A stretch of 51,815 nucleotides of DNA. It comes from Myxococcales bacterium. GTDB taxonomy: Bacteria; Myxococcota_A; Polyangia; Fen-1088. The notes below the pieces were generated by a model. It had not been told where the DNA came from and did no database searches. It saw only the letters and a list, made by a program, of their open reading frames with translations. Made by a program: the position numbers and the translations under genes. Positions 1-51,815 of the stretch are shown here, piece by piece (the stretch's first letter is position 1; each line of letters starts with the position of its first letter). The stretch covers positions 1 to 51,815 of the forward strand of contig PMBS01000358.1 in NCBI GenBank assembly GCA_003153015.1, given 5' to 3'.

Positions 1-84
1 TACGTCGAGTATTCTCCCTCGTCGCTCGTTGCAGCCGGGGCTCCTCGCGACGCGACGGCTCGGTCCAAATTTCAATCAGTAGTG

Positions 85-1674
85 CTAGCGGCCCATTGAT
101 CTCTTCACTGCTGCCCCACGCACGAGGTAGGCGTGGCCCGTGTTGGTGGCTGGATCGGCCGAGGTGATGCCGGGTGGCCCATCAGCCTTCTGGGTGATCA
201 GCGCGCCCACGAGTAAGTCGTCCAGTCCGTCGCCGTCCACGTCAGAACCGGCAGCAACCCAAAATCCAACGCTCTCGCCAACCGCGCTGGCCGGGCATGA
301 GCTGGTCATGCGGAACGTGTTCTGGGACAGGTCGATGTTCCCCAACAAACGATTGTGCGTGCCAGGCAGCACATAAATGGCTCCATTGCCATTGTCGTCA
401 TGGGGAGCGCCCGCAACCAAGTCGAGGATGCCGTCGCCATCCACGTCGGCCGAGGCCAATGCGTAGAAGTCGGACAGGGTCGCGTCCGCCTGGTTGGTTT
501 GGGCGAGCAGATCGGACCGGCCATAGAGGATGTGCGTGGAATAGCCGGCAGTAGACAACGTCGTGAATGCCAGATCATCGAACCCGTCGCCATCCAAGTC
601 ACCCAACGGGGACACGAACGTGTCCGAAGATGTTTGGTCCCACCCAGGAAATCCGACCTCCACGATTCCCTCAATGAGCGGCACGGCCGGGATCTGGAGG
701 CTGCCGGCCAAGTCCTTTCCGCCAGGCACCATCCACACTTTGCTGTCGCACGCGCCGGTGGTGCCCGTGGGATCTGTGCACGCGTTGGCAAACGCGCCGA
801 TGACGAAGTCCGCGTAGCCATCACCGTTGAGGTCACCCACGGCGCGAAGCACGGGCGTGAAGTAGTTGGCGCCGTCGGGAACCGACACGCTGGCTCCGGC
901 CTGGTCGACTGACACCTGGCCCACGAAGCGCTTTGCACTCCCAAAGAACACGAGTGCGGTCGGGGTGCTTCCGACTGGGTCGTCGTCATCAGTGTTTGCT
1001 GCGGCCAGGTCAGCATAGCCATCGCCATTTATGTCCCCGATTCCATTCACCCTTCCGCCTACCCCGACGAACAGTGACGCAAGGTCGGCGATTCGTTGGC
1101 GTCCAGAGAGCCGCGCAGGCCCACCATAGACCAGGTAGGTCAGCTCCGAATGGTTCGCCATCACCGTGTAGCTCACGAGAAAATCCGCATAGCCATCCCG
1201 GTCCACGTCTCCTGCTGCGGCGACGGATGGGCGAAAGTACTCGGGAATAGCATGTCCAACCATGCCATCGGTCATAGCGCTGCTAACGCTACCAGACCCG
1301 CAACCCGCACCGAGGTTCGGATCGGACGGAATTAGGGTGGGTTCCTGTTCCACCTGTACGACGTGAGGCCAGGTTGGTGAGCCGTAGATGACCTCTACGC
1401 AGAGGCTGTTGACCACGACCAGGTCGGCATAGCCATCTCCATCCAGATCCCCAGGCATCACAGATCCTCTTTGGTACTGCTCAGGGGTTCCACCAATGTC
1501 TGCACCATTCGCAGAGAGGTTATTCTTGATGGTCACGTTTGCCGGGCTCGCCATTTGCGTGACCGTCGCCGGCTCATCGAGCCCGGTGTCGCCCCCGGGA
1601 TGACAGCCGGGCAACAGCGGGACGAGCAAAATCGACATTGCCTTCAACCACTTGGTTTTGAGCATCTGGTGCAT
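85..1674 (-). CDS. FG-GAP/VCBS repeat lipoprotein
   Basis: This is a surface or periplasmic protein built from about seven FG-GAP (integrin-alpha-like beta-propeller) repeats. Each repeat has a calcium-loop motif of the type D-x-D-G-D-G-x-x-D, for example GDLDGDGYADLVV, GDVDRDGYADFLV and GDINGDGYADLAA. The N-terminus MHQMLKTKWLKAMSILLVPLLPGC is a lipoprotein signal ending in a lipobox cysteine. I place the start at 1674 because AGGAGG lies 6 bases upstream of that ATG; the frame could open at 1731, but the extra residues look unlike a signal peptide. It is the last gene of the ECF sigma/FecR operon, 53 bases after its neighbour. FG-GAP propellers bind ligands or other proteins; the partner is unknown. 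Confidence 0.85.
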   Translation of the reverse strand: MHQMLKTKWLKAMSILLVPLLPGCHPGGDTGLDEPATVTQMASPANVTIKNNLSANGADIGGTPEQYQRGSVMPGDLDGDGYADLVVVNSLCVEVIYGSPTWPHVVQVEQEPTLIPSDPNLGAGCGSGSVSSAMTDGMVGHAIPEYFRPSVAAAGDVDRDGYADFLVSYTVMANHSELTYLVYGGPARLSGRQRIADLASLFVGVGGRVNGIGDINGDGYADLAAANTDDDDPVGSTPTALVFFGSAKRFVGQVSVDQAGASVSVPDGANYFTPVLRAVGDLNGDGYADFVIGAFANACTDPTGTTGACDSKVWMVPGGKDLAGSLQIPAVPLIEGIVEVGFPGWDQTSSDTFVSPLGDLDGDGFDDLAFTTLSTAGYSTHILYGRSDLLAQTNQADATLSDFYALASADVDGDGILDLVAGAPHDDNGNGAIYVLPGTHNRLLGNIDLSQNTFRMTSSCPASAVGESVGFWVAAGSDVDGDGLDDLLVGALITQKADGPPGITSADPATNTGHAYLVRGAAVKRSMGR

Positions 1675-1727
1675 GGTGGACCTCCTGTCTACAAGAGACC
1701 TGCCGCCCGGTTTTCGGCTCAGCTTCA

Positions 1728-2729
1728 TCACAAGCTCATCCCCAGCGAAAGAACGCCACGCACCCAGGAACCCTCAAAGGAAAGCACGCGCACGCCACTG
1801 ATGGTTCCTCGTGCAGGCAACAGGACGAGTCCGCTTTCCACCCCGGCGTGCACAAAGGCAGAGCGCCAGATTCGTACCTCAAGATCGAGCGCGAGCAGCG
1901 GACCTGTCCACAGCGCGAACGCGGTCCGGCCCGCGCGCAGGGTATCGACCGGCTCGCCCGCAAGGTGCACCAATCCGAGCCGCCAGCCGACCCCGGCTGC
2001 GGCCAGCAGTCGACCCAGGGTAGTGCGCATGGCCAGAAGCGGCGCGACCGACAACCCCGTCGCGCTGGCGTGTCCGGTGTCCGCGACGCTAGCTTCGGCG
2101 AACCCCAGATCAAGGTCGAGACCAGCACCGAAAGAGGAGTACGATTGTAGCCAGTGCACCGTGCGGAGCGCAAGCCCTGGCTCGACCAGGCCCGACCCGA
2201 ACCAGCGCAGGTCAGGCCCGGCCGAGATCTGCCAGCGGCCAGCGCCGTCTCTCGATTCGGCTGTTCCCTGCCTCATGTGCTGCTCGGCGATCTGCGTGGC
2301 CTGCCGACGAACATCGGGGGATGCTGCTGTCCCGGGCGAGGGCGCAGCAGGCACCGGCGTGATGGCCAGCTCGGCCCAGCTTGCCAGCACGGCCTCTGAG
2401 ATGGCCAGTCCCAGCAGACGAGAACGCGCGTCGCGAGGCTGGTCGGGCAAATCCAGGGTACGGCTGATCATCTTGCCTGTGACCGGATCGTCGATCACAA
2501 CCTGCACCTCGGCATCCCGACAGTCCGCGTGCACCACGGTGGTCGTGCCCACCGGCTGCTCGTCGTCGAGCGTCCCGCCCAGTTCCAGAGCCGCCAAACG
2601 GCGCACCAGCGCCTGATCGGTGCCTGTGCACGGATCGATCTCCAGGCGCAGCGGCACGCGAGCAGCGTGGGCGCCTGCTACGCCGAAGACGGCGCCTAGG
2701 GATGCTGCAAGAGCGGGACGTCGCCGCAT
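1728..2729 (-). CDS. Exported protein of the ECF/FecR operon, possible beta-barrel
   Basis: I do not recognise a named family. The protein (333 aa) starts with an Arg-rich n-region, a hydrophobic core and AHA, a likely signal peptidase I site. Residues of about 25-150 look globular. From about 180 on there are alternating hydrophobic strands rich in Trp, Gly and Leu, ending in GVLSLGMSL, which resembles an outer-membrane beta-barrel terminus. Its ATG overlaps the stop of the FecR gene by one base (TAATG), so translation is probably coupled. Downstream position in a sigma/FecR operon suggests an envelope function controlled by that regulator; this is inference. Confidence 0.75.
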   Translation of the reverse strand: MRRRPALAASLGAVFGVAGAHAARVPLRLEIDPCTGTDQALVRRLAALELGGTLDDEQPVGTTTVVHADCRDAEVQVVIDDPVTGKMISRTLDLPDQPRDARSRLLGLAISEAVLASWAELAITPVPAAPSPGTAASPDVRRQATQIAEQHMRQGTAESRDGAGRWQISAGPDLRWFGSGLVEPGLALRTVHWLQSYSSFGAGLDLDLGFAEASVADTGHASATGLSVAPLLAMRTTLGRLLAAAGVGWRLGLVHLAGEPVDTLRAGRTAFALWTGPLLALDLEVRIWRSAFVHAGVESGLVLLPARGTISGVRVLSFEGSWVRGVLSLGMSL

Positions 2730-3844
2730 TACTCTATTCCGCCAAAGTGGCGGACCGCACGCTGGCGGCGGCCCTCAGGCCACGTCTTCACATACTCCTC
2801 AGCGAGCGCGCGAGCCCGCTCCTTGTCGCCAGCCCGGAAACGAGCCTCCACCTCCCGGGCCAGGGCGTCCTCGGCCAGCGGTCCCGTGGGCGCGGCGGCT
2901 CGCGCCCGGGAAAAAGCAGTCGCGGCGCGAGCGGGATTCTCCAGATCATTCAGGAGGACACGGCCCAACGTGAACGCGGCGACAGCGGCTCGCGCATCGG
3001 TCGGGTACAAGACGAGCGCCCTCTCCAGATAGGGCAAGGACGCGGACGCATGACCGGACATGCGAGCCACGTCAGCCGCCAGCAGCAAGTCCTCCATCGC
3101 GTTCAGACTTGCAGCGCTATTCCGCTCGCTGGCCATGCGGTACGCCGCCCGGTAGTCGCCTCTTTGCGCGAGCCCGCGCCAGTCTACCTCACCGCGCGCC
3201 GGTCGACGCGACTGCAGAGCCGGCGGCTCGGCATCCGGCACCGGCTCGATCGCCGGCTCGGCCGTCGCATCGGCGGCTTCCACGGGCGGAAACCGTCCCC
3301 GCTCGCCAGGGTCGAGAATCTGCTGGCCGCGCTCCCACGTCACGCGCACCCGGCCGCGCTGGACCTCCACCTGCGAGCGTTCGCCCTGACGCCTGATCAC
3401 GAACCGGGTGCCCATCACGACGACCACGACCCCGCCTGCGGAAACTCGGAACTCGCGACTTGGGTTCGGCACCACGTCGAAATCTGCCGCACCGGACAGG
3501 AGTTCCATAACCACCAGTTGAGGCGAAATGGTCTTGGCCAAGAGAAGGCTGCCCTGGTCAAGCGGGGTTACGATGGAACCGTCTGACAGGCTGAAGGGTG
3601 CCACACGAAGAGCGGGCGCCGGGGAGACACGCGCGGCCGTCTCGGGGCGTGGGCGAGCGAGCACCCAGATTGTGCCAGCAACAAGGCACAGCAGACTGAT
3701 GACCGCACCGGCCGCGACCCGCCGGGCACGCCGGCGGCGCAAACCCGCGTGCAGGTGGGCGAGAGCCGAAGCCGTGCGATCCGGATGGTAGCCCGCCTCG
3801 ATCTGCTCTCCAATTGAGCGAATGCGTTCAGCCAGGTCAGACAT
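2729..3844 (-). CDS. FecR-domain membrane regulator with C-terminal TPR-like repeats
   Basis: This is the probable regulatory partner of the adjacent ECF sigma factor. It has a short cytoplasmic N-terminus (about residues 1-40), one membrane segment (about 42-62) and a FecR-type beta-rich periplasmic domain (about 80-180, including the segment VMGTRFVIRR). A charged Pro/Ala linker and an alpha-helical region with TPR-like periodicity (about 220-371) follow. FecR proteins pass an outer-membrane signal to a sigma factor. The start at 3844 has AAGGAG 7 bases upstream and overlaps the sigma stop (ATGTCTGA). The frame opens earlier at 3949, but that extension overlaps the sigma gene and lacks a ribosome binding site. 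Confidence 0.87.
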   Translation of the reverse strand: MSDLAERIRSIGEQIEAGYHPDRTASALAHLHAGLRRRRARRVAAGAVISLLCLVAGTIWVLARPRPETAARVSPAPALRVAPFSLSDGSIVTPLDQGSLLLAKTISPQLVVMELLSGAADFDVVPNPSREFRVSAGGVVVVVMGTRFVIRRQGERSQVEVQRGRVRVTWERGQQILDPGERGRFPPVEAADATAEPAIEPVPDAEPPALQSRRPARGEVDWRGLAQRGDYRAAYRMASERNSAASLNAMEDLLLAADVARMSGHASASLPYLERALVLYPTDARAAVAAFTLGRVLLNDLENPARAATAFSRARAAAPTGPLAEDALAREVEARFRAGDKERARALAEEYVKTWPEGRRQRAVRHFGGIE

Positions 3845-4391
3845 CACCGATCTCCTTGTGAATCCGTGCGTGTGCCGAAGTGATCCAGCGCTTGGCCGTG
3901 GCCAGCGAGCAGCCGCACAGCTTGGCCACATCCTCCAGTCGCTCGCCATGCACGTGGCGCAGCGACCATGCCAGGCGCTCGCCGGCCGGGATGCGATCGA
4001 GAATGCGATACACTTCGGCCATGAAGGCCGCGTCTTCGGGCGAGACTCGCCCGTGGCCCGCCGCCTCGGCGTAGTCGAACGAGCCTTCCAACCCCAGCGT
4101 CACCCGGAAGCGACGCAGATGCAGGCGCCGCCAGGCCAGGCGCACGGTCACCTTCACCAGCCAAGCCTGCAGCGCGCCCGGCTCGCGTAGACGGGGCAAC
4201 CACTTGCCGGCCTTCATGAATACGTCTTGCACGAGATCGTCGGCCTCGTCACGCCGGCCCAGGATGCGTAGCGCGAGCGTGGCCAGCCGCGGAGCATGGG
4301 CGCGAAAAGCTTGGTCCAGCGTAGGAGGCTGCGCGATAGGACTCGCTTGGATAAGTCGGAGATGACTCGGAGCCAACATTGACCCGCCCAT
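3837..4391 (-). CDS. ECF-type RNA polymerase sigma factor
   Basis: This is an extracytoplasmic-function sigma factor of normal length (184 aa). Region 2 lies at about residues 28-65, including DEADDLVQDVFMKAGKWLPRL, which binds core polymerase and the -10 element. Region 4 lies at about 130-181, with a helix-turn-helix around HGERLEDVAKLCGCSLATAKRW for -35 recognition. It heads a four-gene coupled operon with a FecR-type regulator, an exported protein and an FG-GAP lipoprotein, so it probably drives envelope genes, possibly its own operon. Two starts are possible, 4391 and 4379; neither has a strong ribosome binding site. Confidence 0.92.
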   Translation of the reverse strand: MGGSMLAPSHLRLIQASPIAQPPTLDQAFRAHAPRLATLALRILGRRDEADDLVQDVFMKAGKWLPRLREPGALQAWLVKVTVRLAWRRLHLRRFRVTLGLEGSFDYAEAAGHGRVSPEDAAFMAEVYRILDRIPAGERLAWSLRHVHGERLEDVAKLCGCSLATAKRWITSAHARIHKEIGDV

Positions 4392-4392
4392 T

Positions 4393-4422
4393 ATGAGCCT
4401 CGACCCCGAAAAAACGGCTCAT
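4393..4422. promoter_or_regulatory. Inverted repeat in the divergent sigma/alpha-galactosidase promoter region
   Basis: ATGAGCC (4393-4399) and GGCTCAT (4416-4422) are perfect 7-base arms separated by 16 bases, directly upstream of the sigma start. The intergenic space (4392-4574) must hold promoters for both the ECF operon and the GH27 gene. The arms could be a regulator site; this is inference from symmetry and position only. Confidence 0.35.
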
Positions 4423-4574
4423 GAATTCTGGTAGGCAAGCGGTCTGTGCGGGCCTTCAGACCATGATGGCTAGTAGCTTTCGGTTCTCGAGGCCACCTTG
4501 CGCCGACGATAGTCCCTCGCCCTGCCGGCCACGCTCCGCTAGACTCCGGCGCAACTTCAACAATTGGATGAATC

Positions 4575-5753
4575 ATGCGCTCACTCGTCCGTGTCGGTCT
4601 CGCTCTGTTGCTCCCGCTCCTGCTGGCGCCGCTCGCCTGGGCTGGCGACGGACTTGCCCTCACCCCACCCATGGGCTGGAATAGCTGGAACAAGTTTGGC
4701 TGCAACGTCAGCGAAAAACTCATCCGGTCAGCGGCCGACGCGCTCGTGTCGAGCGGCATGAAGGACGCCGGCTACCAGTACGTGGTGATCGATGACTGTT
4801 GGCAGGTCAGGCGAGATGCGGCGGGAAAGATCGTGGCCGACCCCGAGCGATTCCCCTCTGGGATCAAGGCGCTGGCCGACGCCATCCACGCCAAGGGCCT
4901 GAAGTTCGGAATCTACTCGGACGCCGGCAGCATGACCTGCGCCAAGCGGCCGGGCGGGAAGGGCCATGAGGCGCAGGACGCGAAAACCTATGCCGAGTGG
5001 GGCGTCGACTACCTGAAGTACGACTGGTGCAACACCGAAGGGCAGGACACGCGCGACGCTTACGCCAAGATGAGCCGAGCCCTGCGCGCGAGCGGACGGC
5101 CGATCGTCTTTTCCATCTGCGAGTGGGGCAACAGCAAGCCGTGGACCTGGGCCCAGGGCATCGGGCACCTGTGGCGCGCGACCGGCGACATCCAGGACTG
5201 CTGGGACTGCGGCGCCAGTTGGGGTGGCATGGGTGTGGTCCACATCATCGACCTGATGGCCGACCTTTACGCCTATTCAGGCCCCGGCCACTGGAACGAC
5301 CCGGACATGCTCGAGGTCGGCAACCGCGGGCTCACCCTGGCCGAAAATCGGGCTCACTTCAGCCTCTGGGCGCTGTTCGCAGCACCCCTGATGGCTGGCA
5401 ACGACCTCCAGTCGATGAAGCCCGAAATCAGGGACATCCTCACCAACCGCGAGGTTATCGCAATCGACCAGGATCCGCTCGGTATGCAGGGTCGCAGGGT
5501 GCGCGACTACGGCGCACACGAAGTGTGGGTCAAGCCGCTCGCTGACGGCTCACGCGCCGTCATCCTGTTCAACCGCGGCAGCGAGGAGAGCCCGATCGCA
5601 GCGGCGTGGGAGGACATCGGTCTCTTTCCCGGCGGCAAGGCCGTGGTCCGCGATCTCTGGAAGAAGGCCGACATCGGCAGCTTCACTGGCCGCTTTGAGG
5701 CCAAGGTCGAGCCACACGGCGTGGTGATGCTCAAAATCACGCCACAGTTCTAG
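4575..5753 (+). CDS. GH27 alpha-galactosidase, secreted
   Basis: This retaining glycoside hydrolase family 27 enzyme releases terminal alpha-1,6-galactose from melibiose, raffinose-type sugars or galactomannan. The first 23 residues are a signal peptide ending AWA. The family N-terminal motif LTPPMGWNSWNKFGCN follows at about residue 28. YLKYDWC carries the nucleophile Asp150, and LWRATGDIQDCW the acid/base Asp205. WNDPDMLEVG and a C-terminal beta-sandwich complete a full-length enzyme (392 aa). Secretion agrees with polymer or oligosaccharide attack outside the cytoplasm. The galT/galK pair 34 kb away could process the galactose. GH27 also includes alpha-N-acetylgalactosaminidases, so the exact substrate is not certain. 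Confidence 0.93.
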   Translation: MRSLVRVGLALLLPLLLAPLAWAGDGLALTPPMGWNSWNKFGCNVSEKLIRSAADALVSSGMKDAGYQYVVIDDCWQVRRDAAGKIVADPERFPSGIKALADAIHAKGLKFGIYSDAGSMTCAKRPGGKGHEAQDAKTYAEWGVDYLKYDWCNTEGQDTRDAYAKMSRALRASGRPIVFSICEWGNSKPWTWAQGIGHLWRATGDIQDCWDCGASWGGMGVVHIIDLMADLYAYSGPGHWNDPDMLEVGNRGLTLAENRAHFSLWALFAAPLMAGNDLQSMKPEIRDILTNREVIAIDQDPLGMQGRRVRDYGAHEVWVKPLADGSRAVILFNRGSEESPIAAAWEDIGLFPGGKAVVRDLWKKADIGSFTGRFEAKVEPHGVVMLKITPQF

Positions 5754-5757
5754 GGTA

Positions 5758-5943
5758 TCACCAGAGCATCGAGAACGTGAAGGTATTGTGGAAGATGTCG
5801 AGTGCGCTGCTGCCCCAAGCCAGAATGTAGTCGCCGCGGCTGCTGGTAATCGGATCCTCCAGTGTCTGGATGCGCTTCTCGATGTCGCCCCGTCTGGAAG
5901 TCGTGGGATTCTCGATGAGGAAGTTCTTGTACAGGTCCAGCTA
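5758..5943 (-). pseudogene. 3' remnant of a TPR-type gene
   Basis: Between the GH27 stop and the MFS start the minus strand reads as a sensible protein end: LDLYKNFLIENPTTSRRGD followed by IEKRIQTLEDPI and, at the end, ILAWGSSALDIFHNTFTF, then TGA at 5758-5760. The pattern Y-x-x-F-L-x-x-x-P-x-x-x-x-R-x-D-I-E-K-R-I-x-x-L is typical of the last helices of a TPR or tetratricopeptide-like lipoprotein. There is no start codon. A TAG (5944-5946) precedes it, and upstream the frame runs into the MFS gene on the other strand, so only the tail survives. Not recognised beyond this. Confidence 0.5.
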
Positions 5944-5946
5944 CTG

Positions 5947-7350
5947 ATGACCATCGCCTCTCCCGCGCCCACGAATTCGCCCGACCCTGCGTCGGTTCGA
6001 CGTGCGGTAGCGTTCGTGGTCAACTTGGGCGCCTTCCTGAGCCCGTTCATGGCGGCCTCGCTGAATCTGGGGTTGCCCGCCATGGGACGGGATCTGCACA
6101 TGGGCGCCACCACCCTGAGCTGGGTGGCCGGCGCCTTTCTGTTGAGTGCCGCGGTCTTCACCGTGCCTTTCGGCCGCATCGCCGATATCTACGGCCGTCG
6201 GCGCATCCTGCTCTACGGCAACGCTTTGTTCGCCCTGTTTTCCCTGCTTGCTGCCTTTGCGCCCTCGGCGACCGTGATGCTGGTCTTGCGGGTTCTGCAG
6301 GGCGTGGCTGGCGCCATGCTCATCTCGACCGGCACAGCCATCTTGACCTCGGTGTTTCCCCCCGGCGATCGCGGACGCATTCTGGGCCGGAACGTCACCG
6401 CAGTCTATCTGGGGCTGGCGCTGGGGCCATTCGCCGGCGGGTTTCTCACCCAACACTTCGGCTGGCGCAGCGTCTTTCTGGTCAACTCTTTGCTCGGGCT
6501 GGTGCTGGTCGCAACCATGCTGGCGAAGCTGCACGACGAATGGGCCGAGGCACGCGGCGAGGTTTTTGACAGCGCCGGCGCCCTCATCTACGGCACCACG
6601 CTGGTGGCCTTGATGTACGGGTTCTCGCGCCTCTCGAGTACGACCGGCTTCTGGCTTCTGCCCCTCGGCCTGCTCGGGCTGGGCGTGTTCATCGCCTGGG
6701 AGATGCGCAGCCGGAGCCCGGTCCTCGACGTGTCGCTCTTCCGCGCCAACCCGGTGTTTGCTTTCTCGAGCCTGGCGGCGCTCATCCACTACTGCGCGAC
6801 GTTCGCGGTGACCTTCCTCCTCAGCCTCTATCTGCAGTCAATCCGGGGCCTCTCGCCGCAACAGGCGGGCCTGCTGCTGGTGGCCCAGCCGGTGATGATG
6901 GCCCTCTTCTCCCCCCTGGCGGGCCGGCTTTCGGACCGCATCGAGCCGCGCGTGCTGGCCTCGATCGGCATGGGCGTGACCGCGGTAGGGGTATTCCTGC
7001 TGTCCTTTCTGCGCGCTGGGACGCCCACCCCCCTGGTGGTCGCCGACTTGGTCCTGCTCGGTATCGGATTCGCGTTCTTCTCGTCGCCCAACACCAACGC
7101 AGTAATGAGCGCACTCGACAAGCGCCACCTGGGCGTGGGCTCCGGCATCCTCGGCACCATGCGCCTGCTCGGCCAGAACCTGAGCATGGGCATGGTGATG
7201 ATGATCCTCGCGCTGCACCTGGGCTCACGCCCGCTCGGCTCCGATATGCAGGTCCCGTTTCTGCGCAGCCTGCACCTCATTTTCCAGATCTTCTCGCTCC
7301 TGGGCGTGGCCGGCGTGTTTGCCTCACTGGCACGCGGGCGTATGCACTAG
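5947..7350 (+). CDS. MFS drug/proton antiporter (DHA2-like)
   Basis: This is a 467-residue inner-membrane major facilitator with about 12-14 hydrophobic segments. The conserved loop GRIADIYGRRRILLYGN sits between segments 2 and 3 (MFS motif A), and ILGRNVTAVYLGLALGPFAGG resembles antiporter motif C (G-P-x-x-G). This places it with DHA2-type multidrug exporters. The frame opens at 5788, but the first 53 residues are read from a degraded gene on the other strand and look unlike an MFS N-terminus, so I start at the ATG at 5947. No strong ribosome binding site is visible. Its stop overlaps the stop of the convergent gene by two bases. Substrate unknown. Confidence 0.9.
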   Translation: MTIASPAPTNSPDPASVRRAVAFVVNLGAFLSPFMAASLNLGLPAMGRDLHMGATTLSWVAGAFLLSAAVFTVPFGRIADIYGRRRILLYGNALFALFSLLAAFAPSATVMLVLRVLQGVAGAMLISTGTAILTSVFPPGDRGRILGRNVTAVYLGLALGPFAGGFLTQHFGWRSVFLVNSLLGLVLVATMLAKLHDEWAEARGEVFDSAGALIYGTTLVALMYGFSRLSSTTGFWLLPLGLLGLGVFIAWEMRSRSPVLDVSLFRANPVFAFSSLAALIHYCATFAVTFLLSLYLQSIRGLSPQQAGLLLVAQPVMMALFSPLAGRLSDRIEPRVLASIGMGVTAVGVFLLSFLRAGTPTPLVVADLVLLGIGFAFFSSPNTNAVMSALDKRHLGVGSGILGTMRLLGQNLSMGMVMMILALHLGSRPLGSDMQVPFLRSLHLIFQIFSLLGVAGVFASLARGRMH

Positions 7351-9503
7351 CGTGAATCTTCCTGTATCGATGGCATATCCTGGGATTCGGCCAGGGCCGC
7401 AAGGTTGCGCCGCGCCTGGGGATAGTCGGGTCTATACCGGAGCGCCAGACCATAGTGCTCGCGGGCCTCATCTATACGGCCCAGCCGCCGCAGGACCGTC
7501 CCCAGATTGTTGTGGGCTTCCGGATACTCGGGCCGGTATTTCAATGCCCCTTGGTATGCGGCGACGGCCTGCAACAAGTCCCCGGTCTGCGCATATGCGT
7601 TCCCCAGGCTGTGGTACGCGACGGCATCATCCGGTTTGATCATGATCACTCGCCGGTACTCGCCAATCGCATCGGTCAGTCGTCCCGCTCGTCGCAGTGC
7701 CACAGCATAGTTGCCATGCGCCTCCGCAGATTCGGGCTCCAATCGCGCTGCCGCTGCAAAATGTTCGACGGCCACTTCCATCCGTCCGGCTTTCGAATAG
7801 GCGTAGCCGAGGTTGTTGTGTGCTTTCGCGTCCCGAGGGTCGACACGTAAGACAGTTTCAAGCTGCTCGATCGCTTCGGCAACCCGTCCAGTACTTAGCA
7901 GAGCAATCCCCAGGCTGCGAGCCGCATCAGAATCATCTGGCTGCAGCTTGAGCGCCTCTTGGTATAGTGGAATAGCAGTCTCACCGTGCCCTGACTGCAC
8001 CAGCGCGTCTCCCTTCCCTCTGAGGGCCTTGAAGTAGGCTGGGGTGATGCGCAAAGCTTGATCGAACAGCTCGACTGCCGCAGGCGCCTGACCCATCTTC
8101 AAGAGAGACTCGGCCTTGTTGTAGTAGGCCATTGCGTAATCTGGTTTCAATTGCAGAGCCTTGTCGTAGCTCGCAAGCGCTTCTGACGTCCTTCCCGCGC
8201 TGTCAAGGGCATTCCCCAGGTGGTTGTGGGCCCGCTCATTCTCCGGACGTTTGGCAATGGTATCGCCCCAAAGGCTAACCGCGCTTCGGTAGACGTCATT
8301 GCGCCGCACGGTACCCCAGCCAAGCAACGATGCCACAACCACCATCACCGCAAGCCCCACATTCTTGTTGGCCTTGGCGAAGAGTCCGACTGCCGCGAGG
8401 GCAACCACGGGGATCAATGGCAAGTACATTCGATGCTCCGCCATGGTTTGCGTGGTCAGCGGAACAACGCTGGAGCTCGGCGCGAGGATTCCCAAAAACC
8501 AACAGCCTGCAAATCCCAACCTGGGCTGACGAACTGTCGCGTACACCGTGGCCCCCAACAGCGCCAGCACAATGCATGCCTGAGGCCATACCGCGGTGAA
8601 GTCCCGAACCACCGTCCTGCCGTAGTCGAATACCAACCCCTGCGGCCAGACTGCCAGGCTGAGGTAGCGAACCATGGCGTAGCACTGGGTCAGAGCATAG
8701 GCCCACCACGCCACCCCATGCCCGAACCCAACGGTTCCGTTTCGATCGCTGCTCAGGAAGACAAGCAGGCCCAGCAGTACCCAGGTTGCCGACAGGCCAA
8801 CATACAGTGGCCACCGTTGCATCAACGACTTCCTGAAGGAACCTGAAAGGAATGCCCGGTCGTAGAGCAACACCATGACCGGTGCCGTGGCCATGACCTC
8901 TTTGCTTGCCATGCCGAGAAAACAGGCTGCGATGGCACAGCCGTACCAGAAGACCTTTCTGGTCGAGTTGGATGAACGGAGGACGGCGTAGAGGGTGGCG
9001 AGATAGAAGAAACCGACGATCAACTCGCCGCGCTGGATCACAGAGGTTACTGACTCGGTGAGGAGCGGGTGAACGGTCCAGAGCAGGGTTATCGCGAGTG
9101 CAATGTGCCGCGCTTTGTCTGCAAACCGTTTTCGCAACGATGGCAGCCGCAGGGTTCGTAGCACCAGGCTGAAAAGCACCAACGCAGCCGCGACATGAAG
9201 GAGGAAATTGACGACATGGTATCCCGTGACGCTGGTGCCGCCCAAGGCATAGTTGACTGCCAGGGACAGGTTGACCATTGGCCTTCCGACCGCCCCAGCC
9301 GAGTCGAGCGGCGGAGTCATGGCCCGGGTGATGGGCCACAGGTGCCTGATGGATGGATTGTCGACGATTGCCGGGATGTCGTCGAACACAAAAGGACCGG
9401 AAAAACTATTGTGATAGGCGACGAAGGCCGCGCAGATGATGACAAGGAGACAAGACCACACTGCCAGGGGCGACTCACGAACCAGAGCTTGTGGTTCTGC
9501 CAT
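7347..9503 (-). CDS. TMTC-like membrane glycosyltransferase with TPR repeats
   Basis: A large inner-membrane protein. The N-terminal half has about 10-12 membrane segments. The first periplasmic loop contains FVFDDIPAI, an Asp-Asp motif typical of GT-C glycosyltransferases, and a late loop contains QTMAEHRMYLPLI, a hallmark of the TMTC/DUF1736 family. The C-terminal half (from about residue 420) has eight to nine TPR repeats of the form A-x-x-x-L-G-x-A-x-x-x-x-G. Eukaryotic TMTC proteins O-mannosylate targets; bacterial relatives are uncharacterised. I chose the ATG at 9503, just before the first hydrophobic segment; 9563 is an alternative. The frame runs to 9827, but that part crosses a repeat element and another gene. 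Confidence 0.85.
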   Translation of the reverse strand: MAEPQALVRESPLAVWSCLLVIICAAFVAYHNSFSGPFVFDDIPAIVDNPSIRHLWPITRAMTPPLDSAGAVGRPMVNLSLAVNYALGGTSVTGYHVVNFLLHVAAALVLFSLVLRTLRLPSLRKRFADKARHIALAITLLWTVHPLLTESVTSVIQRGELIVGFFYLATLYAVLRSSNSTRKVFWYGCAIAACFLGMASKEVMATAPVMVLLYDRAFLSGSFRKSLMQRWPLYVGLSATWVLLGLLVFLSSDRNGTVGFGHGVAWWAYALTQCYAMVRYLSLAVWPQGLVFDYGRTVVRDFTAVWPQACIVLALLGATVYATVRQPRLGFAGCWFLGILAPSSSVVPLTTQTMAEHRMYLPLIPVVALAAVGLFAKANKNVGLAVMVVVASLLGWGTVRRNDVYRSAVSLWGDTIAKRPENERAHNHLGNALDSAGRTSEALASYDKALQLKPDYAMAYYNKAESLLKMGQAPAAVELFDQALRITPAYFKALRGKGDALVQSGHGETAIPLYQEALKLQPDDSDAARSLGIALLSTGRVAEAIEQLETVLRVDPRDAKAHNNLGYAYSKAGRMEVAVEHFAAAARLEPESAEAHGNYAVALRRAGRLTDAIGEYRRVIMIKPDDAVAYHSLGNAYAQTGDLLQAVAAYQGALKYRPEYPEAHNNLGTVLRRLGRIDEAREHYGLALRYRPDYPQARRNLAALAESQDMPSIQEDSR

Positions 9504-9599
9504 CGGCGCGTGGCTGGGATGTGCCTTGTTGAACACCACTTCTGCTGTGGTCGATCCAAGCATGTACCACCGAGGAAGGGAAGTTCTTCCTCCGTAGTT

Positions 9600-9625
9600 C
9601 CGCGATAGCCGCAGAAGGTCGTGGC
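9600..9625 (-). repeat. 26-bp dispersed element, copy A
   Basis: Read on the minus strand it begins GCCACGACCTTCTGCGGCTA and ends TCGCGG. It is identical over 26 bases to copy B (27872-27897) and matches copy C (36815-36840) at 24 of 26. It lies about 36 bases before the ATG at 9563 and 96 before that at 9503 of the TMTC-like gene. CTGCG-GCTAT-CGCGG can form a small stem with one U-G pair. The similarity to copy C extends upstream through GTCTAC. Confidence 0.7.
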
Positions 9626-9696
9626 CGTAGACATCGTCGTGGCCATGGCCGGAGTGATCGCCGTCGGCGGTCGGTGAATCGAAGAACGCAGTAGGG

Positions 9697-12600
9697 CTAC
9701 TTGCCGGGACTGGCTTCCAGCACCTTCGCGACCGTCTCCGCCAATGACTCCATGGTGTACGGCTTCGCAAGCCAACCCAGCCCCCGCTCCATCGCAGCCT
9801 GCACCCGGTCATTGGGCGCATGCCCACTCACCAGGAGACCGCGCTGACTGGGAAATAGCTGCCGAATCAGTTCGAAGATCTCAAGCCCATCCCGTTCTTC
9901 GAGCAGGCTCATGTCTAGAATGACGAGGTCGCACGGACTCTTGCCCGTGGCCGCGGCCCGCGCGAACCGCTGGTAAGCCTCCTTCCCGCTTTCCAGGGTC
10001 TCGACTTGGTATCCAAGGTGCTTGAGGACCCGTCGCCCGGTACGCAGGAGAATCGGGGAATCGTCCACCAGCAGAATCGTAGATCGACCGAGCGGCAACG
10101 GCGTCGGAGTGAGGGGAGCCTCGGTCCATTCCCCGGAGGAAAGACGTGGGAAATACAGAGTGAAAGTCGTGCCCTGGCCGCGCACACTGGTGACGTCGAC
10201 GAAGCCGCCATGCTCCTTCACCACCCCATGCACAATGGCGAGGCCAAGACCTGTACCGCTCGATTCGCCCAAGGGTTTGGTGCTGAAGAAGGGCTCGAAG
10301 ATCCGCCCCACATGTTCCTGCGCGATCCCCTTGCCGGTATCGCTGATCGAAAGGACCGCATAGTGACCTGGTTCGATGCGTTCGAACCCAACCATCGGTT
10401 CGGTCAACCGCTGCTCCCCGGCGCGGATGGTCAACTGTCCATCCCCCTCGATGGCCTCGACCCCATTGCGCATCAGATTGGAGATCGCGCGGACCAGATG
10501 AGCCTCGGATGCAAGTATCACCAGCGGCTTCGACGGCAGTTGCGCCACGATCTCCACGCTTCGACCCGTGGCCGATGCGACAAAGGCGGAGTGCTCGGCA
10601 ACACACTTCGAGACAACCGCACTTAGATCCAGACGCTCTTTGCTGGCCCGGCCTTGCCCGGCCAGCGTCTGCAAGTCCTTGATGGTTTGTGAAGCACGCA
10701 GGCTGGCGGCCTTCATGCTCTCAAGGTCGGCACGCATCTCGCTTGCCCGTCTTTCGGGATCAAGTTCGGCGAGTTCACGCAGGAGAAGATCGGGAAGGGC
10801 AACGATGGGCCCGAGCGAGTTGTTGATGTCGTGAGCCACGCCACCCGCCAGAACACTGAGCGACTCCAGACGCTTGGCGGTGGCCAGGCGTTCCAACTCA
10901 TCCCGCTCGTGCAAACGCGTTCTTTCTAGCAACTCCTGGTGAATCTGGATGCTCCGTAGCGCCACATTGAGCTGGTCGCGCAGAACCTGGTAGCCGTGGG
11001 TTTCTGGCAAACGCTCGAACACCGCAATCCCGAGACGCTGGGTCTCAAAGACCAGCGGGAATGCCAGCAGGGTGCGTCGGCGCGATTCGAGGTAGCTATC
11101 GGGTGGAAACAGCTTTTGCGCAGGGAATGCAAACGGCAAGGGGGATTGCGGTTGGCCATCCAGCATACAAAGGAAGGGCTGCAGTTCTTTCGCGCTGCCA
11201 TCGGTGAATCGCGACAAGAATGCGGTTTGCACGCCCGCACCCGGGAGGGCTCTGAGCAGCGACCGCTCAAGCGATTCCCAGTCCCACGCGATGCCGACTT
11301 GCTCCCCGGTGACCAGGAGCTTGCGGTAGTTCTGGTCAATCGTCAGCCGGTGCTGGACCTGAATGGCCGCATCGGCGGTTGCGATCAAGGCAACTGAATC
11401 TGCCCACAGCCGCTCGATCTCCAGATCGGCGAAGTCACGCAGCTCCTCGCGCAGCCATTCAACTGCTTCCTGCAGCGCCCGGTATTGCGGGTAGCTCTCA
11501 CCCGCCTGCTCGAGGAGCCTTTCCAGGGCGCGAACAAAGGACAGAGATTGCCCGCTGAGTTCGGCCGCTAGGGCTGCCACCAGAGTGTTTGCGGCGCGTT
11601 CGCGATCCATTCCGGCGGCGCGAAGGATCGGGGCCAGGCTTCTCGCAAGCTCGGCGCCATGGGTCTGCAGGTGCTCGCGTGGGCACGCCGACGCAGTAGC
11701 GGAAGTCGGTGCCTTGGTCCGACGCGCGCCTGGGCGGCAACCACACGACCGACGCACCACGAACTCGGTCACGAGCTGGGTTCGCCGGGCAACCGGTCGG
11801 CCCGCGATTTGATCGAGGACGGTCTCAATAGCCTTTTCGGCTATGAGCGCGAACGGTTGCGCCACGCTGGTCAGGGCCGGGTTGCCTATGCGGGATAGCG
11901 GCAGGTCGTCAAAGCCGGTAACCCGGACGTCGCGGGGTACGTTGCGTCCGTGCTTGCGCAGGGCTGCGATTGCGCCCAAGGCCATGAAGTCGTTGGCTGC
12001 TACGACGGCGTCAAATTCGATTCCCTGCTTCAGCAGCGCCTCGACGCCATCGAATCCGTCGCCGGGCATGAAGCTCCCGGGCACGATCAGAATTGGGTCG
12101 GGATCGATCTGGTGCCGTGCCAGCACCTCTCGATAGGCGAGCAATCGCCTCTCAGACTCTGACTTTCCGGGACTCCCGGTGATAAAGGCTACCCGCCGGC
12201 AGTGGTGGTCGTGGACGAGGTGCTCAACCACCGCGCGCATCCCCGTGCCGTCGTCCACCGTCAGACTGGGGATGTCGGGGATCTCAGTGCCGATGCTGCA
12301 GACGGGCAACTGAGAGTAGCGGCGCACCAGACGCAGAAGTGCCTCTGGACCGCACGGGCCGGACAGCAGCGACGAGAGAACGATGACGCCGTCAGCGCGT
12401 TCAGGCCCAATCATCTCGAAGATCGCGTTGTGCGCAGCACACCCGCGCAGGGGTTCGTCGAGTCCCCGGCCGAAGACCATGAGCAGGTTCAGATCGAGTT
12501 CCGTGGCCCGGTAGGAGAGTGCGTCCTGGATCTGCGTTCCGTAGCCACCTGCGAAGAAGTCCATATAGTCGAGCAGCACCGCAATGGTCTTGCGGCCAGG

Positions 12601-12705
12601 CTGAGCAGGACTGGCAGGTGGATCCACCTCCCTTGAAATACGGCGGAAAGCCCGGATTCTTGAGTCGCCAGGCTGGAGATGGTTTGCGGCATGCGGACCC
12701 GGCAA
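9697..12705 (-). CDS. Hybrid histidine kinase with LacI-type ligand-binding sensor
   Basis: A 1002-residue sensor kinase. Residues of about 38-320 form a LacI/GalR-type periplasmic-binding-protein fold (TIAVLLDYMDFFAGGY at the first strand, VVAANDFMALGAIAALRK, RVTGFDDLPLS), but there is no N-terminal DNA-binding helix-turn-helix. A Cys-Gly-Cys and Pro/Ala linker leads to a helical and GAF-like middle (about 350-590). HisKA follows with phosphoacceptor His625 in GGVAHDINNSLGP, then HATPase with Asn747 and DTGKGI (789-794), then a receiver domain with Asp881/882, phosphoacceptor Asp931 and Lys981. There is no signal peptide or membrane segment, so it probably senses a cytoplasmic sugar-like ligand. 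The start codon appears to be TTG at 12705 and is uncertain. It is divergent from the proline-repeat gene. Confidence 0.88.
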   Translation of the reverse strand: MPGPHAANHLQPGDSRIRAFRRISREVDPPASPAQPGRKTIAVLLDYMDFFAGGYGTQIQDALSYRATELDLNLLMVFGRGLDEPLRGCAAHNAIFEMIGPERADGVIVLSSLLSGPCGPEALLRLVRRYSQLPVCSIGTEIPDIPSLTVDDGTGMRAVVEHLVHDHHCRRVAFITGSPGKSESERRLLAYREVLARHQIDPDPILIVPGSFMPGDGFDGVEALLKQGIEFDAVVAANDFMALGAIAALRKHGRNVPRDVRVTGFDDLPLSRIGNPALTSVAQPFALIAEKAIETVLDQIAGRPVARRTQLVTEFVVRRSCGCRPGARRTKAPTSATASACPREHLQTHGAELARSLAPILRAAGMDRERAANTLVAALAAELSGQSLSFVRALERLLEQAGESYPQYRALQEAVEWLREELRDFADLEIERLWADSVALIATADAAIQVQHRLTIDQNYRKLLVTGEQVGIAWDWESLERSLLRALPGAGVQTAFLSRFTDGSAKELQPFLCMLDGQPQSPLPFAFPAQKLFPPDSYLESRRRTLLAFPLVFETQRLGIAVFERLPETHGYQVLRDQLNVALRSIQIHQELLERTRLHERDELERLATAKRLESLSVLAGGVAHDINNSLGPIVALPDLLLRELAELDPERRASEMRADLESMKAASLRASQTIKDLQTLAGQGRASKERLDLSAVVSKCVAEHSAFVASATGRSVEIVAQLPSKPLVILASEAHLVRAISNLMRNGVEAIEGDGQLTIRAGEQRLTEPMVGFERIEPGHYAVLSISDTGKGIAQEHVGRIFEPFFSTKPLGESSGTGLGLAIVHGVVKEHGGFVDVTSVRGQGTTFTLYFPRLSSGEWTEAPLTPTPLPLGRSTILLVDDSPILLRTGRRVLKHLGYQVETLESGKEAYQRFARAAATGKSPCDLVILDMSLLEERDGLEIFELIRQLFPSQRGLLVSGHAPNDRVQAAMERGLGWLAKPYTMESLAETVAKVLEASPGK

Positions 12706-12725
12706 GTCCGGGGTATGCTCTCCCT

Positions 12726-13946
12726 ATGATCAGGCGCAGGTGGCCCACGTTCCGACGGAATGTGGTCGGCGCGGTCTTGAGCCTGGCGCTGTTGCGAAGA
12801 GGAAGTCTTGCATTGGCCGATGAGGTGAGTCCGCCTCCTGCGCCACCTGCTGTGCCCGCTCCGGTTGTGTACAGCCCGATGGGTTCTACGCCTGCGGATC
12901 GGCCGGCAGGGCAGACTCCGACACTTCCTGCCCCAGCGAAGCGACCGGTTCCCGCTGTGCCCCCTCCGGCGGCTCCCGCCCAAGTGAACCGACCAGCCCC
13001 GACTGTGCCCCCTCCTGCACCTCCGGCCCCAGCGAACCGACCAGCACCGATTGTGTACAGCCCGATGGGTTCTACGCCTGCGAACCAACCGGCACCGATT
13101 GTGAACCCTCCGCCACCCTCTGCGCCTACGAATCAACCGGCACCGACTGTCCAGACTCCGATGCTTTTTGCGCCTGCGGATCGACCGGCACCGATTATGT
13201 ACAGCCCGATGGGTTCTGCGCCTGCGGATCGACCAGCACCGATTGTGAACCCTCCGCCACCCTCCGCGCCTACGGATCTACCGGCGCCAATCTCTGTTGC
13301 CGCGCCCCCGGCACCCGCGACCTACGCACCCGCAGCCGTGCTCGTCGGCGCGCATGAGGATGCGGCCATTGCGGAGACAGTGCCGCTCCCAGCCACCGCG
13401 CCCAAATCACGGCACCTGCTTGGACTCGCGACCGACCTTGGTCTGCCTGACGGGGTCAATCTCGGCCTGGTGGTTCGTCCGGCTTCCTGGATCCGCCTGC
13501 ATGCCGCGGGTGGGACCAACACGGCCAGCGTGGGCTTCCGTGGTGGTGCCACCGCTATCCCGCACTGGTTCTCGTACTTCGGGCCTTCAATTACGCTAGA
13601 AGCTGGTTACTGCCGGATGGGGGAGGTCAACGGCGTTCTTCGCACGTTCTTCCAAGTCCCTCCCTGGATGAAGGACTACGCGCAGGAGGCAGGGTATGCG
13701 TACTACAATGCCCATCTTGGCTTGGAGTTCGGTCGGGGCAATGTGACCGGCTTCATACACGCCGGCGGCAGCTACGTGGACGGCACTGTGCGTATGCCCA
13801 ATCCGGTTTGCGTCCAGACGACGGGCACGCCCTGCAGCGGTGTCTCGCCCGATCAGCCACAACTAATCTTGGGCCAGGACGCCAAGGTCCGCGTGTACAC
13901 GATTTCAGCCAAGGCAGGGCTCATCGTGTACTTCGGAGGGCTCTAA
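12726..13946 (+). CDS. Exported proline-rich repeat protein with C-terminal barrel-like domain
   Basis: Not a named family. The 406-residue protein has an Arg-rich signal peptide (about 1-32), then roughly 170 residues of imperfect proline repeats such as PAPIVYSPMGSTPA and RPAPIVNPPPPSAP. A C-terminal domain of about 170 residues follows, with alternating beta strands (LGLVVRPASWIRLHAAGG, NAHLGLEFGRGNVTGFIHAGG) ending in GLIVYFGGL, which resembles an outer-membrane beta-barrel. A plausible reading is an outer-membrane anchor whose proline-rich arm spans the periplasm or peptidoglycan. The start at 12726 gives the best signal peptide; the frame opens earlier at 12519, overlapping the divergent kinase. 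It is followed after 2 bases by a lipoprotein gene. Confidence 0.8.
   Translation: MIRRRWPTFRRNVVGAVLSLALLRRGSLALADEVSPPPAPPAVPAPVVYSPMGSTPADRPAGQTPTLPAPAKRPVPAVPPPAAPAQVNRPAPTVPPPAPPAPANRPAPIVYSPMGSTPANQPAPIVNPPPPSAPTNQPAPTVQTPMLFAPADRPAPIMYSPMGSAPADRPAPIVNPPPPSAPTDLPAPISVAAPPAPATYAPAAVLVGAHEDAAIAETVPLPATAPKSRHLLGLATDLGLPDGVNLGLVVRPASWIRLHAAGGTNTASVGFRGGATAIPHWFSYFGPSITLEAGYCRMGEVNGVLRTFFQVPPWMKDYAQEAGYAYYNAHLGLEFGRGNVTGFIHAGGSYVDGTVRMPNPVCVQTTGTPCSGVSPDQPQLILGQDAKVRVYTISAKAGLIVYFGGL
12834..13290 (+). repeat. In-frame proline-repeat DNA
   Basis: Imperfect repeats of about 60-120 bases built from modules such as GTGTACAGCCCGATGGGTTC (seen near 12866, 13056 and, with ATGTACAGC, 13196) and GCACCGATTGTGAACCCTCC (13090 and 13236). 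Near-identical nucleotide copies imply recent duplication within the gene. Confidence 0.7.
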
Positions 13947-13948
13947 TC

Positions 13949-14500
13949 ATGCGTTTGGCTGCGCTCGTCTTGGCTGCTGTCCTGGTGGTTGGCTGCGCCC
14001 CCTCGGTGGAAATCGACGCGCCTGACATCGAAATCACTCAGCCCAACCTGCCGTTTCCCGCCGCCCCGGCCAGTGCCGGGCCCGGCACATCGGTCACAGC
14101 TCCATTCAAGTTCGCCACCAACAAGCTCGGTTCGTCCAAACCCGATGCTGGGACTCTCAAGAATATCGAGCGCCTGCAAATCACGCGGGTCGTGCTCAAG
14201 GCCAACTCGGGCATCGAGGACTTTTCCTTCCTGGACCACCTGACCGTGCTGGCTGCGAACAAGAGTGATACGACGCAATCGAGCCCCGAATGGCCGGTGA
14301 TCCAGATCGTCGACTACCAGGCGTCCCCCGACGTCCAGGTCGGGGCTGAGTTGCAGATACCCCTGGACCCGCCGGTCGACATGCTGCCGCTCTGGGGACA
14401 CACTTGGCTCTACCTCACCATCACCGCGACCGGCGATCCCCCGAAGACTAATTGGTCGGCTGACGTTGTATTCTCGCTGTCACTCAAGATACGTCAATAG
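13949..14500 (+). CDS. Putative lipoprotein, partner of the proline-repeat protein
   Basis: A 183-residue protein with lipoprotein signal MRLAALVLAAVLVVGC, so the mature chain begins at Cys16. The rest is beta-rich with no recognised domain. The ATG lies 2 bases after the preceding stop with GGAGGG 10 bases upstream, so the two genes form an operon and may act together in the envelope. Function unknown. Confidence 0.8.
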   Translation: MRLAALVLAAVLVVGCAPSVEIDAPDIEITQPNLPFPAAPASAGPGTSVTAPFKFATNKLGSSKPDAGTLKNIERLQITRVVLKANSGIEDFSFLDHLTVLAANKSDTTQSSPEWPVIQIVDYQASPDVQVGAELQIPLDPPVDMLPLWGHTWLYLTITATGDPPKTNWSADVVFSLSLKIRQ

Positions 14501-14523
14501 ACAGGCCCTGCCTTGACAGCCTC

Positions 14524-14550
14524 CATCTCCTCTCGTAAGTAGAGGGGATG
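14524..14550 (+). promoter_or_regulatory. Hairpin covering the ribosome binding site and start codon of the metal-uptake operon
   Basis: CATCTCCTCT (14524-14533) pairs with AGAGGGGATG (14541-14550) around a 7-base loop, with one mismatch. The right arm contains both the AGAGGGG ribosome binding site and the ATG of the His-rich protein. If it folds in the mRNA it would hide the start signals. It could instead act as a terminator for the preceding pair, but there is no T tract. Confidence 0.45.
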
Positions 14551-14973
14551 GCTCGGGCTACGCACAGCGGATTTGCTCGACGCGACAGTATGTGCGCCAC
14601 GAGCACCCTGTTGTTGGCTGCCCAGCTTCTTACCCTGGGCCATCTGTTGATCGTGCGACACACGATCTGCCCCGAACATGGTGAGGCAATTCATTCGGGA
14701 TCGCCCAGCGAAGCTCGGGCGCTGCATCGGACCCATGAGGGAGGGGTAGCCGATCCCGCGCTTGGCGGCGGGGCGCCGCCAGCCGAGCATGCACACGACC
14801 ACTGTCTGGCCCAGGCCAACACCCGCGAACGGTTCGCCTTGTTGCCGGTTCCCGAGTTGATACCCGCCCCGCTGCTCGTGGCGGCAACTTTCCCGTCGCT
14901 CGCAGGCGTCAGCATGGCACCAGCGGTGGCCGTGCTCCTCCTCGCGCCCAAGAACTCCCCTCCCTCGGCGTAG
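14548..14973 (+). CDS. His-rich small exported protein at the head of a metal-uptake operon
   Basis: A 141-residue protein with an N-terminal hydrophobic segment (about 17-36, a signal anchor or signal peptide). A central region rich in His, Cys and Glu follows (HTICPEHGEAIH, HRTHEGG, EHAHDHC), and a second hydrophobic segment sits near the C-terminus. Clusters of His and Cys suggest zinc or similar metal binding. It precedes an outer-membrane protein and a metal ABC binding protein/permease on the same strand, which supports a periplasmic metal-handling role. Exact family unknown; the hairpin over its start is described separately. Confidence 0.65.
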   Translation: MARATHSGFARRDSMCATSTLLLAAQLLTLGHLLIVRHTICPEHGEAIHSGSPSEARALHRTHEGGVADPALGGGAPPAEHAHDHCLAQANTRERFALLPVPELIPAPLLVAATFPSLAGVSMAPAVAVLLLAPKNSPPSA

Positions 14974-15083
14974 CCCAAGCAAAGCGCCACGGGCGCACAA
15001 GGGAGGCCGGGCATCGGGAGCGTCCCTGCTTCCTCGCTTTTGCCGCCACGTTCCCGTTTCAACGTATCGACGGAGGACGAGTC

Positions 15084-16526
15084 ATGATTTCTTCTGCTGT
15101 GATTACGGCTTTGTTACTTGGGCAGCCGACCGAGGGCACAGTCCCAGGCCCGGGTGCGACCGAGGTTCCGGTGCAGCCGGCAGCGCCGGCCATAACCGAA
15201 CCGATACCCGCCCCTTCCTACGACGACCTGCTTCGGCGCATCGAGGCGCTGGAGAAGACGGCGGAGGAGCGCACTCCCCCACCCGCAGCACGGTCAACCG
15301 CGGGAGCCTTCACTCAGAACCGCTTCAACCCGGATCTTTCCATAATTGCCGACGTCGCAGGTGTTGGCACGAGTATCACCGATCAGACCGCCCAGACCCT
15401 TGCCGTTCCCGGATTCCTTGACCAATCGGATCGGGGCGGGAAGTTGCGCGGGATCAACTTCAACTACCTTGAGTTGGCTTTCAATGCCGCGGTTGATCCG
15501 TACTTCGACTTCTTCGGCGTTGTCACGATCGCGCCTGCTGAGGTCAAAGTCGTCGATGTCGAGGAGGCATACGTCGACACCCGCCAACTCCCGTTCGGCT
15601 TTCAGCTACGCATCGGGAAGTTCCTTTCAGCTTTCGGACGCCTCAACGGAATGCATAAGCACTACTGGGACTTCTACGACCCACCCCTGGTCTACGAGGT
15701 CTTCATCGGCGCTGAGGGGCTCAAGAACCCGGGATTGCGGGTGTCCTGGACCGCGCCCGTCGATTTCCTCTTGCAGTTCAACTTCGAGGGTTATCAAGGC
15801 GTTGTCGATGAATCACCGACCTTCAACGCCGTTGGCTACGACCTGACCGCACCAAACGGGGCGGAATTCTCGTCCAAGGCTCCTTTTGTCCCGGGCCTGT
15901 ATGTCGGCTCGATCAAGACCTCGTTCGATTTCGGGGACCACGTCTTTCTCGCGGGTGCGTCGCTGATGTACGGCCACTCGACCCAGACACGCATCCAAGA
16001 CCCGCCGACTGAACCCGACATGGCTTTCAGCGCTCCTGGCACCATCCTGTACAACGGAGAATTGACCTACAAGTATCTCATCAGCTCGTACCGGAGCCTG
16101 ACCTGGCAAAACGAATACCTTGGCCGCATCTCGAACGGGGACCTCGCACAGGTGTCGTCCGATGGAATCAGCCACGCGACGGTCGACAAGAAGCAGGGTG
16201 GCTTCTACTCCCAGCTCGTCTGGCGATTCGACGAGCCGGGCCGCTGGAGGATGGGCGCGCGCTTCGACCTGCTCACCCAGAACTCGATCACCAAAGATGG
16301 CGTTGCCTGGAATCCCTACACCGTCAATGGTGTGTCTCAGCCACTTCACAACCTGCTCCAGCGCTACACCGCCATGCTCGAATTCAGCCCCACCGAGTTT
16401 TCCCGATTCCGACTGCAGTATGCCTACGACAGGTCCCGCTTTCTGGATGGGGTGCAGAAACCCATCCACGAAGTCCTGCTGCAGATGAACATCGCCGTTG
16501 GCCCCCACGGGGCGCACTCGTTCTAG
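15084..16526 (+). CDS. Outer-membrane protein of the metal-uptake operon
   Basis: A 480-residue protein with a weak N-terminal signal, a Pro-rich segment and a short coiled coil (YDDLLRRIEALEKTAEE, about 46-62). From about 75 on there is a long series of amphipathic strands, beginning NRFNPDLSIIADVAGVG and ending in a strand that finishes AVGPHGAHSF, with terminal Phe as in outer-membrane barrels. NPDLS...IAD and LELAFNAAVDPYFDF resemble the plug-less barrel family often annotated as zinc-regulated outer-membrane receptors or porins. GGAGGA 7 bases before the ATG supports the start. It probably lets metal or a metal complex through the outer membrane to the binding protein encoded next. Confidence 0.8.
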   Translation: MISSAVITALLLGQPTEGTVPGPGATEVPVQPAAPAITEPIPAPSYDDLLRRIEALEKTAEERTPPPAARSTAGAFTQNRFNPDLSIIADVAGVGTSITDQTAQTLAVPGFLDQSDRGGKLRGINFNYLELAFNAAVDPYFDFFGVVTIAPAEVKVVDVEEAYVDTRQLPFGFQLRIGKFLSAFGRLNGMHKHYWDFYDPPLVYEVFIGAEGLKNPGLRVSWTAPVDFLLQFNFEGYQGVVDESPTFNAVGYDLTAPNGAEFSSKAPFVPGLYVGSIKTSFDFGDHVFLAGASLMYGHSTQTRIQDPPTEPDMAFSAPGTILYNGELTYKYLISSYRSLTWQNEYLGRISNGDLAQVSSDGISHATVDKKQGGFYSQLVWRFDEPGRWRMGARFDLLTQNSITKDGVAWNPYTVNGVSQPLHNLLQRYTAMLEFSPTEFSRFRLQYAYDRSRFLDGVQKPIHEVLLQMNIAVGPHGAHSF

Positions 16527-16559
16527 GAACCACAACGCCTCTCAATCGGAGAAGTTTCC

Positions 16560-17462
16560 ATGAAACCCATGATGACAAGTTTTCTGGTCGCAACCGCGAT
16601 CAGCTTCGCACTCACCGTTTCCGCCCAAGCCAAGACCAAGATCGTGGTCACGTATCCCTACATCGCGTCTCTGGTGGGGGAGATCGCAAAGGACCAAGCC
16701 AGCGTGACCACCCTCGCCAAGGGTGATGAAGATCCGCATTTCGTGGTGCCGCGCCCCTCGTTCATCGGCAAGCTGCGCCAGGCGGACCTTCTCATCATCA
16801 ATGGCGCCTCGCTGGAGATCGGGTTTGTGCCGCCGCTCATCCGGCAGGCCAACAACCCGAAGATCATGCCGGGAGCCGAAGGGTTCATCGATCTCTCCCA
16901 ATTCGTCGATCTCATCGAGAAGCCCGACAAGGTGAGCCGCTCGGAGGGCGACATTCACCCAGAAGGAAACCCGCACTTCATCCTCGACTGGCACAACGTG
17001 CCCGCGGTGGCGCGCACCGTCGCCGATGCGCTTGGGCGCGCTGACCGCGGTAGCAGTGGCGTGTACCAGAAGAACCTCGACGCATTCCTGGCGCGCTGGA
17101 AGGTCAAGTCCGCCGAATGGGACAAGCAGGCCGAGCCACTGCGAGGCAAGGCGGTCATCCAGTACCACCGACTCTTCGACTACTTTGTCTTGCGGACGGG
17201 AATGAAGATCGTCGGTGAACTGGAGCCGAAACCCGGCATTCCTCCTACCAGTCGACATTTGGAAGAGCTGATTGAATCGAATGCCACCGGCACGGTCTAC
17301 ATGGTCGTGACCGACCCGTATCACGAAAGGAAGTCCCCTGAAGGTTTGGCGAAGAAGCTTTCGGTCCCGTGGGCCGTGCTGCCCCAAGATGTGGAAGCGG
17401 TCCCGGCGGCTAAGAACATCTTCAGTCTGTACGAGACCCTGCTGGCGAGCGTCCTCAAATGA
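16560..17462 (+). CDS. Zinc/manganese ABC transporter binding protein (ZnuA-like)
   Basis: A periplasmic cluster-A-I metal-binding protein (300 aa) with signal peptide ending AQA at residue 24. Likely metal ligands are His60 (DEDPHF), His139 (GNPHF) and His203 (QYHRLF), with a fourth acidic or His ligand around TDPYHE (about 251-256). HLEELIESN and VPWAVLPQDV match the C-terminal lobe. The long His-rich loop usual in ZnuA is absent, so Zn and Mn cannot be told apart. GGAGAAG precedes the ATG. Its TGA overlaps the permease ATG. Confidence 0.9.
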   Translation: MKPMMTSFLVATAISFALTVSAQAKTKIVVTYPYIASLVGEIAKDQASVTTLAKGDEDPHFVVPRPSFIGKLRQADLLIINGASLEIGFVPPLIRQANNPKIMPGAEGFIDLSQFVDLIEKPDKVSRSEGDIHPEGNPHFILDWHNVPAVARTVADALGRADRGSSGVYQKNLDAFLARWKVKSAEWDKQAEPLRGKAVIQYHRLFDYFVLRTGMKIVGELEPKPGIPPTSRHLEELIESNATGTVYMVVTDPYHERKSPEGLAKKLSVPWAVLPQDVEAVPAAKNIFSLYETLLASVLK

Positions 17463-18220
17463 TCGACATTCTTCTCAGCGCATTCCTCCTCTCGGTCGTG
17501 CTGCTCGGCATCCATTCGTACTATGGACTGCACATCATCGAGCGCGGCATCATCTTCACCGATCTGGGAATTGGGCAGATGGCCGCCTTTGGCGCCGCCA
17601 TCTCCATCCTGGCTTTCGACGGCAAGTATATGTACCCGGTGTCGCTCGCTTTCTCGCTCGCGGGCGCCTTCCTCATTGCTCTGTCGACCAAGCGAACGCG
17701 CAACCATGAGGCTTTCATTGGGCTGCTGTACGCTTTCGGAATGAGTGCCGCGGTCATTGCCCTATCCCGGGCGCCCCGCGGTGCCGAGGAGATGCAACAT
17801 CTGGTCGCCGCCGACATCCTCTTCGTGCCGATGATCGCGGTGCTCAAGACAGCGGGCCTCTATCTGGCTATTGGGGCGGTGCTTTGGTTCACCATGGGGC
17901 GACTGCGGGGCACGTTGAAAGAGCTGGTGTTCTTCGGAACGTTCTCGCTCACCGTCACCAGCTCGGTCAATCTGGCGGGAGTCCTGGTGGTGTTCGCCAT
18001 CCTGGTGGCTCCCGCTTTCATGGTGTCGAGCATGAATTGCTCTTTCAGGGCGAAGCTGCTGCTCGCGTGGGGCCTCGGGACAGTGCTCAACCTCATCGCC
18101 ATCACCGCGTCGTACTTCCTTGACCTTCCCACCGGGCACACTGTCGTGGCCCTCTATGCACTCGGCGGGATCGTCTTCACCCTCGTGCGCGGGGCGAAAA
18201 AGTCGGGGCAATCTGCGTGA
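17459..18220 (+). CDS. Metal ABC transporter permease (ZnuB/ABC-3 family)
   Basis: An inner-membrane permease of 253 residues with about seven to eight hydrophobic segments in the ABC-3 family arrangement (FTDLGIGQMAAFGAAISIL near residue 33, VFAILVAPAFMVSS near 178). It is coupled to the binding protein through an ATGA overlap. The usual third component, a ZnuC-type ATPase, is not encoded before or after it in this window. The ATPase must come from elsewhere, or another ATPase is shared. Confidence 0.9.
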   Translation: MIDILLSAFLLSVVLLGIHSYYGLHIIERGIIFTDLGIGQMAAFGAAISILAFDGKYMYPVSLAFSLAGAFLIALSTKRTRNHEAFIGLLYAFGMSAAVIALSRAPRGAEEMQHLVAADILFVPMIAVLKTAGLYLAIGAVLWFTMGRLRGTLKELVFFGTFSLTVTSSVNLAGVLVVFAILVAPAFMVSSMNCSFRAKLLLAWGLGTVLNLIAITASYFLDLPTGHTVVALYALGGIVFTLVRGAKKSGQSA

Positions 18221-18235
18221 AGTTGGCATCTCGAT

Positions 18236-18245
18236 GAAACGTTTC
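18236..18245. promoter_or_regulatory. Perfect palindrome GAAACGTTTC
   Basis: TGAAACGTTTC just after the permease stop resembles operators of LacI-family regulators by general form. It is a short 10-base palindrome and may be chance. No regulator gene with a LacI-type DNA-binding domain is present in the window. Confidence 0.2.
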
Positions 18246-18295
18246 GGGTAGAAACCGCGCAAGAAGCGCGCGATCGAACCGCGAAAGGCGGTCTT

Positions 18296-18322
18296 GGCCC
18301 CTGTTTCGTGAAACCAGGGGCC
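18296..18322 (+). terminator. Strong hairpin after the metal-uptake operon
   Basis: GGCCCCTGTTTC (18296-18307) and GAAACCAGGGGCC (18310-18322) form a 12-base stem with one bulged C and a 2-base loop. It lacks a long T tract but lies 76 bases after the operon's last stop, so it probably ends or stabilises the transcript. Confidence 0.55.
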
Positions 18323-18432
18323 GGCGTTGTAATGGACTTGCCTGACGACGCATCAACTTCCCAACGCCACGGGCTGGCCAGCTCCGGATAGTGGTCAGCC
18401 CAACGGCAACCCAACCAACGGAGGAAGGACCG

Positions 18433-18906
18433 ATGAAACCAACTCTTATTGCCGCTCTACTTCTGTCTCTCGTGACATTCGCTCCCGCGCACGCCGCCGA
18501 CCAGCCGGCCATGGCTGCAGCCGGACCCACCTGCGGCCAGATGACGGCGGGCATGGCCGTTATTCCCGAGAAACTCGCCGCGGGTGCCACGGCAGCAGCC
18601 AACATGTGGGAGGCCCACGCCAAATTCATGTCTTCCAACAAAGACAAGGCCTCGCAGGCCGAGGTCAAGGGTCTGCGTGAACTGGCAAAGGACCACAAGC
18701 TGATAGCGGCCAGCCTGGAGAAGTCAGCCGCCAACATGAAGAAGGCCGCGTCCTGGCCGGCGGCACAGCACGATATGGCCAAGATGAAGGCTGACCCCGA
18801 ATTGATGGCGGCCCAGAAGAAGCTGCTCGATGCCTCCAAGGAGATCATCGCTGAGTTTCAGAAGATGGTCGCCAACATGGAGAAGATGGAGAAGCCGATG
18901 AAGTAG
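18433..18906 (+). CDS. Helical Ala/Met/Lys-rich periplasmic protein
   Basis: A 157-residue protein with a clear signal peptide (APAHA then ADQP). The mature part is almost entirely helical, rich in Ala, Lys and Met, with repeated heptad-like patterns (ASLEKSAANMKKAA, IIAEFQKMVANMEKMEK). One Cys pair is not seen; only Cys49 stands alone. GGAGGAAGG precedes the ATG at 18433; the earlier frame opening at 18391 is unlikely. Met and Lys richness near a metal-uptake operon is suggestive but not evidence of metal binding. Family not recognised. Confidence 0.75.
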   Translation: MKPTLIAALLLSLVTFAPAHAADQPAMAAAGPTCGQMTAGMAVIPEKLAAGATAAANMWEAHAKFMSSNKDKASQAEVKGLRELAKDHKLIAASLEKSAANMKKAASWPAAQHDMAKMKADPELMAAQKKLLDASKEIIAEFQKMVANMEKMEKPMK

Positions 18907-18921
18907 GGCTGTCTCTCGAAT

Positions 18922-18988
18922 CTGTGTCCTCAGTGCCCTCTGTGGTGATGGGCGGGATCCCCGCCACAGAGGCACGGAGGACACGCAG
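18922..18988. repeat. CACAGAG-type inverted repeat between convergent genes
   Basis: Left arm CTGTGTCCTCAGTGCCCTCTGTGG (18922-18945) pairs imperfectly with the right arm that starts CCACAGAGGCACGGAGGACA (18964-18988). A GC-rich inner stem (GGCGG/CCGCC) extends it. It sits between two convergent genes and could terminate both. The word CACAGAG-x-CACGGAG recurs in the larger element at 22924-23040. Confidence 0.65.
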
Positions 18989-18991
18989 GGG

Positions 18992-19438
18992 CTACTCTTC
19001 AGCCCGCTTCAGCTTGTGCGGTCGCAGGCTCTTGACGACTAGGCCCAGGCCAGCGGCGATGAGGCCGAACATGACCAGAACGTCAAACAAGGTGGTGCCA
19101 CGGAAGTAGATGTGCATGTTCATCAGGATGCCGGCTGCGATAAACAGCAGGCCACCCACGGTCAATACCCAGCCCAAAGTTGACTTGCCGTTGACGAAGA
19201 GCGTGCCGATGCCGAAGAGCAGCGGCAGCAAGCTAAGACCGAAGCTGTTGCCAAACGTGCCGAAGCCACTCGGGTGGCCGAATGAAGTCTGCATGTACAC
19301 GTGGTTGGCCAAAAGGTAGAAGCCAATGCCGGCCAGGCCGACGCCGATGAAGAACTCGCCGAAGCCGCCGGGCGTTCCGCCTGCGCCTTCGAATTTCCGT
19401 CGCGGTTGACCGCCGAGACTCGCGCCAGTTTCGCTCAT
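18992..19438 (-). CDS. Small four-helix membrane protein, unknown
   Basis: A 148-residue protein with a Gly-rich, positively charged N-terminal tail (about 1-24) and about four hydrophobic segments (FGEFFIGVGLAGIGFYLLAN, LSLLPLLFGIGTLFVNG, VLTVGGLLFIAAGILM, DVLVMFGLIAAGLGLVV). It has a charged C-terminal RPHKLKRAEE, probably cytoplasmic. The ATG at 19438 is preferred over a TTG at 19456. No family recognised. Confidence 0.75.
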   Translation of the reverse strand: MSETGASLGGQPRRKFEGAGGTPGGFGEFFIGVGLAGIGFYLLANHVYMQTSFGHPSGFGTFGNSFGLSLLPLLFGIGTLFVNGKSTLGWVLTVGGLLFIAAGILMNMHIYFRGTTLFDVLVMFGLIAAGLGLVVKSLRPHKLKRAEE

Positions 19439-19471
19439 GCGAGGATTATGCTCCAAAGTCGGCTGTCCGGG

Positions 19472-20866
19472 CTACTCCCGTCGTGCGCTTGCATCTTTGC
19501 GCGCGGCCAGGTGTGCGCGCCAGCGGACGCGCCGCTCGTGCTTGAGGCGCAGCTTCTTCGATTGCAGAGCCAGTTCGTGGGCCACCGTGTCCTGGGGCGG
19601 GATGACCAGTTCGGGGCCAAGAATGGGCGCAGGATCCACGGCATCGCCCTTGACGTGAATCTCCAGGTGAAGGTGACTGCCCGAGGACTTGACCCCCGAA
19701 CGACCGACGGCGCCCAAGCAGTCGCCGGCCTTCACCCGGTCGTTGATGTGCACGCGGTATGACGACAAGTGCATGTAGCAGGAGAAGATCCCTTCGGTAT
19801 GGCGCACACACACGAATAGGCCGCCCGCCCCCATCGGCGGGCGCGGGGTCTGCCCCAACTCCTCGGGTGGCACCGGCTTGGGCCGCACCCGCCCAGGCAA
19901 GTCGAAGCCGGCGAACCACACCACCCCGTCGGCCAAGCTGCCCACCGGCTCGCCTGTGGTGGCGTCGATGTCCAGGCCGCGGTGGGCGCGCGCCCCCTGC
20001 TCGCGATCCTCGCCGGGGCCGCTGGGCGCCACGCGCGGCGTGCCTTGCAGCGGTGATACCACGGCAATTCCCAGCGACGTCGGATGCGGTGCTGGCCGCT
20101 TGTCCAGGTAGCGCTCGATGAGCCGCCGCCGGGCGGTGAAAGCGCGATCCTCACCGCCGGTGCCGCGCACCACATCGCCCCAGCCAAAGTGGGCCACCGC
20201 ACTCCGGTGGGGCACCGAGCCTGCAAAAGCCTGGTCGATGCCCGGGTGTTGATCCTGCCACATGCCGAGGAGTGCCGCCCCCACCCGCAGGTGATGGCGC
20301 GGCTCTTCAAGCAGCATCGGGTGGAGTCCACCCCGCGGCAAGGGCCGCGTCCTTTCCGCCCAGGCCTCGCCCTGCTGCACCTGATAGACCAGCTTGCCGC
20401 CGTGCAGGTTGGCCGCGAACATGCGCGGCTCGATCTGCAACAGCCCGATGCCGAATGGCGTCTGCAGCCGTGGGTTGCAGCGGCTGGCCCGATACACCAG
20501 CGCGCCGAGGAGAAACGGGTCCACGCCCGCCTCGGCGGCAGCCTCGCGCACATTGTCGGCAACATGGCCGATGGCGCGGGCGGTGGCCATGCCCTCGCAC
20601 AACCCAGAGAGGGCCGCGCGGAAACGAGAGGGATCAGGCGGGCCGGGCGGAGACACGGGCTCGGCGGGCCAGCGCCGGATGTCCTTCAATTCATGCACGC
20701 CGGGCCGCAAGCCGTCCTCGCTGTGACGCCTTCGCGCCGGCCAAGGCGTCTCAGCCACCGCCAGAACCTCAGCCGCGAGCAAGGCGGCTGCACCGAAAGG
20801 TGAGAGCCGAAGGAAGATCACGTCCCAAGTATTATACGCATCTCGGCGCCTCCTGTTCTCTCCCAT
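19472..20866 (-). CDS. Cell-wall enzyme: transglycosylase-like domain plus M23 peptidase
   Basis: A 464-residue envelope protein that seems to join two peptidoglycan-acting modules. Residues of about 100-215 resemble a lytic-transglycosylase fold (AGVDPFLLGALVYRASRCNP, PFGIGLLQIEPRMF), though the catalytic Glu is not certain. Residues of about 270-430 form an M23/LytM metallopeptidase with zinc-site motifs HRGLD (near 295) and SHLHLEIH (near 400). A hydrophobic segment near residues 18-36 may be a signal anchor. The C-terminus is a Lys/Arg-rich helix. Start at 20866 is the first available; little supports a later one. Confidence 0.82.
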   Translation of the reverse strand: MGENRRRRDAYNTWDVIFLRLSPFGAAALLAAEVLAVAETPWPARRRHSEDGLRPGVHELKDIRRWPAEPVSPPGPPDPSRFRAALSGLCEGMATARAIGHVADNVREAAAEAGVDPFLLGALVYRASRCNPRLQTPFGIGLLQIEPRMFAANLHGGKLVYQVQQGEAWAERTRPLPRGGLHPMLLEEPRHHLRVGAALLGMWQDQHPGIDQAFAGSVPHRSAVAHFGWGDVVRGTGGEDRAFTARRRLIERYLDKRPAPHPTSLGIAVVSPLQGTPRVAPSGPGEDREQGARAHRGLDIDATTGEPVGSLADGVVWFAGFDLPGRVRPKPVPPEELGQTPRPPMGAGGLFVCVRHTEGIFSCYMHLSSYRVHINDRVKAGDCLGAVGRSGVKSSGSHLHLEIHVKGDAVDPAPILGPELVIPPQDTVAHELALQSKKLRLKHERRVRWRAHLAARKDASARRE

Positions 20867-20971
20867 CTTCCCGACCGCTGCGTCCAGAATCGCTGTATCG
20901 TATCCCGCGTGGTCGATACAGCGCCATCACCAGGCGGAAATTTCGGCAGGAGTCGCCCCGGCGTGGCACTC

Positions 20972-22585
20972 ATGAAACAAAAGATCATCTTCATTGGCAT
21001 TCCGGCGCTGGTGCTCGCGATCTACTTGCTGACTTTCATTTGGTCCTCCGTATTTCCACTTACCGCTGTGGGCGACTGGTACGGCAATCACCCCAGCGAC
21101 CACCCTGGAGAAAGCCTTCTGCTTGCGAGCATCCCCCTGTACTACCTCGTGGCATACGGTCTGCTCTGCTTCATGCCCAAGCTCGCACCTTGGCTGAAGG
21201 CGATAATCTCGCTCGTGCTCGCCGGGGTGATCTGCGCCCTCTGCTTTGCGGACCTCCTCGCGCAGGGCTTCGGTGTCAGGCGAGGACCCCCACCCTTTCT
21301 CAAACCCTTCGAACTGCTCGGCGAGGTCACGACGAGCATAAGTGCCCCCTTGCGTTTCCAGCACTACCTCCGCAACTTCAACAGCCACAACAAGCGCTAT
21401 CGGAACATAGCTCGTCTTGAGGTGCGCTGGGCGGGCGGCGGCGAGGCCCGCGGCAAGGGCGACGCACATCTGCAGCACCTCGTAACGCAGGCCTTCCGCG
21501 CAGAGACCGATGAACGCGAGCGGCACAATCTGGCGACGACGTTGGCCACGACCCAGCCCGTGGCAGCCTCGGTCATCCGGGAGCTCGCCGAGGGACTGAA
21601 GGCGACGGATCCCAGCGTCCGCAAAGACACAGCCGCTTTGCTTGCCCGACTGCGGACCGCGGAGCCCGCAATCCTCTCCACGCTGGTTGAGGCGGTCAAC
21701 AACGACGTGGCCATCGAGGTGAGGTGTCAGGCTGCGCTGGCGCTCAGCGCCCTAGCGCCCAACGACCCTCGGCTCGAGCAAGCCCTGCTCCACGCCATCG
21801 ACAAGGGCGAGCCGTTCGGGGCGAAGGTCCTGTTCAATATCAACCCCCACGACCCGAGAGTCATTGATGCGTTTGCGCGATTCTTGCGAGCCACAACCCC
21901 CGAGGTGCACTGCGCCTGGATGAACGCAATCGTCAATGTGGAAAACCACGGCGATGCCGACGCCGAAGACGTCGTCCCCCCGAACGGTGTTCGCCTGTCC
22001 ATCGTCGAGGTCTTGAAGGACGCCGACACTCACCAGATGGACCTACGATCTCTGCTTGCCCGCGGCGTGAAGGACCGGAATGCCAAGGTCAGGACCGGTG
22101 CCGTCGAGGCTCTCGATCGCGCCTACGCCGAGGATCCCGCGGTTGAACTCTTGTTGGCGCCTATGCTCCAGGATCCTGACGAGGACGTGCGCCGCGCCGC
22201 CGTGTACGCGCTAGACGAGACCAGTTCCACGCACCCGTCCGAAGAACCCAGGAGGCACAGCCGCAAAGTCACTTTGGCGCTCGTCCGTGCGCTCGCGGAC
22301 CCGAGCATCGCCTCGTTGGCCGTCAGGGCCCTCTCGGAAATGCGACTCCAGGACTTCGACATTCAGGCAGCGATCCTGACCATGTTGCGGGAAGGGAAGG
22401 CCAAGGCGAGCGACGTGCGTGAGGCGCTGAAGAACTCGAAGTTGGACAACCCCGCCATCCGGCAGCAGATCGCCGCGCTCCTGCGCCAGCCCGACGCCGA
22501 TGTTGCCAGATGTGCTGCGGAGCTGCTCCAGGAAGGCACAGCGGCCGACGCCGAAGTCGATCGCGTTGACGTAGACGATAGGTGA
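20972..22585 (+). CDS. Membrane-anchored HEAT-repeat protein
   Basis: A protein of about 537 residues. Three hydrophobic segments in the first 105 residues (KIIFIGIPALVLAIYLLTFIW, LLASIPLYYLVAYGLLCF, AIISLVLAGVICALCFADLL) are followed by a long alpha-solenoid of HEAT-like repeats. Examples are DPSVRKDTAALLARL, AIEVRCQAALALSAL, NAKVRTGAVEALDRAY and DEDVRRAAVYALDE. HEAT arrays bind proteins; the target is unknown. ATG at 20972 and GTG at 20963 are both possible, the latter better spaced from CAGGAG. The frame opens at a GTG at 20909 with no membrane-like sequence. Confidence 0.8.
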   Translation: MKQKIIFIGIPALVLAIYLLTFIWSSVFPLTAVGDWYGNHPSDHPGESLLLASIPLYYLVAYGLLCFMPKLAPWLKAIISLVLAGVICALCFADLLAQGFGVRRGPPPFLKPFELLGEVTTSISAPLRFQHYLRNFNSHNKRYRNIARLEVRWAGGGEARGKGDAHLQHLVTQAFRAETDERERHNLATTLATTQPVAASVIRELAEGLKATDPSVRKDTAALLARLRTAEPAILSTLVEAVNNDVAIEVRCQAALALSALAPNDPRLEQALLHAIDKGEPFGAKVLFNINPHDPRVIDAFARFLRATTPEVHCAWMNAIVNVENHGDADAEDVVPPNGVRLSIVEVLKDADTHQMDLRSLLARGVKDRNAKVRTGAVEALDRAYAEDPAVELLLAPMLQDPDEDVRRAAVYALDETSSTHPSEEPRRHSRKVTLALVRALADPSIASLAVRALSEMRLQDFDIQAAILTMLREGKAKASDVREALKNSKLDNPAIRQQIAALLRQPDADVARCAAELLQEGTAADAEVDRVDVDDR

Positions 22586-23084
22586 TACCCGGCTCGCTCA
22601 TGCCGCACACGGCGCGCTGAACAGTGTTCCTTTGGACGGGCCGCTTTCTTCGTCGGCTCAAGCCGCGCTGAGAAAGCTCGCCACCACGGTTGGCCACAGC
22701 CTGCAAGCGGTGACCCATCTACAGTGTCGTTCAGCGTGGCTGAGGCAGCACTGACCCTAAACCCCCGACAATCACCGACAATCACGGGTGTGACGATCAC
22801 CGCTGTTGAAGCCAAGTCGACCTCCGGTTAGGCTGGTGTCTGCGTGTGGCGGTGGCGCGCCTGGACGCGAGGCAGACATGGCCTAGCCTGGACTATTCGC
22901 GACGGATCCGGAGAGGTCAGCTATTTCACACAGAGAGCACGGAGAAACATAGAGATCGGAAGAGAAGAAGGAGTTTGGACCGAGCAAGACTCCTTTCCCT
23001 TCTCATCCGTCTCTATGTCTTCTGCGATCTCTGTGAGAAAAAGCTAGCTTCTCTCCCCCCTGCAACTGAACCTCGGAGAAACCC
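22586..23084. other. 499-base gap without a gene
   Basis: No convincing reading frame on either strand. The right half holds the 117-base CACAGAG inverted repeat and the promoter region of otsA. A short direct repeat CCGACAATCA lies near 22768-22786. Nothing else recognised. Confidence 0.6.
22924..23040. repeat. 117-base imperfect inverted repeat (CACAGAG family)
   Basis: The left half starts TTTCACACAGAGAGCACGGA and continues GAAACATAGAGA. The right half contains TCTCTATGTCTTCTGCGATC and ends TCTGTGAGAAA. The arms also share AAGGAGT/ACTCCTT near the centre. The transcript could fold into one long hairpin. It lies 44 bases before otsA. The same CACAGAG-CACGGAG word occurs at 18964. It carries no gene, so it is a small non-autonomous repeat or an intergenic hairpin element. 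Confidence 0.7.
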
Positions 23085-25340
23085 ATGCGCAGAATGGCCC
23101 GTTTCCTGGTGGTTTTTCTCGCCGGTGTGGCCATCCTGGCCTACCTGGCATCCAGCGCGGTCCAGCGGACTACGCGCCGGTGGTTCGAGGCTGACATCTC
23201 CCAGCGCATGGCCGGGCTGGCCCAGAAAACCCAGCCCGCGCTGCTAGCACGCTGGAGCGCAGGCACGCGCGAGCCCTTCGAGGCCATGCTGACCGACCTG
23301 GCCCGCGACGAGCGCATCACGGCAGCCGGGGCCTGCAGCCAGAACAACCAACTGCTGGCCCGCACGCCCGCCTTTCCCCGCGATCTGGGCTGCGCCGAGG
23401 TGAGGCAGCGCATGGCTGCCGAGCGCGAAGGCCAGCCCACCGCGCCCGGCCTGGTCTGGGGCACCAACTGGTCCCTGCCCGGCGGCAACGTGTACCTCAG
23501 CGCCATACCCGTGGTACGCGACGGTACCTCGCTTGGCCTGTTGCTGCTGGTGCACGATCTTTCCGCCATCGACCGGCGCGACGCGCGCCTGCGCCAGCTT
23601 CTGCTCATGGTGTTCGCCGGCCTCGCTCTCTGCGCCGCGCTGGTCACGGTGATCGCGGCCCGACTTTCGTGGCGTGGTTTCCGCAAGGAACTGCGCCGCT
23701 TCATTCTGGGGGAGTCGCGGCGCAAGGAATTCTTGCCCATCGTGGCTGACGTGCGCGAGCTGGTCGAGCGCATCGCCGCCGAGCGCGAGATGGACGGCCC
23801 GGCCAGTGCGTGGAACCCGCAACATCTCAAGCAGGCGTTGGTGCGCCACTTCCCCGGGGAAAAGGTGATGGTGCTGGCCAACCGCGAGCCCTATATCCAC
23901 GAACGCGGCAGCGATGGCGCGGTTGTGATTCGCCATCCCGCCAGCGGCCTGGTCGCCGCCATCGAGCCGGTGTTGCGCGCCTGCTCGGGCGTGTGGATCG
24001 CCCATGGCAGCGGCTCGGCCGACCGCACGGTGGTGGACGACAAGGATCACGTGCGCGTGCCGCCCGGCGAGGAATCATATGTCTTGCGCCGGGTGTGGCT
24101 GTCCGAGCAGGAAGAACGCGGCTACTACTACGGCCTGGCCAACGAGGGTCTGTGGCCGCTGTGCCACTTGGCCCACGCGCGGCCCATCTTCCGCAGCACC
24201 GACTGGGCCACCTACGAAGCCGTCAATCGCCGTTTCGCCGAGGCGGTGTGCGACGAAGCCGAGGGCGAGGACCCCGTGGTTCTGGTGCAGGACTATCACT
24301 TCGCCTTGGTGCCGCGCCTGGTGCGCGAGCGACGGCCACGCGCCACCATCATCACCTTCTGGCACATCCCGTGGCCCAACGGCGAGCACTTCGGCATCTG
24401 CCCTTGGCGGGGCGCGATCCTGCAGGGCATGCTTGGCAGCAGCATCCTCGGCTTCCACACGCGACAGCACTGCAACAACTTCCTCGACTCGGTGGATCGC
24501 TACCTGGAGGCGCGCATCGATCGGGAACAGAACGCGGTGGTGCAACACGGACGCGCGACCTTGGTGCGGCCCTACCCCATTTCCATCGAGTGGCCCAACC
24601 GTTGGGTCGCGAGCGCGCCGCCGGTTGCCGACTGTCGGCGTGGGGTGCGCCAGGAGCTGGGTCTACGCGACGATGCCCTGCTCGGCCTGGGCGTGGATCG
24701 GCTCGACTACACCAAGGGCATCGAAGAGCGCCTGCTCACGGTGGAGCGCTTCTTGGAACGCTTCCCCTCCTACGCCGGCCGCTTCAGCTTCGTGCAAATG
24801 GCAGCGCCCAGCCGAACCCTCATCGAACGCTACCGCCAGCTCGACGAAACCGTGGAGCGAACCGCGGCGCGCATCAACCAGCGCTTCGGCGAGGGCGCCT
24901 ATCAGCCCATCATTCTTCTGCGTGCCCACCACGAGCCGCCCGAGGTCTTCCGTTACTACCGCGCCGCTGACCTGTGCTACGTCAGCAGTCTGCACGATGG
25001 CATGAACCTGGTGGCCAAGGAATTTGCGGCGGCACGCGACGACGAGCGCGGCGTGCTGCTGTTGAGCCAGTTCACCGGCGCCGCGCGCGAAATGTCGGAG
25101 GCTTTGGTGGTCAACCCCTATGACCTGGAAGAAGCCAGCGCCGCCATGGCGCGGGCGTTGGCCATGCCCCCCGAGGAGCAGCGCGAGCGCATGCGTGCCA
25201 TGCGCGCCTTCTTGGCCGAGTTCAACGTCTACCGCTGGGCCGGCCGCATGCTCATGGACGCGGCCCGTCTGCGCCGCAAGGGAAGCCTGTTGAGCCGCAG
25301 CAGTGACGAGGTTTCGCTTATGCCCGGCCTGGTGAAATGA
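23085..25340 (+). CDS. otsA: Trehalose-6-phosphate synthase fused to a membrane sensor-like domain
   Basis: The C-terminal part (about 258-735) is a GT20 glycosyltransferase that makes trehalose-6-phosphate from UDP-glucose and glucose-6-phosphate. Diagnostic segments are [49 protein letters not shown] and [18 protein letters not shown]. Unlike the roughly 470-residue OtsA of E. coli it has about 250 extra N-terminal residues. These are a membrane helix (5-25), an extracytoplasmic region with three Cys (26-170), a second helix (171-193) and a basic, helical linker. This layout resembles a chemoreceptor-like input domain. GGAG 7 bases before the ATG supports the start. otsB overlaps its end (ATGA). 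An inverted repeat precedes it. Confidence 0.93.
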
Positions 25341-26086
25341 AGTCGCTCCTCGCACCACAGAATCGTCCGGCCCTACGCCGTTTGGTGCGCGGCCGCGTGC
25401 TGCTCGCCTTCGACTTCGACGGCACCCTGGCGCCTATCGTGGCGGATCCAGCGCGCGCATACTTGCGGCCGCAAACCCGCCGGTTGTTGACGGATGTGGC
25501 ACGGAAGTACCCCTGCGTGGTGATTTCCGGCCGCAGCCGCGCGGATGTGGCCCGTCACCTGGCCGGAATCCCTTTGCGCCAGGTGTTCGGTAACCATGGC
25601 ATCGAACCATCGCCCGCCTTGCCCGCAGCACGACGGGCGGTTAGGCGCTGGCTTGCTGGTTTGCTGCCAAGGCTTGCGCGCGTGCCTGGGATTATCTTTG
25701 ACAACAAGGGCGCGACTCTGGCCATCCACTATCGAAAGGCACGCAATCGGCCCGCCGCCCTCAAGGCGATCTCGGCCGCCATTGCCGATCTTGCTGACGC
25801 CCGCGTGCTCAAGGGGATTCTAGCGGTGGATCTTCTTCCGGTGGGTGCGCCCAATAAGGCCACGGCTCTCCAATCAGAATTGCGACGTTTAGGCTGTCAA
25901 GCCGCTCTGTATTTGGGCGACGACCAGACCGACGAGGATGTCTTCGCACTCAGCCGGCGGCTGCCCCTGCTGGCGGTCCGCGTGGGGCACAAGCCACGCA
26001 GTCTTGCGCCGTACTACCTGCCTAGCCAGGACGACGTGGATGCGCTGCTGGCGAAGCTGCTGGATCTGCGATCAGCATGCGACTGA
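25337..26086 (+). CDS. otsB: Trehalose-6-phosphate phosphatase
   Basis: A HAD-superfamily phosphatase (249 aa) that dephosphorylates trehalose-6-phosphate to trehalose. Motif I is AFDFDGTLAPI, with nucleophile Asp26 and acid Asp28. CVVISGRSRADV is motif II. LYLGDDQTDEDVF is motif IV, with the metal-binding Asp pair and the TDE signature of trehalose phosphatases. The ATG overlaps the otsA stop (ATGA), giving coupled translation. A hairpin follows its stop. Confidence 0.95.
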   Translation: MKSLLAPQNRPALRRLVRGRVLLAFDFDGTLAPIVADPARAYLRPQTRRLLTDVARKYPCVVISGRSRADVARHLAGIPLRQVFGNHGIEPSPALPAARRAVRRWLAGLLPRLARVPGIIFDNKGATLAIHYRKARNRPAALKAISAAIADLADARVLKGILAVDLLPVGAPNKATALQSELRRLGCQAALYLGDDQTDEDVFALSRRLPLLAVRVGHKPRSLAPYYLPSQDDVDALLAKLLDLRSACD

Positions 26087-26102
26087 AAGGGCGCTGAAGC
26101 TG

Positions 26103-26122
26103 TTCGCCCCAGAATGGGCGAA
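26103..26122 (+). terminator. Hairpin after otsAB
   Basis: TTCGCCC (26103-26109) and GGGCGAA (26116-26122) are perfect 7-base arms with a 6-base loop, 16 bases after the otsB stop. No T tract follows. Probable transcript end. Confidence 0.5.
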
Positions 26123-26181
26123 GGGCGGGCTCAGGACGGGCACCTTTTGCTGGAATTCGGAGCAGGTGCGTCTCGCCCGCA

Positions 26182-27732
26182 TCACATCTTGTGTGGGGGC
26201 GACCTGCGGTCGCCCCACCGGCGCCCGCCCCCCGCTCCGCGCAGCCACTGGCCTCCCCGTCTGGAGTGTCGCAGGCTCATGAGCAGGCCCGTGCCTCCCA
26301 CGACTAGTCCGAGCAAGAGTGGAAACAGTGAGCGCTGGGGTGGCAGTCCGAGTGCCAGTCCCAGGTTGGTCGCGGCCCCGCCGCAGCTATCGCAGTAGCG
26401 AGCGCCTGCTGCCATCCGGCCTTCGCGGAAGGCAGGCCAGAAGAGCTGCGAGAACGGCTTGGCAACTTCGTCGGGCGTCATCGCGTACGTGCTGACCGCG
26501 ATCCCGGTCAGCAACACCCCGCCCAAGAGTGCGGCCAGGGCCAAGCGCCGCAAGAAACCCCAAAGGACATCGAAGAGGGGAGCAAGACCCAGCGCGAGAA
26601 AGGGAAGCGCGATGGTCAGGTGGCGAGGCCCGTAGGTGTACCCGCCTTGCCAGTAGGCATAGGAGGCGTTGAGCAGGATCGTGTAGGCGATCACCAGCAG
26701 ACTCAGGATCGCGACCCTTCGCCCGCGTGCGCGCGCGATCGAAATCCCATGCCCGACCAAACCAAGGAGCAACAAGGGGGCAGTGTAAAGGAGGCTGCGC
26801 GGGCCGATCAGCAAGCCGTACAGGGCATCGGCGCGCGGCCGGGTCACGCCGAACAGGCCCGATCGCATGCCGTCAAACAACTGGACGCTGGCGTAGCCCA
26901 GGTGAAACGGCGATCCAAACGCCGCCAGGTTGTAGGCACCCAAGACCAGCGCCGTGGCGGTGGCCGCCGCGGCGTACGCTGCCAGTTGCAGGACCCAACG
27001 CGACCACGGCCGCAACTTCCAAACCAGAAATATGGTGAGCAAGACCGCCGCCGGCGCGGCTGGGAATTCGGTGACCACGGCCCACCCTGTCGCCAGCCCG
27101 GCCAAGAGCGCCGCTCGGGTGGCACCTTTCAGCGGCGGCTGCCGGGCAAGGGTCATGACTCCCTTTGCGCCATAGAGGAGACAGAATGCCGACAATACAT
27201 GGCCCCAGAAGAGCCCAGCGTAGGCCCATATGGGTGAGGTCAACCCGAGGGCCACGGCCGCAAATGTGGCGCCCTTGCGGGAAAAACCACGGCCGATGGA
27301 CCAGTCGAAGAGCACAAGGCACATGAGCAGTGCAGGCAAGGTTGCGACCCACGCGGTGGCGAGGTGCACTTGCGCCAACAAGCCCGGATTGCTGACCGCA
27401 TCGATGCCCAAGAAGCGCAGCCCTACCCTTGCCAACGCGAGGACGGGCAAGGCGGTCAGGGATGAGCCAGGAGCCTTCTCGGAGTAGTGATGGCCACGGT
27501 AAAAGGCCTTGTCGATGGTGTTGTCTTGGTAGGAGTCGATGGAGACCTTGGCCTGCTCCAACAGGGCGCGATCCAGGTCAAACCGTGAAGCCTGGTTCGG
27601 CCCGCCACCTGAGTAGAAGTAGAAGAACGCGAAGCCGAGGAGCAGAGCCAACCACGCCCGTGTGCCAAGCCTGAGAAAGCGCCTATACCCAGCGGCTTTC
27701 TGGCAGGGGTTGGTCGTCTTGGGCTCGGGCAT
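26182..27732 (-). CDS. Polytopic membrane protein, GT-C-like
   Basis: A 516-residue integral membrane protein with about 11-12 hydrophobic segments. The first large loop holds YRGHHYSEKAPGSSLTALP. This motif (H-x-Y-S-E/D-K-A-P-G) is typical of a family of uncharacterised bacterial membrane proteins related to GT-C mannosyl/arabinosyl-transferases. Start at 27732 (MPEPKTT) is preferred over 27765 because a basic segment and the first membrane helix follow directly. The C-terminus is low-complexity Gly/Arg and runs through a hairpin at 26193-26218. Function unknown; a lipid-linked sugar transferase is possible. Confidence 0.75.
   Translation of the reverse strand: MPEPKTTNPCQKAAGYRRFLRLGTRAWLALLLGFAFFYFYSGGGPNQASRFDLDRALLEQAKVSIDSYQDNTIDKAFYRGHHYSEKAPGSSLTALPVLALARVGLRFLGIDAVSNPGLLAQVHLATAWVATLPALLMCLVLFDWSIGRGFSRKGATFAAVALGLTSPIWAYAGLFWGHVLSAFCLLYGAKGVMTLARQPPLKGATRAALLAGLATGWAVVTEFPAAPAAVLLTIFLVWKLRPWSRWVLQLAAYAAAATATALVLGAYNLAAFGSPFHLGYASVQLFDGMRSGLFGVTRPRADALYGLLIGPRSLLYTAPLLLLGLVGHGISIARARGRRVAILSLLVIAYTILLNASYAYWQGGYTYGPRHLTIALPFLALGLAPLFDVLWGFLRRLALAALLGGVLLTGIAVSTYAMTPDEVAKPFSQLFWPAFREGRMAAGARYCDSCGGAATNLGLALGLPPQRSLFPLLLGLVVGGTGLLMSLRHSRRGGQWLRGAGGGRRWGDRRSPPHKM
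26193..26218. terminator. GC-rich hairpin within the 3' end of the membrane-protein gene
   Basis: GTGGGGGCGACC (26193-26204) and GGTCGCCCCAC (26208-26218) form an 11-base stem with one bulged G and a 3-base loop. It spans the last codons of the minus-strand gene, between convergent genes, and may end transcription from either side. Confidence 0.5.
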
Positions 27733-27871
27733 GTGGTGGCGTCGCGAACTGCAAAGACGCGCCACATGATAGCCCGAGAAACCGAGTTTTCACCAAGGGG
27801 AATCGATGGGCAAACCGCGCCAGGTGTGCGCCAGCGCACAGGACAGTTTGATGGCCGCAGCCGCGCGCCCG

Positions 27872-27897
27872 GCCACGACCTTCTGCGGCTATCGCGG
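27872..27897 (+). repeat. 26-bp dispersed element, copy B
   Basis: Identical over 26 bases to copy A (9600-9625, opposite strand). It lies 80 bases upstream of the GPH symporter start. In this copy the same strand also has CCGCAG (27855-27860) just upstream, which could pair with CTGCGG inside the element. See the finding for the shared structure. Confidence 0.7.
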
Positions 27898-27977
27898 GAC
27901 TTGGGGGCTAGCGCGGGGATTGCTTGCGCGAACCAGGTTTGGTCTACTGGGCCCCCCTGTACCGGGAGGAGCGACGA

Positions 27978-29402
27978 ATGTCTATGACACCTGCGACCGC
28001 GGAAAGTGAAAAGCTCTCGTTCAAAGAGAAGTTCGGCTACGCCCTAGGCGACACGGCTTCCAACCTGTTCTGGATGACGTTCGTGTACTTCGGCACCTAC
28101 TTCTACACGGACGTGTTTGGGCTGGCGCCAGCGGCGATGGCCACCCTGTTCTTCGTGACCCGCATCTTGGACACAGTTTTCGATCCGGTGATGGGGATGC
28201 TGGCGGATCGGACCAACACGCGCTGGGGGAAGTTTCGGCCCTACCTCTTGTGGATGGTAGTGCCCTTTGGCGTGTGCGGCTCGCTGGCTTTCATCACGCC
28301 GCCCTTTGGCGCGGGCGGGAAGCTGGTCTGGGCCTATGTGACCTACGGACTCATCGGCCTGGTCTACAGTGCCATCAACCTGCCCTACTCGGCCATGCTG
28401 GGTGTCATCTCACCCAGCAGCGTGGAACGCACCAAGGCTTCCTCGTTCCGCTTCGTGGGCGCCTACTCCGCCGGTCTGGTGGTCAGCCTTTGCACCATGT
28501 ACCTGGTCGACTTCTTCGGCGGCCCGAGCAAGCAGACTGGCTTTGCCCTGACTGTCGGCCTGTACGCCCTGCTCGGCATGGTGATGTGGATTGTGTGCTT
28601 CGCCACCACGAAAGAGCGGGTCAAGCCCCCGGCGGGACAAGCGTCGTCGTTTCTGCGCGATCTCGGCGACGTGGTGACCAACGTGCCCTGGCTGGTGCTC
28701 TTCGTGCTCGGCATCGCCACCCTCAGCTACGTGTCCATCCGCAACGGGTGTTTCACCTATTACTTCAAGTACTACGTGGGCCAACAGACCGTCCTGGGCA
28801 TGAATCTGACAGCGAACGACATGCTGGGCGCTTTCCTGGTGGTGGGATCGCTAGCCACCCTGTTTGGGACATCCCTGGTTGCGCCGGTCGCCCAGCGCAT
28901 CGGCAAGAAGCCCCTGTACATGATCATGATGGGGATCTCGTCGGTGCTCACCATCTCGTTCTATTTCCTGCGGCCGCAGGACGTGATCGCGATGTTCGTG
29001 CTGCAGATTCTGGCCAACCTCATCATGGGCCCGACCGCGGCGCTGGTCTACGCCATGTACGCGGATGCGTCCGACTACTCGGAATGGAAGACCGGTCGCC
29101 GATCGACCGGTCTGGTGTTCGCGGCTTCGTCGTTCGCGCAAAAGATGGGCTGGACCGTGGGCGGCACGGTCACCGGTCTGATTTTGGCCGGATTCGGCTA
29201 TCAGGCCGAAATCAAGCAGACCGCCGAGACCCTGACCGGGCTCAAGCTACTGGTCAGTTTCATTCCCGCGGTGGGCAGCCTGCTGGCCACAATCCTGCCG
29301 CTGTTCTATTCGCTGAACGACAAGCGCATGAAGCAGATCGAGAAGGAACTGGCCGAACGGCGGGCTGGCCTGGCCGCGTCGACGATCCAGCAACCGAGCT
29401 AA
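27978..29402 (+). CDS. GPH-family sugar:cation symporter
   Basis: A 474-residue inner-membrane transporter of the glycoside-pentoside-hexuronide:cation family (MelB-like). It has about 12 hydrophobic segments, the N-terminal FGYALGDTASNLFWM, and the loops DPVMGMLADRTNTRWGKFRPYL and YADASDYSEWKTGRRSTG, both conserved in GPH proteins. Start at 27978 has GGGAGGAG 7 bases upstream; the frame opens at 27924 without support. The GH94 phosphorylase gene begins 13 bases after its stop, so it probably imports the disaccharide that the phosphorylase cleaves. Confidence 0.93.
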   Translation: MSMTPATAESEKLSFKEKFGYALGDTASNLFWMTFVYFGTYFYTDVFGLAPAAMATLFFVTRILDTVFDPVMGMLADRTNTRWGKFRPYLLWMVVPFGVCGSLAFITPPFGAGGKLVWAYVTYGLIGLVYSAINLPYSAMLGVISPSSVERTKASSFRFVGAYSAGLVVSLCTMYLVDFFGGPSKQTGFALTVGLYALLGMVMWIVCFATTKERVKPPAGQASSFLRDLGDVVTNVPWLVLFVLGIATLSYVSIRNGCFTYYFKYYVGQQTVLGMNLTANDMLGAFLVVGSLATLFGTSLVAPVAQRIGKKPLYMIMMGISSVLTISFYFLRPQDVIAMFVLQILANLIMGPTAALVYAMYADASDYSEWKTGRRSTGLVFAASSFAQKMGWTVGGTVTGLILAGFGYQAEIKQTAETLTGLKLLVSFIPAVGSLLATILPLFYSLNDKRMKQIEKELAERRAGLAASTIQQPS

Positions 29403-29415
29403 CCGGGGCGCCGTC

Positions 29416-31815
29416 ATGAGCAGCAAGAGCAAGGTGCTTTCGAATCCCTACGGCTACTTCGATACCGAGACGCGCGAATACGTCATCACCCGGCCCGACA
29501 CGCCCACGCCTTGGTTCAACTACCTGGGCGAGGGTCGCTACGGCGGCATCATCTCGAACGCGGGAGGCGGTTTTTCCTTTGATCGCGATCCCAAGAACCG
29601 CCGGGTTTCCCGCTACCGCTACAACGCCATCCCCATGGACCAGCCGGGCCGCTATGTCTACATCCGCGACATGGAGAGCGGAAAGTTCTGGAGCCCGACC
29701 TGGCAACCCACGCCCGGCGTGAAACTGTCGTCCTACGAATGCCGCCACGGCGCGGGCTACACCTGCATCGCCAGCACCCACAACGGCATCACCGCCAGCC
29801 TGCTTTGCTTCGTTCCGCCCGCGCCCAAAGACGAATCCTGCTCTTGTGAATTGTGGGTTTTCAACATCAAGAACACCGGCAAGAAGCCGCGCAAGCTGCG
29901 CACGTTTTCCTATATTGAGTTCAGCTTCAGCGACGCGCTCGGCGACCAGCTCAACCTCGACTGGTGCCAGCACATCCTGGAGGCCAGGGTCACAGACGGA
30001 ATCATCACCTCCAAGACGCGCTTCGCGCCGACTACCAATTTCTTCGGTTCCAGTGTCAAGCCGGCTGGCTTTGATACCGACCGGGAAGTATTTGTCGGCC
30101 GCTGGCGGGATCTGTCGAACCCCGAGGTGGTCGAGCGGGGCAAGCCCAGCAACATCGAAGCGCCCCGTGGCAACAACATCGGGTCGCTCTGCCACAATGT
30201 GACCCTGGACCCCGGACAGGAAAAGGAAATCGTCTTTGTCATGGGCGTGACCGACGAGCCGGCGCGGATTCCCGCGGTGGTGGCGCGTTTCACCAAGCCC
30301 CACAACGTGGTCGCCGCGTTCGCGGACTTGCGCGCCGATTGGGACGCCTACCTGGGGCGCTTCACGGTCGACACGCCCGACCCGGTCGTCAATGCGATGT
30401 TGAACGTCTGGAATCCCATCCAGTGTCGCACCACACTCTTCTGGTCGCGCTTTGTTTCCGCGTACGAAACCGGCACGGGCCGAGGCATGGGGACGCGCGA
30501 TTCGGCGCAAGACACCCTGGGCACTGTGCACAACGCCCCTGACCGCGCGCGGGCGACGCTCAGTATGCTCTGGCATCTGCAATATCAGGATGGACACACC
30601 TGGCACCAGGTGCTGCCCCTGACCGGCGAGGGCGGCCCGGGACTCGCCGCTGAGTTTCCGGCCTGGCCACAGTGGTTCTGTGACGATCACTTGTGGTTGA
30701 TTCTCGGTGTGTGCGCGTATTTGCGCGAGACCGGCGATCTCGCCTATCTCGACGAAAAGATCGACTACACCGATGGCGGCAGCGACAGCGTATGGAACCA
30801 CATGCTGCGCGCGATAGACTTCACCCTGCAGCACCGCGGTCCCCAGGGGCTGCCACGCATGGGTTTTTCCGATTGGGACGACACCATGAACGTGGACCAT
30901 GGCAGTGGCAAGGCCGAGAGCGTGTGGTGCGGGCAACAATTCTGCCGGGCCCTGCTCGATCTGGCCGAGCTGTCGGATCATTTGCACAATGCCGACGAGG
31001 CAAAACGCTTTCGTGCCCTGCATGCGGAGATGGCGGCCATCATTAATAAGGTGGCATGGGACGGCGACTGGTACGCGCGCGCCTTTGACGACGAAGGCAA
31101 GCCGATCGGGGTGAAGAGCGAGACTCACCAACGGATCGCGCTCAACACGCAAACCTGGGCGGTGATCGGCGAAGCGGCGCCAGTCGAGCGCGGCCGGCGC
31201 GCCATGGAACAGGCGCACGAGAAGCTCAACAGCAAGTTTGGACTGGCCCTGTTGTGGCCGTCTTATACCGAGGGCGACCAGCGCGTGCGCGGAACCACCA
31301 CCTATCCGCCCGGGGCCAAAGAAAATGGCGGCATCTTCTGTCACGCCAACACCTGGGCCATTGTGGCTGCAGCCAAGCTCGGCATGGCGGAACGGGCGAT
31401 GCAGTACTACCTGCAGATTACACCTTTCATGCGCCGGGATGTCGACGTCATGAAGGTCGAGCCCTATGTCTACTGTGGCAACGTCACTGGCCCTGAGCAC
31501 AAGCAATACGGCTATGCCCGCAACGCGTGGCTATCCGGCACGGCATCGTGGACCTATGTCGCCGGGACCCAGTGGATCCTCGGCATCCGACCGACCTATG
31601 CCGGGTTGATGATCGCACCGGTCATTCCCGAAAAGTGGAAGGGCTTCAAAGCCACGCGCCTCTATCGGGGAGTGCGCTACCTGATTGAGGTCAAGCGCAC
31701 CGGCAAGGGCTCAGGCGTCCAACTCACCGTCGACGGGCACACCATCGCTGGCAGCGTGATTCCCTTGCCAGCCGCGGGAACCAAGGAGGTCAAGGTCGAG
31801 GTGAAGTTGGGCTGA
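29416..31815 (+). CDS. GH94 disaccharide phosphorylase (cellobiose-phosphorylase-like)
   Basis: A 799-residue inverting phosphorylase that splits a beta-linked disaccharide with phosphate, yielding a sugar-1-phosphate. The N-terminal beta-sandwich starts NPYGYFDTETREYVITRPDTP. The catalytic (alpha/alpha)6 barrel contains GTRDSAQDTLG and LPRMGFSDWDDTMNVD, where Asp486 aligns with the GH94 general acid. KVEPYVYCGNV and SGTASWTYVAG near the C-terminus complete the pattern. No signal peptide, so it acts in the cytoplasm on sugar brought in by the adjacent GPH symporter. The family includes cellobiose, chitobiose, cellodextrin and cellobionate phosphorylases; DWDD instead of the common DWND means I do not fix the substrate. 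Confidence 0.92.
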   Translation: MSSKSKVLSNPYGYFDTETREYVITRPDTPTPWFNYLGEGRYGGIISNAGGGFSFDRDPKNRRVSRYRYNAIPMDQPGRYVYIRDMESGKFWSPTWQPTPGVKLSSYECRHGAGYTCIASTHNGITASLLCFVPPAPKDESCSCELWVFNIKNTGKKPRKLRTFSYIEFSFSDALGDQLNLDWCQHILEARVTDGIITSKTRFAPTTNFFGSSVKPAGFDTDREVFVGRWRDLSNPEVVERGKPSNIEAPRGNNIGSLCHNVTLDPGQEKEIVFVMGVTDEPARIPAVVARFTKPHNVVAAFADLRADWDAYLGRFTVDTPDPVVNAMLNVWNPIQCRTTLFWSRFVSAYETGTGRGMGTRDSAQDTLGTVHNAPDRARATLSMLWHLQYQDGHTWHQVLPLTGEGGPGLAAEFPAWPQWFCDDHLWLILGVCAYLRETGDLAYLDEKIDYTDGGSDSVWNHMLRAIDFTLQHRGPQGLPRMGFSDWDDTMNVDHGSGKAESVWCGQQFCRALLDLAELSDHLHNADEAKRFRALHAEMAAIINKVAWDGDWYARAFDDEGKPIGVKSETHQRIALNTQTWAVIGEAAPVERGRRAMEQAHEKLNSKFGLALLWPSYTEGDQRVRGTTTYPPGAKENGGIFCHANTWAIVAAAKLGMAERAMQYYLQITPFMRRDVDVMKVEPYVYCGNVTGPEHKQYGYARNAWLSGTASWTYVAGTQWILGIRPTYAGLMIAPVIPEKWKGFKATRLYRGVRYLIEVKRTGKGSGVQLTVDGHTIAGSVIPLPAAGTKEVKVEVKLG

Positions 31816-31826
31816 GGACGTTCAGG

Positions 31827-32354
31827 CTACGGCATGGTGCAGGTGATGGAAGTCGTGTCCCCATAGCACCCCGCTCCTTCGCTCCGAGGGCAAACGCACT
31901 CGCAGGCATCGCTGCAACCGGCTCCCAAGTCCTCGCAAGACGGAGGCCCCTGAGAGACGCCGACAGCGCCCGGAATCCACTGAACGCACACCTGGCCAGT
32001 GTGGCACGTCTGCGTGCCGCAACCCCACTCCGCAGGGCCGTCCTGCGTGGCTAGGGCGTCTTTGAGGGTCGCGTCGAGCGTAGTTCCCGCCGCCTCCGGA
32101 GCATCTCCGACCTCGATCTCAGCGGGGCGAATATCCACGGTCGCATCAGGTGTGACAAACAGACCATCTGCGGAAGCCATGGGGGCAAGGTCTGGGATGG
32201 TATCGAGGCTGGGGGCGTTCGGGAGGTCAGCGACCACCGAGGGGCCGTCCGGGATTCCCACATCCTTGTTGCTGCTGCTGCTGCCGCAGCCCACGAGCAG
32301 AAGCGAGGTAGCAAGGAGCACCAAAACAAAAGGAATCTGAGCCAGTCTAGTCAT
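31827..32354 (-). CDS. Cys-rich lipoprotein, unknown
   Basis: A 175-residue lipoprotein with lipobox LLLVGCGSSSS. An acidic, Pro/Asp-rich linker follows, then a C-terminal module with about ten Cys (EWGCGTQTCHTGQVCVQW, CSDACECVCPRSEGAGCYGD). The Cys pattern resembles the small disulphide-rich domains common on surface proteins of myxobacteria. The ATG at 32354 has GGAG 8 bases upstream; an earlier opening at 32480 is unsupported. Function unknown. Confidence 0.78.
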   Translation of the reverse strand: MTRLAQIPFVLVLLATSLLLVGCGSSSSNKDVGIPDGPSVVADLPNAPSLDTIPDLAPMASADGLFVTPDATVDIRPAEIEVGDAPEAAGTTLDATLKDALATQDGPAEWGCGTQTCHTGQVCVQWIPGAVGVSQGPPSCEDLGAGCSDACECVCPRSEGAGCYGDTTSITCTMP

Positions 32355-32509
32355 CTTGTTCTCCACCTCATATCCGTCGGAGACTGAGGGCGTGACAGAC
32401 AGAGATCCTACGCGGTTTCGAGGCAGAGAAGTCCAGATTCTTGCTTGACACATCGAGCCCACGGCGGGCAGCCCGTCCACGCCTCCCCACGCCGAGACTT
32501 GAAAGTAGT

Positions 32510-32528
32510 TAGTATCAGTGTGATACTA
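32510..32528. promoter_or_regulatory. Palindromic operator at the hicAB module
   Basis: TAGTATCA-GTG-TGATACTA is a perfect inverted repeat with 8-base arms, extended by AGT/ACT with one bulge. It sits directly before and over the first codons of the HicA frame. HicB antitoxins with a ribbon-helix-helix bind such repeats to repress their own operon; assignment here is inference. Confidence 0.65.
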
Positions 32529-32733
32529 CTATCCGGCGCCACGGAAACTTCGGGAACTGATTGCTGATCTCAAGCGAGCCGGTTTCGTTCAGGAGCCAGC
32601 CCGCGGGAGCCATCGCAAATTTCGCCATCCAAAAGGCGTCACCGCGGTGCTATCCGGGCACAGCGAGGGAGCGGACGCACTTCCCTACCAGGAACGCCAC
32701 GTCCACCGGGTCATCGAGGAGAGCCGCAAATGA
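32524..32733 (+). CDS. hicA: HicA-type mRNA interferase toxin, no canonical start codon
   Basis: The frame reads PRKLRELIADLKRAGFVQEP, then ARGSHRKFRHPKGVTAVLSG and ends RHVHRVIEESRK. This is the full double-stranded-RNA-binding-like fold of HicA, with the catalytic His in G-S-H. It ends at TGA 32731-32733, overlapping the hicB ATG (ATGA). A TGA at 32521-32523 closes the frame upstream, and no ATG, GTG or TTG occurs before the conserved start of the fold. Translation would need a non-standard codon (CTG 32557 or ATT 32560 would lose the N-terminus), or the gene has lost its start. HicA cleaves mRNA; the antitoxin is next door. The coordinates given are the open frame. Confidence 0.75.
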   Translation, partial: YYYPAPRKLRELIADLKRAGFVQEPARGSHRKFRHPKGVTAVLSGHSEGADALPYQERHVHRVIEESRK

Positions 32734-33092
32734 GCACGAAACATGAACGCAAAGATCAGATTCGGCGATTGTCGGTCCGCTACCCTCGCGTGATCGAGTG
32801 GAGCGAGGAAGATCGCTGCTACGTGGGCAGCGCTCCGCCCTTGGTGGGCCAGTGCTGTCACGGCACGAGCGAGGCCAAGGTGGCGGCTCAGTTGGCGGTC
32901 ATCGTGGAGGATCTGGTGCAGGACGTGATCGAGGGGAAGATGCCCGCGCCGGAGAGCCAGGCCGGCAAGAGCTACAGCGGGAAATTCGTGGTCAGGATCC
33001 CACCCGCGGTGCACAAGAAGCTGGCGTTAAAGGCGATGGCCCGTGGCGAAAGCCTGAACCAGTTCGTAGCCGAGGCCCTGGCGCACGCTTAG
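32730..33092 (+). CDS. hicB: HicB-type antitoxin with ribbon-helix-helix
   Basis: A 120-residue antitoxin. Residues of about 14-75 form the partly degraded RNase H-like HicB fold (YPRVIEWSEEDRCYVGSAPP, HGTSEAKVAAQLAVIVEDL). The C-terminus (about 80-118) is an Arc/MetJ-type ribbon-helix-helix (GKFVVRIPPAVHKKLALKAM, LNQFVAEALAHA) for DNA binding. The ATG overlaps the hicA stop. It probably binds the palindrome at 32510-32528 and neutralises HicA. Confidence 0.88.
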   Translation: MSTKHERKDQIRRLSVRYPRVIEWSEEDRCYVGSAPPLVGQCCHGTSEAKVAAQLAVIVEDLVQDVIEGKMPAPESQAGKSYSGKFVVRIPPAVHKKLALKAMARGESLNQFVAEALAHA

Positions 33093-33117
33093 GCCATCTT
33101 GATGGAGAAGACGTATT

Positions 33118-33930
33118 CTACGGCGGGCAGTCGTCGCCCTTGGTCGGGCCCAGATCCGCCCACTGGATGGGGCCGTCGGGCACGCCGAAGCGGGCGGCGG
33201 TGAAGCTCTCGATGTCGATTAGTTCGCTCGCGTTTCCCTTGTTCTGCGTGCAGCAGCCGCTGCAGTCCGAATCGGCGCATGTGTCGATTACAAGAACCAC
33301 CATGGTCTTTGACCCAGACTTCAAGCACAGATCGTGGTGCTTCAGAGTGGCGAAGTCGGGGAAAACCGAGACGATGTCGTGCGACTGGACCCAACTGAGC
33401 GGCATCACGGGGCCGCAGCCCGCGAACATGCCCTCGTACTGACAGCCGCTGTACTTGATGCACTCCTCGCTGCCAGGGTCGGGGTAGGAGGTGAATTCCG
33501 TCTTGTTGGCGGTCTTCCAGACCAAGCCCGCGGCCTCACACCGGCTGGTGGCCGTGCTGGTGGCGGTGCCGGTGCCGCCGGTACCGGTGCCGCTGCCAGT
33601 TGCGGTTTTCGATGCGGTTCCGGCATTCGTGGCCGAGCCGGTACCGGTCGCGGTCTTCGATGCCGTGCCGGTCCCCGTGGTCGAGCCGGTGTCCAGAACT
33701 GTGTACGATGCACTGCCGGTCGCTGTCATCAAGGCGGTGCTGGTCCCAGAACTGGAGACACTGGCGTCCTTGGCAGCATCGGCCGCGGGCGAGCCATCGG
33801 CAGCCCCCGCTTCCGCGATCAGCGGCGCAGCGTCGGCTACCAGGGGCTGGCTGCCCCCGCCGCAGCACGGGGTCAGCGGGATGATGAAAGTGAGGACCAC
33901 GCACGGACTCGCCAAGCGCCTTTTCAACAT
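33118..33930 (-). CDS. Lipoprotein with Ser/Thr-Gly linker and double-psi-barrel-like C-terminus
   Basis: A 270-residue lipoprotein: signal MLKRRLASPCVVLTFIIPLTPC, a long Ala/Ser/Thr/Gly linker with repeated units such as GTASKTATGTGS (about 60-125), then a Cys-rich domain (about 130-270). The domain (NKTEFTSYPDPGSEECIKY, MVVLVIDTCADSDCSGCC, ELIDIESFTAARFG) looks like a barwin/expansin-type double-psi beta-barrel, with V-x-V-x-D-T-C and an E-L-I-D strand. Such barrels bind or loosen glycans. The ATG at 33930 has GAGG about 10 bases upstream. The family call is by pattern and not certain. Confidence 0.7.
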   Translation of the reverse strand: MLKRRLASPCVVLTFIIPLTPCCGGGSQPLVADAAPLIAEAGAADGSPAADAAKDASVSSSGTSTALMTATGSASYTVLDTGSTTGTGTASKTATGTGSATNAGTASKTATGSGTGTGGTGTATSTATSRCEAAGLVWKTANKTEFTSYPDPGSEECIKYSGCQYEGMFAGCGPVMPLSWVQSHDIVSVFPDFATLKHHDLCLKSGSKTMVVLVIDTCADSDCSGCCTQNKGNASELIDIESFTAARFGVPDGPIQWADLGPTKGDDCPP

Positions 33931-33940
33931 GTGGGTTGCC

Positions 33941-34516
33941 TCATCCCGCAATGAACCGGCGAGCGAGTTCTTCCAGGGTTCGCAGCCGCGTGTCTTGCGC
34001 GGGAACCATGGCTGAAAGCCATCGCCGAAGGTACGCCAGGTCCAGGCGACTCCGCTGCACGGCAAACAGGTGCTCCAGATCCTGGATGTCCTTGGGCCGC
34101 GCGTACAGCAACTTGGCCAACGCCGTGTCTTCGAGCGAAAGAAACCAGCGCTGTCTTCCGTCCGGGGTGGGCAGGAGTTGGCGCCGGCTGCGCATGTCGG
34201 CGTGCCAGGGGTGGTGCGCGATGAACAGATCGAGGCGGGTTCGGCCAAGCTGGGCCAGCAAGAAGCCTGTCTTGGCGACCGAGCGGCGGGCCTCTCCCCG
34301 GTCCACCATCGCGCCCGCCCGCTCGATAGAATCCAGCAACCCGTCCAGTTCCGGCTCGGCGACGAAAACCGCAACGTCGACGTCCGTCGTAGTGCGCGGT
34401 ACGCCCCAGGCCCCCAGCGCCAGCGCTCCGCCGAACGCATAGGCCAGCCCGTCCTCGTCGAATCGATCGGCCAGCCGTGCTGCGACCTCGGTGGGCGCCG
34501 ACTCGGCCGAGGTCAT
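33941..34516 (-). CDS. Nucleotidyltransferase-fold protein (MNT/AbiEii-like)
   Basis: A 191-residue protein with the minimal nucleotidyltransferase core. It has a Gly-rich helix (YAFGGALALGAWGV) followed by TTTDVDVAVFV, where the D-x-D carries the catalytic acidic pair, and RTRLDLFIAHHPW for the third acid. The C-terminal helices (DTALAKLLYARPKDIQDLEHL) match the DUF6036/AbiEii-like group. Its ATG overlaps the stop of the small gene upstream (ATGA at 34513-34516). In toxin-antitoxin systems such enzymes modify tRNA or a partner; here the role is not established. Confidence 0.82.
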   Translation of the reverse strand: MTSAESAPTEVAARLADRFDEDGLAYAFGGALALGAWGVPRTTTDVDVAVFVAEPELDGLLDSIERAGAMVDRGEARRSVAKTGFLLAQLGRTRLDLFIAHHPWHADMRSRRQLLPTPDGRQRWFLSLEDTALAKLLYARPKDIQDLEHLFAVQRSRLDLAYLRRWLSAMVPAQDTRLRTLEELARRFIAG

Positions 34517-34803
34517 TCGCGCCCTCCGATCTGCTTCAGTCTTTCCAGCAAGGCCAAGCTGTCAGCGGGCAGCGGCTCGGGCTGGTCGGCGCGCTGGCGC
34601 ACCTCCTCAGGCCACAGTGAGCGAAACCAAGGCACCAGCGCGCATAGGCGCCAGGTCGCGGCGACCCGCTCTGCGGGCGTGGCATCGCACCAGGGAGCAG
34701 CCGCGCGGCGTATATGGTCGTCGCCCGACAGCGCCTGGACCTGGGCAGCCAGGCGTTCATTCTCCCTCGCCAGATCGGCGCCCTGATTCGCGTTGCCTGC
34801 CAT
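34513..34803 (-). CDS. Small partner of the nucleotidyltransferase, unknown
   Basis: A 96-residue protein with an N-terminal coiled-coil-like helix (DLARENERLAAQVQALSG) and a conserved-looking body (CDATPAERVAATWRLCALVP, LPADSLALLERLKQIGG). It overlaps the nucleotidyltransferase start by 4 bases. Gene order and coupling are like toxin-antitoxin pairs. I do not recognise a family. The ATG at 34803 is chosen over an earlier opening at 34854. Confidence 0.65.
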   Translation of the reverse strand: MAGNANQGADLARENERLAAQVQALSGDDHIRRAAAPWCDATPAERVAATWRLCALVPWFRSLWPEEVRQRADQPEPLPADSLALLERLKQIGGRE

Positions 34804-34841
34804 CGCCGCCAGTCTACCGCAGTTCGCTCGGATCGGGCTGC

Positions 34842-35816
34842 CTATCCCACGCACACGCAGTTGCGGCCCTGGTGCTTGGCCTGGTACAGCGCCTGGTCAG
34901 CGCGCTTGAGCAGAGTCTGGGCGGTGTCCTCCGCCCGGACGGCCGTGGCGCCGACCGAGATGGTGATGCCGAGGGCGTGGCCGGGCAGGCGCAGGTTGCT
35001 GGCCGCCACCATGGCGCGGAATTTCTCGGCCACCAACACCAGTTGCTGAACGTCGACTTGCGAGATGATGGCGCCGAACTCCTCGCCGCCCCAGCGCGCG
35101 ACAATGTCGAAGCTGCGACAGTTGGCTTGCAGGGTGCGCGCCACCAGCTTCAGGATCGCGTCGGCGAGCAAGTGGCCGCATTCGTCGTTCACCTGCTTGA
35201 ACCGGTCCACGTCCATCATCAGAACACCAAAAGGCCGGCCGTGCCGCTGCCACTCGGCCAGCCGATGGCCGAGAGCGTCGTTGAAGTGCCTGCGGTTGGG
35301 CAGACGGGTCAACTCGTCGACCAGCGCCAGGCGCTCCAGTTCCTTGATTCGCTCGGCTTGCTCGATGCGTGCGGTTCGATCGTTGAACACTTCCATTGCG
35401 CCCACTGCGCGCCCCTGGGCATCCAGGATGGGGGTGGCCTTGACCCGCACCGGCACCCGGTACCCGTCCTTGTGGTGCAGGAACACGTCGACCTGTTTGG
35501 ACTTGCCGGTGGTCATCACCTGCTCCAGCGGGCAGCCATCGGTGCACAGGATGCGGCCGTTCACATCCGCGTGGCACAGGATGTTGTCTGGGCAAAGGCG
35601 GCCCACCACCTCGCTGCGGGCAAACCCGGTCAGTTCCTCCGCGGCCTTGTTCCAGAACAAAAGGCGGCGCTCCCGATCCACGAAGTAGACGCCGTCGTCC
35701 AGGAAATCGAGCAACTCGCGGTAGAAGCTGCGCCCGAGATCGCTGATGGCAGCCAGCACCGGCTCGCTGTGCGGCGGTTGCTCATCCTGCTTCATGTCCA
35801 GCTCGTGATTCGCCAT
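34842..35816 (-). CDS. Diguanylate cyclase with PAS domain
   Basis: A 324-residue soluble signalling enzyme. A PAS domain (about 25-165, FLDDGVYFVDRERRLLFWNK, followed by a PAC segment DGYRVPVRVKATPILD) is joined by a short helix to a GGDEF domain (about 180-322). The catalytic loop is RWGGEEFGAI, an intact GGEEF. The inhibitory site R-x-x-D (RSFD) lies five residues before it, as in PleD, so product inhibition is likely retained. It should make cyclic di-GMP from two GTP in response to a PAS ligand or redox state. Start at 35816 (MANHELDMKQ) is preferred to 35960. Confidence 0.93.
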   Translation of the reverse strand: MANHELDMKQDEQPPHSEPVLAAISDLGRSFYRELLDFLDDGVYFVDRERRLLFWNKAAEELTGFARSEVVGRLCPDNILCHADVNGRILCTDGCPLEQVMTTGKSKQVDVFLHHKDGYRVPVRVKATPILDAQGRAVGAMEVFNDRTARIEQAERIKELERLALVDELTRLPNRRHFNDALGHRLAEWQRHGRPFGVLMMDVDRFKQVNDECGHLLADAILKLVARTLQANCRSFDIVARWGGEEFGAIISQVDVQQLVLVAEKFRAMVAASNLRLPGHALGITISVGATAVRAEDTAQTLLKRADQALYQAKHQGRNCVCVG

Positions 35817-35887
35817 ATTGGTTGTTTCGCCTGTTCTGGGTGCGTGATGAAGGATAGCAGGACCAGCGGGCAGCACCGGATCGTTCA

Positions 35888-36538
35888 TCAGGCGACAAGA
35901 TCGCGCAGGAGCGCGCGGCAAGGCGCGCCGTCGGCATGCCTTATTCTGAGCGGAGCACAAAGAAGCTCATAGTCGCCATCGGCGACCTGCTCGGTTTCAA
36001 AGTCCAAGCTTTCGAGGATCAGAATATCCGCTCCCAGCAGAGTCCGATGCACGGGGAGTGTCGGGTCCGAGCCGTTCTCGATTGACAGAGTGTCAATCCC
36101 GATGAGCTTCACACGGGTCTGCTCGCGCAAGAACTGTGCACCATCCAAGCTGAGGCTGGGATAGTGGCAGTCGAAGGCGGCGGGGAGAGGGCGGCGGTTG
36201 CACGTGTGGAGGAGAAGACGTTCGACCGAGTGCAGGTCCTGTTCCGACAGATGTTGCGATAGGAAATGCGCACCGATCAAACCGCTTGCGGGATCCGTGG
36301 TCAGCACGCGGGCTGGGCCGTTCAGCCGTTCGGACGCAATCATGTCGATAGTCGCGCCACCGGGAAGGACATGCGCGGGCGCATCGAGGTGCGTTCCCGC
36401 ATGCGAGCCCAGGGTGAACACCTCCATGGCGAAGCCATCTTGGGCAATGCGCTTCCGGATCTCGCGCCCCACCTCGGGATCGCCGGGATAGACCAAGGTG
36501 TCCTTGTCCAAGATCCGCGAGATGTCACGGAGGCTCAT
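35888..36538 (-). CDS. Cyclase-family metal hydrolase (kynurenine formamidase-like)
   Basis: A 216-residue enzyme of the cyclase/arylformamidase family (PF04199). The metal site is HAGTHLDAPAH (family motif H-x-G-T-H-x-D-x-P-x-H). The start MSLRDISRILDKDTLVYPGD and VKLIGIDTLSIENGSDP are typical. KynB hydrolyses N-formylkynurenine, but the family has other amidases and no tryptophan-pathway gene lies nearby, so the substrate is open. Confidence 0.9.
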   Translation of the reverse strand: MSLRDISRILDKDTLVYPGDPEVGREIRKRIAQDGFAMEVFTLGSHAGTHLDAPAHVLPGGATIDMIASERLNGPARVLTTDPASGLIGAHFLSQHLSEQDLHSVERLLLHTCNRRPLPAAFDCHYPSLSLDGAQFLREQTRVKLIGIDTLSIENGSDPTLPVHRTLLGADILILESLDFETEQVADGDYELLCAPLRIRHADGAPCRALLRDLVA

Positions 36539-36565
36539 GGCGATAGTGCTTCTGCCTAGAATCGG

Positions 36566-36754
36566 TTACCGGCACTTCCCACTAGCGGCGAGTGACGAGC
36601 CAGACTTGCACACGCAGCGCCCGTTTTCTACGCAGTGGCCGTGCACCGAATTCATGGCGGTGTCGTTGCAGGTCTGGTCGACATGCGAAAAAACCAGCAA
36701 CGCTGCGGGAACCAGACTTCGCTGGATGGTCTTGGTCAAAGATAGGTTGTGCAT
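36566..36754 (-). CDS. Small exported Cys-rich protein
   Basis: A 62-residue protein: signal-like N-terminus MHNLSLTKTIQRSLVPAALL, then a mature part with five Cys (DQTCNDTAMNS, HCVENGRCVCKSGSSLAASG). The spacing C-x(5)-C-x-C resembles an EGF-like or toxin-like disulphide knot. AGAGGA 6 bases before the ATG supports this short frame. Unknown function. Confidence 0.6.
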   Translation of the reverse strand: MHNLSLTKTIQRSLVPAALLVFSHVDQTCNDTAMNSVHGHCVENGRCVCKSGSSLAASGKCR

Positions 36755-36814
36755 GCTGTTCCTCTGGCAAAGTGTCAGAGGAATTGTAGTACTCCGACCA
36801 CGGCTACGTCTACC

Positions 36815-36840
36815 GCCACGACTTTCTGCGGCTATCGCAG
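36815..36840 (+). repeat. 26-bp dispersed element, copy C
   Basis: It begins GCCACGACTTTCTGCGGCTA and ends TCGCAG, differing from copies A and B at two positions. One change turns the stem CTGCG-GCTAT-CGCGG (U-G pair) into the perfect CTGCG-GCTAT-CGCAG. It lies 56 bases before the EamA transporter start. Confidence 0.7.
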
Positions 36841-36896
36841 GGGGCCCCAAACTCTCCTGGTTTCTGGTCGCCCTCTGATCTAACCCTCGACGCGCC

Positions 36897-37805
36897 ATGA
36901 TCGAGTCAAGCAAGCCCTCGCCATCCTCGCGGGGACTCCTGGCGGTCCTCTTCGGGGCAAGTCTGCTCGGGTTTGCAGCCGTCTTCGTGAAGTGGGGGCT
37001 CTTGGGCGGCGCCTCTCCGCTAACCATAGGTCTCTATCGCATGCTCTTCGCACTGCCGGGCGTGTATTGGCTGGTGCGACGTGATGGGAGACTGCGGGTT
37101 GGCAAAGGAGCCGCGTGGGGACTGCTTGCGGGCCTCGCTTTCGCAACCGATTTGAGCCTTTGGCACCGCTCGATGCAGCACACCAGTGCTGCCAACTCGA
37201 CCTTCATCGTCTGTGGTCTCGCGCCAGTGTGGGTCGCGCTGTTTTCCGTAGGCGTCTATCAAACCCGGTATCGCTGGACGGGATGGCTCGGACAGGCGCT
37301 CGGCGTATCTGGGGCATTGGTCTTGGCCTTGGCGCGCGGGGCGCGCGTGGGCACGGGTCGCGGTGAAGTCCTGGCCATGCTGGCGAGCTTCTGCTACGCA
37401 GGCTTCAGTCTGGCCATCTCGCGCAGCAGACAGCGAATCTCAGCGCGCCAGGCACTATTCTGGATGAGCGTTGCCAGCCTGCTCTGCTTCGTCGTGCTAG
37501 AGGCCATCGAGGGTCAACCCCTAACTGGCTATTCCCCGCTCGCTTGGATGAGCCTCGTCGGTCTGGCGTTGGTGGTGCAGCTTTTGGCCTGGCTCATCAT
37601 CAACAGCGGCCTTGGTCACATCAATATCGCTCTCGGCACCCTGGCCCTGGGATTTCAGCAAGTGGTAACGCCATTCCTCGCGGCATGGTTCCTGGACGAG
37701 CCGCTGCGCCCGCTGGGCTTGTTCGGCGGGTTGATCATAGTCGTGGGGATCTGCCTAGTAGCGACCGGTGAGCGCTCACCACCGGCGGTGTCTCCACAAG
37801 TCTGA
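36897..37805 (+). CDS. EamA/DMT-family transporter
   Basis: A 302-residue inner-membrane protein with ten hydrophobic segments arranged as two EamA repeats of five (first from GLLAVLFGASLLGFAAVFVK, second from GEVLAMLASFCYAGFSLAIS). Members export or import amino acids, nucleobases and other metabolites; the substrate is not predictable. The gene's end overlaps the convergent DUF2007-type gene by about 30 bases. Confidence 0.9.
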   Translation: MIESSKPSPSSRGLLAVLFGASLLGFAAVFVKWGLLGGASPLTIGLYRMLFALPGVYWLVRRDGRLRVGKGAAWGLLAGLAFATDLSLWHRSMQHTSAANSTFIVCGLAPVWVALFSVGVYQTRYRWTGWLGQALGVSGALVLALARGARVGTGRGEVLAMLASFCYAGFSLAISRSRQRISARQALFWMSVASLLCFVVLEAIEGQPLTGYSPLAWMSLVGLALVVQLLAWLIINSGLGHINIALGTLALGFQQVVTPFLAAWFLDEPLRPLGLFGGLIIVVGICLVATGERSPPAVSPQV

Positions 37806-38312
37806 AGTCAGCAAAGACCACAAAGCCACCAGAAAGACCGCGATCGCAAGCAGACTGACGGCTGCCGCCACGCGGGCCTGACGGCGCGCATACCCGGTCA
37901 GATCCTTGCGAGCCAGCGCAGCCAGCGCCAGCGCGAGCGCGTAGGGATGGGGGAGCGGCCAGAGGATGAAACCGAGGATGGCCACCCGCAACGCGCGCTT
38001 GGCCAGGCGTTCCGACTCGGCAACCGCCTTGGGATCCGCTGGCGTCTCGTCGTTGTCCGCTGGCCCATCCTGGGTTCGGTAGTCGTCCAGCATGGCTTGC
38101 GCCCGCTCGCGGTCGGTCGCCCGCACCTGCACCCGCAGACCACCCACGATGCCACTCAGGTAGGAGGCCTGCGATAGCAGATTCTCGTCGGGGATGAAGC
38201 AATCGATGCCAACCGACTGCAGCAGTCCTTGCATCAATCGCGCTGCCGCCAGGTCAGGCGCTGTGCTCAGCGTGACCAGGCCATGGGCTTCCCTAGAAGC
38301 GTTGTCGGACAT
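37776..38312 (-). CDS. DUF2007-type protein with two C-terminal membrane segments
   Basis: A 178-residue protein. Residues of about 12-80 (LVTLSTAPDLAAARLMQGLL, GGLRVQVRATDRERAQAMLD) match the DUF2007 'putative signal transducing' fold, a small alpha/beta domain at protein N-termini. An acidic linker and two hydrophobic segments (about 108-135 and 150-170) follow. Convergent overlap with the EamA gene. The ATG at 38312 is preferred over the TTG at 38315. Role unknown. Confidence 0.75.
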   Translation of the reverse strand: MSDNASREAHGLVTLSTAPDLAAARLMQGLLQSVGIDCFIPDENLLSQASYLSGIVGGLRVQVRATDRERAQAMLDDYRTQDGPADNDETPADPKAVAESERLAKRALRVAILGFILWPLPHPYALALALAALARKDLTGYARRQARVAAAVSLLAIAVFLVALWSLLTSDLWRHRRW

Positions 38313-38339
38313 CAACGGAGTCTAGCACGAGCGAGTGTG

Positions 38340-39377
38340 TCAGACGGTCTGCTTGTAGTGAACTTCGGACAATTCCCGCAGACGATCCGCCGCCTGTTCA
38401 GGCGTCAAATCCCGTTGGGGCATGCCGAGCATTTCGAACCCAACCATGAACTTCCGCACGACCGGGCTGCGCAGCAGGGGCGGAAGAAAGTGCATGTGAA
38501 GCTGGACGTCACCGGCGCCTTCCGTCTTCGGAGCTTGGTGGAAGCCCATGGAATAGGGGAAGCTGCACTGGAAGAGGTTGTCGTAGCGGGTGGTCAGGCG
38601 CTTCAGCAGATCCGCCAGGGCGTTGATCTCCCCGTCGTTGAGATCCATCAGGCGTCCGGCAGCGCGATGGGGCAGCACCACGGTCTCGAAGGGCCACACC
38701 GCCCAATAGGGCACGAGCGCAGTGAAATGCTGGTTGGCGCAGACAATGCGCAGGCTGCGCTGCTGCTCTTGCGCCAGATAGTCGAGCAGCAAGGAGGAGC
38801 CATGGCGCTCGCGGTATGAGCGTTGATGATCGAGTTCCTTCTGGACCTCGTTGGGCAGATGACGAGTGGCCCAGATCTGGCTGTGTGGATGCGGATTGGA
38901 GCAGCCCATCAGCTCGCCCTTGTTCTCAAAGACCTGGACGTAGTTGATTCCAGGATCCTCCAGTAGCAGGCGAGTCTGATCGGTCCACATGCGGACCACC
39001 GAGGCAATCTCCAAGACACTCAGTTCGGGGAGGCTGAGATCATGGCGGGGATGAAAGCAGATCACCCGGCAGCGACCAGGCTCTCCTTCGCTGCAAAAGA
39101 GGGGGCTCGACTCGCCGGGGAAGCCAGCGGCCTCGGGCAGCAGGGCGGAGAAATCGTTGTCAAAGACGAAAGTGCCTCGGTAGGCGGGATTCCGCGCGGA
39201 ACCCACGCGCGGGTTGCCCGGACAGAGGTAGCATTTGGGATCGTACTGCGGACGCTGAGCTTCGGGCACACGCTCCACCTTGCCTTGCCAAGGCCGCAGC
39301 AGACGGTGGGGCGACACCAGCACCCATTCGCCGGTGAGAGGATTGCAACGGCGGTGGGGATAGTGCCTGGGTTCCAT
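38340..39377 (-). CDS. galT: Galactose-1-phosphate uridylyltransferase
   Basis: A 345-residue HIT-superfamily enzyme of the Leloir pathway that swaps UMP between UDP-glucose and galactose-1-phosphate. Zinc site CYLCPGN near residue 50, active site [13 protein letters not shown] with the nucleophilic His in H-P-H, and [11 protein letters not shown] in the C-terminal half. The ATG overlaps the galK stop (TGATG), so the two are cotranslated as galK-galT. No galE is present nearby. Confidence 0.95.
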
Positions 39378-40561
39378 CACAGCAATCGCTCCGTTCCGCA
39401 GTGGGGGGCGCAAGCGTGGATCTTCGGGGTCTTGCCGATCTTGGCAAAGGCGGGCGCCATGCCCTGCACGAAAGCCTCTTCCTGACTGGCTTGCACGAGG
39501 TTGATGGTACACCCGCCGAAGCCTGCCCCCATCATGCGCGCACCCAGCACACAGGGCAGAGCCGCGGCAGCTTCTGCTAGCACGTCAAGTTCGGGGCAAC
39601 TCACCTCGTATTCCTGGGAAAGGCCCTGGTGGCTCCGATTCACCAAACGACCCAAGGCCGCCAGATCCTCGCTTTCCAGGGCTTCGCAGGCGGCGATGAC
39701 CCGCAGGTTCTCTTCAATCACGTAGCGGCACCGGCGGTAGACGGTAGGGTCGAACTCCAGCCGATGGGCGTCGAGCAGTTCCAGACTCACATCGCGAAGA
39801 CTGTGGACTTGCGGGGCGTATTCTTGCAGCAACGCCACGCCTGCTTCGCACTGGCTCCGGCGCTGGTTGTAGCCGCTCTCGGCCAACGCACGTTCCACCT
39901 GGGTGTCGCAGAGAAAGACCTTGACCGGGCCGTGGAAAGGCACGTACCGGCAGGAGAGATCCTGGCAGTCCAGCATCATCACGTGATCCTTCTGGCTCAG
40001 CAGGCTCGCCATCTGGTCCATTATGCCGCACTTGACGCCCACGAAGCTGTGCTCCGCCGCCTGGGACAGTTTCGCCATGGTGAGGCGATCCAGTCCCAGT
40101 CCAAACATTTCGTTTAGGGAAAAGGCGAGACCGCATTCCAGGGCGGCACTGCTGCTCATGCCAGCGCCCATGGGCAGATCGCCGCCGTACACCAGCTCGA
40201 AGCCGCACAGGTGATATCCCGCCTTTTGCAGTTGATCAAGAACGCCCAGCAGATAGTTGGGCCAGCGCAGGGGATGGGGCCCCAATTCCCTCAGATCCCC
40301 TTCGAGTCGTCGACCGAGATCTAGGGCGTGCAGCACGTACCGGTGATCGGATCGGGGCTTCAGCGCCATGGCGATCCCGCGATCCACCGCAGCGGGCAGC
40401 ACGAAACCCTGGTTGTAGTCGGTGTGCTCGCCGATGAGGTTCACCCGGCCTGGGGAGCGCACCACCACCGCCGGCTCGCCGAATTGCCGACGGAAGCTTG
40501 CCAGAACCGGAACCAGGAATTCCGGCAAGATTTCGCTGGGGCCGAGGCCGAGATGTTGCAT
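39377..40561 (-). CDS. galK: Galactokinase
   Basis: A 394-residue GHMP kinase that phosphorylates galactose at C1. Signature [18 protein letters not shown] near residue 35, ATP loop [17 protein letters not shown] near 130, catalytic Asp in [10 protein letters not shown], and [14 protein letters not shown] near the C-terminus. The ATG at 40561 has GAGG 6 bases upstream; a GTG two codons earlier is possible. First gene of the galK-galT pair, transcribed away from the SEFIR/STAND genes. Confidence 0.95.
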
Positions 40562-40756
40562 GGTCACCTCAAGGACAGGAACTGAATAGCACGCGGCGCG
40601 GAGAGCGACAAACCGACCGCGGCCCGATGGTTGCCCCCGAACATCCTCGTGGACGCGCCAACGCGAACGACGAGGGGTACCTGACGCGGAAAGAGCCCCT
40701 TGGATTTACCTGGGCACGCGTTCGATGAGCGCTATCCTCCCACCGAGGATGAGAGC

Positions 40757-41092
40757 ATGACCAGCAAGCGGTCCGAGCGGGTCTTCATAAGCTACAGCCA
40801 CGACTCGCCCTCGCACGCTGGGCGCGTGCTTGAGCTTGCGAAGCGTCTGCGGCAGGAGGGTGTGGATGCCTGGATCGATCTATACGAGCCCCACCCGGCG
40901 CAAGGCTGGCCGCGCTGGATGCAGGAACAGATTGAAAACGCGGCCTTTGTGTTGGCGATGTGCAGCCTAACCTACCGCCGCCGATTCGACGGCAAGGAGA
41001 AGTCTGGCCAGGGCCTCGGTGCCACCTGGGAAGGCCAGTTCTTTCGGCTTCCAGGCGCAGCCTGGCGAAACTTCGTGGCCGATGCCTACTGA
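40757..41092 (+). CDS. Short SEFIR (TIR-like) domain protein
   Basis: A 111-residue protein that is essentially one SEFIR domain. It shows RVFISYSHDSPSHAGRVLEL (first strand and helix), GVDAWIDLYEPHPAQGWPRW (second), AAFVLAMCSLTYRRRFDGKE (third) and GLGATWEGQ, where Glu92 is at the place of the TIR catalytic or binding Glu. The usual last third, with a strand like F-I-P-V and further helices, is missing; the chain ends AWRNFVADAY. It could be a truncated or a minimal SEFIR. Its last 11 bases overlap the start of the STAND gene. SEFIR/TIR domains signal by self-assembly or NAD cleavage. Start at 40757 is preferred to 40700. Confidence 0.85.
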   Translation: MTSKRSERVFISYSHDSPSHAGRVLELAKRLRQEGVDAWIDLYEPHPAQGWPRWMQEQIENAAFVLAMCSLTYRRRFDGKEKSGQGLGATWEGQFFRLPGAAWRNFVADAY

Positions 41093-43346
41093 AAAATCAC
41101 CGCCAGCATCGCCGATGCCGCCCGTCCCGGGCTTCTGGCGTCTCGGCTGGCTTCTGTTCATGCAGCCGATAGAGCTCCGTCGGCTCTACGTCGCGTGGGG
41201 ATTGAAGGGCGATCCGTCGCTTTGGACACTTCGCAGCCGGCTTCGCGAACCAGTCGTCCGTGCGCTGGTCTTGCGACTCTCCGCTTGGTTGTTTCTCGCG
41301 TCGACCGTCACGGCTTTTCTGCTGGCCGCGATCGAGCGTGCGGTCGGCATTCCGGTCTCCTGGGGGCTGGTGGCTGTCCGCCTGGCTTTCGGCGTGGCTA
41401 TCGGCATGGCTATCGGCGTGGCTTTCGGCCTCACTATCGGCGTGGCTGTCGGCGTAGCTTTCGGCGTGGCTTTCGGCGCGGCTTTCGGCGTGGCTGTCGG
41501 CGAGGGCGGCGGCGTGGCTTTCGGCGCGGCTCTCGGCGTGGCTTTCGGCGTGGGCGGCGGCGTGGGCGGCGTGGTTTCGGGCGTGCTTTTCGGCGTGATT
41601 GCCGGCGTGGTTTTCGGCGTGCTTTTCGGCGTGGAGTTCGGCGTGACTGTCGGCATGGATTTCGGCGTGGCTTTCGGCGTGGCTGTCGGTGTGGCGTTTC
41701 CGCTATTCTTTGTACGACTTCCCACCTTCTTGCTCGAAGCACCCGTCACCTGGGCCCTCTCGGCCTTGACCCGAGCCGGCTGGCTTACTCCAGCTCGGGC
41801 GGTGGAACAGCTCCCTTTCCGCCACCACGACCTCATCTACTTTCCGCTGCCGGGCCTTCGTTCGCTTTTGGTCGAGCTTGGACGGGCCGATCCAGATCTC
41901 GGCCGGGGCGTCATCACCCAGGCTGCCGAATCGCTCGGTCAGAAACGGCCAGCGCGCTTGGCGCTCGCAGAACTCCAGGCGCTAAGCCTGGGGAACGCGG
42001 CGCGGGAGCGGTGGTTCGCGCGTGCCGCCCGCTTGGATCTGCCGTTCCTTCCTACCGAGCCACCAGAGGATTCGCCCCTGCGCCGGTTCCAGGCCGCTGC
42101 CGAGGATCTCCGAGCGTACGAGGTGAGCCGCAGCCACGAGCACCGCCAGGAGATGCTGGCCCACGCCGAGCGTGTGCTGGAGGACTTCCGGATCAACATC
42201 CAAGGCAAGCGCCGGCCTGAGTTGCTCGAACGCCTGTTGCTGCCCGTGGCGCGCACCTGGCTCGAACTGGTGGCCGAGCTGCGGGCCCGTTTGGTGGATG
42301 AGATGCAGCGGCAGCCCCAGGTACCAACCCCCTTCGTGGCCGGGCCGGTGCTGAGCGCGGACAAACCTTGGCTGTTCAAGGGGCGCAAGGATCTGGTGGG
42401 GCTCATCGACCACGATCTCTCGGGGGATCGCCGCGGACCCTTGCTGCTTGTTGGCCAGCGCCGTATGGGCAAGTCGTCTCTCCTCGAAATGCTGCCTGTG
42501 CAACTAGGCGCGGGCACAACCGTGATCAAGGTCAATTTCCAGGGACTGAGCGGCTCGCCTTTGCGAGCCGAACCTCACCGCTTGCTGGTGGCCGAGGTGG
42601 CCAAGGCGTGGCCCGGAGCACCTACGGAGCCCCAGGCCGGGGCCTGGGGCCTGGCATTGGGCTGGCTCGGTCAGGTCGATGAGCGGCTCGGACAGGCGGG
42701 CACCCGCATGCTGGTCGCCATCGACGAAGTAGAACGTCTTCAGGATGGCATTGCCGACGGGTGGGCCAATACCGACTTTCTCGATTTCGTGCGCGCGGTT
42801 GGCGATACGCTCCGCCGCATCCGCCTGTTGCTCGTGAGTGCCTACCCTCTGGCGCGCCTCGGCCCGCACTGGCCGGACCGCCTCATCAGTGCCCTGTCGC
42901 GAGAGATCAGCTACCTGCAACCCGAGGAGGCGCGCGAGCTGATTCGCCATCCGACCCCCGACTTCCCGGACATCTACCCAGAAGGCGCCGTCAACCGCCT
43001 GGTTGCCGAAACTCGGGGTCACCCCTACCTGATCCAACTGGTTTGTGACGAGCTTTGCCGGCGCCTCAACGATCAAAGCCGCCTTCGGGCCGAATCCGCC
43101 GACATCCAGGCCGCCATCGACGCTGCCTTCAGCAAGACCAGTCTCTTCGACGAACTCTGGCGCCAGCAGGACGACCGCGGGCGCACATGGTTGCGCGTCC
43201 TGGCAGCAGAGCCCCGTCCCGTGGATCGCCCCGACGAGGCTCTGCGGAGACTGGTCCGCACCCACTTCGTGCAATCCGCCGACGGCAAGCACCAAGTCGC
43301 CGTCCCGATGTTCGCGGCATGGATCCGCGACCAGAAAGGAACATAG
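41082..43346 (+). CDS. Glycine-zipper membrane STAND-type ATPase
   Basis: A 754-residue protein with an unusual layout. After a Pro-rich start come a hydrophobic segment (about 65-85) and a 103-residue tract (104-206) in which nearly every fourth residue is Gly (units GVAF, GVAV, GVLF, GMAI), a glycine-zipper membrane region. A further hydrophobic segment and a helical region (about 240-430) follow. Then comes a P-loop NTPase: Walker A GQRRMGKSS with Lys464, Walker B MLVAIDEVE with Asp548, a sensor strand RIRLLLVSAY, and a winged-helix-like end (PEEARELIRHP, RGHPYLIQLVCDELCRRL). The ATPase resembles nSTAND/AAA-like regulators. The start at 41082 overlaps the SEFIR gene by 11 bases; 41019 is possible but inside it. 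Together they look like an immune-type sensor and effector. Confidence 0.8.
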   Translation: MPTEKSPPASPMPPVPGFWRLGWLLFMQPIELRRLYVAWGLKGDPSLWTLRSRLREPVVRALVLRLSAWLFLASTVTAFLLAAIERAVGIPVSWGLVAVRLAFGVAIGMAIGVAFGLTIGVAVGVAFGVAFGAAFGVAVGEGGGVAFGAALGVAFGVGGGVGGVVSGVLFGVIAGVVFGVLFGVEFGVTVGMDFGVAFGVAVGVAFPLFFVRLPTFLLEAPVTWALSALTRAGWLTPARAVEQLPFRHHDLIYFPLPGLRSLLVELGRADPDLGRGVITQAAESLGQKRPARLALAELQALSLGNAARERWFARAARLDLPFLPTEPPEDSPLRRFQAAAEDLRAYEVSRSHEHRQEMLAHAERVLEDFRINIQGKRRPELLERLLLPVARTWLELVAELRARLVDEMQRQPQVPTPFVAGPVLSADKPWLFKGRKDLVGLIDHDLSGDRRGPLLLVGQRRMGKSSLLEMLPVQLGAGTTVIKVNFQGLSGSPLRAEPHRLLVAEVAKAWPGAPTEPQAGAWGLALGWLGQVDERLGQAGTRMLVAIDEVERLQDGIADGWANTDFLDFVRAVGDTLRRIRLLLVSAYPLARLGPHWPDRLISALSREISYLQPEEARELIRHPTPDFPDIYPEGAVNRLVAETRGHPYLIQLVCDELCRRLNDQSRLRAESADIQAAIDAAFSKTSLFDELWRQQDDRGRTWLRVLAAEPRPVDRPDEALRRLVRTHFVQSADGKHQVAVPMFAAWIRDQKGT
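41391..41699 (+). repeat. 12-base in-frame repeat coding a glycine zipper
   Basis: About 25 tandem units with consensus GGCGTGGCTTTC encode the tetrapeptide Gly-Val-Ala-Phe/Val/Ile. The unit length is kept, with point changes and a few GGC insertions (GEGG, GVGG). The strong 12-base periodicity also produces long spurious open frames in other phases and on the other strand. Confidence 0.9.
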
Positions 43347-43413
43347 CCCGCCTGCCTGACCGACGTCGTGGAGGGGCCACCAGACCACATCGTCTGCGAT
43401 CTGACCCCGTGCT

Positions 43414-43590
43414 ATGGCGTTCATCAGGACGGTTCCGCCCGCTGAGGCAGAGGGAAAGCTGCTTGAGATCTATCAGGAGGACGTGAAGGCCAAAGGCTAT
43501 GTCGCCAACCACACGGCGGCATTCAGCCTGCGACCCGAAGTGTATCGAGCCTGGCAGGGCCTGCTGGGTTCCATCCGCTCCACACATTGA
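43414..43590 (+). pseudogene. N-terminal fragment of an AhpD-like peroxidase-related gene
   Basis: A 58-residue frame starting MAFIRTVPPAEAEGKLLEIY and ending RPEVYRAWQGLLGSIRSTH. This matches the start of the carboxymuconolactone decarboxylase/AhpD-like family. The family normally continues for another 100 or so residues containing the redox C-x-x-C and His; those are absent. The frame ends in TGA right where the helix with the next conserved segment would begin. Probably a 3'-truncated gene. Confidence 0.65.
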
Positions 43591-43632
43591 AAGAGGTGGG
43601 GGCCCTCTTCCTCGCGGGCGGGCTGGTTTCTC

Positions 43633-44070
43633 CTACCGACCGAGAATGACCACGTGCTCGGCCATGCCTTCGGGCGCAAGATCAACCAGTCCACGGTCGA
43701 GGGTAGCCAGTCGCCCGCCGCGACGAATCGCAAGGGCCAGCAAGTGCGCATCGGTCACCTGAGCGTGACTGCCCAGGCGTTCCCAAGCGATGTGCTGGTT
43801 TCTCGCGATTTCGATATCGTCGGGCCAGAAGACGTGGCCTGGCAGGGCAGTGATCCTTCGCAGGATCTCCCTCGCTTCGCGGGGCGAGCGTGCATCAGGA
43901 ATCGCTCGCTGGTTCGAGGAAACCCGAACAAATCCTGATTGGGTTACCGGACAGGTGGCGAACCCGGCCCGGCCAACCTCGTCGAACCAGGTGAGCGCAG
44001 TGGCATGATGGACGTGGTTCGGCCAGGCCAGTGCGACCAAGACATTGACGTCGAGAAGGATCGGCGCCAT
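43633..44070 (-). CDS. vapC: VapC-type PIN-domain toxin
   Basis: A 145-residue PIN-domain ribonuclease. It has ILLDVNVLVALAWPNHVHH with the first acidic residue (Asp7), the helical middle with EAREILRRI, VTDAHLLALAIRRGGRLATL with the second acidic site, and DRGLVDL near the C-terminus. The antitoxin gene lies just upstream. An ATG at 44136, 4 bases after the antitoxin stop, would add 22 basic residues and is the alternative start. Confidence 0.88.
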   Translation of the reverse strand: MAPILLDVNVLVALAWPNHVHHATALTWFDEVGRAGFATCPVTQSGFVRVSSNQRAIPDARSPREAREILRRITALPGHVFWPDDIEIARNQHIAWERLGSHAQVTDAHLLALAIRRGGRLATLDRGLVDLAPEGMAEHVVILGR

Positions 44071-44140
44071 CCCTTTCGGCCTTCGCCGGACATCCACCTT
44101 GCGGCGGGAAACCGGTGCTGGCCTAGCTGGGGTCATGCGA

Positions 44141-44380
44141 TCACTCGTCCTCGATCGCCGAGTGAACCATCTCAGCCGTTATGGGAGCGGCGCCGGCGGG
44201 CACGTCGAAGGTCGGGAAGCCGTGCCGGGTCCTTCCGGCCGGAAGCGGCGCGGTCAGGCCTTTGCGCGCAAGATCAGAGATGACGGTTCCCAGTCCCCTT
44301 CCTCGCGCCGCAGCCAAACTGCGGGCAGCCCGGTAAACGTCGCCATCGAGGTGAAGTGTGGTTCGAACCGCTGCGCCCAT
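44141..44380 (-). CDS. vapB: VapB-type antitoxin
   Basis: A 79-residue protein. The N-terminal half is a ribbon-helix-helix (RTTLHLDGDVYRAARSLAAA, GTVISDLARKGL). The C-terminal half (RTRHGFPTFDVPAGAAPITA) is an extended toxin-binding tail. It ends 4 bases before the longer vapC start. Likely represses the pair by binding the repeats at 44392-44415. Confidence 0.88.
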   Translation of the reverse strand: MGAAVRTTLHLDGDVYRAARSLAAARGRGLGTVISDLARKGLTAPLPAGRTRHGFPTFDVPAGAAPITAEMVHSAIEDE

Positions 44381-44391
44381 GAAGACAATGT

Positions 44392-44415
44392 GATGTCAAG
44401 ATGTCATGATGTCAA
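44392..44415. promoter_or_regulatory. Triple direct repeat upstream of vapB
   Basis: GATGTCAA, GATGTCAT and GATGTCAA follow one another with an 8-base period, 11 bases before the vapB start codon on the opposite strand. Position and regular spacing suit a ribbon-helix-helix operator overlapping the promoter. Inference. Confidence 0.55.
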
Positions 44416-44624
44416 GGCAGGCCAGGTCCTACAGTGTTGGCGGATTCGGTTGCCGACGCTGTGCGATGGTCCCCCGCCCGTGAGACGAAGAGCACTTGTT
44501 TGCCCGATGGAGGAGATCTGCGGAGGGCCAGTTTGCCGATTTTCCTGGTGCGGGCGGTTTTCGGCATTTCGTAGCCAGATCTGAGCTACAATCGATCGGC
44601 CATAGCCAAAGGAGCACAGCCACA

Positions 44625-45059
44625 ATGACCTTCATCCGAACTGCGTTTCTCTGCCTCATCCCATTTTTCGTTTTCGCCAACGGCGGGTGCGGCAGCAACG
44701 ACTCTGACTTCAAGAATAGCCTGACCTTTGGCACCGGACTTGGGGGTAACGGTTTCGATCTGGTCAGCCCGGGCACCAGCTTCTCGGTTGCCGCAGAAGG
44801 GACGACGGGGGCGATCTACTTCAAGCTGGAGAGTGCCGCGGACATGGCCGGTCGCGCGGTCCGCATCTACATCAACGACGGCACCTATGGCACGCATGAC
44901 TATCTGAACTTGCAAACCTACGGTCACATTCTTCTGTCTTCATTCCGCATCACCGACACGGGAACCTTCACGGTGAAAGGCTATCTGGTCGAGCAGGTTG
45001 GGCCTGACATCGGCAAGGAAACCTTCGTCGCCGGGTCCAACATCACGATGCAGCCATAG
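44625..45059 (+). CDS. Small beta-rich lipoprotein, unknown
   Basis: A 144-residue protein with lipoprotein signal MTFIRTAFLCLIPFFVFANG then GC. The mature part alternates beta strands (SFSVAAEGTTGAIYFKLESA, RITDTGTFTVKGYLVEQ) like an Ig-type or carbohydrate-binding sandwich, but no family is recognised. AAGGAG lies 11 bases before the ATG; the frame opening at 44496 is unlikely. Confidence 0.75.
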   Translation: MTFIRTAFLCLIPFFVFANGGCGSNDSDFKNSLTFGTGLGGNGFDLVSPGTSFSVAAEGTTGAIYFKLESAADMAGRAVRIYINDGTYGTHDYLNLQTYGHILLSSFRITDTGTFTVKGYLVEQVGPDIGKETFVAGSNITMQP

Positions 45060-45452
45060 AGTCGCTGCGCCGCGACCGACGGCCCCGCGCGTCCCGAATC
45101 TCGGAAACCTACTCGTCACAGCACTGCCAGCGCCACCAGCGCCTTGATGGTTGGCCCCGGCCCCAGCGCCTCCAGTGCCCCCACCGGGTTTCAGGCCGGA
45201 CCGGTCGCTGCACGCCAGGCCCACCAAGATCAAAGATCTGGCTTGCTCCCCGGTCGGAGGACAGAATCGAACTTGGCCTCGAACTTGCTCATGAGCTGCC
45301 CACTTGACCTGGAGGCATCCACGAATCGCTCGCTTGCGTTCGCTCCGCTCTTTTCTCCACCGCAATCGTCGTGACCATGCCGGTCGAGTAGCGAATATGG
45401 CCCCGTGGTCGACAGCGCCTCCCGCCCCAGACGTCCCGAAGGGAGGTCCACG
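45060..45452. other. 393-base gap without a clear gene
   Basis: No well-supported frame. Short minus-strand stretches look protein-like (for example SGQLMSKFEAKFDSVLRPGS ending near 45230, and a Leu/Ala-rich tail ending near 45115) but are broken by stops. They may be remnants. The end of the gap has GGGAGG for the next frame. Confidence 0.4.
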
Positions 45453-45997
45453 ATGAATCGACCGATCGCACTCTGCGCCACAGGGGTTGCCGCTGCCGTG
45501 ATTCTCGTCGCGAATCCGCGGCCAGCTTTCGCCACTGTCCGGGTCGGCGCACTGATCGGGGATCACATGGTGGTCGAGCGGGGCCGGCCGGTACGCCTTT
45601 GGGGAACGGCAGCCCCGGGCGAATCGGTTCGTGCGGCTTTGGCCGGCGGCAAGGCGGCAACACAATCGGATGCCGGCGGGCACTGGGCGCTCCTGCTTCC
45701 CGCGGTCGCCGCGGGCGGTCCCTTCATGCTCACCATCGAGGGCTCGAACGCGCTCATTTTCTCGGACGTGTGGTCCGGCGAGGTCTGGGTGGCGTCGGGC
45801 CAATCCAACATGGAGTTCATATTGGGACGCTCGAAGGGAGCCGACCAGGCCGTCGGCGGCGGTTGTCCGGGGCTGCGCCTGTTCACGGTTGCCAAGGCGA
45901 CAGCGGGATCGCCACTCTGAGAAACCAGGCCGATCTACCGGCGGCGCCGTTTCGCACGGACGATTGGCCGGCCAGTCCTTCCGACCCGGCACCCTGA
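45453..45997 (+). pseudogene. Decayed sialate O-acetylesterase with internal deletion
   Basis: Residues 1-155 read as the start of a sialate O-acetylesterase: signal peptide, IGDHMVVERGRPVRLWGTAA, IFSDVWSGEVWVASGQSNME with the Ser of the GQSNM block. The frame ends at 45918-45920. In another frame, 45905-45997 encodes LRNQADLPAAPFRTDDWPAS, the C-terminal strand of the same family (compare YNQGTPALPASPFRTD in the intact neighbour at 46318-48528). About 300 middle residues are missing, so an internal deletion with a frame change joined the two ends. GGGAGG precedes the ATG. Confidence 0.8.
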
Positions 45998-46059
45998 CGG
46001 AAGCGAGGGATCGCGGCCGCTACTGCACACGCGACTAGCTGGCGGGGAATATCGCTACC

Positions 46060-46278
46060 ATGCAGCGACGAGCTGTCGAGGTGATCTGCTACAGTGGCTA
46101 CGCCGCTGACGAGGAGCCGCGCGCTGTGGTGACAAGGGGTCGCAGGTTGGAGGTGGCCGTCATCGAGCGCCGCTGGCGCGAGCCTGATGCGCGCTTCTTC
46201 GTCGTGCGCACGTCAGACGGAGCGAGGCATGTGCTGCGGCAAAATGTGACGAGCGGCGCGTGGACGATGACGTCGTAG
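46060..46278 (+). CDS. DUF6504-like small protein
   Basis: A 72-residue soluble protein (VEVICYSGYAADEEPRAVVT, RRLEVAVIERRWREPDARFF, VRTSDGARHVLRQNVTSGAW). The pattern, with Tyr-rich first strand and a final D-G-x-x-x-x-L-R strand, resembles small bacterial DUF6504-type proteins. No function known. GGGG precedes the ATG by 12 bases. Confidence 0.6.
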   Translation: MQRRAVEVICYSGYAADEEPRAVVTRGRRLEVAVIERRWREPDARFFVVRTSDGARHVLRQNVTSGAWTMTS

Positions 46279-46317
46279 CCCGGCGCGCCGGCCGTTCCTC
46301 GGGTCGGACTTCGTCAG

Positions 46318-48528
46318 CTAATTTTCAGGTCGCGATTTCCGACGGTTACGGCGAACGCCGAGTACCAGTAGCAAGCCGAGGGCGAGAGCCGCGGTGTCCG
46401 ACAAGCCGCTGGCGTGACTTCCCGTTCGGCAGGAGCAGCCACCGTTGTTTGTGGTCCCGGTTGCAGTGTTTGCACCGGTGTTGCCGCCCGAGGCATTGTT
46501 GCCGCCCGAGGCGTTGTTGCCGCCCGAAGCGTTGTTGCCGCCCGAGGCATTGTTGCCACCCGAGGCGTTGTTGCCGCCCGAGGCATTGTTGCCGCCCGAG
46601 GCGTTGTTGCCGCCCGAGGCGTTGTTGCCGCCCGAGGCGTTGCTGCCGCCCGAGGCGTTGTTGCCGCCCGAGGCGTTGTTGCCGCCCGAACTGGTATTCC
46701 CCCCGGAGCGGGTGTTCCCACCGGTGCCGGTATTGCCGCCTGAGCCCGTATTCCCCCCGGAGCCCGCGTTCCCACCCGAGCTGGTATTGCCCCCCGAGCG
46801 GGTGTTGCCCCCCGCACCCGTGATGCCGCCCGTGCCAGTGGCGCCACCCGTGCCAATATTGCCGCCCGAGACGGTATTCCCCCCGGAGCGGGTGTTACCC
46901 CCCGCACCCGTGATGCCGCCCGAGCCGGTGGCGCCACCCGTGCCGGTGGCACCGCCCGAGCCGGTGTTCCCTCCCGCGCCGGTGTTCCCCCCCGTACCCA
47001 CGGCGCCACCCGTGCCGACTACGCCACCATCCGCCCGACTACCAGCGGGCAAAGCAGGGGCATCAGTGCGGAACGGCGAGGCCGGCAGCGCAGGCGTGCC
47101 TTGGTTGTAGAGGCTAGCCGTCGGATTGCCAGCCCAGCAGTAGCGCGCGTTTTTCGGCGCCGTGACCGAGGCGGCGGAGACAAGAATGGTCGAATCGGGC
47201 TGGATGGCAGCGGTTGCGGTCACGTAGTTGCCGTCGGCGCCAGCGATCTCGAACCCTGTCCCGGTGCCTCCCTTGAACGCCAAACCGGTATCGGTATGCA
47301 AGAAATATAGCCGGATGGAGCTGCCTTCGATCGCCATGTGATCGTAGATCGGGCTGTAGTAGGGGAAGTCCGTTTGCCCGTAGGTGATCCCTCGCGCTGC
47401 CATGCCCAAACGCAAGCCTTGATCCGGCTTGTCCGAGGGATGCACGTAGTTGGGGTCGCCGATGTCGATGTTGACCGATATGCCGGTATTGGGAAGAATC
47501 TGGCTTGCCTGTAGCTGCGCTTCACGCAGCACGGGCCAACCTGTACTGGAGATGTTGTAGTTGGGCAGTTGGGTGATGAGGAAAGTGAAGTCCTGTCCCC
47601 AAGCCTGGCGCCAAGAGGAGATGAGTCCGACCTGAATATCCCGGTAGGTGTCTCCGCCCCAGGTCACCGACTCACCTTGATACCAGACGACGCCGCGGAT
47701 GGCGTAGGGGATCAAAGGGGCAATCATGCCGTTGTAGCAAATGTATGGATTGTGCACGTTGGTGTAATTGGGATTCGCCTCGAACGAAGCGAGGTCGGCG
47801 GCAACCGAAGGGATGGCCGCGATGGACTCTTTCGACATCCAGCACTGCAGGCAGCTACCACCAGCCGAGCTGTGAACGAGGCCAATGGCCACGCCGTTCA
47901 GATTCTTGAACAGCTCGCGCGAAAAGAAATAGCCGATGGCGGAGATGCCAGGAGCCGTCTGCGGCGAAACCACCAGCCAAGTGGACTTCACGGTAGTGCT
48001 CGTGTTGGCCACCGGAGTCGCGGACGGTCTACCTGGAACATTGGTGGTGCGGATGAGTGGGTAGTTGGCGGCAGCGATTTCTGTGGCTGCGTCTTTCATT
48101 GCGCAGCCCGCGTACCCACACTGCATTGTGTAGCCCATGTTGGACTGTCCTGAGCCGAGCCAGACTTCCCCGACATAGACGTCTGCCACGGTGACGGTTG
48201 ACGAGCCCGTCACGGTCATGGAAAAGGGTCCCCCGGCATCTTGGGCAGGCAGGCGTACTGTAAACTTCCCGTCGGTTCCGGCCGTGCCCGTCGCCGTCTG
48301 CGTGCCGAGCTTCACAGTGATGCTTTGGTTGGCGGTGTCCGTGCCCCACACTGGCACCTCCATTTCGCGCTGCACCACCATGTGATCACTGAACAAACCG
48401 CCCAAGGTGACAGCGGCCATCGCTGGGGTGCTGATGGAGAGGCACGCCAACCCCATCGAGAAAAGGAACATGACGCGCTTGCGCGCCGTCACAGTCTGAC
48501 CATAGTTCGCACTTCGTGGGGTTAGCAT
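46318..48528 (-). CDS. Secreted sialate O-acetylesterase with SGGNNA-repeat stalk and MYXO-CTERM tail
   Basis: A 736-residue exported esterase. A signal peptide (ends AMA, about 39) is followed by the SGNH-type catalytic region (about 40-505). It has GQSNMGYTMQCGYAGC with the nucleophile Ser, GVAIGLVHSSAGGS, GVVWYQGESVTWGGDTY, and NYVHPSDKPDQGLRLG with the probable catalytic His. Residues of about 510-690 are Gly/Asn/Ser repeats (GTGG, SGGNTG, then a run of SGGNNA). The end NNGGCSCRTGSHASG, a hydrophobic helix ALALGLLLVLGV and RRNRRKSRPEN fit a MYXO-CTERM sorting signal. It should remove acetyl groups from sugars at the cell surface. GGAGG 6 bases before the ATG at 48528. Confidence 0.9.
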   Translation of the reverse strand: MLTPRSANYGQTVTARKRVMFLFSMGLACLSISTPAMAAVTLGGLFSDHMVVQREMEVPVWGTDTANQSITVKLGTQTATGTAGTDGKFTVRLPAQDAGGPFSMTVTGSSTVTVADVYVGEVWLGSGQSNMGYTMQCGYAGCAMKDAATEIAAANYPLIRTTNVPGRPSATPVANTSTTVKSTWLVVSPQTAPGISAIGYFFSRELFKNLNGVAIGLVHSSAGGSCLQCWMSKESIAAIPSVAADLASFEANPNYTNVHNPYICYNGMIAPLIPYAIRGVVWYQGESVTWGGDTYRDIQVGLISSWRQAWGQDFTFLITQLPNYNISSTGWPVLREAQLQASQILPNTGISVNIDIGDPNYVHPSDKPDQGLRLGMAARGITYGQTDFPYYSPIYDHMAIEGSSIRLYFLHTDTGLAFKGGTGTGFEIAGADGNYVTATAAIQPDSTILVSAASVTAPKNARYCWAGNPTASLYNQGTPALPASPFRTDAPALPAGSRADGGVVGTGGAVGTGGNTGAGGNTGSGGATGTGGATGSGGITGAGGNTRSGGNTVSGGNIGTGGATGTGGITGAGGNTRSGGNTSSGGNAGSGGNTGSGGNTGTGGNTRSGGNTSSGGNNASGGNNASGGSNASGGNNASGGNNASGGNNASGGNNASGGNNASGGNNASGGNNASGGNNASGGNTGANTATGTTNNGGCSCRTGSHASGLSDTAALALGLLLVLGVRRNRRKSRPEN
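46481..47035 (-). repeat. Tandem Gly-Asn-Ser repeat DNA in the esterase stalk
   Basis: From 46481 to about 46690 there are about a dozen 18-base units encoding S-G-G-N-N-A, nearly identical (one SGGSNA variant). Towards 47035 the units diverge into 9-18-base G-x-G-G modules. Such a tract is prone to length change between strains. Confidence 0.9.
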
Positions 48529-48638
48529 CGATTACCTCCGTTATGGAAGAGTGGCGTATGCAGGCATTCGCGGCTCAACCGATCTATCCGCCTTCGCTGG
48601 CCGACGCTGCCGCGGGACAGCATCGCGAGTTCCAGAGC

Positions 48639-50213
48639 CTAAAGGTCCATCCCCGCGGCCTTGCATGCTCGCACGACCTGCGTGCGCTCGGATGCCGCCA
48701 CGTTGCGTAGCGACGCCTGGGCCGCACCCAGATCGCCCGTCTTGCAGTAGGCGCGGGTCAAGATGACGAAGGCGCGCGAGGTCTTTTGCTCGAAGAGACT
48801 GTGGCGCGCTTTCCGGATGGCTTCGGCGGCATTGCCTTGGTTCAAGGCAGCCAAGGCCGCGTCCAATTCAGCGGCAACCGCCGGCGCCAGGGACTCTTCC
48901 CTGGCAACGTGCTTGCCCCGTGGTGCAATGAGAACCGGAATGGGCTCGCTGCGCGCATCCTGGGCCACCGCCGCCGCGTCGAACACCAAGGGGTGTACAG
49001 CAGCGCCCGCATCCGGGGAAGCCGGCAGAACAGCGGCCACCACGGGTCGGGACGACGCCCCTTGATCACTAGGAGGATTCTCCGCTTTCCCTCGCAAAAG
49101 GAAGAGACCCACGCCCAGCGCACAAGCCAGAAACCCTGCGGCCAGCCAGACCAGTTGCTTGCGCCCGCGGGTGGGAAGCGTGGCGCCGGCCACCGCGGTG
49201 GGCAGCACCTCGATCCCGGCGGGAAGCGTAGGCAGGCTGGCCACCCCCGGCGCGGGCACGGACGCAGTCGCGGCCAGGGCCGTGTCCGACGTGCCCAGGC
49301 CGGCCGGCGCGGGCAGCGCGCCTTCCTTTGATGAAACGGTGATCCCCAAGTGCCGACCGGTGAGCGCCAAGATGAACTCGGCCATGTCGGCAAAGCGATC
49401 GGCAGCCCGCTTGGCCAAGGCGCGATCGATCGCCGCGATCACGCGCGGCGAGACCTGGCTCACCAGCGGAGCCAGCGAAGGGTGCGGCTCGAACACCACG
49501 CGGTAGATCACCTGGGGGAAGCTGTCGCCGGGAAAGGCGAGGTGGCCGCTCAGCATCTCGTAGACGATGGCGCCCAGGGCGAAAATGTCGGTGCGCGCAT
49601 CGATGTCCTGGTTCTTGCCGCTGGCCTGCTCGGGCGACATGTAGTGCGGCGTCCCCATGACCGCCGCATCCTGAGTCACCACCGTCTGCGATCCCCGGAT
49701 CTTTGAAATTCCGAAATCCAGGACCTTCACCTGGTCGCGCAGCTCGCCGTCCACTTCGCTGGGGCAAAGGAATATGTTGTCGGGCTTGAGATCGCGGTGG
49801 ACCACGCCCATGCGATGGGCCGCCGCCAGGGCCGATCCAATCTGGCGCGCGATGGACAGAGCCGCAGCCTCGGGCAACGGCCCGCGCCGCAGCCGCGCCG
49901 ACAGACTCTCCCCGGCCAGCAGCTCCATCACCAGGTAGGGCGACCCGTCGGGCAAGGTGTTGAAATCCAGCACCTCCACAATGTTGGGGTGACCGATGCG
50001 CGATGCGATCTCTGCCTCGCGCCGGAAACGCAGCAAGAGCTCGCTGGACGAAACCGTGGCATGCAGGACCTTGATGGCCACCTGCTTTCCCGGCAAACGC
50101 AGGTGCTCCGCCGCAAACACCGCGCCCATGCCGCCGGCACCGAGCTGGGCGGTGATGCGATAGGTATCGCCGATCACCTGACCAAGCTCGAGGGTGGGAG
50201 AGTTCATGCTCAT
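48639..50213 (-). CDS. Membrane-anchored Ser/Thr protein kinase
   Basis: A 524-residue eukaryote-type kinase. The kinase domain (about 15-280) has Gly-loop LGAGGMGAVFAAEH, VAIKVL with the ATP Lys, catalytic VVHRDLKPDNIFLC, DFG in VLDFGISK, and MGTPHYMSPEQ with the APE-like motif. A Pro/Ala-rich linker, one membrane helix (about 358-378) and a periplasmic or extracytoplasmic C-terminus with a TPR-like helical end (LDAALAALNQGNAAEAIRKA) follow. Typical of the many myxobacterial kinases in signalling. ATGs at 50213 and 50207 are both possible. Confidence 0.94.
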   Translation of the reverse strand: MSMNSPTLELGQVIGDTYRITAQLGAGGMGAVFAAEHLRLPGKQVAIKVLHATVSSSELLLRFRREAEIASRIGHPNIVEVLDFNTLPDGSPYLVMELLAGESLSARLRRGPLPEAAALSIARQIGSALAAAHRMGVVHRDLKPDNIFLCPSEVDGELRDQVKVLDFGISKIRGSQTVVTQDAAVMGTPHYMSPEQASGKNQDIDARTDIFALGAIVYEMLSGHLAFPGDSFPQVIYRVVFEPHPSLAPLVSQVSPRVIAAIDRALAKRAADRFADMAEFILALTGRHLGITVSSKEGALPAPAGLGTSDTALAATASVPAPGVASLPTLPAGIEVLPTAVAGATLPTRGRKQLVWLAAGFLACALGVGLFLLRGKAENPPSDQGASSRPVVAAVLPASPDAGAAVHPLVFDAAAVAQDARSEPIPVLIAPRGKHVAREESLAPAVAAELDAALAALNQGNAAEAIRKARHSLFEQKTSRAFVILTRAYCKTGDLGAAQASLRNVAASERTQVVRACKAAGMDL

Positions 50214-50257
50214 GATAGGCAACCGGTTTCTCGCGGCCGATGTATCATACCCTGGCC

Positions 50258-51046
50258 ATGCGCAAACTCGCCTTCCTCTCTTGCCTGGTTGGCCTGACCG
50301 TGTTGCCCGCCGCAGCGAAAGAGAAGCCTGTGGCCGAGGCCCTACCCCCCAGCGTCGACATCAGCGCGGTGAAAGACAAGCTGGTGATACTAAGCGACGG
50401 AAAGGATCACTATGTGGCGGTGATTCCCTTTAGCGATGTCTGGCAACATCTATACTACGGCAACGGGAAGCGCTTCTTCCTCCAACGCGTCACCGGCGGA
50501 GGCAGCTCGGGTACGGAGAGCTGGGACCGGGTTTTCTGGGAACCGCGGGTGGACGCACGCTGGAAGGCCGGTGTGGGCTGGAAGGACGGCAAGTACTCGG
50601 TCCAGTGCGGCGATCGTGCGACCACCTTCACGTCTCTCGCCAACGAAGCCCGCGACAAGATCCTGGCCAGTGCCACCTTTCACGAACAACTGTGGCAATA
50701 CCAGGCCTACTCCCTGGCCCGCGACAACCAGGGCCACTACTACTACGTGGACCGGCCCCTGGCTCCTGCCAACAGCAAAACCTTCCGCCTCTTCTCAGGA
50801 CTGCGTGGCAGCCTCAAGCCGTTGAAGATGACCAATATCGTCAGCGACTCACAGGGGGACATCTTCACCACCCGTTCGGGAGAGCTGCGACTGGTGCTGG
50901 ACAAGCAGCGCAGCGTCTGGGTCGAACGCAAGAAGGAACTCGAGCTAATCCAGTTGCCTATCCAGGACAACCACGTGCTCATCTACCAGGATCTGGGGGT
51001 CTATGAGGGCCAGCGCCTCGGCACACCCTGCGACGATTTGCTGTAA
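50258..51046 (+). CDS. Exported protein of unknown function
   Basis: A 262-residue protein with signal peptide MRKLAFLSCLVGLTVLPAAA. The rest is rich in aromatic residues and strands (GKDHYVAVIPFSDVWQHLYY, RDNQGHYYYVDRP), with a Cys near residue 120 and another at the end (GTPCDDLL). No family recognised. ATG at 50258 gives the best signal; an earlier one at 50240 is possible. It diverges from the kinase gene. Confidence 0.75.
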   Translation: MRKLAFLSCLVGLTVLPAAAKEKPVAEALPPSVDISAVKDKLVILSDGKDHYVAVIPFSDVWQHLYYGNGKRFFLQRVTGGGSSGTESWDRVFWEPRVDARWKAGVGWKDGKYSVQCGDRATTFTSLANEARDKILASATFHEQLWQYQAYSLARDNQGHYYYVDRPLAPANSKTFRLFSGLRGSLKPLKMTNIVSDSQGDIFTTRSGELRLVLDKQRSVWVERKKELELIQLPIQDNHVLIYQDLGVYEGQRLGTPCDDLL

Positions 51047-51065
51047 ACAACCGGCAGGTTCGCCG

Positions 51066-51815
51066 TCAGAACTGAAAGCCGGTGTCGATAAACCAGGTCT
51101 CGCTCTGGCTCTTGTCGGCTGGCGCCCAGGCCTTGATGACTTCGCTGGCGACCACCGCGCGGCCGGACCCGTCGCTCACGCGGAGAGTGACGGGCAGGTT
51201 GAAGGGACCATAGCCTTGCGGGAGGGCCCAGGTACCGAAGCGCTCTTGCGGTCGGGACAAGCTGTAGTTGGCGTCGCGCTTGAGCAGCACCCAATCCCCG
51301 GATGGCAACTGCGCCTCGACCTTGGCCGCCGCGCCCAGCCCGGCCATGTTCACCACGGTGAGCGCAAAGTAGTACGGACCCGCATTGGGGCGCAACCAGA
51401 TGTGCATGTTGCCCACCACGGGACAAGGCACGCGCTTGTACTTCGTCGGGATCACGCCGTCCGTGATAGTGCCGTTGGGGTTGCCGGTCTGCAGGCGCGA
51501 CATGGCGATGTCCGAAAGATCGAGGTGGATGCTTTCATTGGGTAGCGGATCGTGATCGACGGGCGGCGGCGGCGGCGACGGCGGAAGCTGGCAGCCGTAC
51601 TTGAAAACCCCCTCGACCTCGCCGCAGTGGTCGCGCCCGGAGCCGCAACACCACTTGGAATTGGCCGAGCACGGGCACGAGTCGGCTACCTGAAGCACGA
51701 TGGGAGGGGTGTAGCCGCCTGCGCCTGACTGGTATTCGCTGCCGTCGTTCTGCGTGCGAACCAGCTCGAAGCACTCGCCGCAGGAGAGGTAGTTGTCGAG
51801 GTCGCCGGGCAGGCT
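51066..51815 (-). CDS. Expansin-like protein, N-terminus beyond the window
   Basis: The frame runs off the right edge without a start, so the gene is partial; about 249 residues are visible. The visible N-terminal part is a double-psi beta-barrel (LSCGECFELVRTQNDG, VLQVADSCPCSANSKWCCGS, IHLDLSDIAMSRLQ). The C-terminal part (about 120-249) is the expansin-type carbohydrate-binding beta-sandwich (YYFALTVVNMAGLGAAAKVE, ALPQGYGPFNLPVTLRVSDG). A proline run (SPPPPPVDHD) lies in the first domain. Bacterial expansins loosen cellulose without hydrolysis. The extra Cys-rich insert is typical of the larger myxobacterial/eukaryote-like expansins. Confidence 0.85.
   Translation of the reverse strand, partial: SLPGDLDNYLSCGECFELVRTQNDGSEYQSGAGGYTPPIVLQVADSCPCSANSKWCCGSGRDHCGEVEGVFKYGCQLPPSPPPPPVDHDPLPNESIHLDLSDIAMSRLQTGNPNGTITDGVIPTKYKRVPCPVVGNMHIWLRPNAGPYYFALTVVNMAGLGAAAKVEAQLPSGDWVLLKRDANYSLSRPQERFGTWALPQGYGPFNLPVTLRVSDGSGRAVVASEVIKAWAPADKSQSETWFIDTGFQF

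Follow-up and report, generated by a model that had tools for sequence, protein, structure and literature searches.

Among the closest described systems, QMITE2 of Coxiella burnetii is a MITE of ~190 bp with 78 copies, only ten of them full length; its 5'-truncated copies lack the terminal repeats and resemble REPs, as summarised in a review (PMC10969869). BrickBuilt of Porphyromonas gingivalis is always intergenic (PMC4596501). The repeat described here came to light as a 26-mer in a stretch of 51,815 nucleotides (the window), which is contig C299 of a draft genome of 5.84 Mb. We conclude with considerable confidence that the 26-mer is the right terminus of a non-autonomous, MITE-like element of ~205 bp that has spread intergenically in one genus of uncultured peat Myxococcota.

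The preliminary description of the window had placed three copies of the 26-mer at 9600-9625 (minus strand), 27872-27897 (plus) and 36815-36840 (plus). These copies are real, and each lies 5' of a co-oriented gene (TMTC-like, GPH and EamA, respectively) as had been stated; the 26-mer did not occur in 100 dinucleotide shuffles (0 expected by chance). Homology around them extends further, to ~9592-9668, 27870-27905 and 36791-36842, which gives the following features:

7347-9563, minus strand, gene for a TMTC-like TPR membrane protein, downstream of copy 1 (Pfam TPR families; gene call)
9592-9668, minus strand, right-arm relic of the MITE, GCCGACGGCGATCACTCCGGCC...CTGCGGCTATCGCGGAACTACGG, including the 26-mer at 9600-9625 and with a match to the right half of the consensus of full-length copies
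27870-27905, plus strand, short right-end relic, GGCCACGACCTTCTGCGGCTATCGCGGGACTTGGG, including 27872-27897
27984-29402, plus strand, gene for a GPH/MFS_2 sugar transporter, downstream of copy 2 (PF13347, E 6.6e-95; start at 27979 or 27984)
36791-36842, plus strand, right-arm relic, CTCCGACCACGGCTACGTCTACCGCCACGACTTTCTGCGGCTATCGCAGG, with a decayed extreme right end, including 36815-36840
36897-37805, plus strand, gene for an EamA transporter, downstream of copy 3 (PF00892, E 7.9e-25)

The three copies are merely the window's share of a genome-wide repeat. They are right-arm relics of ~36-77 bp; the left motif of the element was found nowhere in the window, and no left end is within reach of the window copies. 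At the site of copy 1 the element is missing in the sister species G006 while both flanking genes align, and there are orthologs of the TMTC-like gene without the element upstream. The TMTC-like TPR protein is one member of a very large family; each of the seven genomes of the genus has 36-55 matches to it. G002, G004 and probably G006 retain copy 2 at the orthologous position in decayed form, and copy 3 is present at the same site in G006 and was not detected at the G002 site. The window copies can be understood as old relics just upstream of pre-existing promoters, and as such need have no function.

When the repeat cores were read outwards, the 26-mer appeared as the right terminal segment of an element of ~205 bp bounded by terminal inverted repeats of 14-19 bp (CCNYARTCCCGCG...CGCGGGATTRNGG). 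The complete element opens with the left end CCNYARTCCCGCGACAAGCGGAGCG, followed by the conserved segment CCTTTCCATGATCAAGCCGCGCACCCAATCGG and a left arm (GTGGTC/GTGGCC)n; the centre GACGGTGATCACTCC (also given as GTGATCAC) leads into the right arm (GGCCAC/GACCAC)n, and ACGACCTTCTGCGGCTATCGCGGGATTRNGG forms the right end. The complementary hexamer repeats (GTGGCC)n and (GGCCAC)n build a long internal hairpin, and as single-stranded DNA the element is predicted to fold as one long hairpin (z = -6.5). Its length ranges from ~68 to 223 bp, with the shorter forms of 68-113 bp retaining both ends; complete copies of ~205 bp make up 17 of 76 in the host genome. The element leaves no room for a transposase, and on inspection a short internal frame starting from ATGATCAAG has no conserved start or reading frame across copies. 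Full-length copies (e.g., L142 and L137) contain an open frame MIKPRTQSERSVVVVDVVLVVFVAVADGDHSGHGHDH... that would encode a hydrophobic run with a His-rich tail; it arises from the in-frame complementary hexamers and is probably spurious, since some copies keep neither its start codon nor its frame intact. Minimal palindromes made of only the two terminal repeats, ~30-45 bp long, were also seen, such as L368 at ~1044-1090 (contig C7 of G004; CCGTAATCCCGCGGC...GCCGCGGGATTACGG) and L386 at ~904-935 (CCCTGATCCCGCG-ACTTGG-CGCGGGATCAGGG). At G000:C267:30850-31200 three elements are clustered in mixed orientation, namely a full copy with a 6-bp duplication, an inverted mini-copy of 70 bp and a further right end.

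Exact target duplications stand on either side of complete copies far more often than expected by chance. Among 35 flank records, which include a few overlapping or reverse readings of one copy, there were nine five-base and three six-base matches versus ~0.3 expected, and in a second test 13 of 33 full copies had a duplication (0.7 expected), a number reached in no shuffle. The duplications comprise GGTCA, ACACA, TTGCA, AGGCA, GGAAA, TCTGG, ACCAA and GCGCG (5 bp) and CTCACC, GGAGAT and CGTGCC (6 bp). For 20 insertion-bearing host loci the orthologous genes were located in four sister species. By our own counting, the element was absent from 47 and present in six of 53 syntenic comparisons with conserved upstream sequence, and the alignments at element-free sites show the promoter and the flanking genes to be conserved. 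Target duplications together with mostly empty orthologous sites point to a MITE-like mobile element; dispersal, terminal repeats, duplications and presence or absence at orthologous sites are all direct observations. A transposase supplied in trans would presumably cut the element ends, and insertion would occur at a staggered cut of 5, sometimes 6, bp.

The placement of the copies is non-random. According to gene calls made with a simple codon-usage gene finder of our own, nearly all copies are intergenic, with only 4 of 136 lying inside genes. Of 128 copies, 92 have a co-oriented gene next to their right end (p = 8e-7); for the gene next to the left end the corresponding figure is 65 of 126 (p = 0.79). 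Where the element sits between tandem genes, it shares their direction in 49 of 68 cases (p = 0.0004). Among the 92 co-oriented copies, 44 have their right end 35-75 bp upstream of the start codon, and visual inspection often places this end directly 5' of a -35/-10 pair; where the neighbouring gene is convergent, the right end lies 0-8 bp from the stop codon in 13 of 36 copies. At aligned sites the promoter next to the right end also exists without the element. Such a bias in orientation and promoter abutment is not standard for a MITE and counts against that reading.

Co-orientation and clustering before start codons speak for a cis-regulatory DNA or RNA element of membrane-protein genes (an operator, a leader structure or a leader peptide), the direction in which the preliminary description had pointed. 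Genes with at least three predicted transmembrane segments are indeed more frequent downstream of the repeat (18/73) than among other genes (58/560; p = 0.0016). However, the frequency at right ends does not differ significantly from that at left ends (8/46; p = 0.37), so that the membrane association is at most a weak trend; inspection of the sequences showed many downstream genes to be housekeeping genes. Thus, the tendency to lie upstream of co-oriented genes stands, and a specificity for membrane proteins does not. Nor did the suggested RNA stem hold up in the 129 distinct copies: pairing amounted to 88.4% versus 88.7% in shuffles, with one double change versus 2.2 expected, and the U-G to U-A change that had been taken as a hint of structure is one among several single-sided changes. 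A search of Rfam at the gathering threshold and at E 0.1 gave no match. The peptide ATTFCGYR, which the copies had been said to allow, shows no constraint either: in its frame, variation peaks at two positions where the changes alter the amino acid (F to S in 51/129, C to R in 24/129), and third positions are nearly invariant. Taken together with the empty sites in sister species, the target duplications, and the decay of the GPH-site copy between species while the neighbouring promoter stays conserved, these data make the regulatory explanation very improbable. The 26-mer is not a switch common to membrane-protein genes and its sequence gives no sign of function, although it may play a role at single loci. 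The preliminary description had named the end of a known transposable element as a finding that would refute its reading; the 26-mer turned out to be such an end, of an element absent from catalogues.

About 70% of all copies, the three of the window among them, are right-arm relics (55 of 76 in the host genome, 42 of 60 in relatives), against about one clear left-only case in the host genome (C295:27885). The right-only copies start near the hairpin centre, are somewhat older on average (mean mismatches 1.96 versus 1.32), and when target duplications were looked for in them, none was found. Simple symmetrical decay fails as an explanation, given the missing duplications and the near absence of a left-only counterpart. 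The right-only copies may be decayed full elements that lost one arm preferentially, or products of one-ended insertion. Moreover, at least three different left halves occur together with the right arm, as in mosaic repeats of other bacteria; one of these combinations contains CAGCCTGACGGCCGCAACCAAAGGGATCACTCC and an additional right part, and another contains CCGTAATCCCGCGGCAAGCGCAGCGACGCCGCGGGGCGCC. A second repeat family of the host genome (L047, L055, L060, L067, L079, L080 and others) shares the hexamer arm but differs in its left half, CACAGAGGACACAGAGCAGCCTGACGGCCGCAACCAAAGGGATCACTCC, and continues on the right with an extra part, CTGCAACTATCGCGACACCGTCGAGAATCTTCGCGGCCCGCGAAG.

It is conceivable that the right arm itself is the mobile unit, inserted directionally alongside promoters and stop codons (one-ended transposition being one conceivable route), and that the 205-bp form is a composite. 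The excess of right-only copies, their start near the hairpin centre, the several partners of the arm and the proximity of right ends to convergent stop codons all favour this proposal, as do inserted right arms of ~50-75 bp opposite empty orthologous sites (L020, L078). By contrast, the lack of target duplications in right-only copies argues against it, and their somewhat greater age leaves room for a secondary loss of the left arm. We regard the proposal as unlikely, though it deserves to be kept in mind, and we are more doubtful still of a polar, boundary-seeking process in which a right-arm unit would be inserted without left arm and without duplication, directionally against promoter cores and gene ends. 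The non-autonomous MITE-like element is our preferred explanation. Its identity accounts for a repeat that resembles a regulatory motif and guards against misannotation as a riboswitch or operator. Some hundred insertions with empty sites in sister species form a natural set for studying whether and how decay or insertion is polarised with respect to promoters.

The prevalence of single right arms over paired forms, the ability of both ends to form short hairpins and the presence of one Y1_Tnp gene in the genome are also compatible with a palindrome of the REP/REPIN type that a RAYT (Y1 tyrosine transposase) mobilises. Yet full copies make target duplications of 5-6 bp, which, to our knowledge, Y1 transposases are not expected to produce; a GTAG/GTGG foot is absent at the 5' side on inspection, and the Y1_Tnp gene (C30:33003), rejected as a partner, has no copy of the repeat within ~4 kb. 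We therefore consider a REP/REPIN origin extremely unlikely. The IS1380 family, with ISEcp1, has terminal repeats that begin with CC, generates 5-6 bp target duplications and is known for one-ended events. The MITE-like element shares the CC at the start of its terminal repeats and the size of the duplications; the difference is that the genome's one IS1380-type gene (C295:56152-57114) has no ends matching the element, and it was discarded as a partner. Candidate pairs of inverted left ends spaced like an IS in relatives (G003 contig 208, G005 contig 71) resolved into small elements unconnected with each other or into single ends. In the draft genomes, the search for Y1_Tnp and PF13701 revealed no autonomous partner with matching ends.

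Counted by a 22-base core, the repeat occurs at 86 places in the host genome with up to 3 mismatches allowed, and the reversed control gave 0. Each of the six other genomes of the genus has 9-16 copies, and copy number is uneven within the genus (58 versus 9-16). Among 97 genomes of the class it was found in all 7 of the genus; beyond these, one further genus of the family has it, and there is a single occurrence outside both. Exact matches in named genomes come exclusively from peat-soil Myxococcales MAGs, except for one record labelled Proteobacteria from Chersky, and a plasmid collection and viral contigs contained no match to the element. Contigs C145 and C150 end in TGTCGGGTAGCCCGGGGC, and C72 and C4 in ACCAGCATTGCCTGGTCGCACCGTGG, the breaks falling inside the repeat. 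Breaks with the same odd end sequence indicate that draft assembly fails at the hairpins, and the true copy number is probably higher.

With less than ~600 bp, terminal inverted repeats, target duplications, no transposase and dispersed polymorphic copies, the element has the features of a MITE; by anatomy it is one, and apparently an undescribed one. A search of a limited literature for MITEs in myxobacteria gave nothing relevant. Like BrickBuilt, it is a MITE with a tandem-repeat core and small inverted-repeat ends; the two differ in the repeat unit, which has 23 bp in BrickBuilt and is a complementary, hairpin-forming 6-bp repeat here, and in copy number (19 versus ~90; PMC4596501). Small palindromic elements that are intergenic and mostly located immediately upstream of genes are also represented by the Correia elements of Neisseria, subtypes of which carry promoters (PMC10969869), whereas the promoters next to the present element are native and already there at empty sites. 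The likeness to QMITE2 is one of anatomy, no sequence relation having been established, and the review passage on QMITE2 reports no orientation towards promoters such as that seen here (PMC10969869). QMITE2 does show that a MITE family can consist mainly of truncated copies that look like REPs (PMC10969869).

Follow-up and report, generated by a model that had tools for sequence, protein, structure and literature searches.

The locus described here raises the question of how a toxin-antitoxin operon came to carry a complete toxin frame without any usual start codon next to an intact antitoxin gene, and of what such an operon would still produce. It lies in a stretch of 51,815 nucleotides from a Myxococcales bacterium (the window, in what follows), which belongs to a metagenome assembly of 385 contigs that is 87% complete. 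The answer that we consider probable is a type II hicAB operon whose toxin recently lost its start through a GTG to GCG change, in which the operator, the -10 box and the start of a leaderless hicA would be packed together and from which HicB would still be made.

The hicAB locus and the hicA start codon

The frame at 32524-32733 of the forward strand encodes a complete HicA (translation YYYPAPRKLRELIADLKRAGFVQEPARGSHRKF...), and its terminal TGA overlaps the ATG of hicB in an ATGA-type junction, with the hicB ATG at 32730 and the hicA stop at 32731-32733. An earlier note on this DNA had claimed a full HicA and an overlap with hicB; both are confirmed, the latter at 32730-32733 and the former by the Pfam HicA_toxin model (PF07927), which matched residues 10-60 of the translated frame with an E value of 2.5e-9. 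The AlphaFold2 model of the protein had a pLDDT of 85.4 and, in a Foldseek search, matched 1whz and the HicAB complexes 6g26 and 5yrz. The histidine of the GSH motif, which matters for the RNase activity of HicA according to passages of a published account (PMC11594946), was invariant in the nine rows of our alignment A3. The hicB gene (32730..33092, forward strand) encodes an antitoxin of 120 aa with a C-terminal ribbon-helix-helix (RHH) domain (PF05534 HicB, E 8.3e-16, residues 75-117; Arc-like and other ribbon-helix-helix models matched more weakly), and has its own Shine-Dalgarno sequence, GAGGAG (32716..32721, forward strand), kept in all six loci scanned. By the HicA domain, the adjoining and overlapping hicB and a palindromic operator to which HicB would bind, the locus is, as judged from its sequence, a type II HicAB module.

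No usable start codon could be found for the toxin gene of this module. In-frame stops lie upstream of hicA at 32500, 32506 and 32521 and, as the earlier note had also stated, the frame holds no ATG, GTG or TTG between the last of them and the conserved N-terminus. When one genome from each species was scanned, nine encoded relatives were disclosed. Six of these (L007-L011 and L013) came from four Myxococcales assemblies of fen metagenomes, with two copies present in each of two assemblies, and the subfamily was present in five of the seven genomes of the genus that were examined. With the window, there were seven full-length or nearly full-length genus copies (the window, L007, L008, L009, L010, L011 and L013). 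The codon aligned with 32536-32538 was GTG or ATG in 18 of 19 relatives, namely GTG in 11 (all six other genus copies, L015, L087, L088, L089 and L090) and ATG in seven (L012, L014, L016, L085, L003, L086 and L083); these counts exclude L005 and L006, which have no aligned start codon, and those of L058-L079 that belong to other HicA families of the genus. The sole relative with neither codon at this place, L004, has instead an in-frame GTG 16 codons upstream. Only the window showed GCG there (32536..32538, forward strand) and no other start, and this GCG is one base from the GTG of the close relatives. Taken from this position, the hicA frame runs over 32536..32733 of the forward strand (65 codons plus stop), an assignment based on PF07927, the model and the fold matches. 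A single start-codon substitution appears to be the simplest account of the GCG.

Two other ways of accounting for the start were rejected. The loss of a base from an ATG near 32531 does not agree with the gap-free alignment of the close relatives, which places the start at 32536, and the GTG-TGA at 32518, considered as a start-stop reinitiation site, is inside the operator and upstream of the predicted start of the message. The HicA of L004 (G123:C16) carries a 16-codon N-terminal extension from its upstream GTG, which GAGAGG precedes. The genome of the window contains three more HicA-family genes, of other kinds (L062, L068 and L077, in G000:C147, C381 and C353).

Operator, promoter boxes and probable leaderless reading of hicA

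The perfect palindrome described by the earlier note, TAGTATCA-GTG-TGATACTA, was found at 32510..32528 of the forward strand, and by its position and its conservation in relatives it is the putative HicB operator. It does not cover the first codons, as had been thought, since the relatives put the start at 32536-32538. No such palindrome arose by chance in 100 shuffles of the window, even with up to three mismatches allowed. With up to two mismatches, seven sites were present in six of the eight genomes examined, at hicA copies only, and the reversed-pattern control yielded no site in the same eight genomes. The operator was identical in L007, L008, L010 and L013 and differed at a single base in L009 and L015, and the distant L016 kept the half-sites and their position. 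In six loci, 7 nt separate the palindrome from the hicA start codon; in L015 and L016 the distance is 8 nt. In the distant relatives L086, L087 and L088 it becomes TGGTACC-N-GGTACCA, and L089, L083 and L090 have the right half only; these distant palindromes and right halves again end 6-8 nt before an ATG or GTG.

One promoter-like site was found in 32300-33250. A -35-like hexamer, TTGAAA, lies at 32499..32504 of the forward strand (one found in the promoter scan, 0.2 expected in shuffles), and its TTG is kept in six of the seven aligned relatives, with a one-base shift in L015, and absent from L016. The likely -10 box falls on the same strand in the right half of the palindrome, either as GATACT (32522-32527, 17 bp from TTGAAA) or as TACTAC (32524-32529, 19 bp). 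Between palindrome and start codon there is a 7-nt spacer (32529..32535, forward strand) whose length is fixed and whose sequence is not conserved: its mean pairwise identity in six loci was 0.33, versus 0.71-0.74 at third and fourfold codon sites, and it diverged more than the fourfold sites (P 4e-5, column resampling). The spacer is thus close to random, although the loci are roughly 85-90% identical. A special mutation process was considered for it and dismissed, saturation being enough, since beyond about -58 upstream the intergenic DNA of L013 cannot be aligned at all with that of the window.

Of 18 loci, 13 have a TACYA motif whose end falls 6-8 nt ahead of the hicA start (6 nt in one, 7 nt in eight and 8 nt in four), and any other distance was seen in at most one locus; six of the positive loci come from one genus and are therefore not independent. 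The box is missing from L003 and L014 and stands at different distances in L012 and L085 (this positional scan omitted L011 and L004 and counted duplicate records of one locus once). None of 20 hicA starts had a Shine-Dalgarno word at -16..-4. The combination by which a leaderless gene is recognized, a -10-like box at promoter distance and no Shine-Dalgarno sequence, was therefore present, and the window fits the spacing, with GCG as its codon. Because the right half-site is as far from the start codon as a -10 box would be, a leaderless hicA message is predicted, and we believe that hicA in the window operon is probably leaderless; L003, L014, L012 and L085, with the box missing or displaced, count against this. 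The exact point at which transcription would start is uncertain, since with GATACT it would fall some 2 nt ahead of the codon, and TACTAC implies a -35 spacer of 19 bp. A literature search on leaderless hicA, with most subscription journals outside its scope, found no paper.

The geometry was also searched independently, by scanning 317 genomes of the class with the pattern GGTACC-N4-8-GGTACCA-N6-9-RTG. It occurred at 21 places in 20 genomes, and six of the 21 codons begin a HicA frame as judged by profile A3. Three of the six (L103, L104 and L105) are the known loci L088, L086 and L087, which were not used to build A3; the other three (L092, L102 and L108) are new loci whose HicA bears little similarity to that of the window, L092 and L108 passing the Pfam cut-off and L102 missing it. 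A control with a spacer of 16-19 gave 16 places in 15 genomes and no HicA start, the scan covering the 12 of its 18 candidate starts that had at least 25 residues. In viral contigs, the TGG version of the pattern matched 113 stretches, and in seven of them (L117, L120, L121, L130, L148, L221 and L222, nearly one family) a small protein begins at that place, with a weak HicA match below the Pfam cut-off (E 0.021, for one member and its first 60 residues). The majority of the pattern matches, in class genomes and viral contigs alike, were not HicA. In L130 and L222 the next protein looked HicB-like by eye, with an RHH end, and the viral HicA-like family (L117, L130, L148 and L222) displays the operator, -10 and start arrangement in its GGTACC form. 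L081, of another family, has ATGCC 7 nt past a similar palindrome and was taken as a chance match, as no HicA frame was seen by eye. Plasmid and phage collections contained distant HicA only (three records each), and there was no plasmid DNA match.

From these recurrences we put forward, tentatively and with more doubt than conviction, a wider proposal: in several distant hicAB groups the start codon may form a fixed unit with the -10 box and the half-site of the operator, so that the toxin would come from leaderless messages only and the antitoxin from an ordinary ribosome site. How much toxin is made per antitoxin would then depend on the efficiency of leaderless translation in the cell, and the window would be a natural start-codon knock-out of such a unit. 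The loss of a start is in itself ordinary; the fusion of operator, -10 box and start codon, recurring in other hicAB groups, would matter more.

Decay and selection in the genus copies

Apart from the start, the window HicA differs from the consensus of its close relatives in one residue. Its comparison with the hicA of L007 gave a dN of 0.021 and a dS of 0.347, and among L007-L010 six codons after the start were private to the window, five of them by synonymous change, the probability of at most one replacement among six codons under neutrality being 0.005-0.011. These figures indicate that purifying selection acts on hicA and that the gene was selected for most of the window branch. Since the frame is undecayed and selected, the start change would be recent, or a population variant or consensus error, or harmless.

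The hicB gene was open in all seven full-length genus copies. In L013 (PMKP01000313.1), which has both flanks in common with the window, hicA is frameshifted from locus position 1513 and hicB is intact. In L011 (PMIX01000140.1), the operator and the -35 box are absent upstream of 1501, and the comparison of its hicA codons with those of L010, in the same genome, showed five replacement and no synonymous differences, as expected of a toxin gene out of use. With the window, the toxin gene is apparently unreadable or promoterless in three of the seven genus copies, and assembly faults could have contributed to each of the three. The suggestion of the earlier note that the toxin had been silenced and the antitoxin kept is supported by the comparison of the start region, in which frame and operator are the same, GTG is found in the genus copies and L015, GCG is found here only, and hicB is intact. 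The genome of L013 carries an intact hicA copy elsewhere (L007).

The hicAB units of the window (32485-33100), L007, L009, L010 and L013 stand among differently mixed flanks. L007 and L009 have only the upstream flank in common, the downstream flank is common to L007, L011, L013 and the window, and in L010 the unit joins, at about -53, a cut-off copy of the gene located at 29416-31815 in the window. The unit looks mobile or often recombined.

Proposed operation, alternatives and known systems

In the explanation that we favour, the -10 box, formed by the right half of the palindrome, would lie within the HicB operator and close against the start codon of hicA, and transcription would begin at this codon or no more than 2-3 nt away. 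HicB would bind the palindrome, block the -10 box and repress its own operon. In the intact relatives, HicA would come from the leaderless GTG or ATG, and HicB from the internal ribosome site. With GCG in its place, the window would be left with HicB and little or no HicA; because hicB has its own ribosome site, the promoter would still yield HicB. If the change is real, this would be an antitoxin-only hicAB caught early, with a toxin frame as yet undecayed, and the related copy that also lacks the toxin at the same locus would offer a natural comparison for the role of the kept antitoxin. Were hicA leaderless by design, the toxin and the antitoxin encoded on one message would differ in their mode of initiation, which would explain an excess of antitoxin in a toxin-first operon without a second promoter, and the DNA pattern would locate some hicAB operons and show at which codon they truly start.

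Everything said about the start hangs on one base of a fragmented metagenome assembly, and this base could be a consensus error, or a minority or strain variant fixed by the assembler, in a living population with an intact GTG-started hicA. The GTG of all six other genus copies, together with a frame otherwise undecayed and five of six private changes synonymous, agrees with such a reading. We nevertheless consider it unlikely, as the substitution would have had to strike one of the few bases whose change destroys the only start, in an hicA frame and an adjoining hicB otherwise intact and without indels, and as L013, at the same locus, lost its hicA through a different change. Much less probable still is that a non-standard start, either GCG at a leaderless 5' end or a later codon, goes on giving HicA at a very low dose. 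The HicA frame kept on the window's own branch would fit this; however, the frame from the stop at 32521 to GCG contains no CTG, ATT, ATC or ATA, and the first candidates downstream, CTG 32557 and ATT 32560, were rejected as starts because they lie inside the first helix of the model and vary among relatives (CTA in L009, ATC in L008). GCG is not known to serve bacteria usefully as an initiation codon.

A further alternative bears on the leaderless part only and is compatible with the start loss in the window. The promoter could serve the antitoxin alone, like P2 of Escherichia coli, the hicA of the intact relatives being read from a longer message that begins at an unseen promoter upstream. 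We regard this as rather unlikely, though it has a precedent in E. coli hicAB and suits a message that begins at the start codon or later. On a longer message, hicA would still be without a Shine-Dalgarno word, as the operator half-site occupies its place, and upstream of about -58 the loci with different flanks share no sequence, so that no common upstream promoter is visible.

In the parts of two articles that deal with E. coli (PMC10865869, PMC11594946), P1 of hicAB serves both genes, and the message from the HicB-repressed P2 yields HicB only. The output of P2 resembles the antitoxin-only output proposed for the window, which would be reached by another route: E. coli has a second promoter for HicA, whereas none is recognizable in the window. 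Moreover, E. coli HicB has an HTH domain, in contrast with the RHH domain of the window HicB. RHH-type hicAB operons, such as that of Burkholderia pseudomallei, resemble the window in having the toxin gene first, a C-terminal RHH domain on HicB and a palindrome over the predicted -10, and they also share with it the fold match to 6g26. Passages of PMC11594946 describe reviewed HicB proteins that block their own promoter, with one palindrome overlapping a predicted -10. Unlike RHH-type hicAB, the window has its right half-site 7 nt before the hicA start, no Shine-Dalgarno sequence for this gene and GCG as the codon.

The window also resembles degraded toxin-antitoxin loci with a solitary antitoxin, in that the toxin is unreadable and the antitoxin intact; in contrast to them, its toxin frame is full length and undecayed, and the start codon alone is different. 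Solitary hicB genes are reported in a portion of PMC10865869. Among the genus relatives, solitary C-terminal RHH fragments of the window-type HicB were observed at two places (L050, G388:C136:79166-79378, and L056, G386:C142:1525-1638).
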